Made by a program: the position numbers and the translations under genes
From: Streptomyces djakartensis
GTDB lineage: Bacteria > Actinomycetota > Actinomycetes > Streptomycetales > Streptomycetaceae
Assembly (NCBI RefSeq): GCF_014651075.1
Contig: NZ_BMWE01000004.1
Coordinates: 1-64,000, forward strand
Direction: 5' to 3'
DNA length: 64,000 nt
Part shown: positions 1 through 64,000 of the stretch, piece after piece
How the letters are laid out: every line of letters starts with the position of its first letter
Position numbering within the stretch: position 1 is the first letter of the stretch
Notes under the pieces: generated by a model
Databases searched by the model: none
Told to the model about the DNA's origin: nothing
Seen by the model: only the letters and a program-made list of their open reading frames with translations

Positions 1-3000
1 CGCCGTGCCACCCGCCGGGTGACCGCGCCCACCGGGGCGCCCGCGGCTGCCGACGCGGAGGAGGCCACTGCCTCCGGCGCGGCCGCCGCCGCGCCCGACG
101 TGCCCGCCGAGGAGACGAAGACCCCCGAGACCGGGACCCCGGCCGCCGAGCCTGCTGGGGCGTCCGAGGCCGCTGCCGCCGAGGCGCCCGCCGAAGCCGC
201 CCCGTCCGCTGAGGCCGGTGAGCCTGCCGAGGAGGCCGCTCCGCGGCGCCGCCGCCGCGTCGTCCGCCGGGCCGCCGGTGGTTTCGCCGAGCCCGCCCGG
301 ACCTCGAAGGCCTCGCGGGGCACCGCCGGTGAGGCCGCCGGTGAGGACGAGTCGCCGGCCCGTCCGGCGCGGCCCGCCGTCGCCCTGTTCCAGGCGCCCG
401 TCTTCACCGAGCCCCAGTTCCAGACACCGGAGCGGGCCGCTGCCGCGGCCGCCGCCGAGGCGGTCGGGGCCGAGGAGCCCGAGGAGTCCGAGGAGGCGGA
501 GCGGTCCGCCTCGGCCGAGGGCCCGCGCGAGGAGCAGTCCGGCGCGTCGCGTCGCCGGCGCCGCCGCCGGGGCTCCGCCGACGAGTCCGAGACCCGGACC
601 GCCGAACCCGCCGCCGCGGACGGCACCGCCGACGAGGCGGACGAGCCCGAGGAGTCCGCCGAGGGCGACGAGCAGGACGACTCCGACGGGCCCGGCTCGC
701 GCCGCCGCCGTCGCCGGGGCGGCCGTCGCCGCCGGCGTGGTGAGTCCGCCGAGACCGACACCGACGACGAGGGCACCGAAGCGGAGACCGACCGGGCCAC
801 CGCCGCGCGGGGCGCCGAGGACACCGCAGAGCAGTCCGAGGAGGACCAGGACTCCGAGGACGCCGACCGGGACGACGAGTCGGCCGGCGGCGGTTCCAGC
901 AGCAGCAGTCGCCGTCGCCGTCGCCGCCGTCGCCGTGCCGGTGACACCGCGGGCGACTCCGAGCCCACCGACGACGATCCCGAGCGCACGGTCGTCAAGG
1001 TCCGCGAGCCCCGGCCCCAGCGGGAGAAGGGCGCGGAACCGTCCGACGAGGTGCAGTCCATCAAGGGCTCGACCCGTCTGGAGGCCAAGAAGCAGCGCCG
1101 CCGGGAAGGCCGTGAGCAGGGCCGCCGGCGCGTCCCGATCATCACCGAGGCCGAGTTCCTCGCCCGGCGCGAGGCCGTCGAGCGCGTGATGGTCGTCCGC
1201 CAGAACGGCGACCGCACGCAGATCGGCGTCCTCGAGGACAACGTGCTCGTCGAGCACTACGTCAACAAGGAGCAGTCGACCTCCTACGTCGGCAACGTCT
1301 ACCTCGGCAAGGTGCAGAACGTGCTGCCGTCGATGGAGGCCGCCTTCATCGACATCGGCAAGGGCCGCAACGCCGTCCTCTACGCCGGTGAGGTCAACTT
1401 CGAGGCGCTCGGCATGGCGGGCGGGCCGCGGCGCATCGAGTCCGCCCTGAAGTCCGGGCAGTCCGTGCTCGTCCAGGTGACGAAGGACCCCATCGGGCAC
1501 AAGGGCGCCCGCCTGACCAGCCAGGTCTCCCTGCCGGGCCGCTACCTCGTGTACGTGCCCGAGGGCTCGATGACCGGCATCAGCCGCAAACTGCCGGACA
1601 CCGAGCGGTCGCGGCTGAAGACGATCCTCAAGAAGATCGTCCCCGAGGACGCGGGCGTCATCGTGCGCACCGCCGCCGAGGGCGCGAGCGAGGACGAGCT
1701 GCGCCGGGACGTCGAGCGGCTGCAGCAGCAGTGGGAGGACATCCAGAAGAAGGCCAAGAGCGGCAACGCGCCGACTCTGCTGTACGGCGAGCCGGACATG
1801 ACCGTCCGGGTCGTGCGCGACATCTTCAACGAGGACTTCTCCAAGGTCGTCGTCAGCGGCGACGAAGCGTGGTCGACCATCCACGGGTACGTCTCGCACG
1901 TCGCGCCCGACCTCGCCGAGCGGCTGCAGAAGTGGACCTCCGAGGTCGACGTCTTCGCCACGTACCGCATCGACGAGCAGCTCGCCAAGGCCCTGGACCG
2001 CAAGGTGTGGCTGCCCAGCGGTGGGTCGCTGGTGATCGACCGGACCGAGGCGATGGTCGTCGTCGACGTCAACACCGGCAAGTTCACCGGTCAGGGCGGC
2101 AACCTCGAGGAGACCGTCACCAGGAACAACCTGGAGGCGGCCGAGGAGATCGTGCGCCAGCTGCGGCTGCGCGACCTCGGCGGCATCATCGTGATCGACT
2201 TCATCGACATGGTGCTGGAGTCCAACCGGGACCTGGTGCTGCGGCGCCTGCTGGAGTGCCTGGGCCGGGACCGTACCAAGCACCAGGTCGCCGAGGTGAC
2301 CTCGCTGGGGCTCGTGCAGATGACCCGCAAGCGGGTCGGACAGGGGCTGCTGGAGTCCTTCTCCGAGACCTGTGTCCACTGCAACGGGCGCGGTGTCATC
2401 GTGCACATGGAGCAGCCGACCTCGGCCGGAGGCGGCGGCAAGCGCAAGAAGCGCGCCCGTGCCGGTGCCGCCGAGCAGCCGCACGTGCACGAGGCCGCCG
2501 TCGACACCGCCGAGACCGCCGAGCAGGAGGCGGAGACCGAGGCGGAGGTCGTCGCCGAGGTCGCCGAGCCGGTCGCGCTGCCCGCGCCTGCCTTCGAGCC
2601 CGACGAGGAGCTGTACAGCAGCGCCGCCGAGGCGGAGGCCGCGGCCACCCGCGGTCGGTCCCGGCGCCGGGCGAGCCGGCGGGCGTCGGCTCCGGCGGGC
2701 GCTCCGCGTGGCGGCGACACCGGCGGTACGGCCGAGCCGGCCAAGGCCGGCCTGGCCGAGGCGGAGGTGCCGACGGCTCAGGGCGTGACCGCCGAGCAGG
2801 AGGCCGCCCGGCCGGTGCGGCCCGAGCCGGCCGCCGAGGCGCAGGCCGAGCCGGCCGCCGTCGAGGACCCGGTGGTCGAGGCTTCGGCCCCGGCCGCCGA
2901 GGACGCCGCGCCGAAGGGCCGCACCCGGCGGCGGGCCACCCGCAAGGTGTCCGCTCCGGCCGGTTCGCCGGCGGGAGCCGAGGCGGCCGTGGTGACGGTC

Positions 3001-3480
3001 CCGGAGACGGCGTCCGAGCCCAAGGAGTCCAAGGCCGAGGAGCCGAAGGCCGAGGAGCCGAAGTCGGAGGAGCCGAAGTCCGAGGGGACGGAGTCCGGGG
3101 CGCCGGCCGAGAGCGCCGCCCCGGCGCGACCGCGGCGTCGTGCGGTGCGCAGGACCGCCGCACCCACGGCCTCCGAGGACGCGGCCGTGGTCGTCGTCGC
3201 GGCGACCGCCGCGGACGAGGCCCTGGCCGTCGAGGCGAGTGAGGCTGCCGAGGAGCCGGCCGCGGCCAAGAAGACCGCCCGCAAGACGGCCAAGAAGGCC
3301 ACGGCGAAGAAGGCCGCCACCAAGAAGACGGCGGCCAAGAAGACGACGACGGCCAAGAAGACGGCTGCGAAGAAGACCACCGCGAAGAAGGCGACCACCA
3401 AGAAGGCGGCCGCCAAGAAGACCGCGGCGGCCGAGCAGCAGCCGGTCCCGTCCGTCTCGAGCCCGGCGGACGAGGGCTGA
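1..3480 (+). CDS. rne: Ribonuclease E/G, 5'-truncated by window edge
   Basis: Endoribonuclease of mRNA decay and rRNA processing. The frame is open from base 1, so the true start lies upstream; 1159 residues are visible. The first ~390 are a low-complexity acidic/Ala-rich region with several runs of five to nine arginines. The S1-like catalytic core begins near residue 396. Catalytic Asp689 (VVVDVNTG) and Asp733 (IVIDFIDM) and the zinc-link pair Cys791-Val-His-Cys794 have the same spacing as D303/D346/C404/C407 of E. coli RNase E. After the core comes a second disordered region ending in about 60 residues of AKK/TKK repeats like histone H1. The actinobacterial layout, with disordered arms on both sides of the core, fits the Streptomyces RNase E/G type. 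Identity is firm; the role of the arms is inference. Confidence 0.95.
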   Translation, partial: RRATRRVTAPTGAPAAADAEEATASGAAAAAPDVPAEETKTPETGTPAAEPAGASEAAAAEAPAEAAPSAEAGEPAEEAAPRRRRRVVRRAAGGFAEPARTSKASRGTAGEAAGEDESPARPARPAVALFQAPVFTEPQFQTPERAAAAAAAEAVGAEEPEESEEAERSASAEGPREEQSGASRRRRRRRGSADESETRTAEPAAADGTADEADEPEESAEGDEQDDSDGPGSRRRRRRGGRRRRRGESAETDTDDEGTEAETDRATAARGAEDTAEQSEEDQDSEDADRDDESAGGGSSSSSRRRRRRRRRAGDTAGDSEPTDDDPERTVVKVREPRPQREKGAEPSDEVQSIKGSTRLEAKKQRRREGREQGRRRVPIITEAEFLARREAVERVMVVRQNGDRTQIGVLEDNVLVEHYVNKEQSTSYVGNVYLGKVQNVLPSMEAAFIDIGKGRNAVLYAGEVNFEALGMAGGPRRIESALKSGQSVLVQVTKDPIGHKGARLTSQVSLPGRYLVYVPEGSMTGISRKLPDTERSRLKTILKKIVPEDAGVIVRTAAEGASEDELRRDVERLQQQWEDIQKKAKSGNAPTLLYGEPDMTVRVVRDIFNEDFSKVVVSGDEAWSTIHGYVSHVAPDLAERLQKWTSEVDVFATYRIDEQLAKALDRKVWLPSGGSLVIDRTEAMVVVDVNTGKFTGQGGNLEETVTRNNLEAAEEIVRQLRLRDLGGIIVIDFIDMVLESNRDLVLRRLLECLGRDRTKHQVAEVTSLGLVQMTRKRVGQGLLESFSETCVHCNGRGVIVHMEQPTSAGGGGKRKKRARAGAAEQPHVHEAAVDTAETAEQEAETEAEVVAEVAEPVALPAPAFEPDEELYSSAAEAEAAATRGRSRRRASRRASAPAGAPRGGDTGGTAEPAKAGLAEAEVPTAQGVTAEQEAARPVRPEPAAEAQAEPAAVEDPVVEASAPAAEDAAPKGRTRRRATRKVSAPAGSPAGAEAAVVTVPETASEPKESKAEEPKAEEPKSEEPKSEGTESGAPAESAAPARPRRRAVRRTAAPTASEDAAVVVVAATAADEALAVEASEAAEEPAAAKKTARKTAKKATAKKAATKKTAAKKTTTAKKTAAKKTTAKKATTKKAAAKKTAAAEQQPVPSVSSPADEG

Positions 3481-3501
3481 CCCCCTCACACCGACGGAGA
3501 G

Positions 3502-3545
3502 AAGTGATCCGCCCCCGGTCCGACGACCGGGGGCGGATCACTTTT
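3502..3545 (+). terminator. Rho-independent terminator after the RNase E gene
   Basis: A perfect 19-bp stem (3502-3520 with 3525-3543) with a 4-nt CGAC loop is followed by T residues. It starts 22 bases after the RNase E stop codon. Confidence 0.85.
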
Positions 3546-3667
3546 GGCCGGCCTTTTCCGGTCCCCGGGTATGAACAACCGGTGAATTGATGTCTGCTGA
3601 TGCGATGATGATGCGAGCCGAGATCGGCCAGAATTCTAAACAAATCAAGGCAAAACGGGATTTAAGT

Positions 3668-4735
3668 GTGAAGGCTCTAGTGCTCTCCGGGGGAGCGGGC
3701 ACCCGCCTCCGTCCGATCACCCACACGTCCGCCAAACAACTGGTACCCGTCGCCAACAAGCCCGTCCTCTTCTACGGTCTCGAGGCGATCGCCGAAGCCG
3801 GTATCAGCGAGGTCGGAATCATCGTCGGCGACACCGCGGACGAGATCCGCGAGGCGGTGGGCGACGGCTCCCGGTTCGGGATCGACGTCACCTACATCCC
3901 GCAGGAAGCACCGCTGGGCCTCGCCCACGCCGTGCTCGTCGCCCAGGAATTCCTCGGCGACGACGACTTCGTCATGTACCTCGGCGACAATTTCATCGTC
4001 GGTGGCATCACCGGCCTGGTGGAGGAGTTCCGCGCCGAACGGCCCGACGCGCAGATCCTGCTCACCAAGGTCCCCGACCCCACCGCGTTCGGCGTCGCCG
4101 AGCTCGACGGCGACGGCCGGGTGGTCGGGCTGGAGGAGAAGCCGAAGCAGCCCAAGAGCGATCTCGCCCTCGTCGGCGTCTACCTGTTCACCGCGGCCAT
4201 CCACGAGGGTGTCCGCTCCGTCGAACCCTCGTGGCGCGGCGAGCTGGAGATCACCCACGCCATCCAGTGGCTGATCGACCACGAGCGTGACGTCCGCTCC
4301 ACCGTCATCTCCGGCTACTGGAAGGACACCGGCAACGTCACCGACATGCTGGAGGTCAACCGGTCCGTCCTGGAGACCGTGCAGCCGCTGAACGCGGGCA
4401 CGGTGGACGAGGACAGCGAGATCATCGGCAGGGTGCGCATCGAGGAGGGCGCCCGCGTCAGCGGCAGCCGGATCGTCGGGCCCGCGATCGTCGGAGCCGG
4501 TTCGGTGGTCGACAACGCGTACATCGGACCCTTCACATCCGTCTCCGAGGACTGCCGGATCGAGGACAGCGAGATCGAGTACTCCATCGTGCTGCGCGGC
4601 TCGTCCGTCACCGGTGTGCGCCGGGTGGAGGCCTCGCTCATCGGGCGCGACGTCGAAGTCACCCCCGCCCCCCGTAACCCCAAGGCCCACCGGCTCGTGC
4701 TCGGTGATCACAGCAAGGTGCAGATCTCCTCATGA
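3668..4735 (+). CDS. rmlA: Glucose-1-phosphate thymidylyltransferase, long StrD/RmlA type
   Basis: Makes dTDP-glucose from dTTP and glucose-1-phosphate, the first step of dTDP-deoxysugar synthesis. The 355 residues have the N-terminal nucleotidyltransferase signature LSGGAGTRLRP and a C-terminal left-handed beta-helix (hexapeptide-like repeats from about residue 245). That makes it the long actinomycete StrD form rather than the short ~290-residue RmlA. I chose the GTG at 3668 because the family begins at KALVLSGG and GGGA lies just upstream; the ATG codons further upstream would add an unrelated AT-richer stretch. Its stop overlaps the next start by 4 bp (ATGA), so it is translationally coupled to the dehydratase. 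Long-form enzymes can have altered sugar specificity. Confidence 0.9.
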   Translation: MKALVLSGGAGTRLRPITHTSAKQLVPVANKPVLFYGLEAIAEAGISEVGIIVGDTADEIREAVGDGSRFGIDVTYIPQEAPLGLAHAVLVAQEFLGDDDFVMYLGDNFIVGGITGLVEEFRAERPDAQILLTKVPDPTAFGVAELDGDGRVVGLEEKPKQPKSDLALVGVYLFTAAIHEGVRSVEPSWRGELEITHAIQWLIDHERDVRSTVISGYWKDTGNVTDMLEVNRSVLETVQPLNAGTVDEDSEIIGRVRIEEGARVSGSRIVGPAIVGAGSVVDNAYIGPFTSVSEDCRIEDSEIEYSIVLRGSSVTGVRRVEASLIGRDVEVTPAPRNPKAHRLVLGDHSKVQISS

Positions 4736-5748
4736 CGGCCCCCTCCTCTCCCGCCGCCCGCCCCACCCGGATCCTGGTCACCGGCGGCGCCGGCTTCATC
4801 GGCTCCCACTACGTCCGTACCCTGCTCGGCCCCCAGGGGCCAGGTGACGTCACCGTCACCGTCCTGGACAAGCTGACCTACGCGGGCAACCCGGCCAACC
4901 TCGACGAGGTGCGCGCCCATCCCGCTTTCGCCTTCGTGCAGGGCGACATCTGCGACCCCGGACTGGTCGCCAAGCTGATGGCCGAGCACGACCAGGTGGT
5001 GCACTTCGCCGCCGAGTCGCACGTCGACCGGTCCATCGAAGGCGGCGCGGAGTTCGTCCGCACCAACGTGGTCGGCACCCACACACTCGTCGACGCGGCC
5101 CACCGGTCGGGCATCAAGACCTTCGTGCACATCTCCACCGACGAGGTCTACGGCTCCATCGACGAGGGCTCCTGGCCCGAGACCCACCCGCTTCAGCCCA
5201 ACTCGCCGTACTCCTCGGCGAAGGCCTCCAGCGACCTGATCGCGCTGTCCTACCACCGCACCCACGGCCTGGACGTCCGTGTCACCCGCTGCTCCAACAA
5301 CTACGGGCACCACCACTTCCCCGAGAAGGTCATCCCGCTGTTCGTGACCAACCTCCTCGACGGCAAGAAGGTCCCGCTGTACGGCGACGGCGGCAACGTC
5401 CGCGACTGGCTGCACATCGACGACCACGTCCAGGGCGTCGAACTGGTCCGCACCAAGGGCCGCCCCGGGGAGATCTACAACATCGGCGGCGGCACCGAGC
5501 TGTCCAACAAGGAGCTCACCGAGCTGCTCCTCGAGGCGTGCGGCGCCGACTGGGAGACCAGCGTCGAGTACGTCCAGGACCGCAAGGGCCACGACCGCCG
5601 CTACTCGGTCGACTGCACCAAGATCCGCCGGGAACTCGGCTACGAACCGCGCAAGGACTTCCGCGAGGGCCTCGCGGAAACCGTGCAGTGGTACCGGGAC
5701 AACCGCGCCTGGTGGGAGCCGCTGAAGGAGCGCGCGGCGCTGGACTGA
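4732..5748 (+). CDS. rmlB: dTDP-glucose 4,6-dehydratase
   Basis: Converts dTDP-glucose to dTDP-4-keto-6-deoxyglucose using tightly bound NAD+. The 338-residue extended SDR has the Rossmann motif GGAGFIGSHYVR near the N terminus, the acid/base region STDEVYGSI, the catalytic YxxxK as YSSAK, and the family signature RCSNNYGHHHFPEK. It starts inside the stop codon of the thymidylyltransferase gene. The product feeds rhamnose and other 6-deoxysugar pathways used for wall polysaccharides or glycosylated metabolites. No rmlD-type reductase is visible in the window, so the final sugar is not defined here. Confidence 0.95.
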   Translation: MTAPSSPAARPTRILVTGGAGFIGSHYVRTLLGPQGPGDVTVTVLDKLTYAGNPANLDEVRAHPAFAFVQGDICDPGLVAKLMAEHDQVVHFAAESHVDRSIEGGAEFVRTNVVGTHTLVDAAHRSGIKTFVHISTDEVYGSIDEGSWPETHPLQPNSPYSSAKASSDLIALSYHRTHGLDVRVTRCSNNYGHHHFPEKVIPLFVTNLLDGKKVPLYGDGGNVRDWLHIDDHVQGVELVRTKGRPGEIYNIGGGTELSNKELTELLLEACGADWETSVEYVQDRKGHDRRYSVDCTKIRRELGYEPRKDFREGLAETVQWYRDNRAWWEPLKERAALD

Positions 5749-6014
5749 CCCGCCCCGCCGACGCCGTTGCCGATGGCCGTACCGTGACGGCTACGCTGCC
5801 GCTGGACGCGGCTCCCGGTCGAGGTGGTGGTGGACGCCCCCGGCTCCGCCCGGGTGGTCGACCGGCACATCCCTTCGGCGGCGAGGGAGCCGGTCCCGAA
5901 GCCGCCCGCGCCGCCGCGTCTCCTGTGCCGCCGCGCGGCCGGTCGTCTCGAGCGCGCCGTGGCGGGCGAGAAGCAGAGCTGAAGAAGAGCCGAAGAAGAA
6001 CTGAGGACACTGTG

Positions 6015-6608
6015 ATGCGGCCCCTTTCCATCTCCGGCGCCTGGGTGCACGAGCCGAAGATTTTCCCCGACAGCCGGGGCAGCTTCCACGAGTGGTTCAA
6101 GGCGTCGCTCTTCACCGAGACGGTCGGCCACCCGCTGAAGCTGGCCCAGGCCAACATGTCCGTCTCCAGCCTGGGCGCCCTGCGCGGCATCCACTTCGCG
6201 GACGTGCCGCCCAGCCAGGCCAAGTACATCAAGTGCGTGCGCGGAGCGGTGCTCGACGTGGTCGTGGACATCCGGACCGGCTCGCCCACCTTCGGGCAGT
6301 GGGAGGCCGTCCGCCTGGACGACCTCGACCACCACGCGGTCTACCTCTCCGAGGGGCTCGGCCACGCCTTCATGGCACTGACCGAGGACGCCATCGTGGT
6401 CTACCTCTGCTCCGAGGGCTACGCCCCCGAGCGGGAGCACGGCATCCAGCCGCTCGACCCGGCCCTCGGCATCGACTGGCCCGCGGACATCACCCCGCTG
6501 CTCTCCGCCAAGGACGAGCAGGCGCCGACCCTGGCCGAGGCCCGGGAGCAGGGGCTGCTGCCCTCGTACGAGGCCTGCCTGGCGTACCGGGAGAGCCTCG
6601 GTTCCTGA
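6015..6608 (+). CDS. rmlC: dTDP-4-dehydrorhamnose 3,5-epimerase family protein
   Basis: Cupin-fold epimerase of dTDP-4-keto-6-deoxyglucose. The 197 residues include the RmlC pattern: the F-D-RG loop (FPDSRGSFHEWF), LRGIHFAD with the catalytic His, KYIKCVRGAVLDVVVD, and YLSEGLGHAFMAL. ATG 6015 is the start that gives the family N terminus; the adjacent GTG at 6012 is equally possible. The 266 bp separating it from the dehydratase is unusual inside such an operon and shows no convincing gene, so the epimerase may have its own promoter. StrM- and RmlC-like enzymes cannot be distinguished from sequence alone. Confidence 0.88.
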   Translation: MRPLSISGAWVHEPKIFPDSRGSFHEWFKASLFTETVGHPLKLAQANMSVSSLGALRGIHFADVPPSQAKYIKCVRGAVLDVVVDIRTGSPTFGQWEAVRLDDLDHHAVYLSEGLGHAFMALTEDAIVVYLCSEGYAPEREHGIQPLDPALGIDWPADITPLLSAKDEQAPTLAEAREQGLLPSYEACLAYRESLGS

Positions 6609-6625
6609 CCTCCGAGGGGCCCGGT

Positions 6626-6655
6626 TTGACCCCCTCGGCCACGGCCCCGTAACCT
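6626..6655 (+). promoter_or_regulatory. Candidate housekeeping promoter for rplU-rpmA
   Basis: TTGACC (6626-6631), an 18-bp spacer and TAACCT (6650-6655) resemble a vegetative actinomycete promoter. It sits just after the rmlC stop and about 150 bp before rplU, leaving a 5' leader containing several short GC-rich inverted repeats. Inference from motif match only. Confidence 0.35.
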
Positions 6656-6803
6656 TGACCGTCGGCGTGTCGTCAGACGTGCCACATCCCCGTAAACCTC
6701 ATCCTCCCGGACACGGGCTGTGACCGGGAGAGGTCGCCCGCGTGCTGTCGCGGGTGGCTGGCCTGCGGGGGTGCCGTTTCCCGAGCGAGAGAGTGAGTTC
6801 CGC

Positions 6804-7124
6804 GTGTACGCCATCGTGCGCAGCGGTGGCCGCCAGCACAAGGTTGCTGTCGGCGACATCGTTGAGGTTGACAAGATTTCCACTGCCAAGGTTGGCGACA
6901 CGGTCGAGCTCTCGACCCTGCTCGTTGTCGACGGCGACGCCGTGACCAGCGACCCGTGGGTGCTGGCCGGCATCAAGGTCCAGGCCGAGGTCGTGGACCA
7001 CCACAAGGGGCAGAAGATCGACATTCTGCGCTACAAGAACAAGACCGGTTACCGCCGTCGCCAGGGCCACCGCCAGCAGTACACGGCGATCAAGGTCACC
7101 GAGATCCCCACGGCTGCGAAGTAA
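6804..7124 (+). CDS. rplU: 50S ribosomal protein L21
   Basis: Large-subunit protein that binds 23S rRNA. The 106 residues match the family length. The sequence starts [13 protein letters not shown], a near-universal L21 N terminus, and ends with the [10 protein letters not shown] basic segment. GTG 6804 is preceded by a purine-rich GAGAGAGTGAG ribosome-binding region. It lies 14 bp upstream of rpmA, giving the conserved bacterial L21-L27-Obg order. Confidence 0.97.
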
Positions 7125-7138
7125 GGGACTGAGGAGAA

Positions 7139-7393
7139 ATGGCACACAAGAAGGGCGCATCGTCCACCCGGAACGGTCGCGACTCCAATGCCCAGCGGCT
7201 CGGCGTGAAGCGCTTCGGCGGTCAGGTCGTGAACGCTGGTGAGATCCTGGTCCGTCAGCGCGGCACCCACTTCCACCCGGGCGCGGGCGTCGGCCGTGGC
7301 GGCGACGACACGCTGTTCGCGCTGGAGGCCGGTTCGGTGCAGTTCGGCACCCACCGTGGCCGCAAGGTCGTGAACATCGTTCCGGTCGCCTGA
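7139..7393 (+). CDS. rpmA: 50S ribosomal protein L27
   Basis: An 84-residue large-subunit protein whose N terminus reaches the peptidyl-transferase centre. It begins [20 protein letters not shown], the standard mature L27 start, so there is no Firmicutes-type cleaved extension. The signature [17 protein letters not shown] follows. A GAGGAG ribosome-binding site precedes ATG 7139. It is co-transcribed with rplU and followed by a strong terminator before obg. Confidence 0.97.
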
Positions 7394-7408
7394 TCGGACA
7401 CTTTCGCG

Positions 7409-7450
7409 AGGCGGACCTCACTTCCCGGGCGGGAAGGCGGGTCCGCCTTT
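7409..7450 (+). terminator. Terminator between rpmA and obg
   Basis: A two-tier hairpin. The outer stem AGGCGGACC (7409-7417) pairs with 7440-7448, and the inner stem CTTCCC/GGGAAG (7421-7426 with 7431-7436) closes a GGGC loop, followed by TT. It implies partial separation of obg from the ribosomal genes. A possible obg promoter lies just after it (TTGTTG 7454-7459, 17-bp spacer, TAAATC). Confidence 0.7.
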
Positions 7451-7509
7451 CGCTTGTTGAGCAAGTGCTGAACAAATAAATCTCGTACGTACTTCTGGAG
7501 GCACCCACC

Positions 7510-8946
7510 ATGACCACCTTCGTGGACCGCGTCGAGCTGCATGTCGCCGCGGGTAACGGAGGACACGGCTGTGCCTCCGTCCACCGTGAGAAGTTCAAGC
7601 CGCTGGGCGGGCCCGACGGCGGCAACGGCGGTCGCGGCGGGGACGTGATCCTCACCGTCGACCAGTCGGTCACCACGCTCCTCGACTACCACCACTCCCC
7701 GCACCGCAAGGCCACGGGCGGCAAGCCCGGCGAGGGCGGCAACCGCTCCGGCAAGGACGGCCAGGACCTGATCCTGCCGGTGCCGGACGGCACGGTGGTG
7801 CTCGACAAGGCGGGCAACGTCCTCGCCGACCTGGTCGGGCACGGCACGTCCTTCGTCGCGGCGCAGGGCGGCCGGGGCGGGCTCGGCAACGCGGCCCTGG
7901 CCTCCGCGCGGCGCAAGGCGCCCGGGTTCGCGCTGCTCGGCGAGCCGGGAGACCTGCGGGACATCGTCCTGGAGCTGAAGACGGTCGCCGACGTGGCGCT
8001 CGTCGGGTACCCGAGCGCCGGCAAGTCGTCGCTGATCTCCGTGCTGAGCGCCGCGAAGCCGAAGATCGCCGACTACCCCTTCACCACCCTCGTGCCCAAC
8101 CTCGGCGTCGTCACGGCCGGTTCGACGGTGTACACGATCGCCGACGTGCCCGGGCTGATCCCGGGGGCCAGCCAGGGCAAGGGCCTGGGGCTGGAGTTCC
8201 TGCGGCACGTGGAACGGTGCAGCGTGCTCGTGCACGTCCTGGACACCGCCACCCTGGAGTTCGACCGTGACCCGGTCTCCGACCTCGACATCATCGAGGA
8301 GGAGCTGCGCCAGTACGGCGGCCTCGACAACCGTCCGCGCGTCGTCGTCCTGAACAAGATCGACGTACCGGACGGCAAGGACCTGGCCGAGATGGTGCGA
8401 CCCGACCTGGAGAAGCGCGGCTATCGCGTGTTCGAGGTGTCGGCCGTGGCGCACATGGGGCTCAGGGAGCTGTCGTTCGCGCTCGGTGAGCTCGTCGCGA
8501 AGGCGCGGGCGGCCAAGCCGAAGGAAGAGGCCACGCGGATCGTGATCCGGCCCAAGGCCGTGGACGACACGGGCTTCACCGTGACGCGCGAGGCCGACGG
8601 CCTGTTCCGGGTGCGTGGCGAGAAGCCCGAGCGCTGGGTGCGGCAGACCGACTTCAACAACGACGAGGCGGTCGGCTACCTGGCGGACCGGCTCAACCGG
8701 CTCGGTGTCGAGGAGGAGCTGGTCAAGGCCGGCGCCCGGGGCGGTGACGGCGTCGCCATCGGCCCCGAGGAGAACGCGGTCGTCTTCGACTGGGAGCCGT
8801 CCCTGACGGCCGGGGCCGAGATGCTCGGCCGGCGTGGCGAGGACCACCGGTTCGAGGGCACGCGGCCGGCCGCGCAGCGCCGCCGGGACCGGCAGGCCGA
8901 GCGCGACGAGGCGGAGCGCGAGTACGACGACTTCGAGCCGTTCTGA
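7510..8946 (+). CDS. obg: Obg/CgtA GTPase
   Basis: Essential ribosome-associated GTPase of 50S assembly; in Streptomyces, Obg is also linked to the onset of aerial growth. The 478 residues comprise the glycine-rich Obg fold (1 to ~157, many GGxGG turns), the G domain with G1 GYPSAGKS at about 166-173, G3 DVPGL and G4 NKID, an OCT domain (~340-420) and an acidic C-terminal tail ending DDFEPF. ATG 7510 follows TGGAGG. The tail after OCT is typical of actinobacterial Obg. Confidence 0.97.
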
Positions 8947-9099
8947 CCGGCGCCGGATCCCCGGGCCGGTTAACGGTCGGTGAAGTCGTGGGGTAAGTGA
9001 GGGCAACCAACCGGTTGCCCCGGGAGTCGTACTGGGCAACGCGGATGAGGATCTTGTTCCTCTGCGCGGTCAACTGCCTCTCGGATTCCCGGAGTCGAC

Positions 9100-10551
9100 G
9101 TGACCCTGTTCCTCCAGCCCGCCAAGCCCGTTCCGCCCGGAACACGGCGTGCCCTGGTCGTCGCCACGGCGCTTCTCGCCGCGATCGGTGGTGCGCTGCC
9201 CGCCGCCCATGCGGAGCCGTCCGCTCCTTCGGGGCTGCGGCAGGACTTCAACGGGGACGGGTACCAGGACCTGGCCGTCGCCGCGCCCGACGGAGCCGTG
9301 AACGGCGTGCACCAGGCCGGGTATGTCGCCGTGCTGTACGGGGGCGCGAACGGGCTGAACGCCGGTTCCAGGAAGGTGTACACCCAGGCCTCCACCGGCG
9401 TTCCCGGGGCTCCTGAGGCGTACGACCACTTCGGGTCCCGGCTCACCGTGGCCGATCTGGACGGGGACGGGTTCACCGATCTGGTCGTCGAGGCCTCCGG
9501 CGAGTCGTGGGTGCAGGGCGGCAACGCGCGCAACGGCAACCACACCGTGCTGTGGGGCGGGCCCGGCGGTTTCACCTCCGGCAAGGTGCTGCCCGCCGTC
9601 GGCAGCGGTTCGTGGCAGGCCGGTAAGTTCGCCGCCGGTGACTTCAACGGCGACGGGCACCAGGACCTCGCGGGATTCGGGCCCGTGCGGTTCGGGCCTT
9701 TCGGGCGTGACGGCGTGCCCGCCTCCACCCAGAGCGGTGCGCCGCTCATCGACGGCGACATGTACGAGCTCGCCACGGTGGCCGGGGACACGGACGGCGA
9801 CGGCATCACCGACCTCGTCACCATGTCCCGCGCGTACGACTGGGACGACGATCACGAGTACGGCTACTACCTCAACTACGTGCGCGGCAGCCGCGACGGC
9901 CTGCGGCCGCCCGTCATCCTCAAGGACGGGCAGGGCGAACACCTCGACCCGCAGAACGCCACCCTGGCCCTCGGCGACCTCGACGGCGATCGCCGGGCCG
10001 ACCTCGTCATGGGCGGCCAGGCCCTGCGGATCGTCTACGGCACCCAGAACGGCCCGGCCGCCGCGACGCCCCAGGTGATCACCCAGGACACCCCAGGCGT
10101 GCCGGGTGAGCAGGAGAGCACCGACGACTTCGGCGCCGCGCTCTCGGTCGGGGACGTCGACGGCGACGGGTACGGGGACGTGCTCGCCGGCATCCCCCAC
10201 GAGGACTTCGGCGGGCTGCAGGACGCCGGCACCTTCGCCGTCGTACCGGGCGGGGCGAACGGGCCGACCGGCGCAGGCACCAAGGTGCTGAGCCAGAACA
10301 GCGCCGATGTGCCCGGCACCGCCGAGAGCGGGGACCTCTTCGGGGGCAATGTCCACCTCGTCGACGGCAACGGCGACGGCCGGGTGGAGCCGGTGGTGGC
10401 GGCGACCGAGGAGGACGCGGTCGCCGGTGCCGTATGGGTGTTCCGGTCCGGTTCCGACGGCGTCACGGCCAAGGGCTCGTTCTCGTTCGGCCCCCGTGCC
10501 CTCGGCATGGCCATGCCCGATGGAGCCCACCTCGGCACCTTCCCGCGCTGA
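9100..10551 (+). CDS. Secreted FG-GAP (integrin-alpha-like) repeat protein, copy 1
   Basis: Predicted exported beta-propeller of unknown ligand. The 483 residues start with a Sec signal peptide (basic PGTRRA, hydrophobic stretch, AHA cleavage site near residue 38). Seven calcium-binding DxDxDG-type loops follow, beginning with DFNGDGYQDLAVAAP and including DLDGDGFTDL, DFNGDGHQDL, DTDGDGITDL and DVDGDGYGDV, so a seven-bladed propeller is expected. Several blades carry the GAAP/GANGLN pattern of the integrin alpha N-terminal family. There is no transmembrane anchor or sorting signal. It is the first of three tandem paralogs. Enzymatic activity is not indicated; adhesion or ligand binding is inference. 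Confidence 0.85.
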   Translation: MTLFLQPAKPVPPGTRRALVVATALLAAIGGALPAAHAEPSAPSGLRQDFNGDGYQDLAVAAPDGAVNGVHQAGYVAVLYGGANGLNAGSRKVYTQASTGVPGAPEAYDHFGSRLTVADLDGDGFTDLVVEASGESWVQGGNARNGNHTVLWGGPGGFTSGKVLPAVGSGSWQAGKFAAGDFNGDGHQDLAGFGPVRFGPFGRDGVPASTQSGAPLIDGDMYELATVAGDTDGDGITDLVTMSRAYDWDDDHEYGYYLNYVRGSRDGLRPPVILKDGQGEHLDPQNATLALGDLDGDRRADLVMGGQALRIVYGTQNGPAAATPQVITQDTPGVPGEQESTDDFGAALSVGDVDGDGYGDVLAGIPHEDFGGLQDAGTFAVVPGGANGPTGAGTKVLSQNSADVPGTAESGDLFGGNVHLVDGNGDGRVEPVVAATEEDAVAGAVWVFRSGSDGVTAKGSFSFGPRALGMAMPDGAHLGTFPR

Positions 10552-10634
10552 CCCCCGACTGCGACGACCGGCCCCACAGGCACCCTCGGTACGGGCTGCA
10601 CACGCTGAACACCTCTTTCCACGACAGGAATCAC

Positions 10635-12155
10635 ATGACCTCGCGTTCCCACCGGCGTTCCCCGCGCAGACGCCTCGTCGTCGCCACCGGCGTCGCCCTC
10701 GTCGCCGGCGCCCTGACGATACCCGGCGCCGTCGCCGTGACCTCGGCCACGACCGCCACCACGCCCAGCGCCAAGCGTCTGCACGACGACTTCAACGGCG
10801 ACGGCTACGCCGACCTGGCGATCGGCGCGCCGGGCACCACGGTGAACGGCCAGCGCTCGGCCGGGGCGGTCAGCGTGCTGTACGGCTCCTCCAGCGGGCT
10901 GTCGACTTCCCGCAAGCAGGTGGTGCAGTGGCCGGGCGCTCCGGACGCGGAGTACGGCTCGGGCTCGTACGGCACGAACATCGCGAGCGCGGACCTCGAC
11001 GGTGACGGCTACGCCGATCTGCTCTCGTCCGTCCACAGGTACATGATGGACGTCGAGGACGGCTACGCGGTCGTCGTCAACTGGGGTGGGCCGGGCGGCC
11101 TTTCGTCGTCCGCGCGGACCCTGACCTGGAGCCCGTCCAACGAGTCGCAGGGCCAGTTCGCCGTCGGCGACGTCGACGGCGACAAGCACCCGGACCTGGT
11201 GACGTTCGGCGCGGACGCCTGGCTCGACGAGACCCCCGAGACCGACAACGGGGACGGCACGGTGCGGCACGGTCCGTTCACCCGGGAACACCTCGAGGCG
11301 AAGAAGACCTACTTCGAGGTGGACCCGCAGCGGGACGGCTACAAGTCCCTCACGGCCGGTGACGTGACCGGCGACGGCATCGCCGACATCGCCGTGCGCG
11401 CCGGGAGCTCCGGCACGTCCGACTCGCGTGGGGTCGCCCTGCTCACCGGCGGTGCGAACGGCCTCACCCCCAAGGGCTGGCTCAGGGACGCCCAGGGCCG
11501 CAGCGTCGGCGGCGAGGAGGTCGCGATCGGCGACCTGAACAAGGACGGGTACGGCGACATCGTCGTCGGCCGCTCCGACGACCGCTACGACGGCGCCCTC
11601 GGCCTGCCCACCAAGGGCGGCGCGCTGGGTGTCGTCTACGGCGGCCCGGGCGGCGTCTCCACCACCCGCAAACCGGTGTGGATCAACCAGGACACCACGA
11701 GTGTGCCGGGCACCGGCGAACTCGGCGACGGCATGGGCTCGAGCCTGTCGATCGGCGACACCAACGGCGACGGCTACCTCGACGTGGCGACCGGCCTGCC
11801 CGGTGAGGACCTCGACGGCATCACCGACGCGGGCAGTGTCCTCGTCCTGCGCGGCGGCGCGAACGGGCTGACCGGCACCGGCGCCAAGTCCTTCAGCCAG
11901 AACACCGGCGGCGTCCCCGGAAGTGCCGAGAAGGGCGACAGGTTCGGCGCGCGGACCGCCCTCGTCGACGCCGACGCGGACAAGAAGGACGGCCTGGTCG
12001 TCGGCGACCCGGCCGAGAACGCGGACAACGGCGCAGTCTGGGTCTTCTCCGCGACGTCCACCGGCATCACCGCGACCGGTTCCCTCGCGTTCGGCTCGGC
12101 CACGATGGGCCTGCCCGCGACCGGGGCCCGGTTCGGGGCGTCGCTGGCGGACTGA
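10635..12155 (+). CDS. Secreted FG-GAP (integrin-alpha-like) repeat protein, copy 2
   Basis: The 506-residue paralog of the previous gene. A very basic N terminus (SRSHRRSPRRR) precedes a hydrophobic signal peptide. Seven calcium-loop repeats follow: DFNGDGYADLAIGAP, DLDGDGYADL, DVDGDKHPDL, DVTGDGIADI, DLNKDGYGDI, DTNGDGYLDV and a degenerate DADADKKDGL. ATG 10635 follows CGACAGGAATCAC; an upstream in-frame start would run into the previous gene. It is separated from copy 1 by 83 bp and copy 3 by 56 bp, so the three are probably one transcript. Export is clear; function is unknown. Confidence 0.85.
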   Translation: MTSRSHRRSPRRRLVVATGVALVAGALTIPGAVAVTSATTATTPSAKRLHDDFNGDGYADLAIGAPGTTVNGQRSAGAVSVLYGSSSGLSTSRKQVVQWPGAPDAEYGSGSYGTNIASADLDGDGYADLLSSVHRYMMDVEDGYAVVVNWGGPGGLSSSARTLTWSPSNESQGQFAVGDVDGDKHPDLVTFGADAWLDETPETDNGDGTVRHGPFTREHLEAKKTYFEVDPQRDGYKSLTAGDVTGDGIADIAVRAGSSGTSDSRGVALLTGGANGLTPKGWLRDAQGRSVGGEEVAIGDLNKDGYGDIVVGRSDDRYDGALGLPTKGGALGVVYGGPGGVSTTRKPVWINQDTTSVPGTGELGDGMGSSLSIGDTNGDGYLDVATGLPGEDLDGITDAGSVLVLRGGANGLTGTGAKSFSQNTGGVPGSAEKGDRFGARTALVDADADKKDGLVVGDPAENADNGAVWVFSATSTGITATGSLAFGSATMGLPATGARFGASLAD

Positions 12156-12211
12156 CGCCGGCCATGTCCACGTACGACCACGAATATGACCACGACAGGA
12201 GAAACCACCGG

Positions 12212-13696
12212 ATGAGCAGGCACCGAGGAACGTGGCGCACCGGGCTCGCCGTCGTCATGGCGGTGACCGGGGGCGTCGTGCTCCCCGCCGCACACGCCGA
12301 CGCCGACACGCGCCAGGCCACCACCGAACTCCGCGACGACTTCAACGGCGACGGCTACGCCGACCTCGCGGTGGCCGCCCCGGCCGCGACCGTCGGCGGC
12401 AAGAAGGGCGCCGGCTACGTCGCCGTGGTCTACGGCTCGCAGAACGGGCTGAACGTGACGACGAGGCAGGTCGTCACCCAGAGCACGGCCGGTGTGCCCG
12501 GCAGCCCCGAAGCGGACGACGCGTTCGGCAGCGCGCTCACCACCGCCGACCTCGACCGCGACGGATACGCGGACCTGGTCGTCGGCGTGGGCGGGGAGGA
12601 CACGGCCGACGGCGGCACCGGGTCCGGGCTGGTCGAGGTCCTGTGGGGCGGTGCGAAGGGCCTGTCCGGCGGCGCCGCCCTGGCCACCGGGAAGGCCTAC
12701 GACAGGCTCGGCGCCCAGGGACGCCTGACCGTCGGCGACGTGAACGGCGACGGCGCCGAGGACCTGGTGACCGTGGAGAACCAGTTCAATCTGAGGGTGC
12801 TGAACGGCCCGTTCTCCCGCGAGGGTGCCCCGGGACACGGCGAGCAGATCGTGCGGGACGAGTTCGACAGCCGCGTCCTCGACCTGGCCACCGGTGACCT
12901 CAACGGTGACGGTGTCACCGACGTCGCCGCCACCGAGAACGACGGCGACGAGTACGACGCCCGGCGGGTCGTGTACTGGCTGGGCGGCCGGCAGGGCCTG
13001 GCCCCGTACACCACCGTGCAGGACCGCGACGGCTACCGGCTCCAGGGCGGCGAGAACCTCGACATCGGGGACATCGACCAGGACGGCTTCGACGACATCG
13101 TGGTCGGCCGGGCCGTCACCGGATACGACAGCGACCTCGACACCCCCGCCGCCAAGGGCGGCCGGGTCACCTGGATACCGGGCGGCGCCGACGGAGCCGA
13201 CGGCACCAGGGCAACGCACCTCAACCAGGACAGCCCCGGGGTGCCCGGTTCCGCCGAGCGGGGCGACGGCTTCGGAACGGACGTCCAGGTCGGCGACGTC
13301 AACGGCGACGGTCACCCGGACGTGGTGACCGGTCTGCCCGGCGAGGACCTGGGCGCGGTGTCCGACGCGGGCGCGGTCGTCGTGCTGCGCGGCACCAAGG
13401 CCGGGCTCACCGGCACCGGCGCCCAGGCGGTCACCCAGGACACGCCCAACGTGCCGGGTTCCGCGGAGAAGCTCGACGCGTTCGGCAAGGCCGTCCACCT
13501 CGCCGACGCGAACCGGGACGGACTGGCCGACCTGTCCGCGGGCGCGCCGGGTGAGAACGGCGACGCCGGGTCCGTCTGGTACTTCAGGTCCGGCCCGACG
13601 ACCGTCGTCAGCCCCAACGGCACCACGACCTTCGGCAACACGCTCCTCGGCACGACCGCAACGGGAGCCCGCCTCGGCTCCGGCTACGCTTACTGA
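12212..13696 (+). CDS. Secreted FG-GAP (integrin-alpha-like) repeat protein, copy 3
   Basis: The 494-residue third paralog. The signal peptide ends PAAHADA near residue 29, and seven FG-GAP calcium loops follow (DFNGDGYADLAVAAP, DLDRDGYADL, DVNGDGAEDL, DLNGDGVTDV, DIDQDGFDDI, DVNGDGHPDV, DANRDGLADL). ATG 12212 is chosen over ATG 12164 because ACAGGAG stands just before it and the signal peptide begins there. In all three copies the last blades share a QNT/QDT-G-VPG-(S/T)AE-GD-FG pattern, which indicates duplication of a whole gene. A terminator follows. Confidence 0.85.
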   Translation: MSRHRGTWRTGLAVVMAVTGGVVLPAAHADADTRQATTELRDDFNGDGYADLAVAAPAATVGGKKGAGYVAVVYGSQNGLNVTTRQVVTQSTAGVPGSPEADDAFGSALTTADLDRDGYADLVVGVGGEDTADGGTGSGLVEVLWGGAKGLSGGAALATGKAYDRLGAQGRLTVGDVNGDGAEDLVTVENQFNLRVLNGPFSREGAPGHGEQIVRDEFDSRVLDLATGDLNGDGVTDVAATENDGDEYDARRVVYWLGGRQGLAPYTTVQDRDGYRLQGGENLDIGDIDQDGFDDIVVGRAVTGYDSDLDTPAAKGGRVTWIPGGADGADGTRATHLNQDSPGVPGSAERGDGFGTDVQVGDVNGDGHPDVVTGLPGEDLGAVSDAGAVVVLRGTKAGLTGTGAQAVTQDTPNVPGSAEKLDAFGKAVHLADANRDGLADLSAGAPGENGDAGSVWYFRSGPTTVVSPNGTTTFGNTLLGTTATGARLGSGYAY

Positions 13697-13705
13697 TCAT
13701 CTGTC

Positions 13706-13756
13706 AGACTCGCCCCGGCAAAGGCTTGTTCCAGCGCTGGCGGCGAGTCTTCTTTT
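13706..13756 (+). terminator. Terminator after the FG-GAP gene array
   Basis: Stem AGACTCGCC (13706-13714) pairs with GGCGAGTCT (13742-13750), followed by a TCTTTT tract. It lies 10 bp past the stop of the third FG-GAP gene and supports a three-gene transcript. Confidence 0.7.
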
Positions 13757-13864
13757 GTCTGCTTAGTTGTCATGTACGTGAACCCCGGCGTTCAGCGGGC
13801 GGACCGCCCGCGAACGTGAAGCTTCCCAGAGTCCAAGTGGCCAGCGAGGTAAGGGAGTCACCCG

Positions 13865-15415
13865 ATGACCGGAGCAGTTTCCCCCGACCGACGCCGCTTC
13901 CTGACCGCCGGCGCCGCCGTGGTCGGCGCCGCGGCCTCCGCCCAGCTGTGGCTTCCGGCCGCCGCGCGCGCGGCCGAGACGCCGCTGCCCGAGGACGTGT
14001 TCAGCCTCGGCGTCGCCTCCGGCGACCCGCTGCCGGACGGCGTCGTGCTGTGGACCCGGCTCGCCCCGGACCCGCTGAACGGCGGCGGGATGCCCGACCG
14101 GGTGGTTCCCGTGGAATGGCAGATCGCGGAGGACCACCGGTTCAGAAGGCTCGTCCGCGGCGGCACGGCCCAGGCCCGGCCCGAGTACGGGCACAGCGTT
14201 CACGTGGACGTACGCGGACTGCGTCCGGACCGCACCTACTGGTACCGCTTCCGCACCAGTGGCCAGCTCTCGCCCGTCGGCCGCACCCGCACCGCAGCTC
14301 ACCCCTACAGCACCGGCGGCTCCCTGCGCATGGCCCTCGCCTCCTGCCAGAACTGGCAGCACGGCTACTTCACGCCATACGCCGACATGCTCGACCAGGA
14401 CCCGGACGTCGTGGTGTTCGTCGGCGACTACATCTACGAGTCGACGCCCTCGGCGACGGCCCTGCGGCGGCACGAGGGCACCGGCGAGCCGATCAGCCTC
14501 GTGCAGTACCGCAACCGGTACGCCCAGTACCGCACCGACCCGGACCTCGCGGCGATGCACGCGCACGCGCCCTTCGTGGTGACCTTCGACGATCACGAGG
14601 TGGACAACGACTTCGCCGGCGAGATCCCGCAGGACCCGGACAAGCAGCCGCACGACGCGTTCGTGGCCCGGCTGACCGCCGCCTACCAGGCGTTCTACGA
14701 GCACATGCCGGTCCGTGCCACCGCAGTCCCGGACGGGCCGCACATCCGGATGTACCGCCGCCTGGAGTTCGGCCGCCTGGCGAGGCTCAACGTCCTGGAC
14801 ACCCGGCAGTACCGCAGCGACCAGGCCACCAGCCAGGCCGGGGCCCAGGACCCGTCGCTCACCATGCTGGGCGCGCAGCAGAAGCGGTGGCTGCTGAACT
14901 CGCTGCAGTACTCGCCGGCCCGCTGGAACCTGATCGCCTCCCAGATCATGATGGCCGAGACGGACCTCAAGGTCGGGGAGGGCAAGCTCTGGTTCTACGA
15001 CGCCTGGGACGGCTACCAGGCCGAACGCAACCAGTTCATGGAGGAGTTCGAGCAGGTCCGCAACCCGGTCGTGCTCTCCGGCGACCGGCACCTGACGATG
15101 ATCAGCGACCTCAAGGCGGACTACGCCGACCCGGACTCCGCGGTCGTCGGCGCCGAGTTCGTCGGCACCTCCATCTCCAGCAACGGCGACCAGGACCAGG
15201 AGGCCTTCCGCAGGGAGTGGGACCCGCGGCGCCCGGACAACCCGCACTGGAAGCTGCTCGACGCGCACCGCGGCTACCACCTCTTCGACGTCCGAGGGGA
15301 CGGCATCGACGCACAGGTGCGCGTGGTCGACACCGTGCGGCAGCCCACGGCGACGCCGAGCACGCTGGCCAGGCTGAGGGTCGAGGCGGGCCGGCCGGGC
15401 GTCGAGGTCGTCTGA
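13865..15415 (+). CDS. phoD: PhoD-family alkaline phosphatase/phosphodiesterase, Tat-exported
   Basis: Secreted metal-dependent phosphomonoesterase/phosphodiesterase that in Bacillus degrades wall teichoic acid. The 516 residues begin with a twin-arginine signal (DRRRFLTAGAAVVGAAAS, cleavage near ARA, residue ~36). A fibronectin-like PhoD N-terminal domain follows, then the catalytic core with DYIYE, FDDHEVDND and SGDRHL, the metal-binding motifs of the family. It is preceded by a terminator and followed by one, so it is a single-gene unit. No clear PHO box was found upstream by eye. Its position beside polyol-phosphate polymer genes fits phosphate recovery from wall polymers. Confidence 0.93.
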   Translation: MTGAVSPDRRRFLTAGAAVVGAAASAQLWLPAAARAAETPLPEDVFSLGVASGDPLPDGVVLWTRLAPDPLNGGGMPDRVVPVEWQIAEDHRFRRLVRGGTAQARPEYGHSVHVDVRGLRPDRTYWYRFRTSGQLSPVGRTRTAAHPYSTGGSLRMALASCQNWQHGYFTPYADMLDQDPDVVVFVGDYIYESTPSATALRRHEGTGEPISLVQYRNRYAQYRTDPDLAAMHAHAPFVVTFDDHEVDNDFAGEIPQDPDKQPHDAFVARLTAAYQAFYEHMPVRATAVPDGPHIRMYRRLEFGRLARLNVLDTRQYRSDQATSQAGAQDPSLTMLGAQQKRWLLNSLQYSPARWNLIASQIMMAETDLKVGEGKLWFYDAWDGYQAERNQFMEEFEQVRNPVVLSGDRHLTMISDLKADYADPDSAVVGAEFVGTSISSNGDQDQEAFRREWDPRRPDNPHWKLLDAHRGYHLFDVRGDGIDAQVRVVDTVRQPTATPSTLARLRVEAGRPGVEVV

Positions 15416-15435
15416 CCTCTCGAGCGGCCGCCGCG

Positions 15436-15469
15436 AGAGCCCGGGACCCATCGGTTCCCGGGCTCTTTT
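15436..15469 (+). terminator. Terminator after phoD
   Basis: An 11-bp perfect stem AGAGCCCGGGA (15436-15446) with 15456-15466 and a 9-nt loop, followed by TTT. Confidence 0.85.
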
Positions 15470-15989
15470 CCGTTCTTCCAAGCGGTCCTGGACGCGGCGA
15501 ATCGCGCCCTTACCCTTGCCGAGACCGAAAAGCTGCGGAATCGCAACGACCAATTCCGCGGCAATGAGCCGCCCGCGCGCGGTATTCGGGACTCGCCCGC
15601 GCCGACGGGGTCAGGCATATGGAGAACGCGTGCAGTCCGGCGCCCGGCGACGTGAAGATCGGCACACCGCGCCGCGCGGGCACCGCACGGAGCGCTCGCG
15701 GCTGTGGCCGGTACGGTCAAAGCGCGTACCGTGCAGCAGACATCGTCCAAGGAACTGGTGAAGGCCCTCGGTCACCGCTGCCTCAAGCGTCTCCGACGCC
15801 GCTGAGCCTCTGTGGAGTTACTCACAGCGCATTTCCCGGAGGCCCGCACAACCGTCTCACCAATCACCAGCGGTGGGAGGTGAATGACAGGTTGCGCGCA
15901 CATATGCGGCAGAGGTCGCTCACCTTGCACAGCGGTATCCACAAGTGGGACCATTTCCAAGTTCCCTGTCGCCCCAAGGTAGGTCACCT
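15470..15989. other. Long intergenic region upstream of the CDP-ribitol synthase gene
   Basis: About 520 bp with no supportable gene. Base composition is clearly less GC-rich than the surroundings (for example around 15820-15975), as expected for a promoter region. One frame is open from 15619 to 16005 on the plus strand, but its product is low-quality and runs into the next gene. AAGGTAGG at 15975-15982 serves as the ribosome-binding site for the next gene. Confidence 0.5.
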
Positions 15990-17486
15990 GTGTCCCAGCA
16001 CATAGCCAAGCCCCGTACCACCGCAGTGATCCTGGCCGGTGGCACCGGTCAGCGGGTGGGTCTGTCGATCCCCAAGCAGCTGCTGAAGATCGCCGGCAAG
16101 GCAGTCATCGAGCACACGCTGACCACCTTCGAGAACGCTGACTCGATCGACGACATCATCGTGCTGATGGCGCAGGGCTACGTGCCCGACGTCGAGAAGA
16201 TCGTCGCCAAGGCCGGCTTCAAGAAGGTCTCGAAGATCATCGAGGGCGGCTCCACTCGGAACGAGACCACCGAGCGCGCCATCGCCGCGCTGGGTGAGGG
16301 CCTGGCCGAGGGCGAGGACGCCAACGTCCTCTTCCACGACGCCGTGCGCCCCCTGCTGTCGCAGCGCGTCATCGACGACTGCGTCGCCGCGCTGGACCGC
16401 TACCAGGCCGTCGACGTCGCCATCCCCTCCGCCGACACCATCATCGTCACGCGCACGCACGGCGAGGACGGCGAGTTCATCACCGAGATCCCGGACCGCT
16501 CCCGGCTGCGCCGCGGCCAGACCCCGCAGGCGTTCAAGCTGTCCACGATCAAGCGGGCCTACGAAGTCGCCGCAGGCGACCCCAACTTCCAGGCCACCGA
16601 CGACTGCTCGGTCGTGCTCAAGTACCTGCCGGACGTGCCGATCCACGTCGTCGCGGGTGACGAGTACAACATGAAGGTCACCCAGCCCGTCGACGTCTTC
16701 ATCGCCGACAAGCTCTTCCAGCTCGCCTCCACGGCCGCGCCCGAGCAGGTCTCCGAGGAGGCCTACCGCGAGCTGCTGACCGGCAAGACGGTGGTCGTCT
16801 TCGGCGGCTCCTACGGCATCGGCAAGGACATCGCCGAACTCGCCGAGTCCTACGGCGCCAAGGTCTACGCCCTCGGCCGCTCCACCACAGGCACCCACGT
16901 GGAGAACCCGGAGGAGGTCGACGACGCCCTGTCCAAGGCGTACGCCGAGACCGGCCGCATCGACTACGTGGTGAACACCGCGGGCGTGCTGCGCATAGGC
17001 AAGCTCGCCGAGACCGACAACGCCACCATCGAGGAGGCGCTGAAGGTCAACTACCTGGCCCCGGTGCAGATCGCCCGGTCGTCGTACAAGTACCTGTCCG
17101 AGACCAAGGGCCAGTTGCTGCTGTACACGTCCAGCAGCTACACGCGCGGTCGCGCCGAGTACAGCCTGTACTCCTCCACCAAGGCCGCCATGGTGAACCT
17201 CACCCAGGCGCTGTCCGACGAGTGGGCCGGCGACGGCGTCCGCGTCAACTGCATCAACCCCGAGCGCACCGCGACCCCCATGCGCACCAAGGCCTTCGGC
17301 CAGGAGCCGTCCGGCTCGCTGCTGTCCTCCGAGGCCGTGGCGCGCACCTCGCTCGACGTGCTGCTGTCCGAGCTGACCGGCCACGTCATCGACGTCCGCC
17401 AGCAGGACCCGACCGCCGGCGCGGCCCGTGCCTCCGGCTTCGAGCAGGCGCTGGCCTCGGTGCTGGACCGGCAGGACGGCGTGTAA
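15990..17486 (+). CDS. Bifunctional CDP-ribitol synthase: IspD-like cytidylyltransferase fused to SDR reductase
   Basis: Probably reduces ribulose-5-phosphate to ribitol-5-phosphate and activates it with CTP to CDP-ribitol, as Haemophilus Acs1 (Bcs1) does. The 498 residues comprise an N-terminal cytidylyltransferase (AVILAGGTGQRVG, HDAVRPLL, RRGQTPQAFKL; to about residue 235) and a C-terminal short-chain reductase with nucleotide motif GGSYGIG (272-278), NTAGVLRIGKL and catalytic Tyr394-Ser-Ser-Thr-Lys398. GTG 15990 is chosen because AAGGTAGG precedes it and the cytidylyltransferase fold starts directly after. A separate methylerythritol cytidylyltransferase (IspD) is less likely given the fused SDR and the two TagF-like genes next door. 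Substrates are inferred. Confidence 0.85.
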   Translation: MSQHIAKPRTTAVILAGGTGQRVGLSIPKQLLKIAGKAVIEHTLTTFENADSIDDIIVLMAQGYVPDVEKIVAKAGFKKVSKIIEGGSTRNETTERAIAALGEGLAEGEDANVLFHDAVRPLLSQRVIDDCVAALDRYQAVDVAIPSADTIIVTRTHGEDGEFITEIPDRSRLRRGQTPQAFKLSTIKRAYEVAAGDPNFQATDDCSVVLKYLPDVPIHVVAGDEYNMKVTQPVDVFIADKLFQLASTAAPEQVSEEAYRELLTGKTVVVFGGSYGIGKDIAELAESYGAKVYALGRSTTGTHVENPEEVDDALSKAYAETGRIDYVVNTAGVLRIGKLAETDNATIEEALKVNYLAPVQIARSSYKYLSETKGQLLLYTSSSYTRGRAEYSLYSSTKAAMVNLTQALSDEWAGDGVRVNCINPERTATPMRTKAFGQEPSGSLLSSEAVARTSLDVLLSELTGHVIDVRQQDPTAGAARASGFEQALASVLDRQDGV

Positions 17487-17660
17487 TAATTGGCGCCAAA
17501 TAGACTTCGGTAATTCAGGCCTCTGCGCCCTCCTGTTAACGGGTTCGTCCGTCGGCGGGAGTGTTCGCAGGGGCCTGAATCCATACCACTCGCGAATATT
17601 CACAGACCAGCCGAATTTCCGAACAAGACCGGCACACCCCTCCCAAGAGCAGGTTTCTCC

Positions 17661-19793
17661 GTGATATCCACCGCTATTCGCGTCGCCCGGGTGGGCAGCA
17701 AGGCCGAGCTGGCCGCGGCGGTCCTCATGGTGGCGGGCTTCCCCGTCCTCATGCTGGCCGCGCTCGTCCCGAGCGTCCCCGCCTTCGCGGCAGCGGCCGC
17801 CGTGACGTACCTGGCGGACCACTATCTGCACCGCAAGGGCAGCTACCTGATCAACCGCCTCGGCAAGGTCCGGGCCGGCCTGTCGATCCGCTTCCTGATC
17901 CGGCAGCTGCTGCTCGTGCTGCTGCTGGCCCGGCTGTCCCTGGCGGACAACCTGATCTACTACGGGGCGATCGCCTGCTTCATCGCCTTCTACGGACTGC
18001 AGGCCCCGCACGGCGCGCTGGTCCAGCTGATCCGCAACCGCCGCCGCATGCCGGTCGCCACCCGCAACGTCGACCTGAAGTCCCGCATCCGCATCCCGGA
18101 CGCCCCGCCGCGGAGGCTGCTGCACCGCTCCGCCGAGAAGATGCTGCACCTCGACCTCTTCGCGGTCGCCGGCGTCCTGCTCGCCGCCCAGGTCAAGTCG
18201 TCCCTCGTCGGCTTCGTCGGCATCGGCATCACGGTGCTCCTCAGCACCCTGTACGTGCTGGCGCTGGTGCCGTACGTGCGCGGCCGGAGGATCCCGCCGA
18301 ACGCGGAGAGGGTCCTGGCGGCCGTCGACGACTGGCTGGGCGAGTACCAGCCGGAGACGGTGCTGTACTTCTCCGGTTCGAAGGACTCCGCGTACCAGGT
18401 CAACATGTGGCTGGACACCATGGAGAACCTGGACTCCAAGCCGCTGATCATCCTGCGTGAGCGGGCCATCCTCAACAACCTGGCGCCCACCACGGTCCCC
18501 GTCATCTGCGTGCCCGGAGGGGTGCACCTGATGAACATGGACCTGTCCACGGTGCGGGTCGCGCTCTACGCGGCGAACGTCGGCAAGAACATCCACATGC
18601 TGCGCGTGCCCACCATGAAGCACGTCTTCATCGGTCACGGCGACAGCGACAAGCTCGCCAGCGTCAACCCGTACAGCAAGGTCTACGACGAGGTGTGGAC
18701 CGCCGGCCGCGCGGGCCGCGACCGGTACGCCATCGCGGACGTCGGTGTCCGTGACGAGGACATCGTCGAGGTCGGCCGCCCGCAGCTCGCCCCCATCCAG
18801 ACCTGGCAGGGCGCGCCCGAGGGCCCCCGCGGCGGAGCCGCCGATGGACGCTGCCCCACGGTGCTCTACGCCCCCACCTGGGAGGGCTGGGACGGAAACC
18901 CGGGCAACACCTCGATCGTGCTGGCCGGCGAGAACATCGTGCAGAGGCTGGTCACGGCCGACCCGCCGGTCCGCGTCCTGTACAAGCCGCACCCGTTCAC
19001 CGGCAACGTCAGCAAGGACGCCAAGGCCGCCCACCAGCGCATCACCGCCCTGGTCCGGAAGGCGGCCGCCGAGCGGGCCATGGACCCGCGCTTCGTCGCC
19101 GACACCGCCGCGCAGGCGGACGCCAAGGCCGAACTGGCCCGGATCGAGGCCCGGCTCGCCGAGCTGTCCGGCTCCGGCGGCGAGCGGCGTGACGAGGCCG
19201 AGGCCACCCGTGACGGACTGGTCGACGTCGCGAAGCACGAGGAGATCGCCCGGCTGCGGGCCCAGTGGAACGACGCCTACTGGCGTTCCTTCCCGTCCTG
19301 GGAGCACCGCGTCATCACCGGCGCGCAGCCGCGTCTGTACGACTGCTTCAACGTCTCCGACGCCATGGTCTCCGACATCTCCAGCGTGGTCTCGGACTTC
19401 ATCGCGAGCGGCAAGCCCTACGCGGTCACCGACTCCGCAGCGGTGGGTGCCGAGGAGTTCAAGCGGAACAACACGGCGGTGCGCGCCGCGGTGATCCTGT
19501 CCAACAGCGCGGCCGAGCTGGGTGAACTGCTCGCCGCGGTGCGCGACCCGGCCGCCGATCCGCTGGCCGAGGACCGCAAGGAGCTCAAGCAGTACCTGCT
19601 GGGCCCGGACGAGCCGAGCTCCCTCACCCAGTTCAACGCCGCCGTCGCGAACCTCGCGCTCAAGGCCGAGACCCGCAACGTCGGCCAGGAGTCACGGGCC
19701 GCGGTGGCCGCTTCGGACACCGGGCTGGCGAACGCGGTGCCCGTGCAGCGGCTGTCCGCGACCGGTGACGCGGACGGTGTCGGTACGGGCTGA
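17661..19793 (+). CDS. CDP-glycerol/CDP-ribitol:poly(polyol-phosphate) transferase, TagF-like, membrane-anchored
   Basis: Predicted polymerase of a teichoic-acid-like wall polymer. The 710 residues have an N-terminal hydrophobic region of about four or five helices (residues ~10-220) and a C-terminal GT-B glycerophosphotransferase domain. Family motifs are HGDSDK with catalytic-type His326, APTWEGWDGN, LYKPHPFTG with His444, and SDISSVVSDF from Ser571. Two helical insertions rich in Ala/Arg/Glu lie between the last two motifs. GTG 17661 directly follows the CDP-ribitol synthase gene by 174 bp and is probably supplied by it. The membrane domain is typical of actinobacterial homologs and not of B. 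subtilis TagF. Substrate (glycerol or ribitol) is not resolved. Confidence 0.87.
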   Translation: MISTAIRVARVGSKAELAAAVLMVAGFPVLMLAALVPSVPAFAAAAAVTYLADHYLHRKGSYLINRLGKVRAGLSIRFLIRQLLLVLLLARLSLADNLIYYGAIACFIAFYGLQAPHGALVQLIRNRRRMPVATRNVDLKSRIRIPDAPPRRLLHRSAEKMLHLDLFAVAGVLLAAQVKSSLVGFVGIGITVLLSTLYVLALVPYVRGRRIPPNAERVLAAVDDWLGEYQPETVLYFSGSKDSAYQVNMWLDTMENLDSKPLIILRERAILNNLAPTTVPVICVPGGVHLMNMDLSTVRVALYAANVGKNIHMLRVPTMKHVFIGHGDSDKLASVNPYSKVYDEVWTAGRAGRDRYAIADVGVRDEDIVEVGRPQLAPIQTWQGAPEGPRGGAADGRCPTVLYAPTWEGWDGNPGNTSIVLAGENIVQRLVTADPPVRVLYKPHPFTGNVSKDAKAAHQRITALVRKAAAERAMDPRFVADTAAQADAKAELARIEARLAELSGSGGERRDEAEATRDGLVDVAKHEEIARLRAQWNDAYWRSFPSWEHRVITGAQPRLYDCFNVSDAMVSDISSVVSDFIASGKPYAVTDSAAVGAEEFKRNNTAVRAAVILSNSAAELGELLAAVRDPAADPLAEDRKELKQYLLGPDEPSSLTQFNAAVANLALKAETRNVGQESRAAVAASDTGLANAVPVQRLSATGDADGVGTG

Positions 19794-19818
19794 ACCGAAC
19801 CACCCCGTCGGAACTGAG

Positions 19819-19864
19819 GGCCCGGCCCCCGAGACACGTATGTCTCGGGGGCCGGGCCTTTTCG
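19819..19864 (+). terminator. Strong terminator after the TagF-like gene
   Basis: Perfect 18-bp stem (19819-19836 with 19841-19858) around a CGTA tetraloop, followed by TTTT. It ends the CDP-ribitol synthase/TagF transcript. Confidence 0.9.
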
Positions 19865-20004
19865 CGTTCCCCAATTCCTGTTGCTCGGCCATGTGATGTA
19901 ACCCACTGAAACGGGTGATCGAGGCAACCGCTTGCCCGGGTCACCCGTCTTCCAGGTAGCGAATGAGGCGATACAGGGGGAATTCCCGTTGACTAGGGGG
20001 AGAC

Positions 20005-21213
20005 GTGTCCGTGGCGCAGCCTGATGTAAGTGTGATCATCGGGGCGTACGAAGCGATGCCGTATCTGATCGAGTGCCTCTCGTCCGTGGAGGCGCAGACC
20101 ATCGGTCCGGAGCGCATCGAGGTCATCGCGGTGGACGACGGATCGACGGACGGGACGGGCGAGTACCTGGAGGAGTTCGCCGAGCGCGCTCCCATGGACG
20201 TCCTGGTGATCCGGCAGGAGAACTCGGGCGGCCCGAGCGGCCCGCGCAACGTCGGCCTGGCCAAGGCCACCGGCCGTTACGTCTTCTTCCTCGACGCCGA
20301 CGACCGGCTGGGCCCAGAGGCCCTGGAGCGGATGGTCGCCATGGCCGACCGCGCCGGCACGGACGTCGTCCTCGGCAAGGTCGAGGGCGTCAACCGCTCC
20401 GCGCCCAAGTCCATGTGGGGGAGGACGGTGGAGCGTACGGACGTCTTCTCCTCCAACATCAAGTTCACGCTCAGCGCGCAGAAGCTGTTCCGCCGGGAGC
20501 TCCTCGAGCGGCACGGCATGCGGTTCGACGAGTCGCTGTTCACCGGTGAGGACGCGCTGTTCACCATGGAGGCGTACCTGCGGGCGGACGGCGTCTCCGT
20601 GGTGGCCGACCACACCTGCTACTACCTGGTCGGGCGGGACGACGGCAAGCACGTGACCAAGAGCGGCAGTTACACCCTGCGCTTCGACTCGGCGCGGGCC
20701 CTGATGAACCTCATCGCCGAACTCGTCCCGGCCGGCGGGCGCCGCGACCAGCTGATGGTCCGGCCGTTCCTCGTCACGCTGCTGCCGCAGTTCGGGCCCA
20801 AGTACCTCACGGACAGCGAGGAGATACGCCGGCACAAGTTCGAACTGGCCAAGCCCCTGATGGACGCCCACTGGACGGAGGGCGTCGCCCAGCGCCTGAA
20901 GGTCCACGAGCGGTTGCGGCTGCACCTGGTGGCCGAGCAGCGTCCCGAACTCCTCCTGGAGGTCGTGAAGTTCGTCAAGGCCAAGAAGCAGGCGGCGGCC
21001 CTCCTGGAGAAGAAGGGCCGCCGTGTCTACCTGGCCTACCCGCACTTCCGCGACCGCGCCGCGGGCATTCCCGACTCGGTCTACCTCGCCGAGCCCCGCG
21101 AGGCCCGCGCCTTCCCGGGCTACCGCGAGGGCGGTGTCGACACGTTCGTCCGCCGGGCGGTGCGCAAGGCGCGGCGGGTGCTGACCTCCCGGGAGGTACG
21201 GACGGCGGCGTGA
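20005..21213 (+). CDS. Family 2 glycosyltransferase
   Basis: Inverting GT-A glycosyltransferase. The 402 residues show the N-terminal VSVIIGAYE strand, the nucleotide-binding DDGSTDGT, and the metal-binding DXD as FFLDADDRLG near residue 100, followed by an acceptor-binding region with FDESLFTGED. The C-terminal 140 residues are helical and basic with no membrane helix. GTG 20005 is preceded by GGGGGAGAC. Located between two TagF-like genes, it could glycosylate a polyol-phosphate chain or add a linkage sugar. Acceptor and donor are unknown. Confidence 0.85.
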   Translation: MSVAQPDVSVIIGAYEAMPYLIECLSSVEAQTIGPERIEVIAVDDGSTDGTGEYLEEFAERAPMDVLVIRQENSGGPSGPRNVGLAKATGRYVFFLDADDRLGPEALERMVAMADRAGTDVVLGKVEGVNRSAPKSMWGRTVERTDVFSSNIKFTLSAQKLFRRELLERHGMRFDESLFTGEDALFTMEAYLRADGVSVVADHTCYYLVGRDDGKHVTKSGSYTLRFDSARALMNLIAELVPAGGRRDQLMVRPFLVTLLPQFGPKYLTDSEEIRRHKFELAKPLMDAHWTEGVAQRLKVHERLRLHLVAEQRPELLLEVVKFVKAKKQAAALLEKKGRRVYLAYPHFRDRAAGIPDSVYLAEPREARAFPGYREGGVDTFVRRAVRKARRVLTSREVRTAA

Positions 21214-21218
21214 ACGCC

Positions 21219-21252
21219 GGCGCGGGAGCCTGCTTTCGCACGCTCCCGCGCC
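21219..21252. terminator. Bidirectional terminator between convergent genes
   Basis: Perfect 11-bp stem GGCGCGGGAGC (21219-21229) with 21242-21252, a 12-nt loop, and no strong T tract. It lies in the 56-bp gap between the glycosyltransferase (plus) and the second TagF-like gene (minus). Confidence 0.6.
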
Positions 21253-21269
21253 GCTCTGCGCATCGCCGC

Positions 21270-23330
21270 TCAGTGCGGCGCGGTGGGCACCGCGGTCCCG
21301 GTGCGCTGGCCGGGCAGCTCCGCCGTCAGCCGCTCCGCCGTGAGCCGTTCCGCCGCCCGGGCCCTGTGCTCCCGGGCCTTCTCGCACAGGGCCCGCACGG
21401 CCTCGTTGAAGCGCTCCTGGGAGGGCGGATCGGCCGGGCCCAGCAGGCGCAGCTTCAACTCGGCGCGCACCGCTGCCAGGTCGTCCTTCTCCGGGTTCCT
21501 GACCATTTCCAGCAGGCCGGGAACCCCGGCCGCGTCCGGCGTGAGCACGGTCGCCGCCGCCACCGTCGGGAACGCCGCGCGGAAGACCTCCTCGGGCATC
21601 CCGCTGGTGTTGGCCACCGCGTACGGCTTCTCGCTCGCCAGGAAATCGCTGATCACGCTCGACACGTCGCTGATCAGCAGGTCGGCCACGTTGAAACAGG
21701 AGTACAGCGCCGGCCGGACGTCGTTGAGGACCTGGTGCTCTCCCTCCGGCAGCGAGGCCCAGTACGCCTCCTCCCAGGCGGCCGTCGCCCGCCGCACCGC
21801 CTCGGCCCGGCCCGGCTCCGGCGCCGACTGCAGCAGCATCCGCTCCACCGTGTCGGCCGCAGCCCGGAAGCCCGCCGTGGTGAGCCGGTCCAGCTCCCGC
21901 GTACACCGGGCGAGTTCCGCGCTGCCCGAGGGGCGCGCCCCCGCCCGCTCCCGGTTGGCCGCCCGGATCAGCTCCCGGATGCGCAGATCGGCCGCGCCCG
22001 CGCGCGGGTCCACCGAACCCGTCAGCGGATGCGGCTTGTACAGCAGCCGCACGCCCGGGTCCGCGAGCAGCGCCCGCACCAGGTTCTCACCGGCCGCGAT
22101 CACCGACGTGTTGCCGGGGTTGCCGTCCCAGCCCTCCCAGGTCGGCGCGTACAGGACGGTCGTGTACGCCCCGGCCGGCCGGCCCCGGTAGGGCAGCACG
22201 CCGTCCAGCTGCGGGCGGCCGGTCTCCACCACGTCCTTGTCCTCGACGCCCACCTCGGCCAGGGCGTATCGCTCGCGCGCGGCGGGACCGGCCACCCACA
22301 CCTCGTCGTACGCCTTCGCGTACGGATTGCACGAGGACAGCTTGTCGCTCTCGCCGTGGTTGACGAAGGTGTGCCTGATGGTGGGGATGCGCAGCACCTG
22401 GGAGGTCTTGCCGGAGTTCGACGGGTGGATGAGGACCTGGAGCGTGGAGTGCTCCAGTCGCATCAGCGTCGACACCTTCGGCAGGCACACGATCGGGATG
22501 TCCGTCGCCGCGATCTTCTGCACCATGAACCGCTCGCGCAGCACGATGACCGGCCGGCCGTCGGTCCGGGCGAGCGGCTCCAGCCACATGTTCGCCTGGT
22601 AGGCCGAGGAGACACCGCCGGAGAAGTACAGGCCGACGGTCGGCCGGTACGCGGCCAGCCACGCGTCGAACCAGTCGAGCACCTCCTGCTCGCCGGCCGG
22701 ACGGCGCCCCGGCAGCAGCCGGAACAGCAGCGCGCCGAGCCCGGTCAGTGACAGGGCCAGGGAGAGCGCGATGCCGGCGGCCGCGTACACCGGCTCGTCG
22801 CCCGCCGCGGCGGCCAGCAGCCCGGCCGTCGCCGGCAGACCGAACACCAGAAGCCGATGGCCGGGGCGGCGCAGCAGCGTGGACGGGGCCGGGGAGAGCC
22901 GCAGCGCCGAGGCGTCGATGTTCCGGGTCACCACCGGCAGGGTGCGGGTACGGCGCACCAGCACGGATACCGCCTGGATCGCGCAGTGCAGCGCGTAGAA
23001 CGCGAGCAGCCCGGCGAACAGCGGGGCGTACGCCGTCTCCCGGTCCTGCCCGCCGAGCCGCAGCAGCCCCACGACCAGCAGCAGGTCCCGCAGGACGTGC
23101 CGCACCGTGATGTCCGCGTGCGACTTGGCGAACAGCGCCAGCACTCCGCGCTGCCACCGGTGCAGGACACCCTCGGTGGCCAGGCAGACGGCGGTCGCGG
23201 CGAGCAGCAGCGGTACGTGGGGGAGCAGCGCCGCGACCGCCTGAGCGGCGAACGCGGCGGCGAGGACGGTGATGACCAGCCCCTTCAGCAGGGCCGGTGG
23301 GCGGGGGAGAGGTACGGGCACTGCTGTCAC
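21270..23330 (-). CDS. Second TagF-like polyol-phosphate transferase, membrane-anchored
   Basis: The 686-residue paralog of the gene at 17661-19793, on the opposite strand. The N terminus (~1-230) has several hydrophobic helices, starting with LKGLVITVLAAAFAAQAVAA. The C-terminal domain keeps the family motifs HGESDK, APTWEGWDGN, LYKPHPLTGS, SCFNVADLLISDVSSVISDF and FLASEKPYAV, so it is predicted active. The two paralogs share domain order but differ in the loops, which suggests different acceptors, for instance one for priming and one for chain extension. ATG 23330 lies about 310 bp from proB in a divergent arrangement. Confidence 0.85.
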   Translation of the reverse strand: MTAVPVPLPRPPALLKGLVITVLAAAFAAQAVAALLPHVPLLLAATAVCLATEGVLHRWQRGVLALFAKSHADITVRHVLRDLLLVVGLLRLGGQDRETAYAPLFAGLLAFYALHCAIQAVSVLVRRTRTLPVVTRNIDASALRLSPAPSTLLRRPGHRLLVFGLPATAGLLAAAAGDEPVYAAAGIALSLALSLTGLGALLFRLLPGRRPAGEQEVLDWFDAWLAAYRPTVGLYFSGGVSSAYQANMWLEPLARTDGRPVIVLRERFMVQKIAATDIPIVCLPKVSTLMRLEHSTLQVLIHPSNSGKTSQVLRIPTIRHTFVNHGESDKLSSCNPYAKAYDEVWVAGPAARERYALAEVGVEDKDVVETGRPQLDGVLPYRGRPAGAYTTVLYAPTWEGWDGNPGNTSVIAAGENLVRALLADPGVRLLYKPHPLTGSVDPRAGAADLRIRELIRAANRERAGARPSGSAELARCTRELDRLTTAGFRAAADTVERMLLQSAPEPGRAEAVRRATAAWEEAYWASLPEGEHQVLNDVRPALYSCFNVADLLISDVSSVISDFLASEKPYAVANTSGMPEEVFRAAFPTVAAATVLTPDAAGVPGLLEMVRNPEKDDLAAVRAELKLRLLGPADPPSQERFNEAVRALCEKAREHRARAAERLTAERLTAELPGQRTGTAVPTAPH

Positions 23331-23642
23331 TCCAGGAGCGTCGGGTCGGCGCAGGTCGGCCGTCCGGGTTAACGCGCGGCGACGTCAGGACGACACGCGC
23401 GTGTCGGGGGCCCGAGCGGGCGGCTGCCGTCCCGCCGTGTCGTGGGACCGTAGCGGAATATCGCCTTCCTGTCGTGGGGTGGGACGTGACGCGGGGCGCC
23501 GCCGTCACGTGACCCCGCCCGCACCGTCCCTAGCGTGATGCCACCCGCACCGTCCGTAGCGTGGACCGGCTCCGCGCCGCACCCGCGCGTCCCGTAGATT
23601 TCCTGGTGAGGGACCGGGACGAAGTGAGGGACGGGCGGCGAC
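23331..23642. promoter_or_regulatory. Divergent intergenic region between the second TagF-like gene and proB
   Basis: A 312-bp gap that must contain the promoters of both divergent genes. No textbook -35/-10 pair stands out. The notable element is a 20-bp direct repeat near the proB side (23518-23563), listed separately. Confidence 0.45.
23518..23563. repeat. 20-bp tandem direct repeat upstream of proB
   Basis: CCCGCACCGTCCCTAGCGTG (23518-23537) recurs at 23544-23563 with a single mismatch, at a period of 26 bp. The copy spacing, about two and a half helical turns, and the position 80-125 bp before the proB start make it a candidate regulator site. TAGCGT within each copy could also be a -10 element, giving paired promoters. 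Confidence 0.55.
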
Positions 23643-24770
23643 GTGGCAGGGGCAAGGCAGGGCGTGGGCGAGGCCCGCAGGATCGTCGTCAAGGTCGGGT
23701 CCTCGTCGTTGACCACCGCGTCGGGCGGCCTGGACGCGGACCGCGTGGACGCGCTGGTCGACGTGCTGGCCAAGGTCCGCAGCGGGGGCGAGCGGGAGAT
23801 CGTCCTGGTCTCCTCGGGCGCCATCGCCGCCGGCCTCGCCCCGCTGGGCCTGCGCCGCCGCCCCAGGGACCTGGCCCGGCAGCAGGCCGCCGCCAGCGTC
23901 GGCCAGGGCCTGCTGGTCGCCCGCTACACCGCCTCCTTCGCCCGCTACGGCGTCCGCGTCGGCCAGGTGCTGCTGACCTCCGACGACATGAGCCGTCGCG
24001 CCCACCACCGCAACGCCTCCCGCACCCTCGACAAGCTGCTCGCGATGGGCGCCTTCCCGATCGTCAACGAGAACGACACCGTCGCCACGGACGAGATCCG
24101 CTTCGGCGACAACGACCGTCTCGCCGCCCTCGTCGCCCACCTCGTCCACGCCGACCTGCTGGTCCTGCTCTCCGACGTGGACGGCGTCTACGACGGCGAC
24201 CCCGGCAGGCCCGGCACCTCCCGCATCGCCGAGGTCCGGGACCCCTCCGACCTCGCGGACGTCGAGATCGGCAGCGCGGGCAGGGCCGGCGTCGGCACCG
24301 GCGGCATGGTCACCAAGGTCGAGGCGGCCCGGATCGCGGCCGCCGCCGGTGTCCCCGTCGTCCTCACCAGCGCCGTTCACGCGGCCGACGCCCTGACCGG
24401 CCAGGACACCGGCACCTACTTCCACCCCACCGGCAAGCGCTCCGCCGACCGGCTGCTGTGGCTCCAGCACGCCTCCACCCCGCAGGGCGCGCTCACCCTG
24501 GACGACGGCGCCGTGCAGGCGGTCGTGGAGCGCCGCAAGTCGCTGCTGCCGGCCGGTATCGCCGCCGTGGAGGGCGAGTTCAGCGCCGGCGACCCGGTCG
24601 AGCTGCGGGACGGCACGGGACACGCGGTGGCCCGTGGGCTCGTCAACTTCGACGCCAAGGAGATCCCCCGGCTGATCGGCCGCTCGACCCGGGAACTGGC
24701 CCGCGATCTGGGACCCGCGTACGAACGCGAGGTCGTACACAGGGACGACCTGGTGGTTCTGCACTCGTAA
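23643..24770 (+). CDS. proB: Glutamate 5-kinase with PUA domain
   Basis: Phosphorylates glutamate with ATP in the first step of proline synthesis. The 375 residues have an amino-acid-kinase fold (RIVVKVGSSSLT near the start, VSSGAIAAG, NENDTVATDEIRFGDND, LLSDVDGVYDGDP, GTGGMVTKVEAA) and a C-terminal PUA domain from ~residue 285 (GALTLDDGAV, RGLVNFDA). The GTG at 23643 is used; a GTG at 23664 is also possible, as the fold begins a few residues later. It belongs with proA at 25461, split from it by one lineage-specific gene. Confidence 0.95.
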   Translation: MAGARQGVGEARRIVVKVGSSSLTTASGGLDADRVDALVDVLAKVRSGGEREIVLVSSGAIAAGLAPLGLRRRPRDLARQQAAASVGQGLLVARYTASFARYGVRVGQVLLTSDDMSRRAHHRNASRTLDKLLAMGAFPIVNENDTVATDEIRFGDNDRLAALVAHLVHADLLVLLSDVDGVYDGDPGRPGTSRIAEVRDPSDLADVEIGSAGRAGVGTGGMVTKVEAARIAAAAGVPVVLTSAVHAADALTGQDTGTYFHPTGKRSADRLLWLQHASTPQGALTLDDGAVQAVVERRKSLLPAGIAAVEGEFSAGDPVELRDGTGHAVARGLVNFDAKEIPRLIGRSTRELARDLGPAYEREVVHRDDLVVLHS

Positions 24771-24920
24771 TAGGCCGAAACATCCGCCCCCGGTGGTGGA
24801 CGTTCCGCAAAACCACCACGCGATCTCCTGCGGCCTGCTCAACTTTGTCCCGGGGGCGTATCCCCCTGGGTTCCCTCGGGGACATGTCCGCAGCAGCGCC
24901 ATTGTGCAAAGGAGGCCGTC

Positions 24921-25388
24921 GTGAGGCGAGTGCGCCAAGGGGCCGCCGCGTCCCGTGGTGGTGCCGGCTCCCGCGCGGCCGGCGAGGAGCGCGCCCTGGC
25001 GAGCGTGGCGGCCGGAGACCGGCTCCGGGGCGAGGAGCCCGCGGACACCCCACGCCTGTGGCACGTCACCCTCAGCGTGTCCGGCAAGCAGGCCCCGCTC
25101 GAGGAGGTCCGGCGCGCCCTGGAACAACTCGCCCACGACCATCCCTTCCTGCTGACCAGCCGCTACGCCGTCGACCACGCGGAGATCCGCTACTGGGAGG
25201 AGGCCCGCGACCTGCACGACGCGGCCGCCGTCGCCCTGCGCCTGTGGGGCGAGCACCGGCAGACCGCCGGGCTGCCGCCCTGGGAGATCGTCGGCCTGGA
25301 GGTCATCGACCGCGCCACCTACCACCAGCGCATCGCCGAGGGCTACGGCCCGCCGCCGGCGTCCCCGGTCGGCGTCCATCCGTTCTGA
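24921..25388 (+). CDS. Conserved Streptomyces-type protein between proB and proA
   Basis: A 155-residue protein that I do not recognise as a named family. Its start is well supported by a near-perfect AAAGGAGG ribosome-binding site 6 bp before GTG 24921. The N-terminal ~45 residues are basic and Ala/Gly/Arg-rich (probably disordered). The remainder is a compact alpha/beta domain (LWHVTLSVSGKQAPLEEVRR, HPFLLTSRYAVDHAEIRYWE) rich in Trp and His, with no membrane segment or signal peptide. Genes flanking on both sides belong to proline synthesis, but no direct link to that pathway can be seen. Confidence 0.8.
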   Translation: MRRVRQGAAASRGGAGSRAAGEERALASVAAGDRLRGEEPADTPRLWHVTLSVSGKQAPLEEVRRALEQLAHDHPFLLTSRYAVDHAEIRYWEEARDLHDAAAVALRLWGEHRQTAGLPPWEIVGLEVIDRATYHQRIAEGYGPPPASPVGVHPF

Positions 25389-25460
25389 CCCTGTCCAGGG
25401 CGTGTCTCGGGGTGTGGAACGAGCGATGAACGGACCCGCCGGGCGGACTACCCTTCCCTC

Positions 25461-26747
25461 ATGACCACGCTCTCCCCGTACGACTCCATGACCCCGGTCA
25501 CGCAGGCCGCCTACCGGTCCAAGGCCGCCGCCGCGAGCCTCGCGCCGCTGCCGCGGGCCGACAAGGACGACGCGCTGCTCGCCATCGCCGACGCCCTGGA
25601 GGTCCGTACGAGCGAGATCGTCGAGGCCAACGCCGAGGACGTCGCCAAGGCCCGCGAGGCCGGCATCAGCGAGGGCATGATCGACCGGCTCACGCTCACC
25701 CCGGAGCGGGTCCGCGCCATCGCCTCCGACGTGCGCGACGTGGCCGCCCTGCCCGACCCGGTCGGTGAGGTCGTGCGCGGCTCCACCCTGCCCAACGGCA
25801 TCGACCTGCGCCAGGTCCGGGTGCCGCTCGGCGTCGTCGGGATCATCTACGAGGGCCGGCCGAACGTCACCGTCGACGCCGCCGCCCTCTGCCTGAAGTC
25901 CGGCAACGCCGTCCTCCTGCGCGGTTCCTCCTCGGCCTACCGGTCGAACACCGCCCTGGTGCGCGTCCTGCGCGACGCCGTGGGCGGGGCCGGGCTGCCG
26001 GCCGACGCCATCCAGCTCGTACCCGGTGAGAGCCGCGACAGCGTGCGCGAGCTGATGCGCGCCCGCGGTCTGGTCGACGTGCTCATCCCGCGCGGCGGCG
26101 CCTCCTTGATCAACACGGTCGTCCAGGAGTCCGTCGTCCCGGTCATCGAGACCGGCACCGGCAACTGCCACGTCTACGTCGACGCCCAGGCCGACCTCGA
26201 CATGGCCGTCGAGATCCTGATCAACTCCAAGGCCCAGCGGGTCGGCGTCTGCAACGCCGCCGAGACCCTCCTGGTCCACCAGGACATCGCCGCCGAGTTC
26301 CTGCCGCGCGCCCTGGACGCCCTCGCCGAGGCCGGGGTCACCGTGCACGCCGACGAGCGGGTGCAGGCCTTCGCCAAGGACTCCAAGGCCACCGTCGTCG
26401 AGGCGACGGCCGAGGACTGGGAGACCGAGTACCTGTCGTACGACATCGCCGCGGCCGTGGTGGACTCGCTGGACAAGGCCGTCGAGCACATCCGGCTGTG
26501 GACCTCCGGCCACACCGAGGCCATCGTCACGACCTCCCAGCAGGCCGCCCGCCGCTTCACCCAGCTGGTCGACTCGACCACGGTCGCGGTCAACGCCTCC
26601 ACCCGCTTCACCGACGGCGGCCAGTTCGGCTTCGGCGCCGAGATCGGCATCTCCACGCAGAAGCTGCACGCCCGCGGCCCGATGGGCCTTCCGGAGCTGA
26701 CCAGCACGAAGTACATCGTGACCGGGGACGGGCACGTGCGGCGCTGA
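25461..26747 (+). CDS. proA: Glutamate-5-semialdehyde dehydrogenase (gamma-glutamyl phosphate reductase)
   Basis: NADPH-dependent second step of proline synthesis. The 428 residues are full family length. Visible features include the conserved [20 protein letters not shown], the glycine-rich [10 protein letters not shown], the [14 protein letters not shown] strand, catalytic Cys264 in VGVCNAAET, and the C-terminal [23 protein letters not shown] 25461 has no strong ribosome-binding site but gives the expected N terminus ([13 protein letters not shown]). A short GGCC hairpin (26755-26771) follows the gene. Confidence 0.96.
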
Positions 26748-26927
26748 GCCACGTATGGCCTAAGGGGCCATGCGGGACGGCGCATAACCCTGCGGGCGCG
26801 GGTGCGGGCGACACGGCGTGCGCCCGCCGGGCGCGCGCCGTGGAAGTGCCCGTGAACCCCGTCTCAGCCGGCGGATGAATTTCCATACCGTCTGCCCAAA
26901 GAGACCCCCCAGGTCTACTCTGGAACC

Positions 26928-27500
26928 GTGCCGGAGGACGTGGGGGGCACGCCGTTTCCGGACGGCCGGGAGCCCGACGACGACCACGACCGCGGGGTGT
27001 CGGACGAAGAGTTCGCCTCCGTGGTCTTCGACGAGGCCTTCGTACGCGCGGCCGTGGTGCACGAGCCGACCGCGGTGGAGCGCCTCCTGGCCGCGGCGCA
27101 GGCCAGAGCCGAGGCCTCCGAGGCGGAGGCGCGCCGCACCCACCCCTCGGGTGAGCGTTACGACGACGGGTGGGGCCCCGACCGGCACCACGATCCAGGC
27201 CGTGATCCCGGCCTTGACGAGCTGGACGACCTCGACGTCCTCGAGGATCACTACGGCACGGGCCCGTACGCCAAACAGGTCCGCTGGCACCGCCCCGTCG
27301 CCTGGGTGCTCGCCGTCGTGATGGGCGTCGGCATGGTCGCGCTGGCCTTCACGGCGGTCTACCGGGGGGCGAACTCCAGCCGGGAGGAACCCGCTCCGCC
27401 ACCCGCCTCGACCGGTCTGGACCAGGGCAGCGCGGTGACACCCTCCGCTTCCGCCGACCACTCCCAGCCTGCCATCTCGGTGATCCCGCGCAACCCCTGA
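26928..27500 (+). CDS. Single-span membrane protein with SVVFDExFVRAA motif, paralog A
   Basis: The 190-residue protein is unnamed. The N-terminal ~125 residues are cytoplasmic, acidic and contain DEEFASVVFDEAFVRAA (about residues 25-41) followed by EPTAVERLL. A single transmembrane helix (PVAWVLAVVMGVGMVALAF, ~residues 124-142) precedes a short Ser/Pro-rich outer tail. The same motif with the same downstream ExxAxER spacing occurs in the next gene, so the two are paralogs with diverged exterior parts. Start GTG 26928 lies close to a GAACC region without a strong ribosome-binding site. By position this matches S. coelicolor SCO2584 (recalled, not checked). A scaffold or anchor role is inference. 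Confidence 0.8.
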   Translation: MPEDVGGTPFPDGREPDDDHDRGVSDEEFASVVFDEAFVRAAVVHEPTAVERLLAAAQARAEASEAEARRTHPSGERYDDGWGPDRHHDPGRDPGLDELDDLDVLEDHYGTGPYAKQVRWHRPVAWVLAVVMGVGMVALAFTAVYRGANSSREEPAPPPASTGLDQGSAVTPSASADHSQPAISVIPRNP

Positions 27501-27589
27501 CCGGAACCCGCCCATGGTGGTGAGAACCTGTCAGAACTTGTGGCGGAACAGGGCGTTTACCCGAGCTTCCGGCGACCTACCCTGAAGAT

Positions 27590-28657
27590 ATGGGCGGGCC
27601 TGCAGACCCACCTGAGGGGCCCGAGGGCGCTCCCGGAGGTGGAGAGGACGAGTACCGATCCGTCGTCTTCGACGAGTCGTTCGTCCGTGCTGCCCGCCTC
27701 CAGGAGTTCTCCGCCCAGGAGCGCATCTCCGACCACGCGCCCGCCGTGCGCCGCCGCCCGCCCGTGCGCCGCGGCCTGTCCCGGCAGGCGCTGGTCCTGG
27801 TCCTGCTGATCGCCGTCGCCTTCGGCACCGCGATCTACATGGGTGTCCGGCACCCCTACCAGGCCCCCGCCGCCAAGGAGACCGCCGAGCCCCTGCGGAT
27901 GACGGTCATCCCGCTCGTCCCCGAGGGCAAGGTGCCCGGCACGGCCGACACGGCCTATCTGTACGAGCACAGCCCCGCCGCGCAGTTCAAGTCGGGCGCG
28001 GAGGGCGTACCACTGCCCGCCTCACGGCGCACCGAGCACTTCTCGGACAGCCAGGTGGTGACCGCCCTCAGCACCGCCAAGGACTACATCGTCCGGTCCG
28101 CCCTCGACCCGGAGGTGCTCACCGGCGGTGAGGTGCGTGCCGTCCGGGTCCTGCTCGACTCCGACCAACTGGACCAGTTCGACCAGAGCTTCGCCCGCCC
28201 CACGGCGGACGGACGCCACGCGCCCACCGGCTGGCTCGTCCGCTTCGATCCCTCCCGCGCCGAGCTCGCGGACCGTCATGTGCGGGTCCAGGGAACGCTG
28301 CAGGCCGCCGAGGCCGACGCGTCCACGCTCGAAGTCACCGCGGACCACACGTTCGTGTACGCGCTGCGGCCGGCCGGGGCCGGTGACGAGGCCGAGGTGT
28401 CCCTGTTCACCGTTCGGCGCGAACTGCACTTCCGCTTCGACCGCGAGAACCTGCGCCTGCATCAGGCCCAGCTCGTCGTCTCCTACCTTCAGGCCGGCCC
28501 GCTCTCCTGCGCCGAGGACTCCACACACCACCTGCGCCCCCTGCTCGCCGGCCAGACGGCCAAGGAAGGCGGCCCCGCCGGCACGGACCCCTACGCCACC
28601 GGCAGCGCCACGGCCCTGTGTGGCTCGCTGGCGACCAGCGCGCAGCCGAAGGTGTGA
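27590..28657 (+). CDS. Single-span membrane protein with SVVFDExFVRAA motif, paralog B
   Basis: 355 residues. The cytoplasmic N terminus is short and contains EYRSVVFDESFVRAA (about residues 22-36) then QEFSAQERI. One transmembrane helix (ALVLVLLIAVAFGTAIYMGV, ~66-85) leads to a ~265-residue extracytoplasmic domain with no recognisable enzyme motif (includes LDPEVLTGGEVRAVRVLLDS). The exterior domain has two cysteines in its final part (SCAEDS and ALCGSL) that may form a disulfide. It follows paralog A by 89 bp on the same strand and converges with the M48 protease gene. Likely partner of paralog A; function unknown. Confidence 0.8.
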   Translation: MGGPADPPEGPEGAPGGGEDEYRSVVFDESFVRAARLQEFSAQERISDHAPAVRRRPPVRRGLSRQALVLVLLIAVAFGTAIYMGVRHPYQAPAAKETAEPLRMTVIPLVPEGKVPGTADTAYLYEHSPAAQFKSGAEGVPLPASRRTEHFSDSQVVTALSTAKDYIVRSALDPEVLTGGEVRAVRVLLDSDQLDQFDQSFARPTADGRHAPTGWLVRFDPSRAELADRHVRVQGTLQAAEADASTLEVTADHTFVYALRPAGAGDEAEVSLFTVRRELHFRFDRENLRLHQAQLVVSYLQAGPLSCAEDSTHHLRPLLAGQTAKEGGPAGTDPYATGSATALCGSLATSAQPKV

Positions 28658-28693
28658 GGCGGGCGGGCCCTCACGGGCGGGTGCGGGCCCGGA

Positions 28694-29818
28694 TCAGCTG
28701 TCGTCGCGCGGCGGCCGGTCGTCCCCCGACGGGTCCGGTGCGTCCGGGCCCTGAGTGCCCCCCGGCGGCTTCGGGGACGGGTTGGTGAAGCCGCCGAAGC
28801 CGCGGCGGACCCGGTCGCCCAGGTCGCCGGCGCCGCCCGCGAGGTCGGTGACCAGCTTCATCAGCGGGTCCTTGGAGCTCTTCACATGGGTGCTGTAGTG
28901 GTTCGCCGACTCCCGCCAGGAATCGCGGACCGAGGTGTCCTTGTCCTCGTCGCGCCGCGGGTAGTGGCCGTCCATGATCCGCTGGTGGTCCCGGGACTCG
29001 GCCCACTTCTTCAGCTCGGCCGCCCGCACCGTGGTGAACGGGTGGGAGCGGGGCAGCACGTTCAGGATCTTCAGCACGGAGTCCCGCAGGTCGCCCCCGG
29101 CCTCGTACTCCTCGGCCTGCTCGAGGAACGCGTCCACGTTCATCTCGTGCAGGTGGTTGCCGCCCGCGATCTTCATCAGGCCCCGCATCGACGCCTGGAG
29201 GTCCTGCCCGACCAGCAGGCCCGCCCGGTCCGCGGACAGCTCCGACTTGCGGAACCACTCCCGCAGCCCGGTCACGATCGCCATGATCGCGAGATTGCCC
29301 AGCGGGATCCAGGCGACCCGGACGGCCAGGCTGGTCAGGAACAGCAGGATGGTCCGGTAGACCGAGTGCCCGGACAGCGCGTGCCCGACCTCGTGGCCGA
29401 CGACCGCCCGCATCTCCTCCTCGTCGAGCAGCTCGACGAGGCCGGTGGTGACGACGATGACCGGCTCGTCCAGGCCGATGCACATCGCGTTCGGCTGCGG
29501 GTCCTGGCTCACGTACATCGGCGGGACCTTCTCCAGGTCCAGGATGTAGCAGGCGTCCCGCAGCATCACGTTCAAATGGGCGAACTGCCGGTCCGAGACC
29601 CGCACCGAGTCGGACAGGAACAGCAGCCTCAGACTGCGCTCGGGCAGCAGGCCGCTGAGCGCCTTGAACACCGTGTCGAACCCGCTCAGCTTGCGCAGCG
29701 CCACCAGGGCGGAACGGTCGGCCGGGTGCTCGTACGTGCGCGAGGAGATTCCGGGGAAGCGCCTGCGCTGCCTGCTGGGCACGCGCTCGTACCCGCTGTG
29801 CTCGTGGCCGTCGGACAT
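28694..29818 (-). CDS. M48-family zinc metallopeptidase (HtpX-like)
   Basis: Predicted membrane-associated metalloprotease of 374 residues. The zinc motif is His142-Glu-Val-Gly-His146, and the third ligand lies in the downstream ELSADRAG helix. Hydrophobic segments after HEVGH (TILLFLTSLAVRVAW and NLAIMAIVT) suggest membrane insertion or association, although there are fewer helices than in E. coli HtpX. The C terminus is a Pro/Asp-rich tail. ATG 29818 is chosen because GGGGGAA lies directly upstream; ATG 29830 is possible. It is convergent with paralog B. HtpX-like enzymes act in membrane protein quality control; the substrate here is unknown. Confidence 0.88.
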   Translation of the reverse strand: MSDGHEHSGYERVPSRQRRRFPGISSRTYEHPADRSALVALRKLSGFDTVFKALSGLLPERSLRLLFLSDSVRVSDRQFAHLNVMLRDACYILDLEKVPPMYVSQDPQPNAMCIGLDEPVIVVTTGLVELLDEEEMRAVVGHEVGHALSGHSVYRTILLFLTSLAVRVAWIPLGNLAIMAIVTGLREWFRKSELSADRAGLLVGQDLQASMRGLMKIAGGNHLHEMNVDAFLEQAEEYEAGGDLRDSVLKILNVLPRSHPFTTVRAAELKKWAESRDHQRIMDGHYPRRDEDKDTSVRDSWRESANHYSTHVKSSKDPLMKLVTDLAGGAGDLGDRVRRGFGGFTNPSPKPPGGTQGPDAPDPSGDDRPPRDDS

Positions 29819-29939
29819 GTCTTCCCCCATGCTCTGTATGGCCTTTGCGGCCCCTTGTGCGGCCTTTTGCTTCCCCGAGGCGGAGACCAGCCTAGGCGGA
29901 GTTACGGTGGTCGGGCAGTACAGGAAGGGGACCGCCGTC

Positions 29940-30101
29940 ATGGAGCACCACTGGGCAGCCGCCCGGCTCGCCGAGGCCGCGACCGCCGCCGACCGTCAAG
30001 GGGGGCCGGGGATGCTCCGGATCGTTCTCGTCGTGATGATCGTGGGCTGTGTGCTGACCGGGTGGTTCCTGCTGCGTGGCTACAGACGGAAGGACGACTG
30101 A
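29940..30101 (+). CDS. Small single-span membrane protein (53 aa)
   Basis: A 53-residue product starting at ATG 29940, preceded by AGGAAGGGG. The N-terminal half is polar (HHWAAARLAEAATAADR) and the C-terminal half is one transmembrane helix (LRIVLVVMIVGCVLTGWFLL) ending with a basic YRRKDD tail, so the C terminus is probably cytoplasmic. It is divergent from the M48 protease, 121 bp apart. Coding is supported by the ribosome-binding site and hydrophobic helix, not by a family match. Confidence 0.55.
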   Translation: MEHHWAAARLAEAATAADRQGGPGMLRIVLVVMIVGCVLTGWFLLRGYRRKDD

Positions 30102-30265
30102 GGCGCCGGGGAGGTTCCCCGCCGGCCCCCGGGCCGGGGCCCGGCGGCGGTACGGGCCATCGCCCGCGGGACGAACAGGCGGAGTCGGCGTGATCGCGCC
30201 GAAGGTGCCCGCTTACGATGAGCCGACGTCTTTATCCCGCCCACACGCGATAGGTCCTGCCGAAG

Positions 30266-30430
30266 ATGAGCTTCCACAGCACCGCTGCCCAGTTGGTCAC
30301 CCTCGCCGCCGAGGGCGAGGAGCACGGCGGAAACCACGAGAGCCTCAGCCCCTACCTCACCGGCGGCGGCGCCCTCTTCGTCCTGCTGCTCATGCTGTGG
30401 ATCACCACCCGCTTCAACCGCGACCGCTGA
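30266..30430 (+). CDS. Small single-span membrane protein (54 aa)
   Basis: ATG 30266 to TGA 30430 gives 54 residues: a polar N terminus with a His/Glu-rich patch (AAEGEEHGGNHESLSPYL), one transmembrane helix (GALFVLLLMLWITT) and the basic end RFNRDR. Codon usage has the expected GC-rich third positions (mostly C/G). The ribosome-binding site is weak. It lies between the 53-residue membrane protein and nadD. No function can be assigned; small size and charge pattern suggest a membrane-protein partner or regulator. Confidence 0.6.
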   Translation: MSFHSTAAQLVTLAAEGEEHGGNHESLSPYLTGGGALFVLLLMLWITTRFNRDR

Positions 30431-30614
30431 ACCCGGCGGGGCGCCCCGCGCGGGGGCGCCCGGGGATCACGGGGACGGCCGGAGCCCTCAGGGATCCTTT
30501 CACCATGCCCGTCCGGGTCGCGCCGCCCGGCACCGCACCTCACCGCGTCGCCCGGCCTGATCGGACGCTCATGGTGGAAGGACCCCTCAGGCAGGGCCGG
30601 TAGGGTCTGCACGC

Positions 30615-31358
30615 ATGGGAGAGCAGGACATGCCTACCGGTCCGGCGCACGAGACGCCGCACGACCCGGCAGCGGACACGGCGAGCGGCACCGAGCGACA
30701 CTCGGAGCCCCGCCGTGCCGCCATGGTGGCCCGCCAGATCGACGGCCCCGGCAAGAGCCCGTCGCAGCCGGGCAGGCGCCGCCTCGGCGTCATGGGCGGC
30801 ACCTTCGACCCGATCCACCACGGGCACCTGGTGGCGGCCAGCGAGGTCGCCGCGGCGTTCCACCTGGACGAGGTGGTCTTCGTCCCCACCGGCCAGCCCT
30901 GGCAGAAGAGCCACCGCAGCGTCTCCCCGGCCGAGGACCGCTACCTGATGACGGTCATCGCGACGGCCGAGAACCCGCAGTTCTCCGTGAGCCGCATCGA
31001 CATCGACCGCGGCGGCCCGACCTACACCGTGGACACCCTGCGCGACCTGCGCGCACTCAACCCGGACACGGACCTCTTCTTCATCACGGGCGCCGACGCG
31101 CTCGCCCAGATCCTCACCTGGCGGGACAGCGAGGAGCTGTTCTCCCTCGCGCACTTCATCGGGGCCACCCGACCGGGCCACCACCTGGACGACTCCGGGC
31201 TCCCGGAGGGCGGCGTCTCGCTGGTGGAGGTTCCCGCCCTGGCCATCTCCTCCACGGACTGCCGTGCGAGAGTCGCCAAGGGCGACCCCATCTGGTATCT
31301 GGTGCCGGACGGAGTCGTGCGCTACATCGACAAGCGCGAGCTGTACCGCGGCGTCTGA
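30615..31358 (+). CDS. nadD: Nicotinate-nucleotide adenylyltransferase
   Basis: Adenylates nicotinate mononucleotide in NAD synthesis. The core starts at [17 protein letters not shown] with the nucleotidyltransferase motif GTFDPIHxGH, followed by [11 protein letters not shown] and a C-terminal [12 protein letters not shown], a variant of the usual ISSTxIR. The frame gives 247 residues, about 55 more at the N terminus than a typical NadD. The extension is polar and probably disordered. ATG 30723 (MVARQIDG) would give a shorter protein with little extension. It is followed 16 bp later by the LCP-family gene and then rsfS. Confidence 0.92.
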
Positions 31359-31374
31359 GCCGAGAGGAGCACCG

Positions 31375-33099
31375 GTGAACGACCGATACGACGCGGGGGC
31401 CGCGGACCACGGCGCCGACGAGTACCAGCTCGTCGGCTACGACGAGTACGGCCGGCCTGTCTACCAGCAGGCCCAGGGGCTGCAGGCGCAGCAGCAGACG
31501 TACGACCCGTACGCCCAGCAGCACCAGCAGCACCAGCAGCACCAGCAGGGCTACGGCTACGACCCGTACGCCCAGGGCGGGCAGCAGCCCCCGTCGGCGT
31601 ACGGCTACGGCAGCGGCCAGCAGCAGTCCGCGCACTCCTACGGCTCCTACGACCCCTACGCCACCGGCCCGCACCAGGGCGGCGCCCCGGCCCACGACCC
31701 CTACGGGCAGACGGGGCAGAGCGCGGCCGGCACGGCCCGGCAGCCCCGCGTCGCCGAACAGACCGCGCACATCCCGCAGCAGGCGGGACCGGCCGACGAG
31801 GAGGTCCGGGACCGGCCCGAGCCGGAGTACCGCACCGAGCAGTTCGCCTTCGTGGAGGAGCCCGACGGCAACTCCGAGGACGTCATCGACTGGCTGAAGT
31901 TCACCGAGAACCGCACCGAGCGCCGCGAGGAAGCCCGGCGCCGGGCCCGCAGCCGGATCGTCGCCCTGGTCGTCGTCCTCGCGCTCACCGCGGTCGGCGG
32001 CGTGGGCTACCTCTGGTACGCGGGGAAGCTGCCCGGCCTGTCCTCCGAGGGCACCGAGGCCGGCACCACCACCGCCACGGGCGCCCAGAAGCGCGATGTG
32101 ATCGTCGTCCACCTGCACGACACCAAGGGCGATGAGACCGCCACGGCCCTCCTCGTCGACAACACCACCACCAAGCGGGGCACCACCGTCCTGGTGCCGA
32201 ACTCCCTCGCCCTGACCAGCGACGACGGCACCACCACGACGCTCGCCGAGTCGGTCGACGACGACGGCTCCGACGGCACCCGCGACGCGCTCGACTCGGT
32301 CCTCGGCACCGACATCCAGGGCACCTGGCGGCTGGACACCCCCTACCTGCAGAACCTCGTCGACCTCGTCGGCAACATCGAGGTCGACACCGACACCGAC
32401 GTCCCCGACCCCGCGGCCAAGAAGAAGGGCACGGCCCCGCTGGTCAACAAGGGCCAGGACCAGACCCTCAGCGGCAAGACGGCCGTCGCCTACGCCACCT
32501 ACCGGGCGCCAGGGGAGGCCCAGAACGCCCAGCTGGAGCGCTTCGGGCAGGTCATGCAGGGCGTTCTGCGCAAGCTGTCGTCCGACCCGCAGGCCGCGAC
32601 GACCACGATCCAGACACTGAACCAGATCCTCGACCCGTCCCTGACCGACAAGGACCTCGGCAGTTTCCTCGCCGGGCTCTCCGACCTCGCCAAGGGCGGC
32701 GACTACAAGACGGACCTGCTGCCCGTCCAGAGCGACGGCACCCTCAGCGCCCAGGCCGGCGCGAGGGTCGTCAAGAACGTCCTCGGCGGCACCGCCAAGA
32801 GCCCCGACAAGGACGCCGCCGTCAGCGTCTCCGTCCAGAACGCCAGTGGCTCCGAGGACAACGCCGAGAAGGCCCGCGTCGTGCTCCTCAACGGCGGCTT
32901 CACCTTCCTGAAGGGCGGAACGGCAGGCGCCCGGGCCACCTCGGAGGTCGTCTACGCCGACGCCGCCGGCAAGGCGAACGCCACCGAGGTCGCCAAGACC
33001 CTCGGCCTGCCCCCGGGTTCCGTCACGAAGGGCAGGATCTCGGCGAACGCCGACGTCTTGGTGGTTCTCGGCCAGGACTACAAGCCGTCGTCCGACTAG
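31375..33099 (+). CDS. LytR-CpsA-Psr (LCP) family protein with LytR C-terminal domain, degenerate core
   Basis: LCP enzymes transfer wall glycopolymers from lipid carriers to peptidoglycan. This 574-residue protein has a Gln/Tyr/Pro-rich cytoplasmic N terminus (QQHQQHQQHQQ tract near residue 50), one transmembrane helix (RIVALVVVLALTAVGGVGYL, ~198-217), an LCP-like exterior domain and a C-terminal LytR_C domain (SVSVQNASGSEDNAEKAR onward). The LCP core looks divergent: the RSD arginine and the SIPRDT arginine expected for pyrophosphate binding appear as KGDETATALLV and VLVPNSLAL. It may therefore be a non-catalytic or altered member. Start GTG 31375 follows GAGAGGAGC. By position it corresponds to S. 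coelicolor SCO2578 (recalled), and it sits near teichoic-acid-like genes. Confidence 0.82.
   Translation: MNDRYDAGAADHGADEYQLVGYDEYGRPVYQQAQGLQAQQQTYDPYAQQHQQHQQHQQGYGYDPYAQGGQQPPSAYGYGSGQQQSAHSYGSYDPYATGPHQGGAPAHDPYGQTGQSAAGTARQPRVAEQTAHIPQQAGPADEEVRDRPEPEYRTEQFAFVEEPDGNSEDVIDWLKFTENRTERREEARRRARSRIVALVVVLALTAVGGVGYLWYAGKLPGLSSEGTEAGTTTATGAQKRDVIVVHLHDTKGDETATALLVDNTTTKRGTTVLVPNSLALTSDDGTTTTLAESVDDDGSDGTRDALDSVLGTDIQGTWRLDTPYLQNLVDLVGNIEVDTDTDVPDPAAKKKGTAPLVNKGQDQTLSGKTAVAYATYRAPGEAQNAQLERFGQVMQGVLRKLSSDPQAATTTIQTLNQILDPSLTDKDLGSFLAGLSDLAKGGDYKTDLLPVQSDGTLSAQAGARVVKNVLGGTAKSPDKDAAVSVSVQNASGSEDNAEKARVVLLNGGFTFLKGGTAGARATSEVVYADAAGKANATEVAKTLGLPPGSVTKGRISANADVLVVLGQDYKPSSD
31516..31548 (+). 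repeat. 9-bp in-frame microrepeat (CAGCAGCAC) in the LCP gene
   Basis: Three full copies of CAGCAGCAC plus CAGCAG encode Gln-Gln-His repeats in the cytoplasmic arm. Unit number could vary between strains without frameshift. Confidence 0.85.
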
Positions 33100-33107
33100 G
33101 CGGCAGG

Positions 33108-33147
33108 TGGAGCCCCCACACGATCCCCGTAATCGCGTGGGGGGCTC
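33108..33147 (+). terminator. Hairpin after the LCP gene
   Basis: GGAGCCCCC (33108-33116) pairs with GGGGGCTCC (33139-33147), and the stem extends inward through ACACGAT/ATCGCGT with a mismatch. There is no T tract, so it may attenuate rather than stop transcription into rsfS. Confidence 0.55.
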
Positions 33148-33201
33148 CAGGCGGTCCGTGAGACCCTTGGTGGCAAGTGACCGCCGACGGAAAGCCTTGT
33201 A

Positions 33202-33648
33202 GTGACCGTGACCGACCGCTCCCAGGAGCTGATCAACACCGCCGCCCAGGCGGCCGCCGACAAGCTGGCGCACGACATCGTCGCCTACGACGTCAGCGAC
33301 GTGCTGTCCATCACCGACGCCTTCCTGCTGGCCTCCGCCCCCAATGACCGTCAGGTCAAGGCGATCGTCGACGAGATCGAGGAGCGCCTCCAGAAGGAAC
33401 TCGGCGCCAAGCCGGTGCGCCGCGAGGGCGACCGCGAGGCCCGCTGGGTACTGCTCGACTACGTCGACATCGTCGTCCACGTCCAGCACAGCGAGGAGCG
33501 CGTCTTCTACGCCCTGGAGCGGCTGTGGAAGGACTGCCCGGAGCTCGAGCTGCCCGAGGACGCCAGGGCCACCCGGGGCAAGGCCGAGGAGCACGCCAAG
33601 CTGCAGGCCGCCGAGGAGGCGGCGGAGCTGGACGGAGACTGGCGGTGA
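33202..33648 (+). CDS. rsfS: Ribosome silencing factor RsfS
   Basis: A 148-residue member of the RsfS/Iojap family, which binds L14 on the 50S subunit and blocks subunit joining in starvation. Signatures are DKLAHDIVAYDVSDVLSITDAFLL, SAPNDRQVKAIVDEIE, RREGDREARWVLLDYVDIVVHVQ and RVFYALERLW. The ~30-residue Glu/Ala-rich C-terminal tail is longer than in E. coli RsfS and common in actinobacteria. GTG 33202 is the start. It overlaps the next gene by 4 bp (GTGA), and the nadD-rsfS neighbourhood is conserved in many bacteria. Confidence 0.95.
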   Translation: MTVTDRSQELINTAAQAAADKLAHDIVAYDVSDVLSITDAFLLASAPNDRQVKAIVDEIEERLQKELGAKPVRREGDREARWVLLDYVDIVVHVQHSEERVFYALERLWKDCPELELPEDARATRGKAEEHAKLQAAEEAAELDGDWR

Positions 33649-34310
33649 GCGCCGTCAGTGAGGCGGGCCGGCCCGGCCGGGGCCGCCGCGTCATCCTGTG
33701 GCGGCACGGTCAGACCTCGTGGAACGTGGAGCGCCGCTTCCAGGGCACCACGGACGTCGCGCTCACCGAGACCGGCGTCGCCCAGGCCCGCCGCGCCGCC
33801 CGGCTGCTGGTGGCCCTGAAGCCGCACGCCATCGTCGCCTCCGACCTGCGGCGGGCCGCGAACACGGCCGCCGAGCTCGCCGCGCTCACCGGCCTCGACG
33901 TGGCCCACGACGAAGGGCTGCGCGAGACGTACGCGGGCGTCTGGCAGGGGCTGACGCACGACGAGATCATCGCCCGGCACGGTGAGGAGTACGCCGCGTG
34001 GAAGCGCGGCGAGCCGGTGCGCCGCGGTGGTGGCGAACTGGAGACGGAGGTCGCCGACCGCGCCGCCCCCGTGGTGCTGCGGCACGCCGAGAAGCTCCCC
34101 GAGGACGGCACGCTCGTCGTGGTCAGCCACGGCGGCACCATCCGCACCACCATCGGCCGTCTCCTCGGCCTGGATCCTTCCCACTGGGAGAGCCTCGGCG
34201 GTCTCTCCAACTGCTGCTGGTCCGTCCTCGGTGAGGGCGCCCGCGGCTGGCGGCTGCTGGAGCACAACGCCGGCACCCTGCCGGAACCGGTGCTCGGCGA
34301 CGACGACTGA
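33645..34310 (+). CDS. Histidine phosphatase (phosphoglycerate mutase-like)
   Basis: 221-residue member of the branch-1 histidine phosphatase superfamily, with the phosphohistidine motif LWRHGQTSWN near residue 20, the second conserved ETYAGVWQG and the catalytic SHGGTIRT. The length suits a phosphatase rather than a true glycolytic mutase, which is ~250 residues and has additional insertions. GTG 33645 overlaps the rsfS stop, so the two are translationally coupled, as is common in actinobacteria. Substrate is unknown. Confidence 0.88.
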   Translation: MSAVSEAGRPGRGRRVILWRHGQTSWNVERRFQGTTDVALTETGVAQARRAARLLVALKPHAIVASDLRRAANTAAELAALTGLDVAHDEGLRETYAGVWQGLTHDEIIARHGEEYAAWKRGEPVRRGGGELETEVADRAAPVVLRHAEKLPEDGTLVVVSHGGTIRTTIGRLLGLDPSHWESLGGLSNCCWSVLGEGARGWRLLEHNAGTLPEPVLGDDD

Positions 34311-34384
34311 CCCCGGATTTCACTTTCTGGCAGGTCGCAGGCTAAAGTTCTTCTTGTTCGCCCCGCCCGACGGGACAGAACAGA

Positions 34385-34457
34385 GGGGCTATAGCTCAGT
34401 TGGTAGAGCGCCTGCATGGCATGCAGGAGGTCAGGAGTTCAATTCTCCTTAGCTCCA
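34385..34457 (+). tRNA. tRNA-Ala (anticodon GGC), copy 1
   Basis: 73 nt with acceptor GGGGCTA/TAGCTCC, D-loop AGCTCAGTTGGTAGAGC, anticodon stem CCTGC/GCAGG with loop ATGGCAT (anticodon GGC), T-arm AGGAGTTCAATTCTCCT, and discriminator A. CCA is not encoded. It is identical to the second copy at 35214-35286. Confidence 0.95.
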
Positions 34458-34463
34458 CGTCAA

Positions 34464-34495
34464 GATCCCGTTCCCTTCCAGGGGGCGGGATTTTT
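34464..34495 (+). terminator. Terminator after tRNA-Ala copy 1
   Basis: ATCCCG (34465-34470) pairs with CGGGAT (34486-34491), with inner CCC/GGG pairing, followed by TTTT. Confidence 0.75.
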
Positions 34496-34657
34496 CGTGC
34501 CCCGGGTTTGAGTCGGTCACGCCTGCTCAGGCGTATACCTCTACGTCGCGACGCCTGCCGTGTCCGGACTGGTGCTGAGGCGTCGCTGACCGTATTGGTC
34601 CGGCCGTGGCAGAATCAAACGGCCGGAAGGGGGCGCGGCCCGACGGGAGGAGTAGCG

Positions 34658-34831
34658 ATGCCTGCGAGCATCCTCGAGGAGGTCGACCACCTCCTCGGAG
34701 CAGCGTTGACCGGGGACATGTCCACCCGCCTCAGCTGCCCTTCCTGCGGTTCCGGGCATGTTGCCCAGATGCTCGGGGACAACGGCGGGATTTCCTACGT
34801 GTGCACGGCCTGCGGCCACAGCTGGAGCTGA
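34658..34831 (+). CDS. Small zinc-ribbon protein (57 aa)
   Basis: ATG 34658, preceded by a strong GGGAGGAG, encodes 57 residues with two CxxC knuckles: Cys27-Pro-Ser-Cys30 and Cys49-Thr-Ala-Cys52. That is the spacing of a zinc ribbon. The N-terminal 20 residues form a leucine-rich helix (EEVDHLLGAALTGD). No DNA- or RNA-binding partner is evident. It is followed 3 bp later by a second CxxC protein, so the pair is one operon. Confidence 0.75.
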   Translation: MPASILEEVDHLLGAALTGDMSTRLSCPSCGSGHVAQMLGDNGGISYVCTACGHSWS

Positions 34832-34834
34832 TCG

Positions 34835-35068
34835 ATGGGTGCACACAGGCGGAAGTGCGACTGGTGCGGCAGCGGGACTCCGATCGTCCGCGACATGGAA
34901 CCGCTCAATCCCGACTACCAGTACTGGTGCGAGGAGTGCGCACGGGCGCTGATCATAAAAGGCGACCCGATCGAGACGTACCGCGAGCTGGAGGGCGAGC
35001 CGATCTACGGCCGGCTTCTGGAGGAGCACTGCACGCTCAAGCGGTTCTACTCGTTCGTCACGGCCTGA
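34835..35068 (+). CDS. Small CxxC protein (77 aa)
   Basis: A 77-residue protein with Cys8-Asp-Trp-Cys11 and Cys32-Glu-Glu-Cys35, a second two-knuckle zinc-binding arrangement, then a C-terminal helical segment (DPIETYRELEGEPIYGRLL) with another Cys66. The start is ATG 34835, 3 bp after the preceding stop and near GGAG. It does not resemble the preceding protein outside the cysteine pairs. Function is unknown. Confidence 0.75.
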   Translation: MGAHRRKCDWCGSGTPIVRDMEPLNPDYQYWCEECARALIIKGDPIETYRELEGEPIYGRLLEEHCTLKRFYSFVTA

Positions 35069-35213
35069 TGCCCGTCATAACGGGCATTTCAGGCAAGGCG
35101 AAACCGATTTGGTGTTGGGCCCGATGGACCAGTAATGTTGGCGTCGCCGCCAGGGAAACCGGGCGGACACCAAGGGGACATGCGGCTCCGCCGCGTGGCT
35201 CGGCTTGGTTCGA

Positions 35214-35286
35214 GGGGCTATAGCTCAGTTGGTAGAGCGCCTGCATGGCATGCAGGAGGTCAGGAGTTCAATTCTCCTTAGCTCCA
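35214..35286 (+). tRNA. tRNA-Ala (anticodon GGC), copy 2
   Basis: Same 73-nt sequence as copy 1. The identity extends only a few bases outside the tRNA (GA upstream, C downstream), so the duplication is confined to the gene. No CCA encoded. Confidence 0.95.
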
Positions 35287-35296
35287 CAGAAGATGA

Positions 35297-35330
35297 GAAG
35301 GCGGGCCATCCGATCGGATGGCCCGCCTTC
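35297..35330 (+). terminator. 17-bp perfect palindromic terminator after tRNA-Ala copy 2
   Basis: Positions 35297-35313 are the exact reverse complement of 35314-35330, so there is no loop at all, followed by TTGT. It likely terminates the tRNA transcript. Confidence 0.8.
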
Positions 35331-35345
35331 TTGTCGCGTGTACGC

Positions 35346-35381
35346 GTACGGCGGGCTCCCCGGAAGGGGAGCCCGCCGTAC
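35346..35381 (-). terminator. Terminator of the NuoF-like operon
   Basis: Perfect 16-bp stem (35346-35361 with 35366-35381) with a GGAA loop, six bases past the stop of the minus-strand gene ending at 35388. Together with the palindrome at 35297 it insulates two convergent units. Confidence 0.8.
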
Positions 35382-35387
35382 GTATGC

Positions 35388-37001
35388 TCAGCGGCCGAGA
35401 GCGCGGCGGCCGCGGCCCTGGGACAGGACCGGGAGGTTGCGCGAGGAGGCGCCCTGGGAGCGTGTGTCCTCCTCGATGCGCAGCGCCAGCGCCGGGCAAC
35501 GGCGCACCGCGCGTAGAGCCTTGTCCTCGGCGTGCCGCGGCACCTTCGCCTGCGCCACGGTCGGGAAGCCGTCCGCGCCGAGCTGGAACACCTCGGGCAG
35601 CAGGTCCGCGCACAGGCCGTGGCCCCGGCACAGCGTCCAGTCGACGAAGATCTTCTGACGGCTGGGGCCGTTCTCCTCGGCCTCGCCGCCGCCCGGGATG
35701 CCCGTAGGGGCCCTGCCGCCCTCGAAGAGCGGCAGAACGCCCTCCACGCGCCGTCCGCAGCCGTTGCCGAGGACGTGGGCGGCCAGGTCGTCCGTGAACG
35801 CCTTGATGGTGGACTCCAGGAACATCGCGGAGCCGTCCGGGTGCGAGCACGCGCCGCGCCGCTTCACGTTCTTGGCGACCTGCTTGAGCGCCTCGAGGGC
35901 GGCCGGCCCGCCGCCGTTGAGGATGTCCTCCATGCCGCGCGCGGCGGCCGGCAGGCCGAGGTAGCAGGGGCCGCACTGGCCGGCGCTCTCCTCGGCCAGC
36001 CACTGGGCGACCCGCAGCGACTCGCCCAGCGGACAGGTGTCCTGACTGATCGGCAGGATCGCGCCGGCGCCCAGCGCGCCGCCCACCGCGTCCAGGGAGT
36101 TGCGGGAGACGATCGCCTCGTTGACCGTCGCCGCGTCGATCCACTTGCCGTGGTAACCGCCGGTGAGCACACCCTGCGGCACCGGCGGCGCACCGGCGAG
36201 CTGCAGGACGTAGCGCAGCGGCACGCCCGTCGGGACCTCGACGACCATGGGGCGGGCGACCGCCCCGGAGACCGTCAGCATGACGGTGCCCGGCTCGTCG
36301 TACAGGCCGGTGTTGCCGTAGCGCTCCGGGCCGATGCGGGCGGCGATGGCCAGCTGGGCGAAGGTCTCGGCGTTGGACAGCAGTGTGGGCGCGCCGCCCA
36401 CGCCGTTCTGCGAGGCGCTGACCTTGCGGCCCGGCGGGACGGCCGGGCCGCCGTCGATCGAGCGGATCAGCGACGCCGCGGCACCGGTGACCATCCGGAT
36501 CGGATTGCGCTGCACGCGCGCCCGCAGTGCCGACCGGCGGCCGTTGCTGAGGCCGCGTTCGGCGAGCGCGGCCTCCATGGAGCGCTGTGTGGACTCCCGG
36601 GTGACCCCCACCACGAGCGTGCGGGCACCCAGCGCCTCGGCGCACAGCAGCGCGCCGTCCAGGATCAGATGCGGGGCACGGTTGATCAGCACCGTGTCCT
36701 TGCGGCAGGCCGGCTCGTCCTCGCTTCCGTTGACGACGACGACCGGCCGGACGCCGCGCTTGATCGCCGCCTCGGCGACCGAGCGCAGCTTCTTGTGGAA
36801 GGGGAAGCCCGCGCCGCCGCGGCCCTTGAGGTTGATGCGTTCGGCGAGCTGCGCGAGCTGCTCGCCGCCCATCGGCTCGAGCGGCCCGTGCACCTTCAGG
36901 TGCATGGGCAGATCGAGCCGATCGACAAGGTCGAAGCCGGACGTGAGCTGAGGAAGGCCGACGACTCGGACTTCGGGTACGTCAGGCAAAGCCTCGTTCA
37001 C
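35388..37001 (-). CDS. NuoF-like NADH-binding flavoprotein fused to a ferredoxin
   Basis: 537 residues. The N-terminal FMN/NADH domain is of the complex I 51-kDa type (GRGGAGFPFHKKL, VVNGSEDEPACRKDTVL), followed by an SLBB segment (PTGVPLRYVL) and the NuoF cluster domain. The cluster motif reads ESAGQCGPCYLG with a later GACSHPDG, so the first of the usual four cysteines is Ala. The C-terminal ~90 residues are a ferredoxin of the CxxHxxC type (CRGHGLC ... CPALAL), as in small actinobacterial single-cluster ferredoxins. It is not part of a nuo operon and is translationally coupled (GTGA overlap) to a membrane cytochrome gene upstream. Predicted NADH-dependent electron donor; acceptor unknown. 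Confidence 0.85.
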   Translation of the reverse strand: MNEALPDVPEVRVVGLPQLTSGFDLVDRLDLPMHLKVHGPLEPMGGEQLAQLAERINLKGRGGAGFPFHKKLRSVAEAAIKRGVRPVVVVNGSEDEPACRKDTVLINRAPHLILDGALLCAEALGARTLVVGVTRESTQRSMEAALAERGLSNGRRSALRARVQRNPIRMVTGAAASLIRSIDGGPAVPPGRKVSASQNGVGGAPTLLSNAETFAQLAIAARIGPERYGNTGLYDEPGTVMLTVSGAVARPMVVEVPTGVPLRYVLQLAGAPPVPQGVLTGGYHGKWIDAATVNEAIVSRNSLDAVGGALGAGAILPISQDTCPLGESLRVAQWLAEESAGQCGPCYLGLPAAARGMEDILNGGGPAALEALKQVAKNVKRRGACSHPDGSAMFLESTIKAFTDDLAAHVLGNGCGRRVEGVLPLFEGGRAPTGIPGGGEAEENGPSRQKIFVDWTLCRGHGLCADLLPEVFQLGADGFPTVAQAKVPRHAEDKALRAVRRCPALALRIEEDTRSQGASSRNLPVLSQGRGRRALGR

Positions 37002-38260
37002 TTAAAGCCTCCGGAAGGCGTGTTCCAAGGTTCGCCCGATCCCGGAGCGTCGAAGTCATAGGACGCACCGGGCGTTGTTTCAGTGGCGGGACCGCTGTTG
37101 TACGTGTCGTTCGGGTAGTACGTGTCGTAGACGGCGTTCGTCTCACTCGTGTCGTACACGTCACTCGATCCATAGCCGGAAGCGCCTGGAGTGCCATAGC
37201 CCGGGATGCTTTGTCCGGTGTCCTGCAGGGGGTTGTAGGGCGGGATGTTGAAGCCCGTGTCCTGCAGCGGGTCGTAGGCCGACGGCGGCGCCTCGCCGAC
37301 CGGAGGCGGGGACGGGATCGGCCAGTTGCCCGAGGTGCTGGAGGGGCCGTCCACGGTCGGGATGGTCTGGGTCGGCTGCATGTCCAGCGGCAGCTCCGTG
37401 CGGGTGGTCGGCCCCGGTGCGAAGGCCTGGTCCTGGGACGGGCCCGACACGGCCCGGTAGGCGGCCGCGAAGCCGTTCGCGGGCTCCTTGGCCGTGGCGC
37501 GTTCCGCCTTCTCGAACAGCGGGCCCCTCGGGGAAGCGGTGGCGCCCGCGGCGGCTCCCCGGCTCTCGTATCCGGGCAGGGCCGAGCCGGCGGCCGCCCG
37601 GGAGCGGCTCTCCTCCAGGTCCCTGATGGCCTGGCTCTCCCCGGCGCCGATGAGCCCGGTCAGCTTGTCGGTGACCTTGCGCTTGACCTGGCGGGGAGCG
37701 GCGCGCAGGGCGAGGGCTCCGGCCACTCCGGCCACGGACAGGCCGTACAGGATGACGAAGATCGGCTTGGCCGCGCGACCCGCGTAGAGTCCGTGGATCA
37801 GGGCGGCGCACCAGGCCGGATAGGCCAGCATGTGCATGGCCCGCCAGCGGGCCGCGACGGGCGCGGGGGACGCGAAGCGGTTGCGCAGCACGCCCGTGAC
37901 GCCCACGAAGATCATGAGCATGCTGGCGACGGTGCCGAGGCCGATCAGGAACGACCGGCCCGTGACCATCTCGTCGTCGGTGAGGGCCAGCCCGAAGGGG
38001 ACGATGGCGGCCACCCAGGTGGTGTGTTCCAGGGCCAGCTTCACGCCGATGTGCACCAGCAGGAAGACGATCGAGGCGACCGCCGTGGTCCGGTGCACGG
38101 CCTGCGCCAGGATGCGCCTGCGGGTGTCGAGCAGGACCCGGTCCTGGGCGACCAGCCCCCAGATCACCGAGCAGGAGAGGCATACGAGGGCCAGCACGCC
38201 GGCGCCGAAGTTGAGGAACTCGGCGAACGAGTCGTCCGCGGTGGAGTCGTTTGGGTTCAC
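36998..38260 (-). CDS. Ferric-reductase-like transmembrane cytochrome with Pro/Tyr-rich tail
   Basis: 420 residues. Five or six hydrophobic helices occupy the first ~190 residues, with paired histidines in facing helices (AVHRTTAVASIVFLLVH; RAMHMLAYP and AALIHGLYAG), the pattern for heme b in ferric-reductase-like or b561-like domains. The remaining ~230 residues are a disordered cytoplasmic tail with repeats DPLQDTGFNIPPY / NPLQDTGQSIPGY. GTG 38260 is chosen because GGGGAGG lies 6 bp upstream; a GTG at 38275 is also in frame. It lacks its own FAD/NAD domain, which the downstream NuoF-like gene would supply. Probable transmembrane electron-transfer pair. Confidence 0.82.
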   Translation of the reverse strand: MNPNDSTADDSFAEFLNFGAGVLALVCLSCSVIWGLVAQDRVLLDTRRRILAQAVHRTTAVASIVFLLVHIGVKLALEHTTWVAAIVPFGLALTDDEMVTGRSFLIGLGTVASMLMIFVGVTGVLRNRFASPAPVAARWRAMHMLAYPAWCAALIHGLYAGRAAKPIFVILYGLSVAGVAGALALRAAPRQVKRKVTDKLTGLIGAGESQAIRDLEESRSRAAAGSALPGYESRGAAAGATASPRGPLFEKAERATAKEPANGFAAAYRAVSGPSQDQAFAPGPTTRTELPLDMQPTQTIPTVDGPSSTSGNWPIPSPPPVGEAPPSAYDPLQDTGFNIPPYNPLQDTGQSIPGYGTPGASGYGSSDVYDTSETNAVYDTYYPNDTYNSGPATETTPGASYDFDAPGSGEPWNTPSGGFK

Positions 38261-38560
38261 GACCGGCCTCCCCACATCCCGGCGACCGGATGTAGCGAGC
38301 TGTTACTGCGATGAGGGTTCATGGGGGCAACTCCGAGCGGTTCGGGAAAGCGGTCCCGCTGCCGCACTCTAAACGGAGCCATACCGATGGGTACGAGGTT
38401 TGAGTTATTGCGTTGTTATCAAGAGACAATGTGCTTGTTGTGATGTCCCTTAGTGACTATTACGCGAAGTAACCTTTGACCATGGTTCAGCTTTTCGGGT
38501 ACCGGGTGGCCCTCGCGGAGCGCCTCGCGGCGCGCTGAGGGCCTGCGGTACCCTATCGCC
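38261..38560. promoter_or_regulatory. Divergent promoter region between the cytochrome and leuS
   Basis: A 300-bp region with an AT-rich island at about 38395-38490, unusual for this genome. It contains TTGACC (38476-38481) facing leuS and a TACCCT (38549-38554) placed 6 bp before the leuS leader ATG. It must contain start sites for both divergent transcripts. The exact promoters are inference. Confidence 0.4.
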
Positions 38561-38599
38561 ATGCGTGCCGTACGCCTTCTGCTTAGCGGGCCGCGCTGA
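38561..38599 (+). CDS. leuS leader peptide with three consecutive Leu codons
   Basis: ATG 38561 to TGA 38599 encodes the 12-residue peptide [12 protein letters not shown]. The codons CTT-CTG-CTT (38576-38584) are in a row. No ribosome-binding site precedes the ATG, but a TACCCT -10-like element ends 6 bp upstream, so the peptide could be translated from a leaderless transcript. It lies directly before a hairpin and a terminator upstream of leuS. The leader is expected to sense charged leucyl-tRNA. I recall that attenuators of this type have been predicted upstream of actinobacterial leuS. Confidence 0.7.
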
Positions 38600-38671
38600 T
38601 CAGTCCCGGCCACCGGGCGAGCCGAGTGGCCGGAGTCAGCGCGGCGTCCCCTCCTGTGCGAGGGGATTTTT
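38590..38671 (+). promoter_or_regulatory. leuS attenuator: leader hairpin plus intrinsic terminator
   Basis: Stem GCCGCGCTGA (38590-38599, containing the leader stop codon) pairs perfectly with 38636-38645. Inside it, CCGGCCAC (38606-38613) pairs with 38626-38633. The terminator TCCCCTC (38647-38653) pairs with 38660-38666, followed by TTTTT. A ribosome stalled at the leucine codons would mask the first arm. A competing antiterminator pairing was not identified with confidence. No T-box signature is present, so classic translation-coupled attenuation is favoured. Confidence 0.65.
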
Positions 38672-38726
38672 CGTTTCACGAACCCCACAGCCGCAGGCAG
38701 AGACGATCGATGGAGCTTTGAGGATC

Positions 38727-41609
38727 ATGAGCGAGACGAACCCCGCTGCCGCTTCCGAGGTGGCAGCGCCGCACCGCTACACGGCCGCCATGGCAGCCGA
38801 GATCGAGGCACGCTGGCAGGACTTCTGGGACGCCGACGGCACCTACGCCGCGCCCAACCCGAAGGGTGACCTGGCGGGCGACCCGGGGATCGCCGCGCGG
38901 CCCAAGAAGTTCATCATGGACATGTTCCCGTACCCCTCCGGCGCGGGCCTGCACGTCGGTCACCCCCTGGGCTACATCGCCACCGACGTCTTCGCCCGCT
39001 TCCAGCGGATGACCGGGCACAACGTCCTGCACACCCTCGGCTTCGACGCCTTCGGCCTGCCCGCGGAGCAGTACGCGGTGCAGACCGGCACGCACCCGCG
39101 TGTGTCCACCGAGGCCAACATGGAGAACATGAAGTCCCAGCTGCGCCGGCTGGGACTGGGCCACGACAAGCGCCGGTCGTTCGCCACGATCGACCCGGAC
39201 TACTACAAGTGGACCCAGTGGATCTTCCTGCAGATCTTCAACTCCTGGTACGACCACGAGGCGAAAAAGGCCCGTCCGATCTCCGAACTGGTCGCCCGGT
39301 TCGAGTCCGGTGAGCGGCCCGTACCGGGCCACACGCGGGCGTGGAGCGAGCTGACCGAGGCCGAGAAGGCCGACGTCCTGGGCGAGTTCCGGCTGGCCTA
39401 CGCCTCCGACGCGCCGGTCAACTGGTGCCCCGGGCTGGGCACCGTGCTGGCCAACGAGGAGGTCACCGCCGAGGGCCGCTCCGAGCGCGGCAACTTCCCG
39501 GTCTTCAAGGCCAAGCTGCGCCAGTGGAACATGCGCATCACCGCCTACGCCGACCGGCTGCTGGAGGACCTGGACGCGCTGGACTGGCCCGAGGCCATCA
39601 AGCTGCAGCAGCGCAACTGGATCGGCCGCTCCGAGGGCGCCCGGGTCGACTTCCCCATCGACGGCGAGCGCATCACCGTCTTCACCACCCGCCCCGACAC
39701 CCTGTTCGGCGCCACCTACATGGTGCTGGCGCCCGAGCACCCGCTGGTGGAGAAGTTCACACCGGACGCCTGGCCCGAGGGCACCCACGACGTCTGGACC
39801 GGCGGTCACGCGACCCCGGCCGAGGCCGTCGCCGCCTACCGCGCCCAGGCCGCCTCCAAGTCCGACGTCGAGCGCCAGGCCGAGGCCAAGGACAAGACCG
39901 GCGTCTTCATCGGCTCGTACGCGACCAACCCGGTCAACGGCGAGCAGATCCCGGTCTTCATCGCCGACTACGTGCTGATGGGCTACGGCACCGGCGCGAT
40001 CATGGCCGTCCCGGCCGGTGACCAGCGGGACTTCGAGTTCGCGCGCGCCTTCGAGCTGCCGGTCCACTGCATCGTCGAGCCGACCGACGGCCGCGGCACG
40101 GACACCGCCACCTGGGAGAGCGCCTTCGCGTCGCACGACGCGAGGATCATCAACTCGTCGAACGACGAGGTCAGCCTGGACGGCCTGGGCGTCGCCGAGG
40201 CCAAGGCGCGCATCACCGAATGGCTGGAGAACAAGGGCATCGGCGAAGGCACCGTCAACTTCCGTCTGCGTGACTGGCTGTTCAGCCGCCAGCGCTACTG
40301 GGGCGAGCCCTTCCCGATCGTCTACGACGAGGACGGCATCGCCCACGCGCTGCCCGAGTCGATGCTGCCGCTGGAACTGCCCGAGGTCGAGGACTACTCG
40401 CCGCGCACCTTCGACCCGGACGACGCCGACACCCAGCCCGAGACGCCGCTGTCGCGCAACGAGGACTGGGTCAACGTGACGCTGGACCTGGGCGACGGGC
40501 CGAAGAAGTACCGCCGCGAGACCAACACCATGCCCAACTGGGCCGGTTCCTGCTGGTACGAGCTGCGCTACCTGGACCCGCACAACAGCGAGAAGCTGGT
40601 CGACCCGGAGATCGAGCAGTACTGGATGGGCCCGCGCGAGGGTATGCCACACGGCGGCGTCGACCTGTACGTCGGCGGGGCCGAGCACGCCGTGCTGCAC
40701 CTGCTGTACGCGCGCTTCTGGTCCAAGGTGCTGTTCGACCTGGGACACGTCTCCTCGGCCGAGCCGTTCCACAAGCTGTTCAACCAGGGCATGATCCAGG
40801 CCTACGTGTACCGCGACAGCCGTGGCATCGCGGTGCCGGCCGCCGAGGTGGAGGAGCGCGACGGCGCCTACTACTACCAGGGCGAGAAGGTCTCCCGGCT
40901 GCTGGGCAAGATGGGCAAGTCGCTGAAGAACGCCGTCACCCCGGACGAGATCTGCGAGGAGTACGGCGCCGACACGCTGCGCCTGTACGAGATGGCGATG
41001 GGCCCGCTGGACGTCTCCCGGCCCTGGGACACGCGCGCGGTGGTCGGCCAGTTCCGGCTGCTGCAGCGGCTGTGGCGCAACATCGTCGACGAGGCCACCG
41101 GCGAGGTGACCGTCGTCGACGTCGAGGAGGCCGACATCGACGGGGAGACGCTGCGCGCCCTGCACAAGGCCATCGACGGGGTGCGCGGCGACCTGGAGGG
41201 CATGCGGTTCAACACCGCCATCGCCAAGGTCACCGAGCTGAACAACCACCTGACCAAGGCCGGCGGGGCCGTGCCGCGCTCCGTGGCCGAGCCGCTGGTG
41301 CTGATGGTCGCGCCGCTGGCCCCGCACATCGCCGAGGAGCTGTGGCGCAGGCTGGGTCACGAGGACTCGGTGGTGCACCAGGCCTTCCCGGTGGCCGACC
41401 CGGCGTACGTGGTCGACGAGACCGTGACATGTGTGGTGCAGGTCAAGGGCAAGGTGAAGGCGCGCCTGGAGGTCTCGCCGTCCGTCTCCGACGAGGAGCT
41501 GGAGAAGGTCGCGCTGGCCGACGAGAAGGTCGTCGCCGCGCTGGGCGGGGCCGGGATCCGGAAGGTGATCGTGCGGGCCCCCAAGCTGGTGAACATCGTC
41601 CCCGCGTGA
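38727..41609 (+). CDS. leuS: Leucyl-tRNA synthetase
   Basis: Class I synthetase that charges tRNA-Leu, 960 residues. The HIGH motif is His76-Val-Gly-His79 in [16 protein letters not shown]. The editing (CP1) domain follows in the middle of the protein (for example [20 protein letters not shown]). The KMSKS motif is Lys728-Met-Gly-Lys-Ser732, and the anticodon-binding and C-terminal domains follow, ending [14 protein letters not shown]. The start is ATG 38727, just downstream of the attenuator. An insertion of ~20 residues in the N-terminal part is typical of actinobacteria. Confidence 0.98.
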
Positions 41610-41767
41610 CCGCGAGGGGTTCGGGCCGCCATCAGGGTGACCCCCGAGTGATCCCCTAGTGGTCCTCTACGGGCAGGTTCGGGGTTTTTCTGGAACTCCG
41701 GGCCTGCCTGTTGCGTTTACCGTGGAGAGTGACGTGAGGTGGGCCGGGACGCCCTGAGGAGGAGCCC

Positions 41768-42502
41768 GTGGAAGCAGTGATCGCAGTGTTCGCCCTGCTC
41801 GTCGTCCTCTTCGTGGTGCTCGGCGCCTACGCCACGGTGAAGGTCGTCGGTGCCGCGAAGCGCAGCGCCGACCGCCACATCACGCAGGCGCGCCGCACGG
41901 TCGAGGACCACACCCTGAGGGCCAAGGCCTTCGCCCAGCCCGGCGCCGCGGGCGAACTCGCCCAGCTCCGGCTGAAACTGCGCACCTCCATGCGTGCCAC
42001 CCAGGACGCGCTGCACGCGGCCGTCGCCGAGGACGAGTCCCTGAGGGAGTCCGTCGGCCTCTTCGAACGGCTCAGCGTGCGCGGACACGAGCTGGACGAC
42101 GAGCTGAAGCGCCTGGAGTCCGAGCCGAACCGGGCGGCACTGTCCGAGCGGCTGCCCGAGCTGCGGCAACGCACCGAGCGCATCACGGAGTCGGCGGACG
42201 CGCTGCGCTGGGCGGCCCGCGACCGCGCCCGCCGCTTCGCCCAGGACGACCTGGACACGCTCAGCACCCAGATCGACGTGGAGGCCGGCGCGCTGCGGCA
42301 CTGGACGACGACGGACTCGGAGACGGTCTCGCCGTCATGGCCCGAGGCCCCCGCCGCCGGTGCCGCCACGGCCGGGCAGACCTGGCCGGAGACCGCGCGG
42401 TCCGGCCAGGCGCAGGAGCCGGCCCGGCCCGCCATCACCCCGCCGGGGCCGCGTCCCACCTACCCGTGGCAGAAGAAGCCCCGCCCCGAGAGCACCACTT
42501 GA
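41768..42502 (+). CDS. Membrane-anchored coiled-coil protein
   Basis: 244 residues. An N-terminal signal-anchor helix (VIAVFALLVVLFVVLGAYA, residues ~4-22) is followed by a long charged helical region (~35-185, ELAQLRLKLRTSMRATQDAL, VRGHELDDELKRLESEP) that looks coiled-coil, then a Pro/Ala-rich tail. GTG 41768 follows GAGGAGG. I do not recognise a named family. It is likely a cytoplasmic-facing or cortical structural protein. It lies between leuS and a DegV gene in the actinobacterial order. Confidence 0.8.
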   Translation: MEAVIAVFALLVVLFVVLGAYATVKVVGAAKRSADRHITQARRTVEDHTLRAKAFAQPGAAGELAQLRLKLRTSMRATQDALHAAVAEDESLRESVGLFERLSVRGHELDDELKRLESEPNRAALSERLPELRQRTERITESADALRWAARDRARRFAQDDLDTLSTQIDVEAGALRHWTTTDSETVSPSWPEAPAAGAATAGQTWPETARSGQAQEPARPAITPPGPRPTYPWQKKPRPESTT

Positions 42503-42574
42503 TCGGCCACTCGCGGCACGGGGGAGCCGGGGCCGGGCTGCCACATGAGCGCTACGGCAGGTAACCTCCAGCAC

Positions 42575-43420
42575 ATGTCCCGCCATGTCGCGATCGTCAC
42601 CGATTCAACGGCCTACCTGCCGGCCCGGACGATGGAGCGCCACGGCATCACCGCGGTACCTCTGACCGTGGTCCTCGGCGACCGGGCGCTGGAGGAGGGC
42701 ACCGAGATCTCGACCCGCGCGCTCGCCCAGGCTTTGCAGAAGCGGCGCCCGGTGACGACCTCGCGGCCCAGTCCCGCGGTCTTCGAGGAGACGTACCGCA
42801 AGGTCGCCGAGTCCGGTGCCACCGGCATCGTCTCCCTCCATCTCTCCGCCGAGCTCTCCGGCACCTATGACGCGGCCGTGGTGGCCGCGCGGCGGTCTCC
42901 GGTGCCGGTACGGGTGGTGGACACCGGCGTGATCGCGATGGCGCTCGGCTTCTGCGCGCTCGCCGCGGCGGAGACGGCTCAGGCGGGCGCAACGGTGGAC
43001 GAGGCCGTCTCCGCAGCCGAGAAGCGGGCCGCGGGCACGTCCGCCTACTTCTACGTCGACACCCTCGACTACCTGCGGCGGGGCGGCCGCATCGGTGCCG
43101 CGCAGGCCCTGCTGGGATCGGCGCTCGCGGTGAAGCCGCTGCTGCAACTGGCCGACGGCCGTATCGAACCGCTGGAGAAGGTGCGGACCGCGTCGAAGGC
43201 CATCGCCCGGCTCGAGGAGATCGCGGCCGACCGCGCGGGCGGCGCCCAGGTCGACGTCGCGGTCCACCATCTCGCCGCCCCGGACCGGGCGTCGGCCCTC
43301 GCCGACCGGTTGCGGAGGCGGGTGTCAGGGCTGGCCGACCTGCATGTCAGCGAGGTCGGTGCGGTGATCGGGGCGCATACGGGACCCGGGTTGCTGGGCG
43401 TGGTGGTTTCACTGAGGTGA
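42575..43420 (+). CDS. DegV family fatty-acid-binding protein
   Basis: 281-residue FakB/DegV-type protein, which binds a fatty acid and presents it to a fatty-acid kinase. The sequence starts HVAIVTDSTAYLPARTM and contains TSRPSPAVFEETY, HLSAELSGTYDAAVVAA, VVDTGVIAMALGF and DYLRRGGRIGAAQALLG, all family features. ATG 42575 is favoured as it gives the usual start; ATG 42545 would add 10 residues. No FakA-type kinase gene is visible in this window. Confidence 0.9.
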   Translation: MSRHVAIVTDSTAYLPARTMERHGITAVPLTVVLGDRALEEGTEISTRALAQALQKRRPVTTSRPSPAVFEETYRKVAESGATGIVSLHLSAELSGTYDAAVVAARRSPVPVRVVDTGVIAMALGFCALAAAETAQAGATVDEAVSAAEKRAAGTSAYFYVDTLDYLRRGGRIGAAQALLGSALAVKPLLQLADGRIEPLEKVRTASKAIARLEEIAADRAGGAQVDVAVHHLAAPDRASALADRLRRRVSGLADLHVSEVGAVIGAHTGPGLLGVVVSLR

Positions 43421-43540
43421 ACGGGCCGCCGCGGGCACCGCTCACCCGTGTGGGTGGGCGGGTTGTCCACAAGTGGAGCGCTGTCCCCGGGAATTGACCA
43501 AGATCATCGCGAGTGGGCCGATGTGGCCGATCCTCGTCGC

Positions 43541-44626
43541 ATGGCACTTCGATCACGTTCACGCACAGCGACCGCGACCAGCGGCCCGGGCCGTGGACCG
43601 GCGTCCGACGGCCGCGTCCGGCACCGCCGCCACCGGCCCGCCGCACGGGGCCGGCCACGACACCGTCATGACTCGGCGGAGGAACTCCGCCGGCGCGCAC
43701 AGGTACTGCTCGGTGAGCCCGCCGAACGGGCCGGGGAGCGGCGGGAGTCGGGCCATGGCCCGCCCGGCGGTGCGCGGCACGCCGACGGGACCGGGCCCCT
43801 CACCGCCGAGGCCGGGGCGGAGGACCTGGTGGACGCCGCGGCCGACCGCCGGGACGGGCCCGTCGCCGAGGGCGTGTGGCGGGGGCGGGCCGGGCTCGCA
43901 CTGCGGGAGCGGATGCCGCTGTGGCTGCAGGCGAGATGCGGCCTGGAGCGGCGGAGCGTGCTCGCGCTGACCGTGGTGCTCTTCGTCGCAGCGGCGTTCG
44001 CCGTGCAGCACTTCTGGGCCGGGCGCACCCAGTCCGTGCGCCCACCCGAGGTGGTGCGAGCGGCGGCACCGTACGGGGAGGACCAGGGGCGGGCCGCTCG
44101 GACGGGGGAGGAAGGGGGGCCGGGGGCGCCCGCCGGGGCGGCGAAGGCGGCGGGTGCGGCAGCGGCGGCCGAGATCGTGGTGGACGTGGGCGGCAAGGTC
44201 CGGCAACCCGGGGTCCACCGGCTTCCGGCCGGCTCCCGTGTCACGGACGCCCTGCGCGCGGCGGGCGGAGTGAAGCCCGGCACGAACACGGACGGCCTCA
44301 ACCGCGCCCGTTTTCTCGTGGACGGCGAGCAGGTGATCGTCGGGGGACCGGCTCCCGCCGCGGGCACGGGAGCGGGCGGTACGTCTCCCGGGGGCGCGGC
44401 CGGCGGCGGGGCGGCGGGCGGCGCCGCTCCGGCCGCGCCGGTCTCCCTCAACACGGCCACCGCCGACCAGCTCGACACCCTGCCCGGCGTCGGCCCGGTG
44501 CTCGCGCAGCACATCATCGACTACCGCACACAGAACGGCGGATTCCGTTCCGTGGACGAGCTGCGCGAGGTGAACGGCATCGGCGACCGCCGCTTCGCCG
44601 ACCTGCGGAATCTCGTGCGGCCATGA
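43541..44626 (+). CDS. comEA: ComEA family helix-hairpin-helix DNA-binding protein
   Basis: Competence-type DNA receptor, 361 residues. After a long polar N terminus there is one membrane segment (SVLALTVVLFVAAAFAVQHF, near residue 150), then an SLBB domain (VVDVGGKVRQPGVHRLPAGS) and a C-terminal pair of helix-hairpin-helix motifs (SLNTATADQLDTLPGVGPVL, EVNGIGDRRFADL). ATG 43541 is one of several possible starts, so the N terminus is uncertain. The stop overlaps comEC by 4 bp. The anchored N terminus and exterior HhH domain match the usual topology. Confidence 0.9.
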   Translation: MALRSRSRTATATSGPGRGPASDGRVRHRRHRPAARGRPRHRHDSAEELRRRAQVLLGEPAERAGERRESGHGPPGGARHADGTGPLTAEAGAEDLVDAAADRRDGPVAEGVWRGRAGLALRERMPLWLQARCGLERRSVLALTVVLFVAAAFAVQHFWAGRTQSVRPPEVVRAAAPYGEDQGRAARTGEEGGPGAPAGAAKAAGAAAAAEIVVDVGGKVRQPGVHRLPAGSRVTDALRAAGGVKPGTNTDGLNRARFLVDGEQVIVGGPAPAAGTGAGGTSPGGAAGGGAAGGAAPAAPVSLNTATADQLDTLPGVGPVLAQHIIDYRTQNGGFRSVDELREVNGIGDRRFADLRNLVRP

Positions 44627-47181
44627 GCAGCGTCCCTGACCACGCTCCCGCCCGGTCAGCCGTACATGCCTCCTCGGGCAAGCGGCTCGGCGCCGCCCGC
44701 CCACGACAGGAGGGCCCCACGGACCTGCGGCTGGTCCCACCGGCCCTGGCCGCGTGGGGCACGGCAGCGCTGGTGCTGGACGCGTCCCCGGGATGGGCCG
44801 TGGGCATCGTGGCCGGATGCCTCGTCGCGGCCGGCCTGCTGCCGCCGGCCCGGCGGGCAGGGCGGGCGTCCTGGCCACGGGCGTCGGCCGCCGCAGTGCT
44901 GCTGTGCGTCTCCTGCGCCGCCGCTTCGGCAGGGCTGCACGGGGCGGATCTGCGGCGGGGGCCCGTGCCCGGCCTGGCGCGCCAGTACGCGACCGTGACC
45001 GCCGAGGTCGAGCTCACCGCCGACCCCAGGCTCACCCGGCCCAGGGTCCGGGGCGCTCACGTCGCTCCCACCGCCGTACTGATCGACGCCGAGGTGCGGC
45101 GCGTCCACGACAACGCAGGCGCGACGGTGCGGACGCGGACGCCCGTACTGATGATCGTCGGCGTGGGCCGGTCCGGGCGGGGCGGCGGGGACGGGCGGCC
45201 TGCCGCCGGCGAGACCGCGCGGTCGCCGTGGCTCGGGCTGCTGCCGTCGACGCGGCTGCGGGTCACCGGGCGCCTGGCGCCCACGGCGACGGGCGGCGAC
45301 CGGGCCGCGGCCGTGCTGCGGGTGACGGGGGAGGCCGGGCCGCAGGTCGTGGGGGAGCCGTCGGACGCACAGCGGCTCGCCGGGCGGTTGCGGGCCGGGC
45401 TGCGTGAGGCGACCGACCCTCTGCCGGCGGACGCCAGGGCACTGCTGCCGGGGCTGGTCGTGGGGGACACCTCGCGGATCACACCGGAACTGGAGGAGGC
45501 CTTCCAGGAGACCGACCTCACCCACACGCTCGCCGTGTCCGGGGCGAACTTCACGATCCTGCTCGCCCTGCTGCTCGGGCCGCCGGGCCTGGCACAGCAC
45601 GCCGAGCGGCGTGGCCTCGCACCTCGGCTCGGTATCTCCCTGCGGGCGACCGCGGTGCTCGGCGGTGTGCTCTCGCTCGGCTTCGTCGTCGTGTGCAGAC
45701 CGGATCCGAGCGTGCTGCGGGCCGCGGCCTGCGGCGCCGTGGCGCTGCTCGCCCTCGCGACCGGCCGCCGCAGGTCACTGATCCCGGCGCTGGCGACGGC
45801 GGTCCTGCTGCTGGTGCTGTACGACCCGTGGCTGTCGCGCAGCTACGGGTTCCTGCTCTCCGTGGTGGCCACCGGTGCCCTGCTCACCCTCGCACCGCGC
45901 TGGAGCGCGGGGCTCCGGCGGCACGGGGTGCCGGCACGGCTCGCCGAGGCGCTGGGTGCGGCTGCCGCCGCGCAGGCCCTGTGCGCGCCGATCGTCGCCG
46001 TGCTGTCGGCGCGGGTGAGCCTGGTGGCGGTGCCGTGCAACCTGATCGCGGAGCTGGCCATCGCGCCGGCCACAGTGCTGGGTTTCGCGGCGCTGGCCGC
46101 GGCACCGGTCGGGATGCCGGTGGCCCAGTCGCTGGCGTGGTGCGCGCACTGGCCCGCCGAGTGGATCGCCACGGTCGCCCGCACGGGGGCGGCCCTGCCG
46201 GGCGCGGGAGTGGACTGGCCGGGCGGTTGGGCGGGTGCGGCGCTGCTCGCGGCCGTGACCCTGATCGTGCTGCTCGTGGGACGGCGTCTGCTCCGGCACC
46301 CCTGGTGGTGCGGGGTGTGCGGCCTGCTGCTGGCGCTGGCCGTGGTGCAGCCGCCACCGCTGACCCGGGTGATCACGGGCTGGCCGCCGCCGGGCTGGCG
46401 GCTGGTGATGTGCGACGTGGGACAGGGGGACGCCATGGTGCTCGCGGCGGGCGAGGGCGCCGGTGTGGTGGTGGACGCGGGCCCCGATCCGCACCTCGTC
46501 GACCACTGCCTGCGCTCGCTCGGCATCACCAGGGTTCCGCTGGTGGTGCTCACCCACTTCCACGCCGATCACGTGGCGGGGCTGCCCGGTGTGCTGCGCG
46601 GACGGGCCGTGGGCGGCATCGAGACGACCGGCTTCGAAGAGCCGGCCGACCAGGCGGCGTTCGTCCGGAGACTGGCGGCGGCCCGGCGGGTCCCCGTGAC
46701 CCGGGCCGCCGCCGGGGACCGGTGGCGCACGGCGGACCTGTCCTGGCAGGTGGTGTGGCCGCGGGTGCTCCCCGCCCACCCGGAGCCGGACGGGCCGAAC
46801 GACGCCAGTGTCGCCATGCTGGTCCGGTCGGCCGGACTGCGTCTGCTGCTCCTCGGCGACCTCGAACCCCCGGCCCAGCGGGCGCTGGCCCGGTCGCCGG
46901 CGGCAGCGGCGATGGACAGGGTGGACGTGCTGAAGGTGGCCCACCACGGGTCGGCCTACCAGGACCCCGGCCTGATACGCCGGGCGGCTCCACGGCTGGC
47001 GCTCATCTCCTGCGGTGAGGACAACACGTACGGACACCCGGCGCCCGGCACGGTCGCCGCGCTGCGCGCCGGAGGCGCCGCGGTGCTGCGGACGGACCGG
47101 GACGGCGCGCTGGCGGTCGGGGGAGAGGGCGCAGAGCTGAGGGTGGCGCGAAACTGGGGGCATGGACTCAGCACAGGTTGA
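44623..47181 (+). CDS. comEC: ComEC/Rec2 DNA internalization channel protein
   Basis: 852 residues. N-terminal membrane helices precede an OB-fold-like domain, then the competence domain (GDTSRITPELEEAF, TLAVSGANFTIL) with many helices. The C-terminal metallo-beta-lactamase domain has the metal motif LTHFHADHVAGLPGV, RLLLLGDLEPPAQ and VLKVAHHGS. It starts inside the comEA stop. All expected motifs are intact, so the gene is not decayed. It overlaps the N-acetyltransferase gene by 20 bp at its 3' end. Confidence 0.93.
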   Translation: MSSVPDHAPARSAVHASSGKRLGAARPRQEGPTDLRLVPPALAAWGTAALVLDASPGWAVGIVAGCLVAAGLLPPARRAGRASWPRASAAAVLLCVSCAAASAGLHGADLRRGPVPGLARQYATVTAEVELTADPRLTRPRVRGAHVAPTAVLIDAEVRRVHDNAGATVRTRTPVLMIVGVGRSGRGGGDGRPAAGETARSPWLGLLPSTRLRVTGRLAPTATGGDRAAAVLRVTGEAGPQVVGEPSDAQRLAGRLRAGLREATDPLPADARALLPGLVVGDTSRITPELEEAFQETDLTHTLAVSGANFTILLALLLGPPGLAQHAERRGLAPRLGISLRATAVLGGVLSLGFVVVCRPDPSVLRAAACGAVALLALATGRRRSLIPALATAVLLLVLYDPWLSRSYGFLLSVVATGALLTLAPRWSAGLRRHGVPARLAEALGAAAAAQALCAPIVAVLSARVSLVAVPCNLIAELAIAPATVLGFAALAAAPVGMPVAQSLAWCAHWPAEWIATVARTGAALPGAGVDWPGGWAGAALLAAVTLIVLLVGRRLLRHPWWCGVCGLLLALAVVQPPPLTRVITGWPPPGWRLVMCDVGQGDAMVLAAGEGAGVVVDAGPDPHLVDHCLRSLGITRVPLVVLTHFHADHVAGLPGVLRGRAVGGIETTGFEEPADQAAFVRRLAAARRVPVTRAAAGDRWRTADLSWQVVWPRVLPAHPEPDGPNDASVAMLVRSAGLRLLLLGDLEPPAQRALARSPAAAAMDRVDVLKVAHHGSAYQDPGLIRRAAPRLALISCGEDNTYGHPAPGTVAALRAGGAAVLRTDRDGALAVGGEGAELRVARNWGHGLSTG

Positions 47182-48004
47182 CGCCTATCTCCGCCGTCTG
47201 GGAGCCGAGCACCCGGCGTGGCCCACTGTCGACGCGCTGCGCGAGCTGCAACTGCGCCATCTGCGGACCGTGCCGTTCGAGAACCTCTCCATCCATCTCG
47301 GTGAGGAGATCGTGCTGGAGGAGAAGCGGCTGCTGGACAAGGTGGTGGGCGCGCGGCGGGGTGGGTTCTGTTACGAACTCAACGGTTCCTTCGGTGCGTT
47401 GCTCGCCGCGCTGGGATACGACGTGATGCTGCTCGCGGGGCGGGTGTACGGGGACGGGCAGCGGCTCGGGATCCCGTACGACCATCTCGCGCTGCGGGTG
47501 CGGACGGTGGACGGAGGCGACTGGCTCGTCGACGTCGGGTTCGGGGCGAACAGCCACCTGCCGCTGGCGTTCGGGGACCGGGGAGAACAGGAGGACCGTG
47601 CGGGCACGTTCCGGATCGTCGAGGCGCGGCCGGACGCGGCCGGGGTGCGCGGCGGGCACTCCACCGTGGAGGCGGCGGACCTGGACGTGTTCCGGGACGG
47701 CAGACCGCAGTACCGCCTGGAGGTACGGCCGCGGGTGCTGGGCGATTTCACGGCCGGCGCGTGGTGGCACAGCACGTCGCCGGTGTCGCACTTCACGCGG
47801 TCGCTGGTCTGTTCGCGGATCACCGAGGACGGAGGGAGGATCACGCTCAGCGGCCGCACGTTCACGGTCACCGGAGCCGACGGGACACGGGAGGTGCGGG
47901 AGCTGGAGGCGGACGAGGAGGTGCTCGGGGTGTACCGGGAGCGGTTCGGCATCGAGCTCGGCAGCGTGCCGACCGTCCGGGGCGCGGATCGGGATTTCTC
48001 GTAA
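47162..48004 (+). CDS. nat: Arylamine N-acetyltransferase
   Basis: Acetyl-CoA-dependent transferase acting on arylamines and hydrazines; related enzymes close ansamycin rings (amide synthases). The 280 residues have the catalytic triad Cys70 (RGGFCYELN), His108 (PYDHLAL) and Asp124 (WLVDVGFG). ATG 47162 lies inside the comEC coding region (20-bp overlap) and is most likely translated with it. No antibiotic cluster is nearby, so a general detoxifying or metabolic role is more likely than ring closure. Confidence 0.93.
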   Translation: MDSAQVDAYLRRLGAEHPAWPTVDALRELQLRHLRTVPFENLSIHLGEEIVLEEKRLLDKVVGARRGGFCYELNGSFGALLAALGYDVMLLAGRVYGDGQRLGIPYDHLALRVRTVDGGDWLVDVGFGANSHLPLAFGDRGEQEDRAGTFRIVEARPDAAGVRGGHSTVEAADLDVFRDGRPQYRLEVRPRVLGDFTAGAWWHSTSPVSHFTRSLVCSRITEDGGRITLSGRTFTVTGADGTREVRELEADEEVLGVYRERFGIELGSVPTVRGADRDFS

Positions 48005-48144
48005 CCACTCGTACGCAGACCCATCACATGTACTGGATTCCCGTGATGTGGTCTCGTCTTGCCTCGAAAGCCTCATCGATGGTCGAATGCGTCCTCGACG
48101 AACAGTGATCAAGCGCCGACTTCTAGTTCGCACGAGGTGTCCAT

Positions 48145-49029
48145 ATGATCGCTCGCTGGCTGAGGAGAACCCGGACGAACCGGGTGCAACTGACGAGCCC
48201 TCTGGCGGCGGTGCCGACCCCGCCCAGCGCCGGGGTGCTGAGCTGCCGGGTACTCGACCCGGTCAACGAGCCGGTCAGGTACGCGGAGTTCGCGGTCACC
48301 GACACCATGGGGCGTCCGGTGGTCAGCGGCGGTACGGATCCGTACGGGTCGTTCGTGACGACGGTGCCGGCGGGGGAGTATCGGCTCGCGGTGCAGGCGG
48401 AGGGGTACACCCCCTACCGGGTTACCACGCAGGTCACCGAGAACACGCTCGCGTCGCTCGGTGACGTGACCCTCCAGCTGGCCCGGCCGGCGGAGCTGCC
48501 CGGGCCCGGCGACTGGGAGATGGAACCGGCGCACTCCTCGATCGGCTTCACCGCGCGGCACATCGGAATGGCCCGGATCCACGGGCAGTTCAAGTCGTTC
48601 GCGGGAGTCGTACGGCTCGCCGATCCGGTGGAGCGCTCGGCCATGCACGTGGTGATCGACGCGGCGTCCATCGACACCAACATGCGGATGCGCGACGATC
48701 ACCTGCGGTCGGCGGACTTCCTGGACGTCGAGAGGTTCCCGACCATCGAGTTCTACAGCGACCGGTTCGTGCACAAGGGCGGGAACCGGTGGGCCGTGAC
48801 GGGCGCGCTGTCGCTGCACGGTGTGACGCGGACGGTCACCCTGGACACGGAGTACCTGGGGCTCGGCAACGGCATGGAGGGCGAGGTGCGGGCGGCCTGC
48901 CGGGCCACCACCGAACTGCACCGGGACGACTTCACCGTGAGCTGGCAGACCATGCTGGCGCGGGGGATCGCGGTGGTGGGGCCGAGCATCAACGTCGAAC
49001 TCGACGTACAGGTCGTCCGCAGGGGCTGA
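48145..49029 (+). CDS. YceI family protein with N-terminal carboxypeptidase-regulatory-like domain
   Basis: 294 residues. Residues ~30-115 form a small beta-sandwich of the carboxypeptidase regulatory/Cna-B-like type (GVLSCRVLDPVNEPVRYAEF, DPYGSFVTTVPAGEYRLAVQ). Residues ~125-290 are a YceI lipocalin-like domain (WEMEPAHSSIGFTARHIGMA, FPTIEFYSDRF, LTLHGVTR-like LSLHGVTR). No signal peptide is present, whereas Gram-negative YceI is periplasmic. YceI domains bind polyisoprenoid or amphipathic lipids. The start ATG 48145 is separated from nat by 140 bp. Confidence 0.87.
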   Translation: MIARWLRRTRTNRVQLTSPLAAVPTPPSAGVLSCRVLDPVNEPVRYAEFAVTDTMGRPVVSGGTDPYGSFVTTVPAGEYRLAVQAEGYTPYRVTTQVTENTLASLGDVTLQLARPAELPGPGDWEMEPAHSSIGFTARHIGMARIHGQFKSFAGVVRLADPVERSAMHVVIDAASIDTNMRMRDDHLRSADFLDVERFPTIEFYSDRFVHKGGNRWAVTGALSLHGVTRTVTLDTEYLGLGNGMEGEVRAACRATTELHRDDFTVSWQTMLARGIAVVGPSINVELDVQVVRRG

Positions 49030-49067
49030 GCGGCCGGGCCGCGGCGCGGTGTCGGAGAATGTCCGGC

Positions 49068-49313
49068 GTGAGTGATGTGCGACATGTGCTGGTGCTGCCC
49101 GACAGGGATGCCGCGGAAGAGGTGGTGGAGGCGCTCCCGGAGCGGTTCGGAGTCGTCGAGGAGCCGCAGCTGGTGCGGGACGCGCTGGCCGGTGAGGACG
49201 ACGCCGAGGACGCTCAGTGGCTGGTCGTGCTGAGGGACGAGGCGGGGCGGCTGGACCCCGCGGAGCTGGACCGGTTCGCCGGCGAGTGGGAGGGCTGGCG
49301 GGAAGAACCGTAG
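49068..49313 (+). CDS. Small acidic conserved protein (81 aa)
   Basis: 81 residues (84 if the ATG at 49059 is used). GGAG ten bases upstream favours GTG 49068. The protein is acidic, starting SDVRHVLVLPDRDAAEEVVEAL, and contains QWLVVLRDEAG and ELDRFAGEWEGW. It has an alternating beta/alpha pattern and no cysteine, membrane segment or known motif. It lies between the YceI gene and holA on the same strand. Function is unknown. Confidence 0.7.
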   Translation: MSDVRHVLVLPDRDAAEEVVEALPERFGVVEEPQLVRDALAGEDDAEDAQWLVVLRDEAGRLDPAELDRFAGEWEGWREEP

Positions 49314-49349
49314 GCCTCGTTGTCAGTGGCGCGTGGGATGCTTGTCGCG

Positions 49350-50339
49350 ATGGCCAGGAAGACTGCGAACGACGACCCTCTCGCCCCGGTGACACTCGCC
49401 GTGGGCCAGGAGGACCTGCTGCTCGACCGCGCCGTGCAGGAGGTGGTGGCCGCGGCGAGGGCCGCCGACGCCGACACGGACGTACGGGACCTGACCCCGG
49501 ATCAGCTCCAGCCGGGCACGCTCGCCGAGCTGACGAGCCCGTCGCTCTTCGCGGAGCGCAAGGTCGTCGTCGTACGCAGCGCGCAGGATCTGTCGGCCGA
49601 CACGATCAAGGACGTGAAGGCGTATCTCGGGACGCCCGCCGAGGAGATCACCCTGGTGCTGCTGCACGCCGGCGGGGCCAAGGGGAAGGGGCTGCTCGAC
49701 GCGGCGCGCAAGGCGGGGGCGCGCGAGGTGGCCTGCCCGAAGATGACGAAGCCGGCGGACCGGCTGGCGTTCGTGCGGGGCGAGTTCCGGACGGCGGGCA
49801 GGTCCGCCACGCCGGAGGCGTGCCAGACGCTCGTCGACGCGATCGGCAGCGACCTGCGCGAGCTCGCGTCCGCGGTCTCCCAGCTGTGCGCGGACGTCGA
49901 GGGCACGATCGACGAGGCCGTCGTCGGGCGCTACTACACGGGCCGGGCCGAGGCGTCGAGCTTCACGGTCGCCGACCGGGCGGTCGAGGGGCGGGCGGCG
50001 GAGGCGCTGGAGGCGCTGCGCTGGTCGCTGGCGACCGGCGTGGCGCCGGTGTTGATCACGAGCGCGCTGGCGCAGGGCGTCCGGGCGATCGGGAAGCTGT
50101 CGTCGGCGCGCGGGGGCCGTCCGGCGGACCTCGCCCGGGAGCTGGGCATGCCGCCGTGGAAGATCGACCGGGTGCGGCAGCAGATGCGGGGCTGGACTCC
50201 GGACGGGGTGGCCGTGGCCCTGCGGGCGGTGGCCGAGGCGGACGCGGGCGTGAAGGGCGGCGGGGACGACCCCGAGTACGCGCTGGAGAAGGCAGTGGTC
50301 ACCATCGCGCGGGCGGCGCGGTCCAGGGGCCGGGGCTGA
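49350..50339 (+). CDS. holA: DNA polymerase III delta subunit
   Basis: Opens the sliding clamp in the clamp-loader complex. The 329 residues start ARKTANDDPLAPVTLAVGQEDLLLD and show delta-family features: the N-terminal ATPase-like fold without a working P-loop, FAERKVVVVRSAQDL, and the C-terminal helical collar (DRAVEGRAAEALEALRW). Several upstream in-frame starts exist (GTG 49326, ATG 49338). ATG 49350 best matches the family start. Location beside comEC and rpsT is the conserved bacterial neighbourhood of holA. Confidence 0.92.
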   Translation: MARKTANDDPLAPVTLAVGQEDLLLDRAVQEVVAAARAADADTDVRDLTPDQLQPGTLAELTSPSLFAERKVVVVRSAQDLSADTIKDVKAYLGTPAEEITLVLLHAGGAKGKGLLDAARKAGAREVACPKMTKPADRLAFVRGEFRTAGRSATPEACQTLVDAIGSDLRELASAVSQLCADVEGTIDEAVVGRYYTGRAEASSFTVADRAVEGRAAEALEALRWSLATGVAPVLITSALAQGVRAIGKLSSARGGRPADLARELGMPPWKIDRVRQQMRGWTPDGVAVALRAVAEADAGVKGGGDDPEYALEKAVVTIARAARSRGRG

Positions 50340-50359
50340 CGCCTCCCTGCCACGGAACC

Positions 50360-50785
50360 TCAAGTGACAGGCTCCCCGATCCCCAGCAGATTCCCCTCGC
50401 TGTCGTGGAACCAGCCGCCGCGTTCGCCCCGCGCCCCCTTGCTCGGGTAGTTCCCCTCGACCTCGGCGATCCCGTCCCTTGTGCGCAGGCCGGGCACATC
50501 GACCTCCTCGAACACGACACCGCGCCGCTTGAGCTCCGCGACGGCCTTCTCGATGTCGTCGACCTCGAAGGCCATCTGGGTGAAGGTGCCGGGAGAGGCC
50601 CCGGTCGACCGGAACAGCACGAACTCCGCATCCCCGCACCGGTACAGCAGCCCCCCGGGCCGCTCGTCGGCGGGTTCCAGGCCGAGCTTCTCGGAGTAGA
50701 AGCGGCGCGCCCGGTCCAGGTCCTGAGCGGGGAGCCGGGTCGCCACGCGGACCCCGGCCAGCACGTCTGCGTCGTCAGCGTCCAT
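50360..50785 (-). CDS. VOC/glyoxalase-fold protein
   Basis: 141 residues of the vicinal oxygen chelate superfamily, with two beta-alpha-beta-beta-beta modules: VRVATRLPAQDLDRARRFYS, KLGLEPADE, FTQMAFEVDDIEKAVAELKR and GWFHDSEGNLLGI. A glutamate in the final strand and a His in GWFHDSEGN are the likely metal contacts, but a complete metal set is not obvious. The ATG at 50785 gives the normal start. It converges with holA. Substrate is unknown. Confidence 0.85.
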   Translation of the reverse strand: MDADDADVLAGVRVATRLPAQDLDRARRFYSEKLGLEPADERPGGLLYRCGDAEFVLFRSTGASPGTFTQMAFEVDDIEKAVAELKRRGVVFEEVDVPGLRTRDGIAEVEGNYPSKGARGERGGWFHDSEGNLLGIGEPVT

Positions 50786-50872
50786 GTCTCCACTGTGCCG
50801 CGAGGACCGGTCGGAGGGAGAATCGGGAGTGTCAGCCGTACGTCGCCAAGGGACGGAGAGGTGGCGAGGGGC

Positions 50873-51268
50873 ATGGCTGAGCACCCGCACGCAGCACTGG
50901 TACGCAAGGGCTTCGACGCCTTCTCGCGCGGTGACATGGACACCTTGCGTGAGCTGATCTCGGCGGACGCCACACACCACGTGCCGGGAGATCACCCGTT
51001 GTCGGGTGACTTCAAGGGCGTGGACGCGATCATCGAGATGTACCAGCGGATCGGCACGGAGACCAACGGGACGGCGCGCGCCGAGCTCATCGGCGTCTGT
51101 GTCGACGGCCGTGGTCACGCGGTCGGGATGACCCGCTTCACCGCCGAGCGCGACGGCAAGCGCCTCGACGACACCGGCTGCATCATCTTCCGGATCGTCG
51201 GGGACAAGGTCACCGATCTCGACGAGTGCGTCGAGGACATCGACGAGAGCAACGCGTTCTGGTCCTGA
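50873..51268 (+). CDS. SnoaL-like/NTF2-fold protein
   Basis: 131 residues with an NTF2-like fold: the family-typical N-terminal helix (HAALVRKGFDAFSRGDMDTL), ATHHVPGDHPLSGDFKGVDAI, then a long antiparallel sheet. The fold hosts polyketide cyclases, isomerases and stress proteins, so the activity is open. ATG 50873 is used; GTG 50861 is also in frame. It is divergent from the VOC gene by about 90 bp and ends in a GAACAG repeat. Confidence 0.8.
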   Translation: MAEHPHAALVRKGFDAFSRGDMDTLRELISADATHHVPGDHPLSGDFKGVDAIIEMYQRIGTETNGTARAELIGVCVDGRGHAVGMTRFTAERDGKRLDDTGCIIFRIVGDKVTDLDECVEDIDESNAFWS

Positions 51269-51290
51269 ACAGGAACAGGAACAGGAACAG
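51267..51290. repeat. Four tandem copies of GAACAG
   Basis: GAACAG repeats exactly four times (24 bp), beginning within the stop codon of the SnoaL-like gene. It lies immediately before a 15-bp hairpin. Confidence 0.9.
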
Positions 51291-51291
51291 G

Positions 51292-51342
51292 CCGAAGGCC
51301 GGGTGCCCTCCCATGGGGAACAGGAGAGCACCCGGCCTTCGG
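51292..51342. terminator. 15-bp hairpin between convergent genes
   Basis: CCGAAGGCCGGGTGC (51292-51306) is the perfect reverse complement of 51328-51342, with a 21-nt loop. There is no T tract. It probably terminates the SnoaL-like gene or rpsT from the other side. Confidence 0.7.
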
Positions 51343-51353
51343 TTCAAGCTGCT

Positions 51354-51395
51354 GGATCCACGCCCGCGTGGCGAACGCAGGCCGCGCGTGGATCC
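51354..51395. terminator. Second inverted repeat between SnoaL-like gene and rpsT
   Basis: GGATCCACGC (51354-51363) pairs perfectly with GCGTGGATCC (51386-51395). It stands 65 bp beyond the rpsT stop on the minus strand, so it may be the rpsT terminator. Confidence 0.55.
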
Positions 51396-51460
51396 GGGGG
51401 TGCCGGACGGGAGCGGATGAGAGAGGGCCCGCTCGAGTCCCTCCGGCGTCACATCAAACG

Positions 51461-51727
51461 TCAGCCCTTGAGCGCGGCGACCTTCTGAGCCAGCGCCGAC
51501 TTCTTGTTGGCAGCCTGGTTCTTGTGGATGACGCCCTTCGAGACGGCCTTGTCGAGCTGACGCGCGGCAGCGCGCTGGTACTCGGTGGCCTTCTCGACGT
51601 CACCCGCGGCAGCGGCCTCACGGGCCTTGCGGATCGCGGTCTTGAGGGAGGACTTGACGGCCTTGTTGCGCAGCCGCGCCTTCTCGTTGGTCTTGATCCG
51701 CTTGATCTGGGACTTGATGTTCGCCAC
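51461..51727 (-). CDS. rpsT: 30S ribosomal protein S20
   Basis: 88-residue primary 16S rRNA-binding protein. The sequence starts [20 protein letters not shown], with a basic helical bundle and the tail [12 protein letters not shown], all typical. GTG start at 51727. It is divergent from lepA (245 bp apart), an arrangement conserved in actinobacteria. Confidence 0.97.
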
Positions 51728-51972
51728 GAATGAGCCTTCTCAGGTTCTGGCCCGGGGCCGCACGAGGCCGCACGGTTCCGGTACCGGGTGATTTCTTGAA
51801 GACGTGCCTCCTGCGAGAGGGCATGAGGCACAGCCACCCAGGCTACCAGCGGCCCCATCCCCGGCCCAAACCCGTCCGTGGTCCCCGCCCGTGGGACGAT
51901 GGAGGCTACGTATCGATCCGATCCGACCCGAGACCGCAGACACTGCGGACGCCTCAAGAATCAGGACCCTGC

Positions 51973-53847
51973 GTGCCCGCGACCCCTAGCCATGTGCCCG
52001 AGCCGAGCCGTACCGACCCGGCTCTGATCCGCAACTTCTGCATCATCGCGCACATCGACCACGGCAAGTCCACGCTCGCCGACCGGATGCTCCAGCTGAC
52101 CGGAGTGGTCGAGCAGCGGCAGATGCGCGCTCAGTACCTCGACCGCATGGACATCGAGCGCGAGCGCGGCATCACGATCAAGTCCCAGGCCGTGCGTCTG
52201 CCGTGGGCCCCGACCCAGGGCCCCGACCAGGGCAGTACGCACATCCTCAACATGATCGACACCCCGGGACACGTCGACTTCACCTACGAGGTCTCGCGGT
52301 CGCTCGCCGCCTGCGAGGGCACGATCCTCCTCGTCGACGCCGCCCAGGGCATCGAGGCCCAGACCCTCGCCAACCTCTACCTGGCGATGGAGAACGACCT
52401 CACGATCATCCCCGTGCTCAACAAGATCGACCTGCCGGCCGCGCAGCCCGAGAAGTTCGCCGACGAGCTGGCCCACCTCATCGGGTGCGACCCCGACGAC
52501 GTGCTCAAGGTCTCCGCCAAGACCGGGCTCGGCGTCGAGGCGCTGCTGGACAAGGTGGTCGAGCAGGTCCCGGCCCCGGTCGGCGTGAAGGACGCCCCCG
52601 CGCGTGCCATGATCTTCGACTCCGTCTACGACTCCTACCGGGGTGTGGTGACGTACGTCCGCGTCATCGACGGCCAGCTCAACAAGCGCGAGCGGATCCG
52701 GATGATGTCCACCGGTGCCACGCACGAGCTGCTGGAGATCGGGACCAACTCGCCGGAGATGCTGTCGGCCGACGGCCTCGGCGTCGGCGAGGTGGGCTAT
52801 CTGATCACCGGTGTGAAGGACGTCCGCCAGTCCAAGGTCGGTGACACCGTCACCAGCCAGCAGAAGGGTGCCGAGGAGCCGCTGGGCGGCTACAAGGACC
52901 CCAAGCCCATGGTGTTCTCCGGCCTGTATCCGCTGGACGGCTCCGACTACCCGGAGCTGCGCGAGGCCCTCGACAAGCTGCAGCTCAACGACGCGGCGCT
53001 GGTCTACGAGCCGGAGACCTCCGCCGCCCTCGGCTTCGGTTTCCGCGTCGGCTTCCTCGGCCTGCTGCACCTGGACGTGATCCGTGAGCGGCTGGAGCGC
53101 GAGTTCGGCCTCGACCTGATCGCGACCGCCCCGAACGTGGTCTACCGGGTCCTGATGGAGGACGGCAGCGAGCACACGGTCACCAACCCGAGCGAGTTCC
53201 CCGAGGGCAAGATCTCGGAGGTCTACGAGCCGGTCGTGCGGGCCACGATCCTCGCGCCCAGCGAGTTCATCGGCTCGATCATGGAGCTGTGCCAGACCCG
53301 GCGCGGCACCCTGCTCGGCATGGACTACCTGTCCGAGGAGCGGGTCGAGATCCGCTACACCCTCCCGCTCGCCGAGATCGTCTTCGACTTCTTCGACCAG
53401 CTGAAGTCCAAGACCCGCGGCTACGCCTCGCTCGACTACGAGCCGACCGGCGAGCAGACCTCCAGCCTGGTCAAGGTCGACATCCTGCTGCACGGCGACA
53501 AGGTGGACGCCTTCTCGGCGATCACCCACAAGGACCAGGCGTACGCGTACGGTGTGCGGCTCGTCGCCAAGCTCAAGGAGCTGATCCCGAGGCAGGCCTT
53601 CGAGGTGCCCGTCCAGGCGGCCATCGGCTCCCGGGTCATCGCCCGCGAGACCATCCGCGCCATCCGCAAGGACGTCCTCGCCAAGTGCTACGGCGGTGAC
53701 ATCTCCCGTAAGCGGAAGCTGCTGGAGAAGCAGAAGGAGGGCAAGAAGCGGATGAAGATGGTGGGTTCCGTGGAAGTTCCGCAGGAGGCGTTCATCGCCG
53801 TCCTGTCCAGTGATGACAGCGCGGGGTCGGGCAAGGGCAAGAAGTAA
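51973..53847 (+). CDS. lepA: Elongation factor 4 (LepA) GTPase
   Basis: Ribosome-associated GTPase that acts on stalled or mispositioned ribosomes. The 624 residues contain G1 HIDHGKST near residue 31, the switch region [27 protein letters not shown], and the LepA-specific C-terminal domain ([16 protein letters not shown] near the end). GTG 51973 gives a short [20 protein letters not shown] leader before the G domain, typical of Streptomyces; a GTG at 51994 is also possible. Confidence 0.97.
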
Positions 53848-53887
53848 TCACTGATTACCGAGGGTTACAGCCCAAATCGGGTACATC

Positions 53888-53921
53888 AGGGGCTCACTGC
53901 ACCAAAGTGCGGTGGGCCCCT
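53888..53921 (+). terminator. Hairpin after lepA
   Basis: AGGGGCTCACTGCAC (53888-53902) pairs with 53907-53921 with two mismatches and a CAAA loop. No T run follows, so efficiency is uncertain. Confidence 0.55.
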
Positions 53922-54015
53922 GTGCGTACGCGGGGTAGCTCTCTGTACGAAATGACAGGCCGCGGCCTCTTACGCACGGGCCGGCCGGCCTTTACTCTGA
54001 TCCCTGCTCGATAGT

Positions 54016-54060
54016 TACTCACGAGTTAAACAACGGGTTGCGACCAGCGGCTCGTGAGTA
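54016..54060. promoter_or_regulatory. Operator-like inverted repeat upstream of the acyl-CoA ligase gene
   Basis: TACTCACGAG (54016-54025) is inverted perfectly as CTCGTGAGTA (54051-54060). Each arm is itself a near-palindrome of type ACTCRYGAGT, and the first extends to TTACTCACGAGTTAA. Such paired dyads 50-95 bp before a start are typical binding sites for TetR-type regulators of fatty acid genes. No regulator gene is adjacent. Confidence 0.45.
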
Positions 54061-54111
54061 CAAACCAGCCGCACCTGAGCCAGCCGCACTGTCGCGGGCC
54101 CGGAGGATGTC

Positions 54112-55986
54112 GTGAGCGACACACAGACACTGATCGAGAACCGTCCGCCGTCCGTGGCGGGCCTCTTCCTGGAGCGTGTGGCGGCCACGCCGGACGCCGA
54201 GGCGTACCGCTATCCGGTGCCCGCGGCCTCCGGGCAGGGCCCGGACGACTGGAAGTCGCTGACCTGGGCGCAGTCCGCCGAACGGGTCTACGCCATCGCG
54301 GCGGGCCTCATCGAGCTGGGTGTACAGCCCGAGCAGCGTGTCGCCCTCGCCTCCAGCACCCGGATCGAGTGGATCCTCGCCGACCTCGGCATCATGTGCG
54401 CCGGCGCGGCCACGACCACGGTCTATCCGCAGACCAACGCCGACGAGTCGGCGTACATCCTGTCGGACTCCGAGAGCCGGGTGCTCATCGCGGAGAACGC
54501 CGAGCAGCTGGCCAAGGCCAAGGAGAAGCACGCCGAGCTGCCCGACCTCACCCATGTGGTGGTCGTCGACGGGGCCGGTGTCGAGACCGCCGACTGGATC
54601 CTCACCCTCGACGAGCTGGAGAAGCGCGGCGCGGCCCGGCTGGAGAAGGACCCGGACCTGATCAAGGAGCGGGTCGGCGCGATCACCAAGGACCAGCTCG
54701 CCACCCTCATCTACACGTCGGGCACCACCGGCCGCCCCAAGGGCGTGCGTCTCCCGCACGACAACTGGTCGTACATGGCGAAGGCGATCGCCGCGACCGG
54801 GCTGGTCAGCGGCGAGGACGTGCAGTACCTGTGGCTGCCCCTCGCGCACGTCTTCGGCAAGGTGCTCACCTCGGGCCAGATCGAGGTCGGGCACGTCACC
54901 GCCGTGGACGGCCGGGTCGACAAGATCATCGAGAACCTGCCGGTGGTGCGGCCGACGTACATGGCGGCCGTGCCGCGCATCTTCGAGAAGGTCTACAACG
55001 GCGTGGCCGCGAAGGCCCGTGCCGGCGGCGGGGCCAAGTACAAGATCTTCCAGTGGGCGGCCGGGGTCGCCCGGGAGTACGCCAAGGTCGCGCAGGACAA
55101 CTACCGGCGTACCGGAATCATGTCCGTGCCGTTCGGGCTGGGCGCGAAGCACAAGGTCGCCGACGCGCTGGTGTACGCGAAGATCCGGGAGGCGTTCGGG
55201 GGGAACCTGCGGGCGTGTGTCTCCGGCTCGGCGGCGCTGGCACCCGAGATCGGGTACTTCTTCTCCGGCGCCGGCATCCACATCCTCGAGGGGTACGGTC
55301 TGACCGAGTCCTCGGCGGCCTCGTTCGTGAACCCCGGCGAGGCCTACCGCACCGGCACGGTCGGCAAGCCGCTGCCCGGCACGGAGGTGCGGATCGCCGA
55401 CGACGGGGAGATCCTGCTGCGGGGCCCGGGGATCATGGAGGGCTACCACAAGCTGCCCGAGAAGACCGCGGAGGTGCTGGAGCCGGACGGCTGGTTCCAC
55501 ACCGGGGACATCGGGGAGCTGTCGCCCGACGGGTACCTGCGGATCACCGACCGGAAGAAGGACCTCATCAAGCCCTCGGGCGGCAAGTACATCGCGCCGG
55601 CGGAGGTCGAGGGGCAGTTCAAGGCCGTCTGCCCGTACGTGTCCAACATCCTGGTGCACGGAGCCGACCGGAACTTCTGCACGGCGCTGATCGCGCTCGA
55701 CGAGGTGGCGATCACCGAGTGGGCCAAGGAGAACGGGCTGGCGGGGAAGTCGTACGCGGAGATCGTCGCCTCGCCGGTGACGGTGGAGATGGTCGACGGG
55801 TATGTGAAGCAGCTCAATCAGGGGCTCCAGCGGTGGCAGACGATCAAGAAGTTCCGGCTGCTGCCGAGGGATCTCGACGTGGAGCACGGGGAGATCACGC
55901 CGAGTCTGAAGCTGAAGCGGCCCGTTGTGGAGCGGGAGTACAAGCATCTGATCGATGAGATGTACGACGGCTCTCGCGAGGCGTAG
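54112..55986 (+). CDS. Long-chain fatty acyl-CoA ligase (AMP-forming)
   Basis: Activates fatty acids with ATP and CoA (FadD15-like). The 624 residues comprise the ANL fold: P-loop YTSGTTGRPKGVRLPHDN near residue 202, GYGLTESSAASFVNPGE, TGDIGELSPDGYLRITDRKK, and the A10 lysine region at the C-terminus (EITPSLKLKRPVV). GTG 54112 follows GGAGGA. The length and motifs match actinobacterial FadD15-type acyl-CoA synthetases. It is a single-gene unit with an operator-like dyad upstream. Confidence 0.93.
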   Translation: MSDTQTLIENRPPSVAGLFLERVAATPDAEAYRYPVPAASGQGPDDWKSLTWAQSAERVYAIAAGLIELGVQPEQRVALASSTRIEWILADLGIMCAGAATTTVYPQTNADESAYILSDSESRVLIAENAEQLAKAKEKHAELPDLTHVVVVDGAGVETADWILTLDELEKRGAARLEKDPDLIKERVGAITKDQLATLIYTSGTTGRPKGVRLPHDNWSYMAKAIAATGLVSGEDVQYLWLPLAHVFGKVLTSGQIEVGHVTAVDGRVDKIIENLPVVRPTYMAAVPRIFEKVYNGVAAKARAGGGAKYKIFQWAAGVAREYAKVAQDNYRRTGIMSVPFGLGAKHKVADALVYAKIREAFGGNLRACVSGSAALAPEIGYFFSGAGIHILEGYGLTESSAASFVNPGEAYRTGTVGKPLPGTEVRIADDGEILLRGPGIMEGYHKLPEKTAEVLEPDGWFHTGDIGELSPDGYLRITDRKKDLIKPSGGKYIAPAEVEGQFKAVCPYVSNILVHGADRNFCTALIALDEVAITEWAKENGLAGKSYAEIVASPVTVEMVDGYVKQLNQGLQRWQTIKKFRLLPRDLDVEHGEITPSLKLKRPVVEREYKHLIDEMYDGSREA

Positions 55987-56052
55987 GGGCCGCGGGGTCG
56001 CGGGGCGGCTGCGGGCCCGCTGTGGCTGGCCGCGCAGTTCCCCGCGCCCCTA
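55987..56052. repeat. Candidate dispersed Streptomyces repeat at convergent gene ends
   Basis: The GC-rich segment contains GGGGCCGCGGGG near its start and GCAGTTCCCCGCGCCCC near its end, which can pair into a hairpin. The GCAGTTCCCCGCGCCCC string is one I recall as very frequent in Streptomyces intergenic DNA. It fills the gap between the acyl-CoA ligase (plus) and the response regulator (minus) and overlaps the latter's stop codon. Confidence 0.45.
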
Positions 56053-56501
56053 GGTACGTTCCCTGGCCCGGCGTTTGAGGTCCTGGACCTCTTTTCGCAG
56101 GCGTTCCACCTCCCGGCCTTTGCGGTAGAGGTCCAGGAAGACGCTGACCTTCGCCCTCAGGACCCAGGGGTCGAACGGCTTGGTGACGTAGTCCGCGGCG
56201 CCTGTCGCGTAGCCGCGGAAGGCGTAGCCCGAGTCGTCGGCGGCGCCCGTCAGGAAGATGATCGGGACGTCGCGGGTCTGGCCGAGGCGCTTGATGTGGG
56301 CGGCCGTCTCGAAGCCGTCCATGCCGGGCATCCGGATGTCGAGCAGGACCAGGGCGATCGGCTGCCGCAGCAGGATCTTCAGCGCCTCTTCGCCGGAGCG
56401 GGCGCGTACCAGCGGTTCGTCGAGGGAGGCCAGGACGGCCTCCAGGGCCGTCAGGTTGTCCTCCATGTCGTCGACCAGGAGTATTCCGGCGCGCTCGGAG
56501 C

Positions 56502-56505
<4 letters not shown>
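56050..56505 (-). CDS. Response regulator, receiver domain with coiled-coil tail
   Basis: 151 residues. A complete CheY-like receiver has the acidic pair Asp12/Asp13, phosphoacceptor Asp56 (LVLLDIRMPGMDG), Thr in FLTGAAD, and Lys in VTKPFDP. The remaining ~30 residues are a charged helix (KGREVERLRKEVQDLKRRAR) with no DNA-binding output domain. ATG 56505 overlaps the kinase stop by 4 bp (ATGA), so it is produced with the hybrid kinase and likely is its partner. Confidence 0.9.
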
Positions 56506-60614
<4,109 letters not shown>

Positions 60615-60716
60615 GACGGCCCACTTCGGTAACTCGGCGCTTATGGCCGTGGTCAGTCTGTCACTCTGTCGGCAACGACTGTGGCGTATTCGTACGAACT
60701 GCCCGGGGAGCTGTCC

Positions 60717-62765
60717 ATGGGGGCCATTCCGACGCAACGGGAGACCGCCTCCCGTGCCTCAGAGGCGCCTGCCCACGCCCATGACGCGGCCGCGCGGGCG
60801 CACGCGACCCTGTCCGGCAGCTCTCTCGCGCCCGGCTCCGCCCGCGCCCTGACCCGTACGGCGCTCGCCGAGTGGACCACCCGCGGCCTGCCCGGCGCGG
60901 AGCACCTCACCGACCGCCTCGCCGCGGACGCGCTGCTCGTCGTCAGCGAACTCGTCACCAACGCCGTCGTGCACGCCGGGACCGTCGTGGAGTTCGAGTG
61001 CCGGCTGGAAGGCGACGACCGGGACACGGCCGCGCTCGTCGTCGAGGTGTCCGACCACCACCCCTCACGGGCCCCGCGCGGCAGCGAACCGGAAACGCCG
61101 CACGACATCCCGGAGTACGGGCGCGGCCTGCGGCTCGTCGGCGCGCTCTCGGAGGCCTGGGGCATCACGTACCGCACGGGCCGGAAGACCGTGTGGGCGC
61201 GGTTGCCCGCCGCGGGGTGCGAGGCGGACGAGCAGATCGAGGCGTACGCCGGAGACCACGCGCTGGCCCGCGGGCTGCGGGTGGCGGAGATCCTGGCGCC
61301 GGAGCCGGTGCCCGCGACGGGCCCGGAGCCCTTGCTCGACGAGGGCGGGCTGCCGGGGAAGGACGCACGCGACAGCCGCGACGCGCACGACTGGTACGAC
61401 CAGCACTGGCGCGAGCGGCACGGCAGCAGCGAGGACCGTGCCGGACAGGACGACGCCTGGCTGGGCCGCGGTGCCCTGTCCTTCCTCGCCGAGGCCTCCG
61501 ACCTGCTCGCCGGGCAGCTCGACGAGGACCTGGTCGCCGCCCTGGCCGGGCAGCTGATCGTGCCCCGGCTGGCCGACTGGTGCGCGGTGTGGCTCGAGGA
61601 CGAGGCCACCGCAGGCGGCTGGCACGGCGGGGCCGGAGCGGGCGGACCCCGGCTGGCCAGGGTCTGGCACGCCAGCGAGAACCGCATCGAGGAGCTGCGC
61701 CGCGCCCTGGAGAAGGACCCGCCGTCGGCATCCGACCCCCTGCGGTCCGGGCCCGTCGGCTACCCCTCGCCCGGCGGGGCGCTCGGTGACGCGCCCGGCG
61801 AGCCGGGCTCCGCCCTGGCCTACCGGCTCGTCGCCGGGGGACGCCCGCTCGGCACCCTCGTCATCGGACGGTCCGGGACGGCCGGCTTCCCCGACGAGAT
61901 CACCGGCCTCGTCGAGGACCTCAGCCGCCGCGTCGCGCTCGCCATCGGCGCCGCCCGCCAGTACGCCCGCCAGGCCACCATCAGCGCCGTCCTCCAGCGC
62001 GGACTGCTGCCCGGCGCGGTGGCCGAGATCCCCGGGGTGCGCAGCGCCCTCGTCTACGAGCCGTACGACAAGGGCGGGCCCAGCGGCGACTTCTACGACC
62101 TGTTCCCGGCCGGCGACGGCCGCTGGTGCTTCGCCGTCGGCGACGTCCAGGGCAAGGGCCCCGAGGCCGCCGTCGTGATCGGCCTGGCCCGGCCCTGGCT
62201 TCGGCTGCTGGCCCGCGAGGGCTACCGGGCCGCCGACGTCCTCGACCGCCTCAACCAGCTCCTGCTCGACGACGCCACGGAGGCCGCCGACGCCGCGGCC
62301 CGTGCGCTGGTGGCGGCCGGTGCGCGGCCGACCGCGCCCGGGGACGGCCCCCAGACGCGCTTCCTGTCCCTGCTGTACGGCGAGCTGGTCCCCTTCGACG
62401 GCGGCATCCGCTGCACCGTCGCCTCCGCCGGGCACCCGCTGCCCCTGCTGCTCGGCGCCGGCGGAGAGGTCCACACGGCCGCGCGGCCCCAGACCCTCCT
62501 GGGCGTCGTCGAGGACGCCACCTACACCAGTGACACCTTCGAGCTGCGCTCCGGCGACACGCTCCTCTGCGTCACCGACGGGGTGACCGAGCGCCGCTCG
62601 GGCTCCCGCCAGTTCGACGACGAGGACGGGCTGGCCACGGCGCTGGCAGGCTGCGCGGGGCTGGACGCCGAGCTGATAGCCGAGCGGATCAAGCGGCTGG
62701 TGCACGAGTTCGGGGCCCGGCCCCCGGCGGACGATCTGGCACTGCTGGTGCTCCAGGCCGAGTGA
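60717..62765 (+). CDS. SpoIIE-type PP2C phosphatase with N-terminal HATPase and GAF-like domains
   Basis: 682 residues. The N-terminal part (~30-170) is an RsbW/SpoIIAB-like ATPase domain (LLVVSELVTNAVVHAG, GRGLRLVGALSEAWGI). A GAF-like region (~265-430) precedes the SpoIIE PP2C domain with metal motifs GDFYDLF and VGDVQGKGPEAA and the C-terminal CVTDGVTERR. ATG 60717 is preferred because GGGGAG precedes it; a GTG at 60681 would add 12 residues. It is divergent from the hybrid kinase gene with ~100 bp between the starts, so the two may share a promoter region. Partner-switching control of an anti-sigma system is likely; the target is not visible. Confidence 0.9.
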   Translation: MGAIPTQRETASRASEAPAHAHDAAARAHATLSGSSLAPGSARALTRTALAEWTTRGLPGAEHLTDRLAADALLVVSELVTNAVVHAGTVVEFECRLEGDDRDTAALVVEVSDHHPSRAPRGSEPETPHDIPEYGRGLRLVGALSEAWGITYRTGRKTVWARLPAAGCEADEQIEAYAGDHALARGLRVAEILAPEPVPATGPEPLLDEGGLPGKDARDSRDAHDWYDQHWRERHGSSEDRAGQDDAWLGRGALSFLAEASDLLAGQLDEDLVAALAGQLIVPRLADWCAVWLEDEATAGGWHGGAGAGGPRLARVWHASENRIEELRRALEKDPPSASDPLRSGPVGYPSPGGALGDAPGEPGSALAYRLVAGGRPLGTLVIGRSGTAGFPDEITGLVEDLSRRVALAIGAARQYARQATISAVLQRGLLPGAVAEIPGVRSALVYEPYDKGGPSGDFYDLFPAGDGRWCFAVGDVQGKGPEAAVVIGLARPWLRLLAREGYRAADVLDRLNQLLLDDATEAADAAARALVAAGARPTAPGDGPQTRFLSLLYGELVPFDGGIRCTVASAGHPLPLLLGAGGEVHTAARPQTLLGVVEDATYTSDTFELRSGDTLLCVTDGVTERRSGSRQFDDEDGLATALAGCAGLDAELIAERIKRLVHEFGARPPADDLALLVLQAE

Positions 62766-62792
62766 CCGCGGTGGTGCTGGACAATGGGAGAC

Positions 62793-64000
62793 ATGCCTTC
62801 CGCACTCCCCGACGGCGAGCCCGTCCCCGACGACGGCGCGCTGCCCGCGTCCGCCCTCGCCGGGGCCGCCGACCGCCCGCTCGGGTTCTACCTGCACGTT
62901 CCGTACTGCGCGACCCGCTGCGGCTACTGCGACTTCAACACGTACACGGCGACCGAGCTGCGCGGGACCGGCGGAGTGCTCGCCTCGCGGGACAACTACG
63001 CCGAGACGCTCGCCGAGGAGGTCCGTCTGGCCCGGAAGGTACTGGGTGACGACCCGCGGCCCGTCCGCACGGTGTTCGTGGGCGGGGGCACGCCGACGCT
63101 GCTGGACGCGGGCGATCTCGTACGGATGCTGGGCGCGATCCGCGACGAGTTCGGGCTGGCGGCGGACGCCGAGGTCACGACGGAGGCCAACCCGGAGTCG
63201 GTCGATCCGGCGTATCTGGCCGCCCTGCGTGAGGGGGGCTTCAACCGGATCTCGTTCGGGATGCAGAGCGCCAGGCAGCACGTGCTGAAGGTGCTGGACC
63301 GTACGCATACGCCGGGGCGGCCCGAGGCCTGCGTGGCGGAGGCACGGGCGGCGGGCTTCGAGCACGTCAACCTGGATTTGATCTACGGCACGCCGGGGGA
63401 GAGCGACGAGGACTGGCGGGCGTCGCTTCAGGCGGCGCTCGGGGCCGGGCCCGACCACGTCAGCGCGTACGCCCTGATCGTGGAGGAGGGCACGCAGCTG
63501 GCCCGCCGGATCCGCCGGGGCGAGGTGCCGATGACCGACGACGACGTGCACGCGGACCGGTACCTGATCGCCGAGGAGATGCTCTCGGCGGCGGGCTTCG
63601 AGTGGTACGAGGTGTCGAACTGGTCGACGTCTGCGGCCGGACGGTGTCTGCACAACGAGCTGTACTGGCGGGGGGCCGACTGGTGGGGGGCCGGACCGGG
63701 GGCGCACAGCCACGTGGGCGGGGTGCGGTGGTGGAACGTCAAGCATCCTGGGGCGTACGCCGGGGCGCTGGCGGCGGGGAGGTCGCCGGGGGCCGGGCGT
63801 GAGGTGCTGTCGGAGGAGGACCGGCGGGTCGAGCGGATTCTCCTGGAGCTGCGGTTGCGGGAGGGGGTGCCGTTGGGGCTGCTGCGGGAGGCGGGGCTCG
63901 CTGCCTCGCGCAGGGCGTTGTCGGAGGGGCTCCTGGACGCCGGTCCGTATGAGGACGGGCGGGCTGTGCTGACGCTGCGGGGGCGGTTGCTGGCCGATGC
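62793..64000 (+). CDS. hemW: HemW-like radical SAM heme chaperone, cut by window end
   Basis: About 402 residues are visible to the window end without a stop. The radical SAM cluster motif is CATRCGYC in FYLHVPYCATRCGYCDF near residue 33-50. VFVGGGTPTLLD, TTEANPES, ISFGMQSARQHVL and the YEVSNW region follow, typical of the HemN/HemW family. HemW transfers heme and is not the coproporphyrinogen oxidase with which it is often confused. The expected length is about 405-410 residues, so only the last few residues are missing. In actinomycetes hrcA-dnaJ usually follow. Confidence 0.93.
   Translation, partial: MPSALPDGEPVPDDGALPASALAGAADRPLGFYLHVPYCATRCGYCDFNTYTATELRGTGGVLASRDNYAETLAEEVRLARKVLGDDPRPVRTVFVGGGTPTLLDAGDLVRMLGAIRDEFGLAADAEVTTEANPESVDPAYLAALREGGFNRISFGMQSARQHVLKVLDRTHTPGRPEACVAEARAAGFEHVNLDLIYGTPGESDEDWRASLQAALGAGPDHVSAYALIVEEGTQLARRIRRGEVPMTDDDVHADRYLIAEEMLSAAGFEWYEVSNWSTSAAGRCLHNELYWRGADWWGAGPGAHSHVGGVRWWNVKHPGAYAGALAAGRSPGAGREVLSEEDRRVERILLELRLREGVPLGLLREAGLAASRRALSEGLLDAGPYEDGRAVLTLRGRLLAD

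Follow-up and report, generated by a model that had tools for sequence, protein, structure and literature searches.

What does a 12-codon reading frame with a run of leucine codons do in front of the gene for leucyl-tRNA synthetase? The arrangement lies in Streptomyces djakartensis, in a 64,000-nt stretch of contig NZ_BMWE01000004.1 (assembly GCF_014651075.1; hereafter the window), where leuS occupies positions 38727 to 41609 of the forward strand and encodes a 960-residue enzyme identified by TIGR00396 (920.5 bits against a cut-off of 548.4). Our analysis indicates that the element upstream of it is a real and conserved, probably leucine-responsive attenuator, spread far more widely than Streptomyces and variant in design.

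Within Streptomyces the leuS element is already known, because Seliverstov et al. (2005; PMC1262725) predicted classical leuS attenuators, consisting of leader, antiterminator and terminator, in S. avermitilis and S. coelicolor, and an RNA-seq reannotation of S. lividans TK24 (2021; PMC8079986) describes LeuL2, a leaderless frame upstream of leuS with a hairpin and a uridine stretch. The leader peptide of the window matches LeuL2 at 11 of 12 residues, and the two loci are alike in gene, leader, leaderless start (predicted from the sequence in our case), hairpin and U-tailed terminator. In the available passages of the 2005 paper, whose genome list includes Kineococcus, Leifsonia, Nocardia and Thermobifida, leuS attenuators are named for Streptomyces only. 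Further literature passages contained nothing on leuS leaders.

The leader region of leuS

All features described here lie on the forward strand. The leader frame runs from its ATG at 38561 to a TGA at 38597-38599, and the three consecutive leucine codons that a sequence-only reading had picked out, CTT-CTG-CTT, can be read directly at 38576-38584, the last of them ending 5 nt before a long stem. Folding places a small 5' hairpin inside the frame (38563-38575), for which 99.7% of cells were paired across 62 sequences, with almost no variation. The long stem joins a 5' arm, A (38590-38600), to a 3' arm, A' (38635-38645), as a perfect 10-bp helix between GCCGCGCTGA (38590-38599) and TCAGCGCGGC (38636-38645), extended by one U-G pair. 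The resulting main hairpin (38590-38645) encloses a second stem-loop (38606-38633) of 8 bp, with 3 more past a bulge, which is variable and missing from many relatives. Both stems had been recognized before, but the stop codon, then described as enclosed by the main stem, sits in arm A itself, at its inner end and outside the loop. The end of A' directly adjoins an intrinsic terminator (38646-38671), seen in the sequence, in a terminator scan and in the fold, whose hairpin (38646-38667) leads into a T-run (38667-38671); as the earlier reading had it, the leuS ATG (38727) follows 55 nt later. The segment 38561-38690 folds at -67.6 kcal/mol (z -4.1), a value that none of 200 shuffles reached, and both strands of 38270-38740 together hold three terminator-like sites, two of them overlapping at the leuS terminator, versus 0.4 expected.

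Upstream of the frame, a -10 box, TACCCT (38549-38554), is separated from the leader ATG by 6 nt, so the expected transcription start is the A of that ATG. A sigma-70 scan of the region reported no promoter because a -35 match is missing, and, as already remarked from the letters alone, no purine-rich ribosome-binding site was seen 5' of the ATG. The suggestion that the leader is translated from a leaderless mRNA fared well: it is what the spacing of the box predicts, and it has been published for S. lividans, where the start site of the transcript was mapped and in which 17% of transcripts are reported as leaderless, with a TAnnnT box at a mean of 6.3 nt from the start (PMC8079986), a pattern that the window fits. 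An inverted repeat, GGGTACC...GGCCCTC / GAGGGCC...GGTACCC, spans this promoter region (38497-38554), and different inverted repeats occupy the matching position at loci L068, L074 and L075.

A T-box was rejected on the grounds that neither the window nor related loci gave an Rfam match to one, in line with the missing T-box signature noted earlier. In the window no regulatory Rfam family was found and only two tRNAs matched; no regulatory family was matched in 17 sources, and the T-box was absent from 16 related loci at the gathering threshold. Two tRNA-Ala (GGC) genes (34385-34458 and 35214-35287), about 0.8 kb apart and with equal Rfam scores, are probably a duplication.

Spread and conservation of the element

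The 187-nt leuS leader region matched 293 of 295 genomes of the genus, the two without a match being G001 (79% complete) and G044 (100% complete). Second matches in 14 genomes were re-examined and set aside: those in G008, G028 and G034 were a split piece of the same region, and the rest, short and elsewhere, were taken for chance. Fetching by LeuS similarity yielded 80 loci, 75 Streptomyces-type and 5 distant (L077-L081). A leader was recovered in 73 of the 75; for the other two (L059, L076) the range read by our script includes hardly any sequence upstream of the gene, or none. At the 5 distant loci the script found no convincing leader.

A covariance model, R1, built from 62 Streptomyces-type sequences matched all 147 genomes of the order and, in a draw from the class, 104 of 296 genomes in 45 of 114 genera. 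We fetched 80 of these places. Outside the genus the class gave 78 matches, of which 69 were taken (the other nine all belong to the genus g37); 10 of the 15 matches from other genera of the order and one match within the genus made up the rest. leuS lay downstream at 76; the remaining four preceded a contig end (L221), leuC (L251), cimA (L259) and a gene that may be leuA-like (L260). A second model, R2, from 79 sequences, matched 180 of 296 class genomes in 83 of 114 genera, counts that include elements before other genes. In a phylum draw it matched 16 of 149 genomes, 8 of them within the class; the two strongest of the 8 outside it (L293, L294) were fetched, and both precede leuS. R1 and R2 are less sensitive to elements with other spacings, because the models were built on alignments of this kind. 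That the leuS element extends beyond Streptomyces and is recognizable across the class is new here, although a 2010 comparative paper by Lopatovskaya et al. (Mol Biol 44:128) may already cover leuS leaders of further Actinobacteria. Genes for two kinds of LeuS lie downstream of the element, with 36-44% (35 loci) versus 59-83% (41 loci) identity to the LeuS of the window among 76 loci, and one genome (G487) has a LeuS of each kind, both with the element (L194, L231). Either the leuS regulator persisted through a change of enzyme or it accompanied that change.

Among the 73 Streptomyces-type leaders plus the window, codon 4 is GTA and codon 8 CTT in 74 of 74, codon 6 is CTT in 68 of 74, and conservation is greater at the DNA than at the peptide level. 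The -10 hexamer has T at -12, A at -11 and T at -7 in 96-97% of 74 sequences. At the R1 places, the script found a leader frame in 76 of 80, two of them (L251, L260) not before leuS. These distant leaders start with ATG (46) or GTG (30) and carry LLL in 71 of 76; at L214, which the script misread, another frame offers a plausible leader, MQTRVLLTEPR. A TAnnnT box lies 6 or 7 nt 5' of the start in 75 of 76, a count biased upward by the preference of the script for starts with such a box among alternatives.

In 70 of 71 leaders a gap of 5 nt separates the last leucine codon from the stem, and that codon is CTT in 67 of 71, compared with 0.6% CTT among 1434 leucine codons in the downstream parts of leuS. 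The start of the stop codon varies from -2 to +25 relative to the stem, with one outlier (-2 in 12, +7 in 54 and further in 10), while in 74 of 76 the CCCC core follows A' at a distance of 2 or 3 nt. Over the 80 places, the size of the hairpin loop lies between -1 and 50 nt.

Pairing in the main stem and terminator is supported by covariation. In 79 sequences, of which 69 are distant and 10 Streptomyces-type, 12 of 19 pairs changed on both sides and 95.4% of cells were paired, a level reached by none of 500 shuffles; the model-fitted alignment leans towards the structure. Two base pairs at the foot of the terminator also show compensatory changes. In the Streptomyces-type sequences alone the main stem is nearly invariant, and compensatory changes occur in 8 of 11 pairs of the inner stem. 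Aligned across relatives, as the sequence-only reading had suggested doing, the leader ATG and leucine codons are thus conserved and the stems covary; the lack of conservation that this reading had named as a refutation was not seen. This conservation makes chance untenable as an explanation of the element, and together with the covariation it also rules out an ordinary gene-end terminator.

Leaders before cimA, ilvB, leuC and leuA

Elements of this kind were not confined to leuS. Twenty weaker or second R2 matches were fetched, which lay before leuS (6), cimA (9), ilvB (3), leuC (1) and an unnamed gene (L291), near which no branched-chain gene was recognized. NCBIfam models identified the leuC protein, five of the cimA proteins and two of the ilvB proteins, mostly partial sequences that score just under the cut-off. 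The cimA elements, at ten loci with a leader (L276, L279, L280, L281, L283, L286, L289, L290, L295 and L259), combine a leaderless leader, two or three isoleucine codons, a hairpin and an abutting terminator. Examples of their peptides are MHRTAIIIN and MPSQLIIIAGRAG, and the last isoleucine codon ends 4-5 nt before the stem in 9 of the 10, these being the ones read by the script, L259 included. The genome of the window has its own candidate cimA leader, MLSFAMIIGSRRAGPQ, on contig C22 (L300). Among the literature matches listed, judged by their titles, we found none on a leader attenuator before cimA; the nearest, on leader attenuation of citramalate synthase, concerns Methanothermobacter by its title.

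The ilvB leaders, two of three of which were read by the script, carry isoleucine, leucine and valine codons. They share the leader, hairpin, terminator and abutment with the leuS element and differ from it in codons and gene, as holds for the ilvB leader of Actinobacteria (ilvL). Before leuC, leaders with a leucine run (MLIARLLLSGRDES at L292 and MRTVLLLLSGRDETSF at L251) apparently have no U-tailed terminator. Four weak matches to the element occur in the genome of the window. One is the leader of leuA, MRFGLLLLSCRGEGL, with the same sequence as S. lividans LeuL1; another is L299, and at L296 and L298 the script found no leader. The LEU element of leuA shares with the leuS element a leaderless leader with a leucine run; it differs in having no typical terminator and, as far as the available passages go, in a proposed pseudoknot of the leucine codons with the ribosome-binding site (PMC1262725, PMC8079986).

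The control codons therefore follow the gene: leucine before leuS and leuC, isoleucine before cimA, and isoleucine, leucine and valine before ilvB. This match, the fixed codon spacing and the conservation of a rare codon are hard to explain if the codons have no regulatory part and a protein, or leader translation in general, sets the level of termination, a reading that we regard as improbable. It draws on the statement in the available text of Seliverstov et al. that mutating codons of the ilvB leader in S. coelicolor was without effect (PMC1262725), which is the strongest warning against our interpretation of the leucine codons; the same source reports that codon mutations in the S. coelicolor leuA leader did not fit classical attenuation.

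Ribosome position and the fate of the terminator

Does a stalled ribosome switch the structure by strand exchange, as in trp leaders? For several ribosome positions we determined the energy lost when the terminator is forbidden, using equilibrium folding and an assumed ribosome edge. Two trp leaders served as controls, that of E. coli and one from the genome of the window, which resembles TrpL1 of S. lividans and was found by a shorter Trp pattern after a longer one had found nothing. For E. coli trpL the cost was 11.7 kcal/mol with no ribosome and 14.0 with a ribosome at the stop codon, and it fell to 3.5 and 4.7 with a ribosome stalled on Trp; for the second leader the corresponding values were 13.4, 19.4 and 8.7-9.5. 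Even the trpL terminator is the most probable structure in every state (0.96-0.98 in the folding), so only the direction in which the cost changes is informative.

For the leuS elements the direction was the opposite. The mean cost over 74 class-wide elements was 6.7 kcal/mol with no ribosome, 7.5 at the stop codon, 12.8 at the first leucine codon and 8.8 at the third; over 74 elements of the Streptomyces set it was 6.5, 6.2, 12.1 and 7.4, respectively. For 13 cimA and ilvB elements it was 10.8, 8.0 at the stop codon and 14.9 stalled. By base pairing alone, then, the stalled state is predicted to favour the terminator most in all three kinds of element, and the leuS terminator was predicted in every ribosome state. 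A base-sharing antiterminator favoured by stalling, seen as a switch in both trp controls, was not found in the leuS elements by equilibrium folding. As the cost rises on stalling, the leuS, cimA and ilvB elements appear to work without the strand exchange of trp leaders. With trp attenuators they share a short leader with control codons, a stop codon beside or in the hairpin, an intrinsic terminator and, presumably, a stalled ribosome as the sensor; they differ in that a stalled ribosome at trp gives an alternative that takes terminator bases (cost down to 3.5 and 8.7 kcal/mol), whereas at leuS the cost rises. Of the attenuation architecture first proposed for this locus, the leader, the leucine codons and the stems thus stand, now with covariation, but the folding gave no antiterminator of the classical scheme. 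Compared with the 2005 description of the leuS attenuator, taken from its text, ours is class-wide and yielded no base-sharing antiterminator.

An antiterminator of this kind might have escaped equilibrium folding, for instance by forming only during transcription, a reading that we consider unlikely, although it is the most probable of the rivals. An example would be pairing of the leucine-codon stretch (leader nt 16-29) with the terminator loop and 3' arm. When the terminator is forbidden, this stretch does pair with the 3' arm in most of the 74 Streptomyces-type sequences; at L074 (Streptomyces humicola) its helix with the loop and 3' arm can reach about 11 bp and matches the terminator fold in stability; and pairing with the arm is somewhat stronger for the real leucine codons than for synonymous codons weighted by usage (mean z -1.1, n = 73). 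The available text of Seliverstov et al. likewise calls the leuS elements classical (PMC1262725). However, the pairing needs free leucine codons, which a stalled ribosome would prevent, and forbidding the terminator costs a mean of 6.5-6.7 kcal/mol with no ribosome, compared with 12.1-12.8 with a stall at the first leucine codon. Compensatory changes were not found for it, and CTC would pair better with the terminator arm than the conserved CTT. We rejected it as the working antiterminator for want of covariation and for its wrong ribosome dependence, and keep it as a rival.

The folding costs also bear on the polarity of the response. Were A:A' to sequester A', a ribosome at the stop codon would free A' and allow readthrough when leucine is plentiful, and the lower cost at the stop codon than on stalling (7.5 versus 12.8 kcal/mol for 74 leuS elements; 8.0 versus 14.9 for the 13 cimA/ilvB elements) points that way. 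Yet biosynthetic genes such as cimA and ilvB would then be switched on by their own end product, and since any freed GC-rich strand gains further pairing partners, the effect may not be specific to these elements; we hold this polarity to be very improbable.

The element has one further feature, the abutment of the main stem on the terminator. In minimum-energy folds the gap between stem A and the terminator was 0-1 nt at 69 of 77 leuS-search loci (the 80 R1 places minus L251, L259 and L260) and at most 2 nt at 74. It was 0-1 nt in 59 and 2 nt in 15 of the 74 Streptomyces-type sequences, and 0-1 nt at 13 of 13 cimA/ilvB loci, all three ilvB loci showing the abutment. A stem of at least 9 bp ends this near a random window position with a chance of 2.5% (4000 trials), although both the search model and minimum-energy folding bias the result in part towards flush spacing. 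An intrinsic terminator must close to its base within the RNA polymerase exit channel, and with A:A' ending flush against it, the two helices may be mutually exclusive there.

The position of the leucine codons may decide which helix forms. In frameshift signals, an intact stem meets the ribosome when about 5-8 nt of spacer follow the A-site codon. By this rule, the 5-nt spacing should leave stem A standing when a ribosome halts on any of the three leucine codons, and let a ribosome that has moved past them open it; with a wider assumed ribosome edge, a halt at the third codon would already open the base of stem A.

Together these features favour, on balance, a leucine-responsive, ribosome-mediated transcription attenuator of leuS in which the abutting stem blocks the terminator. 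The A of the leader's ATG would be the first nucleotide of the transcript, so that the ribosome begins at a bare 5' end. With leucyl-tRNA plentiful, the ribosome would pass the three leucine codons onto the stop codon in arm A, where it would block A:A' pairing, and the terminator would end transcription. With leucyl-tRNA short, it would halt on the leucine codons, the 5-nt gap would leave the stem free, and A would pair with A'; flush with each other, A:A' and the terminator helix could not close together in the exit channel, the terminator would fail, and leuS would be transcribed. Anatomy, conservation, covariation, codon choice and spacing all support an attenuator, and a response to leucine is very likely. 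That its direction is readthrough into leuS on leucine shortage is likely too, if slightly less so; because cimA and ilvB carry the same design, control by end product would likewise call for readthrough on starvation. The steric step, exclusion of the terminator by the abutting helix, is a possibility that we put somewhat below an even chance. Base pairing alone favours the terminator on stalling, against the proposed outcome, and only this step would reverse it. Helix abutment and codon spacing would then give the expected polarity, with the same reserve as the step itself.

More tentatively still, we suggest that a single kind of attenuator with a leaderless leader stands before leuS, cimA, ilvB and some leuC genes across the Actinomycetes, and that before leuS, cimA and ilvB stalling controls termination by steric exclusion within RNA polymerase, with no sharing of bases. 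If this is true, branched-chain amino acids would be sensed class-wide by a single design placed before both a tRNA synthetase gene and biosynthetic genes, leaderless translation would initiate the sensing, and helix abutment would replace strand exchange as the switch.
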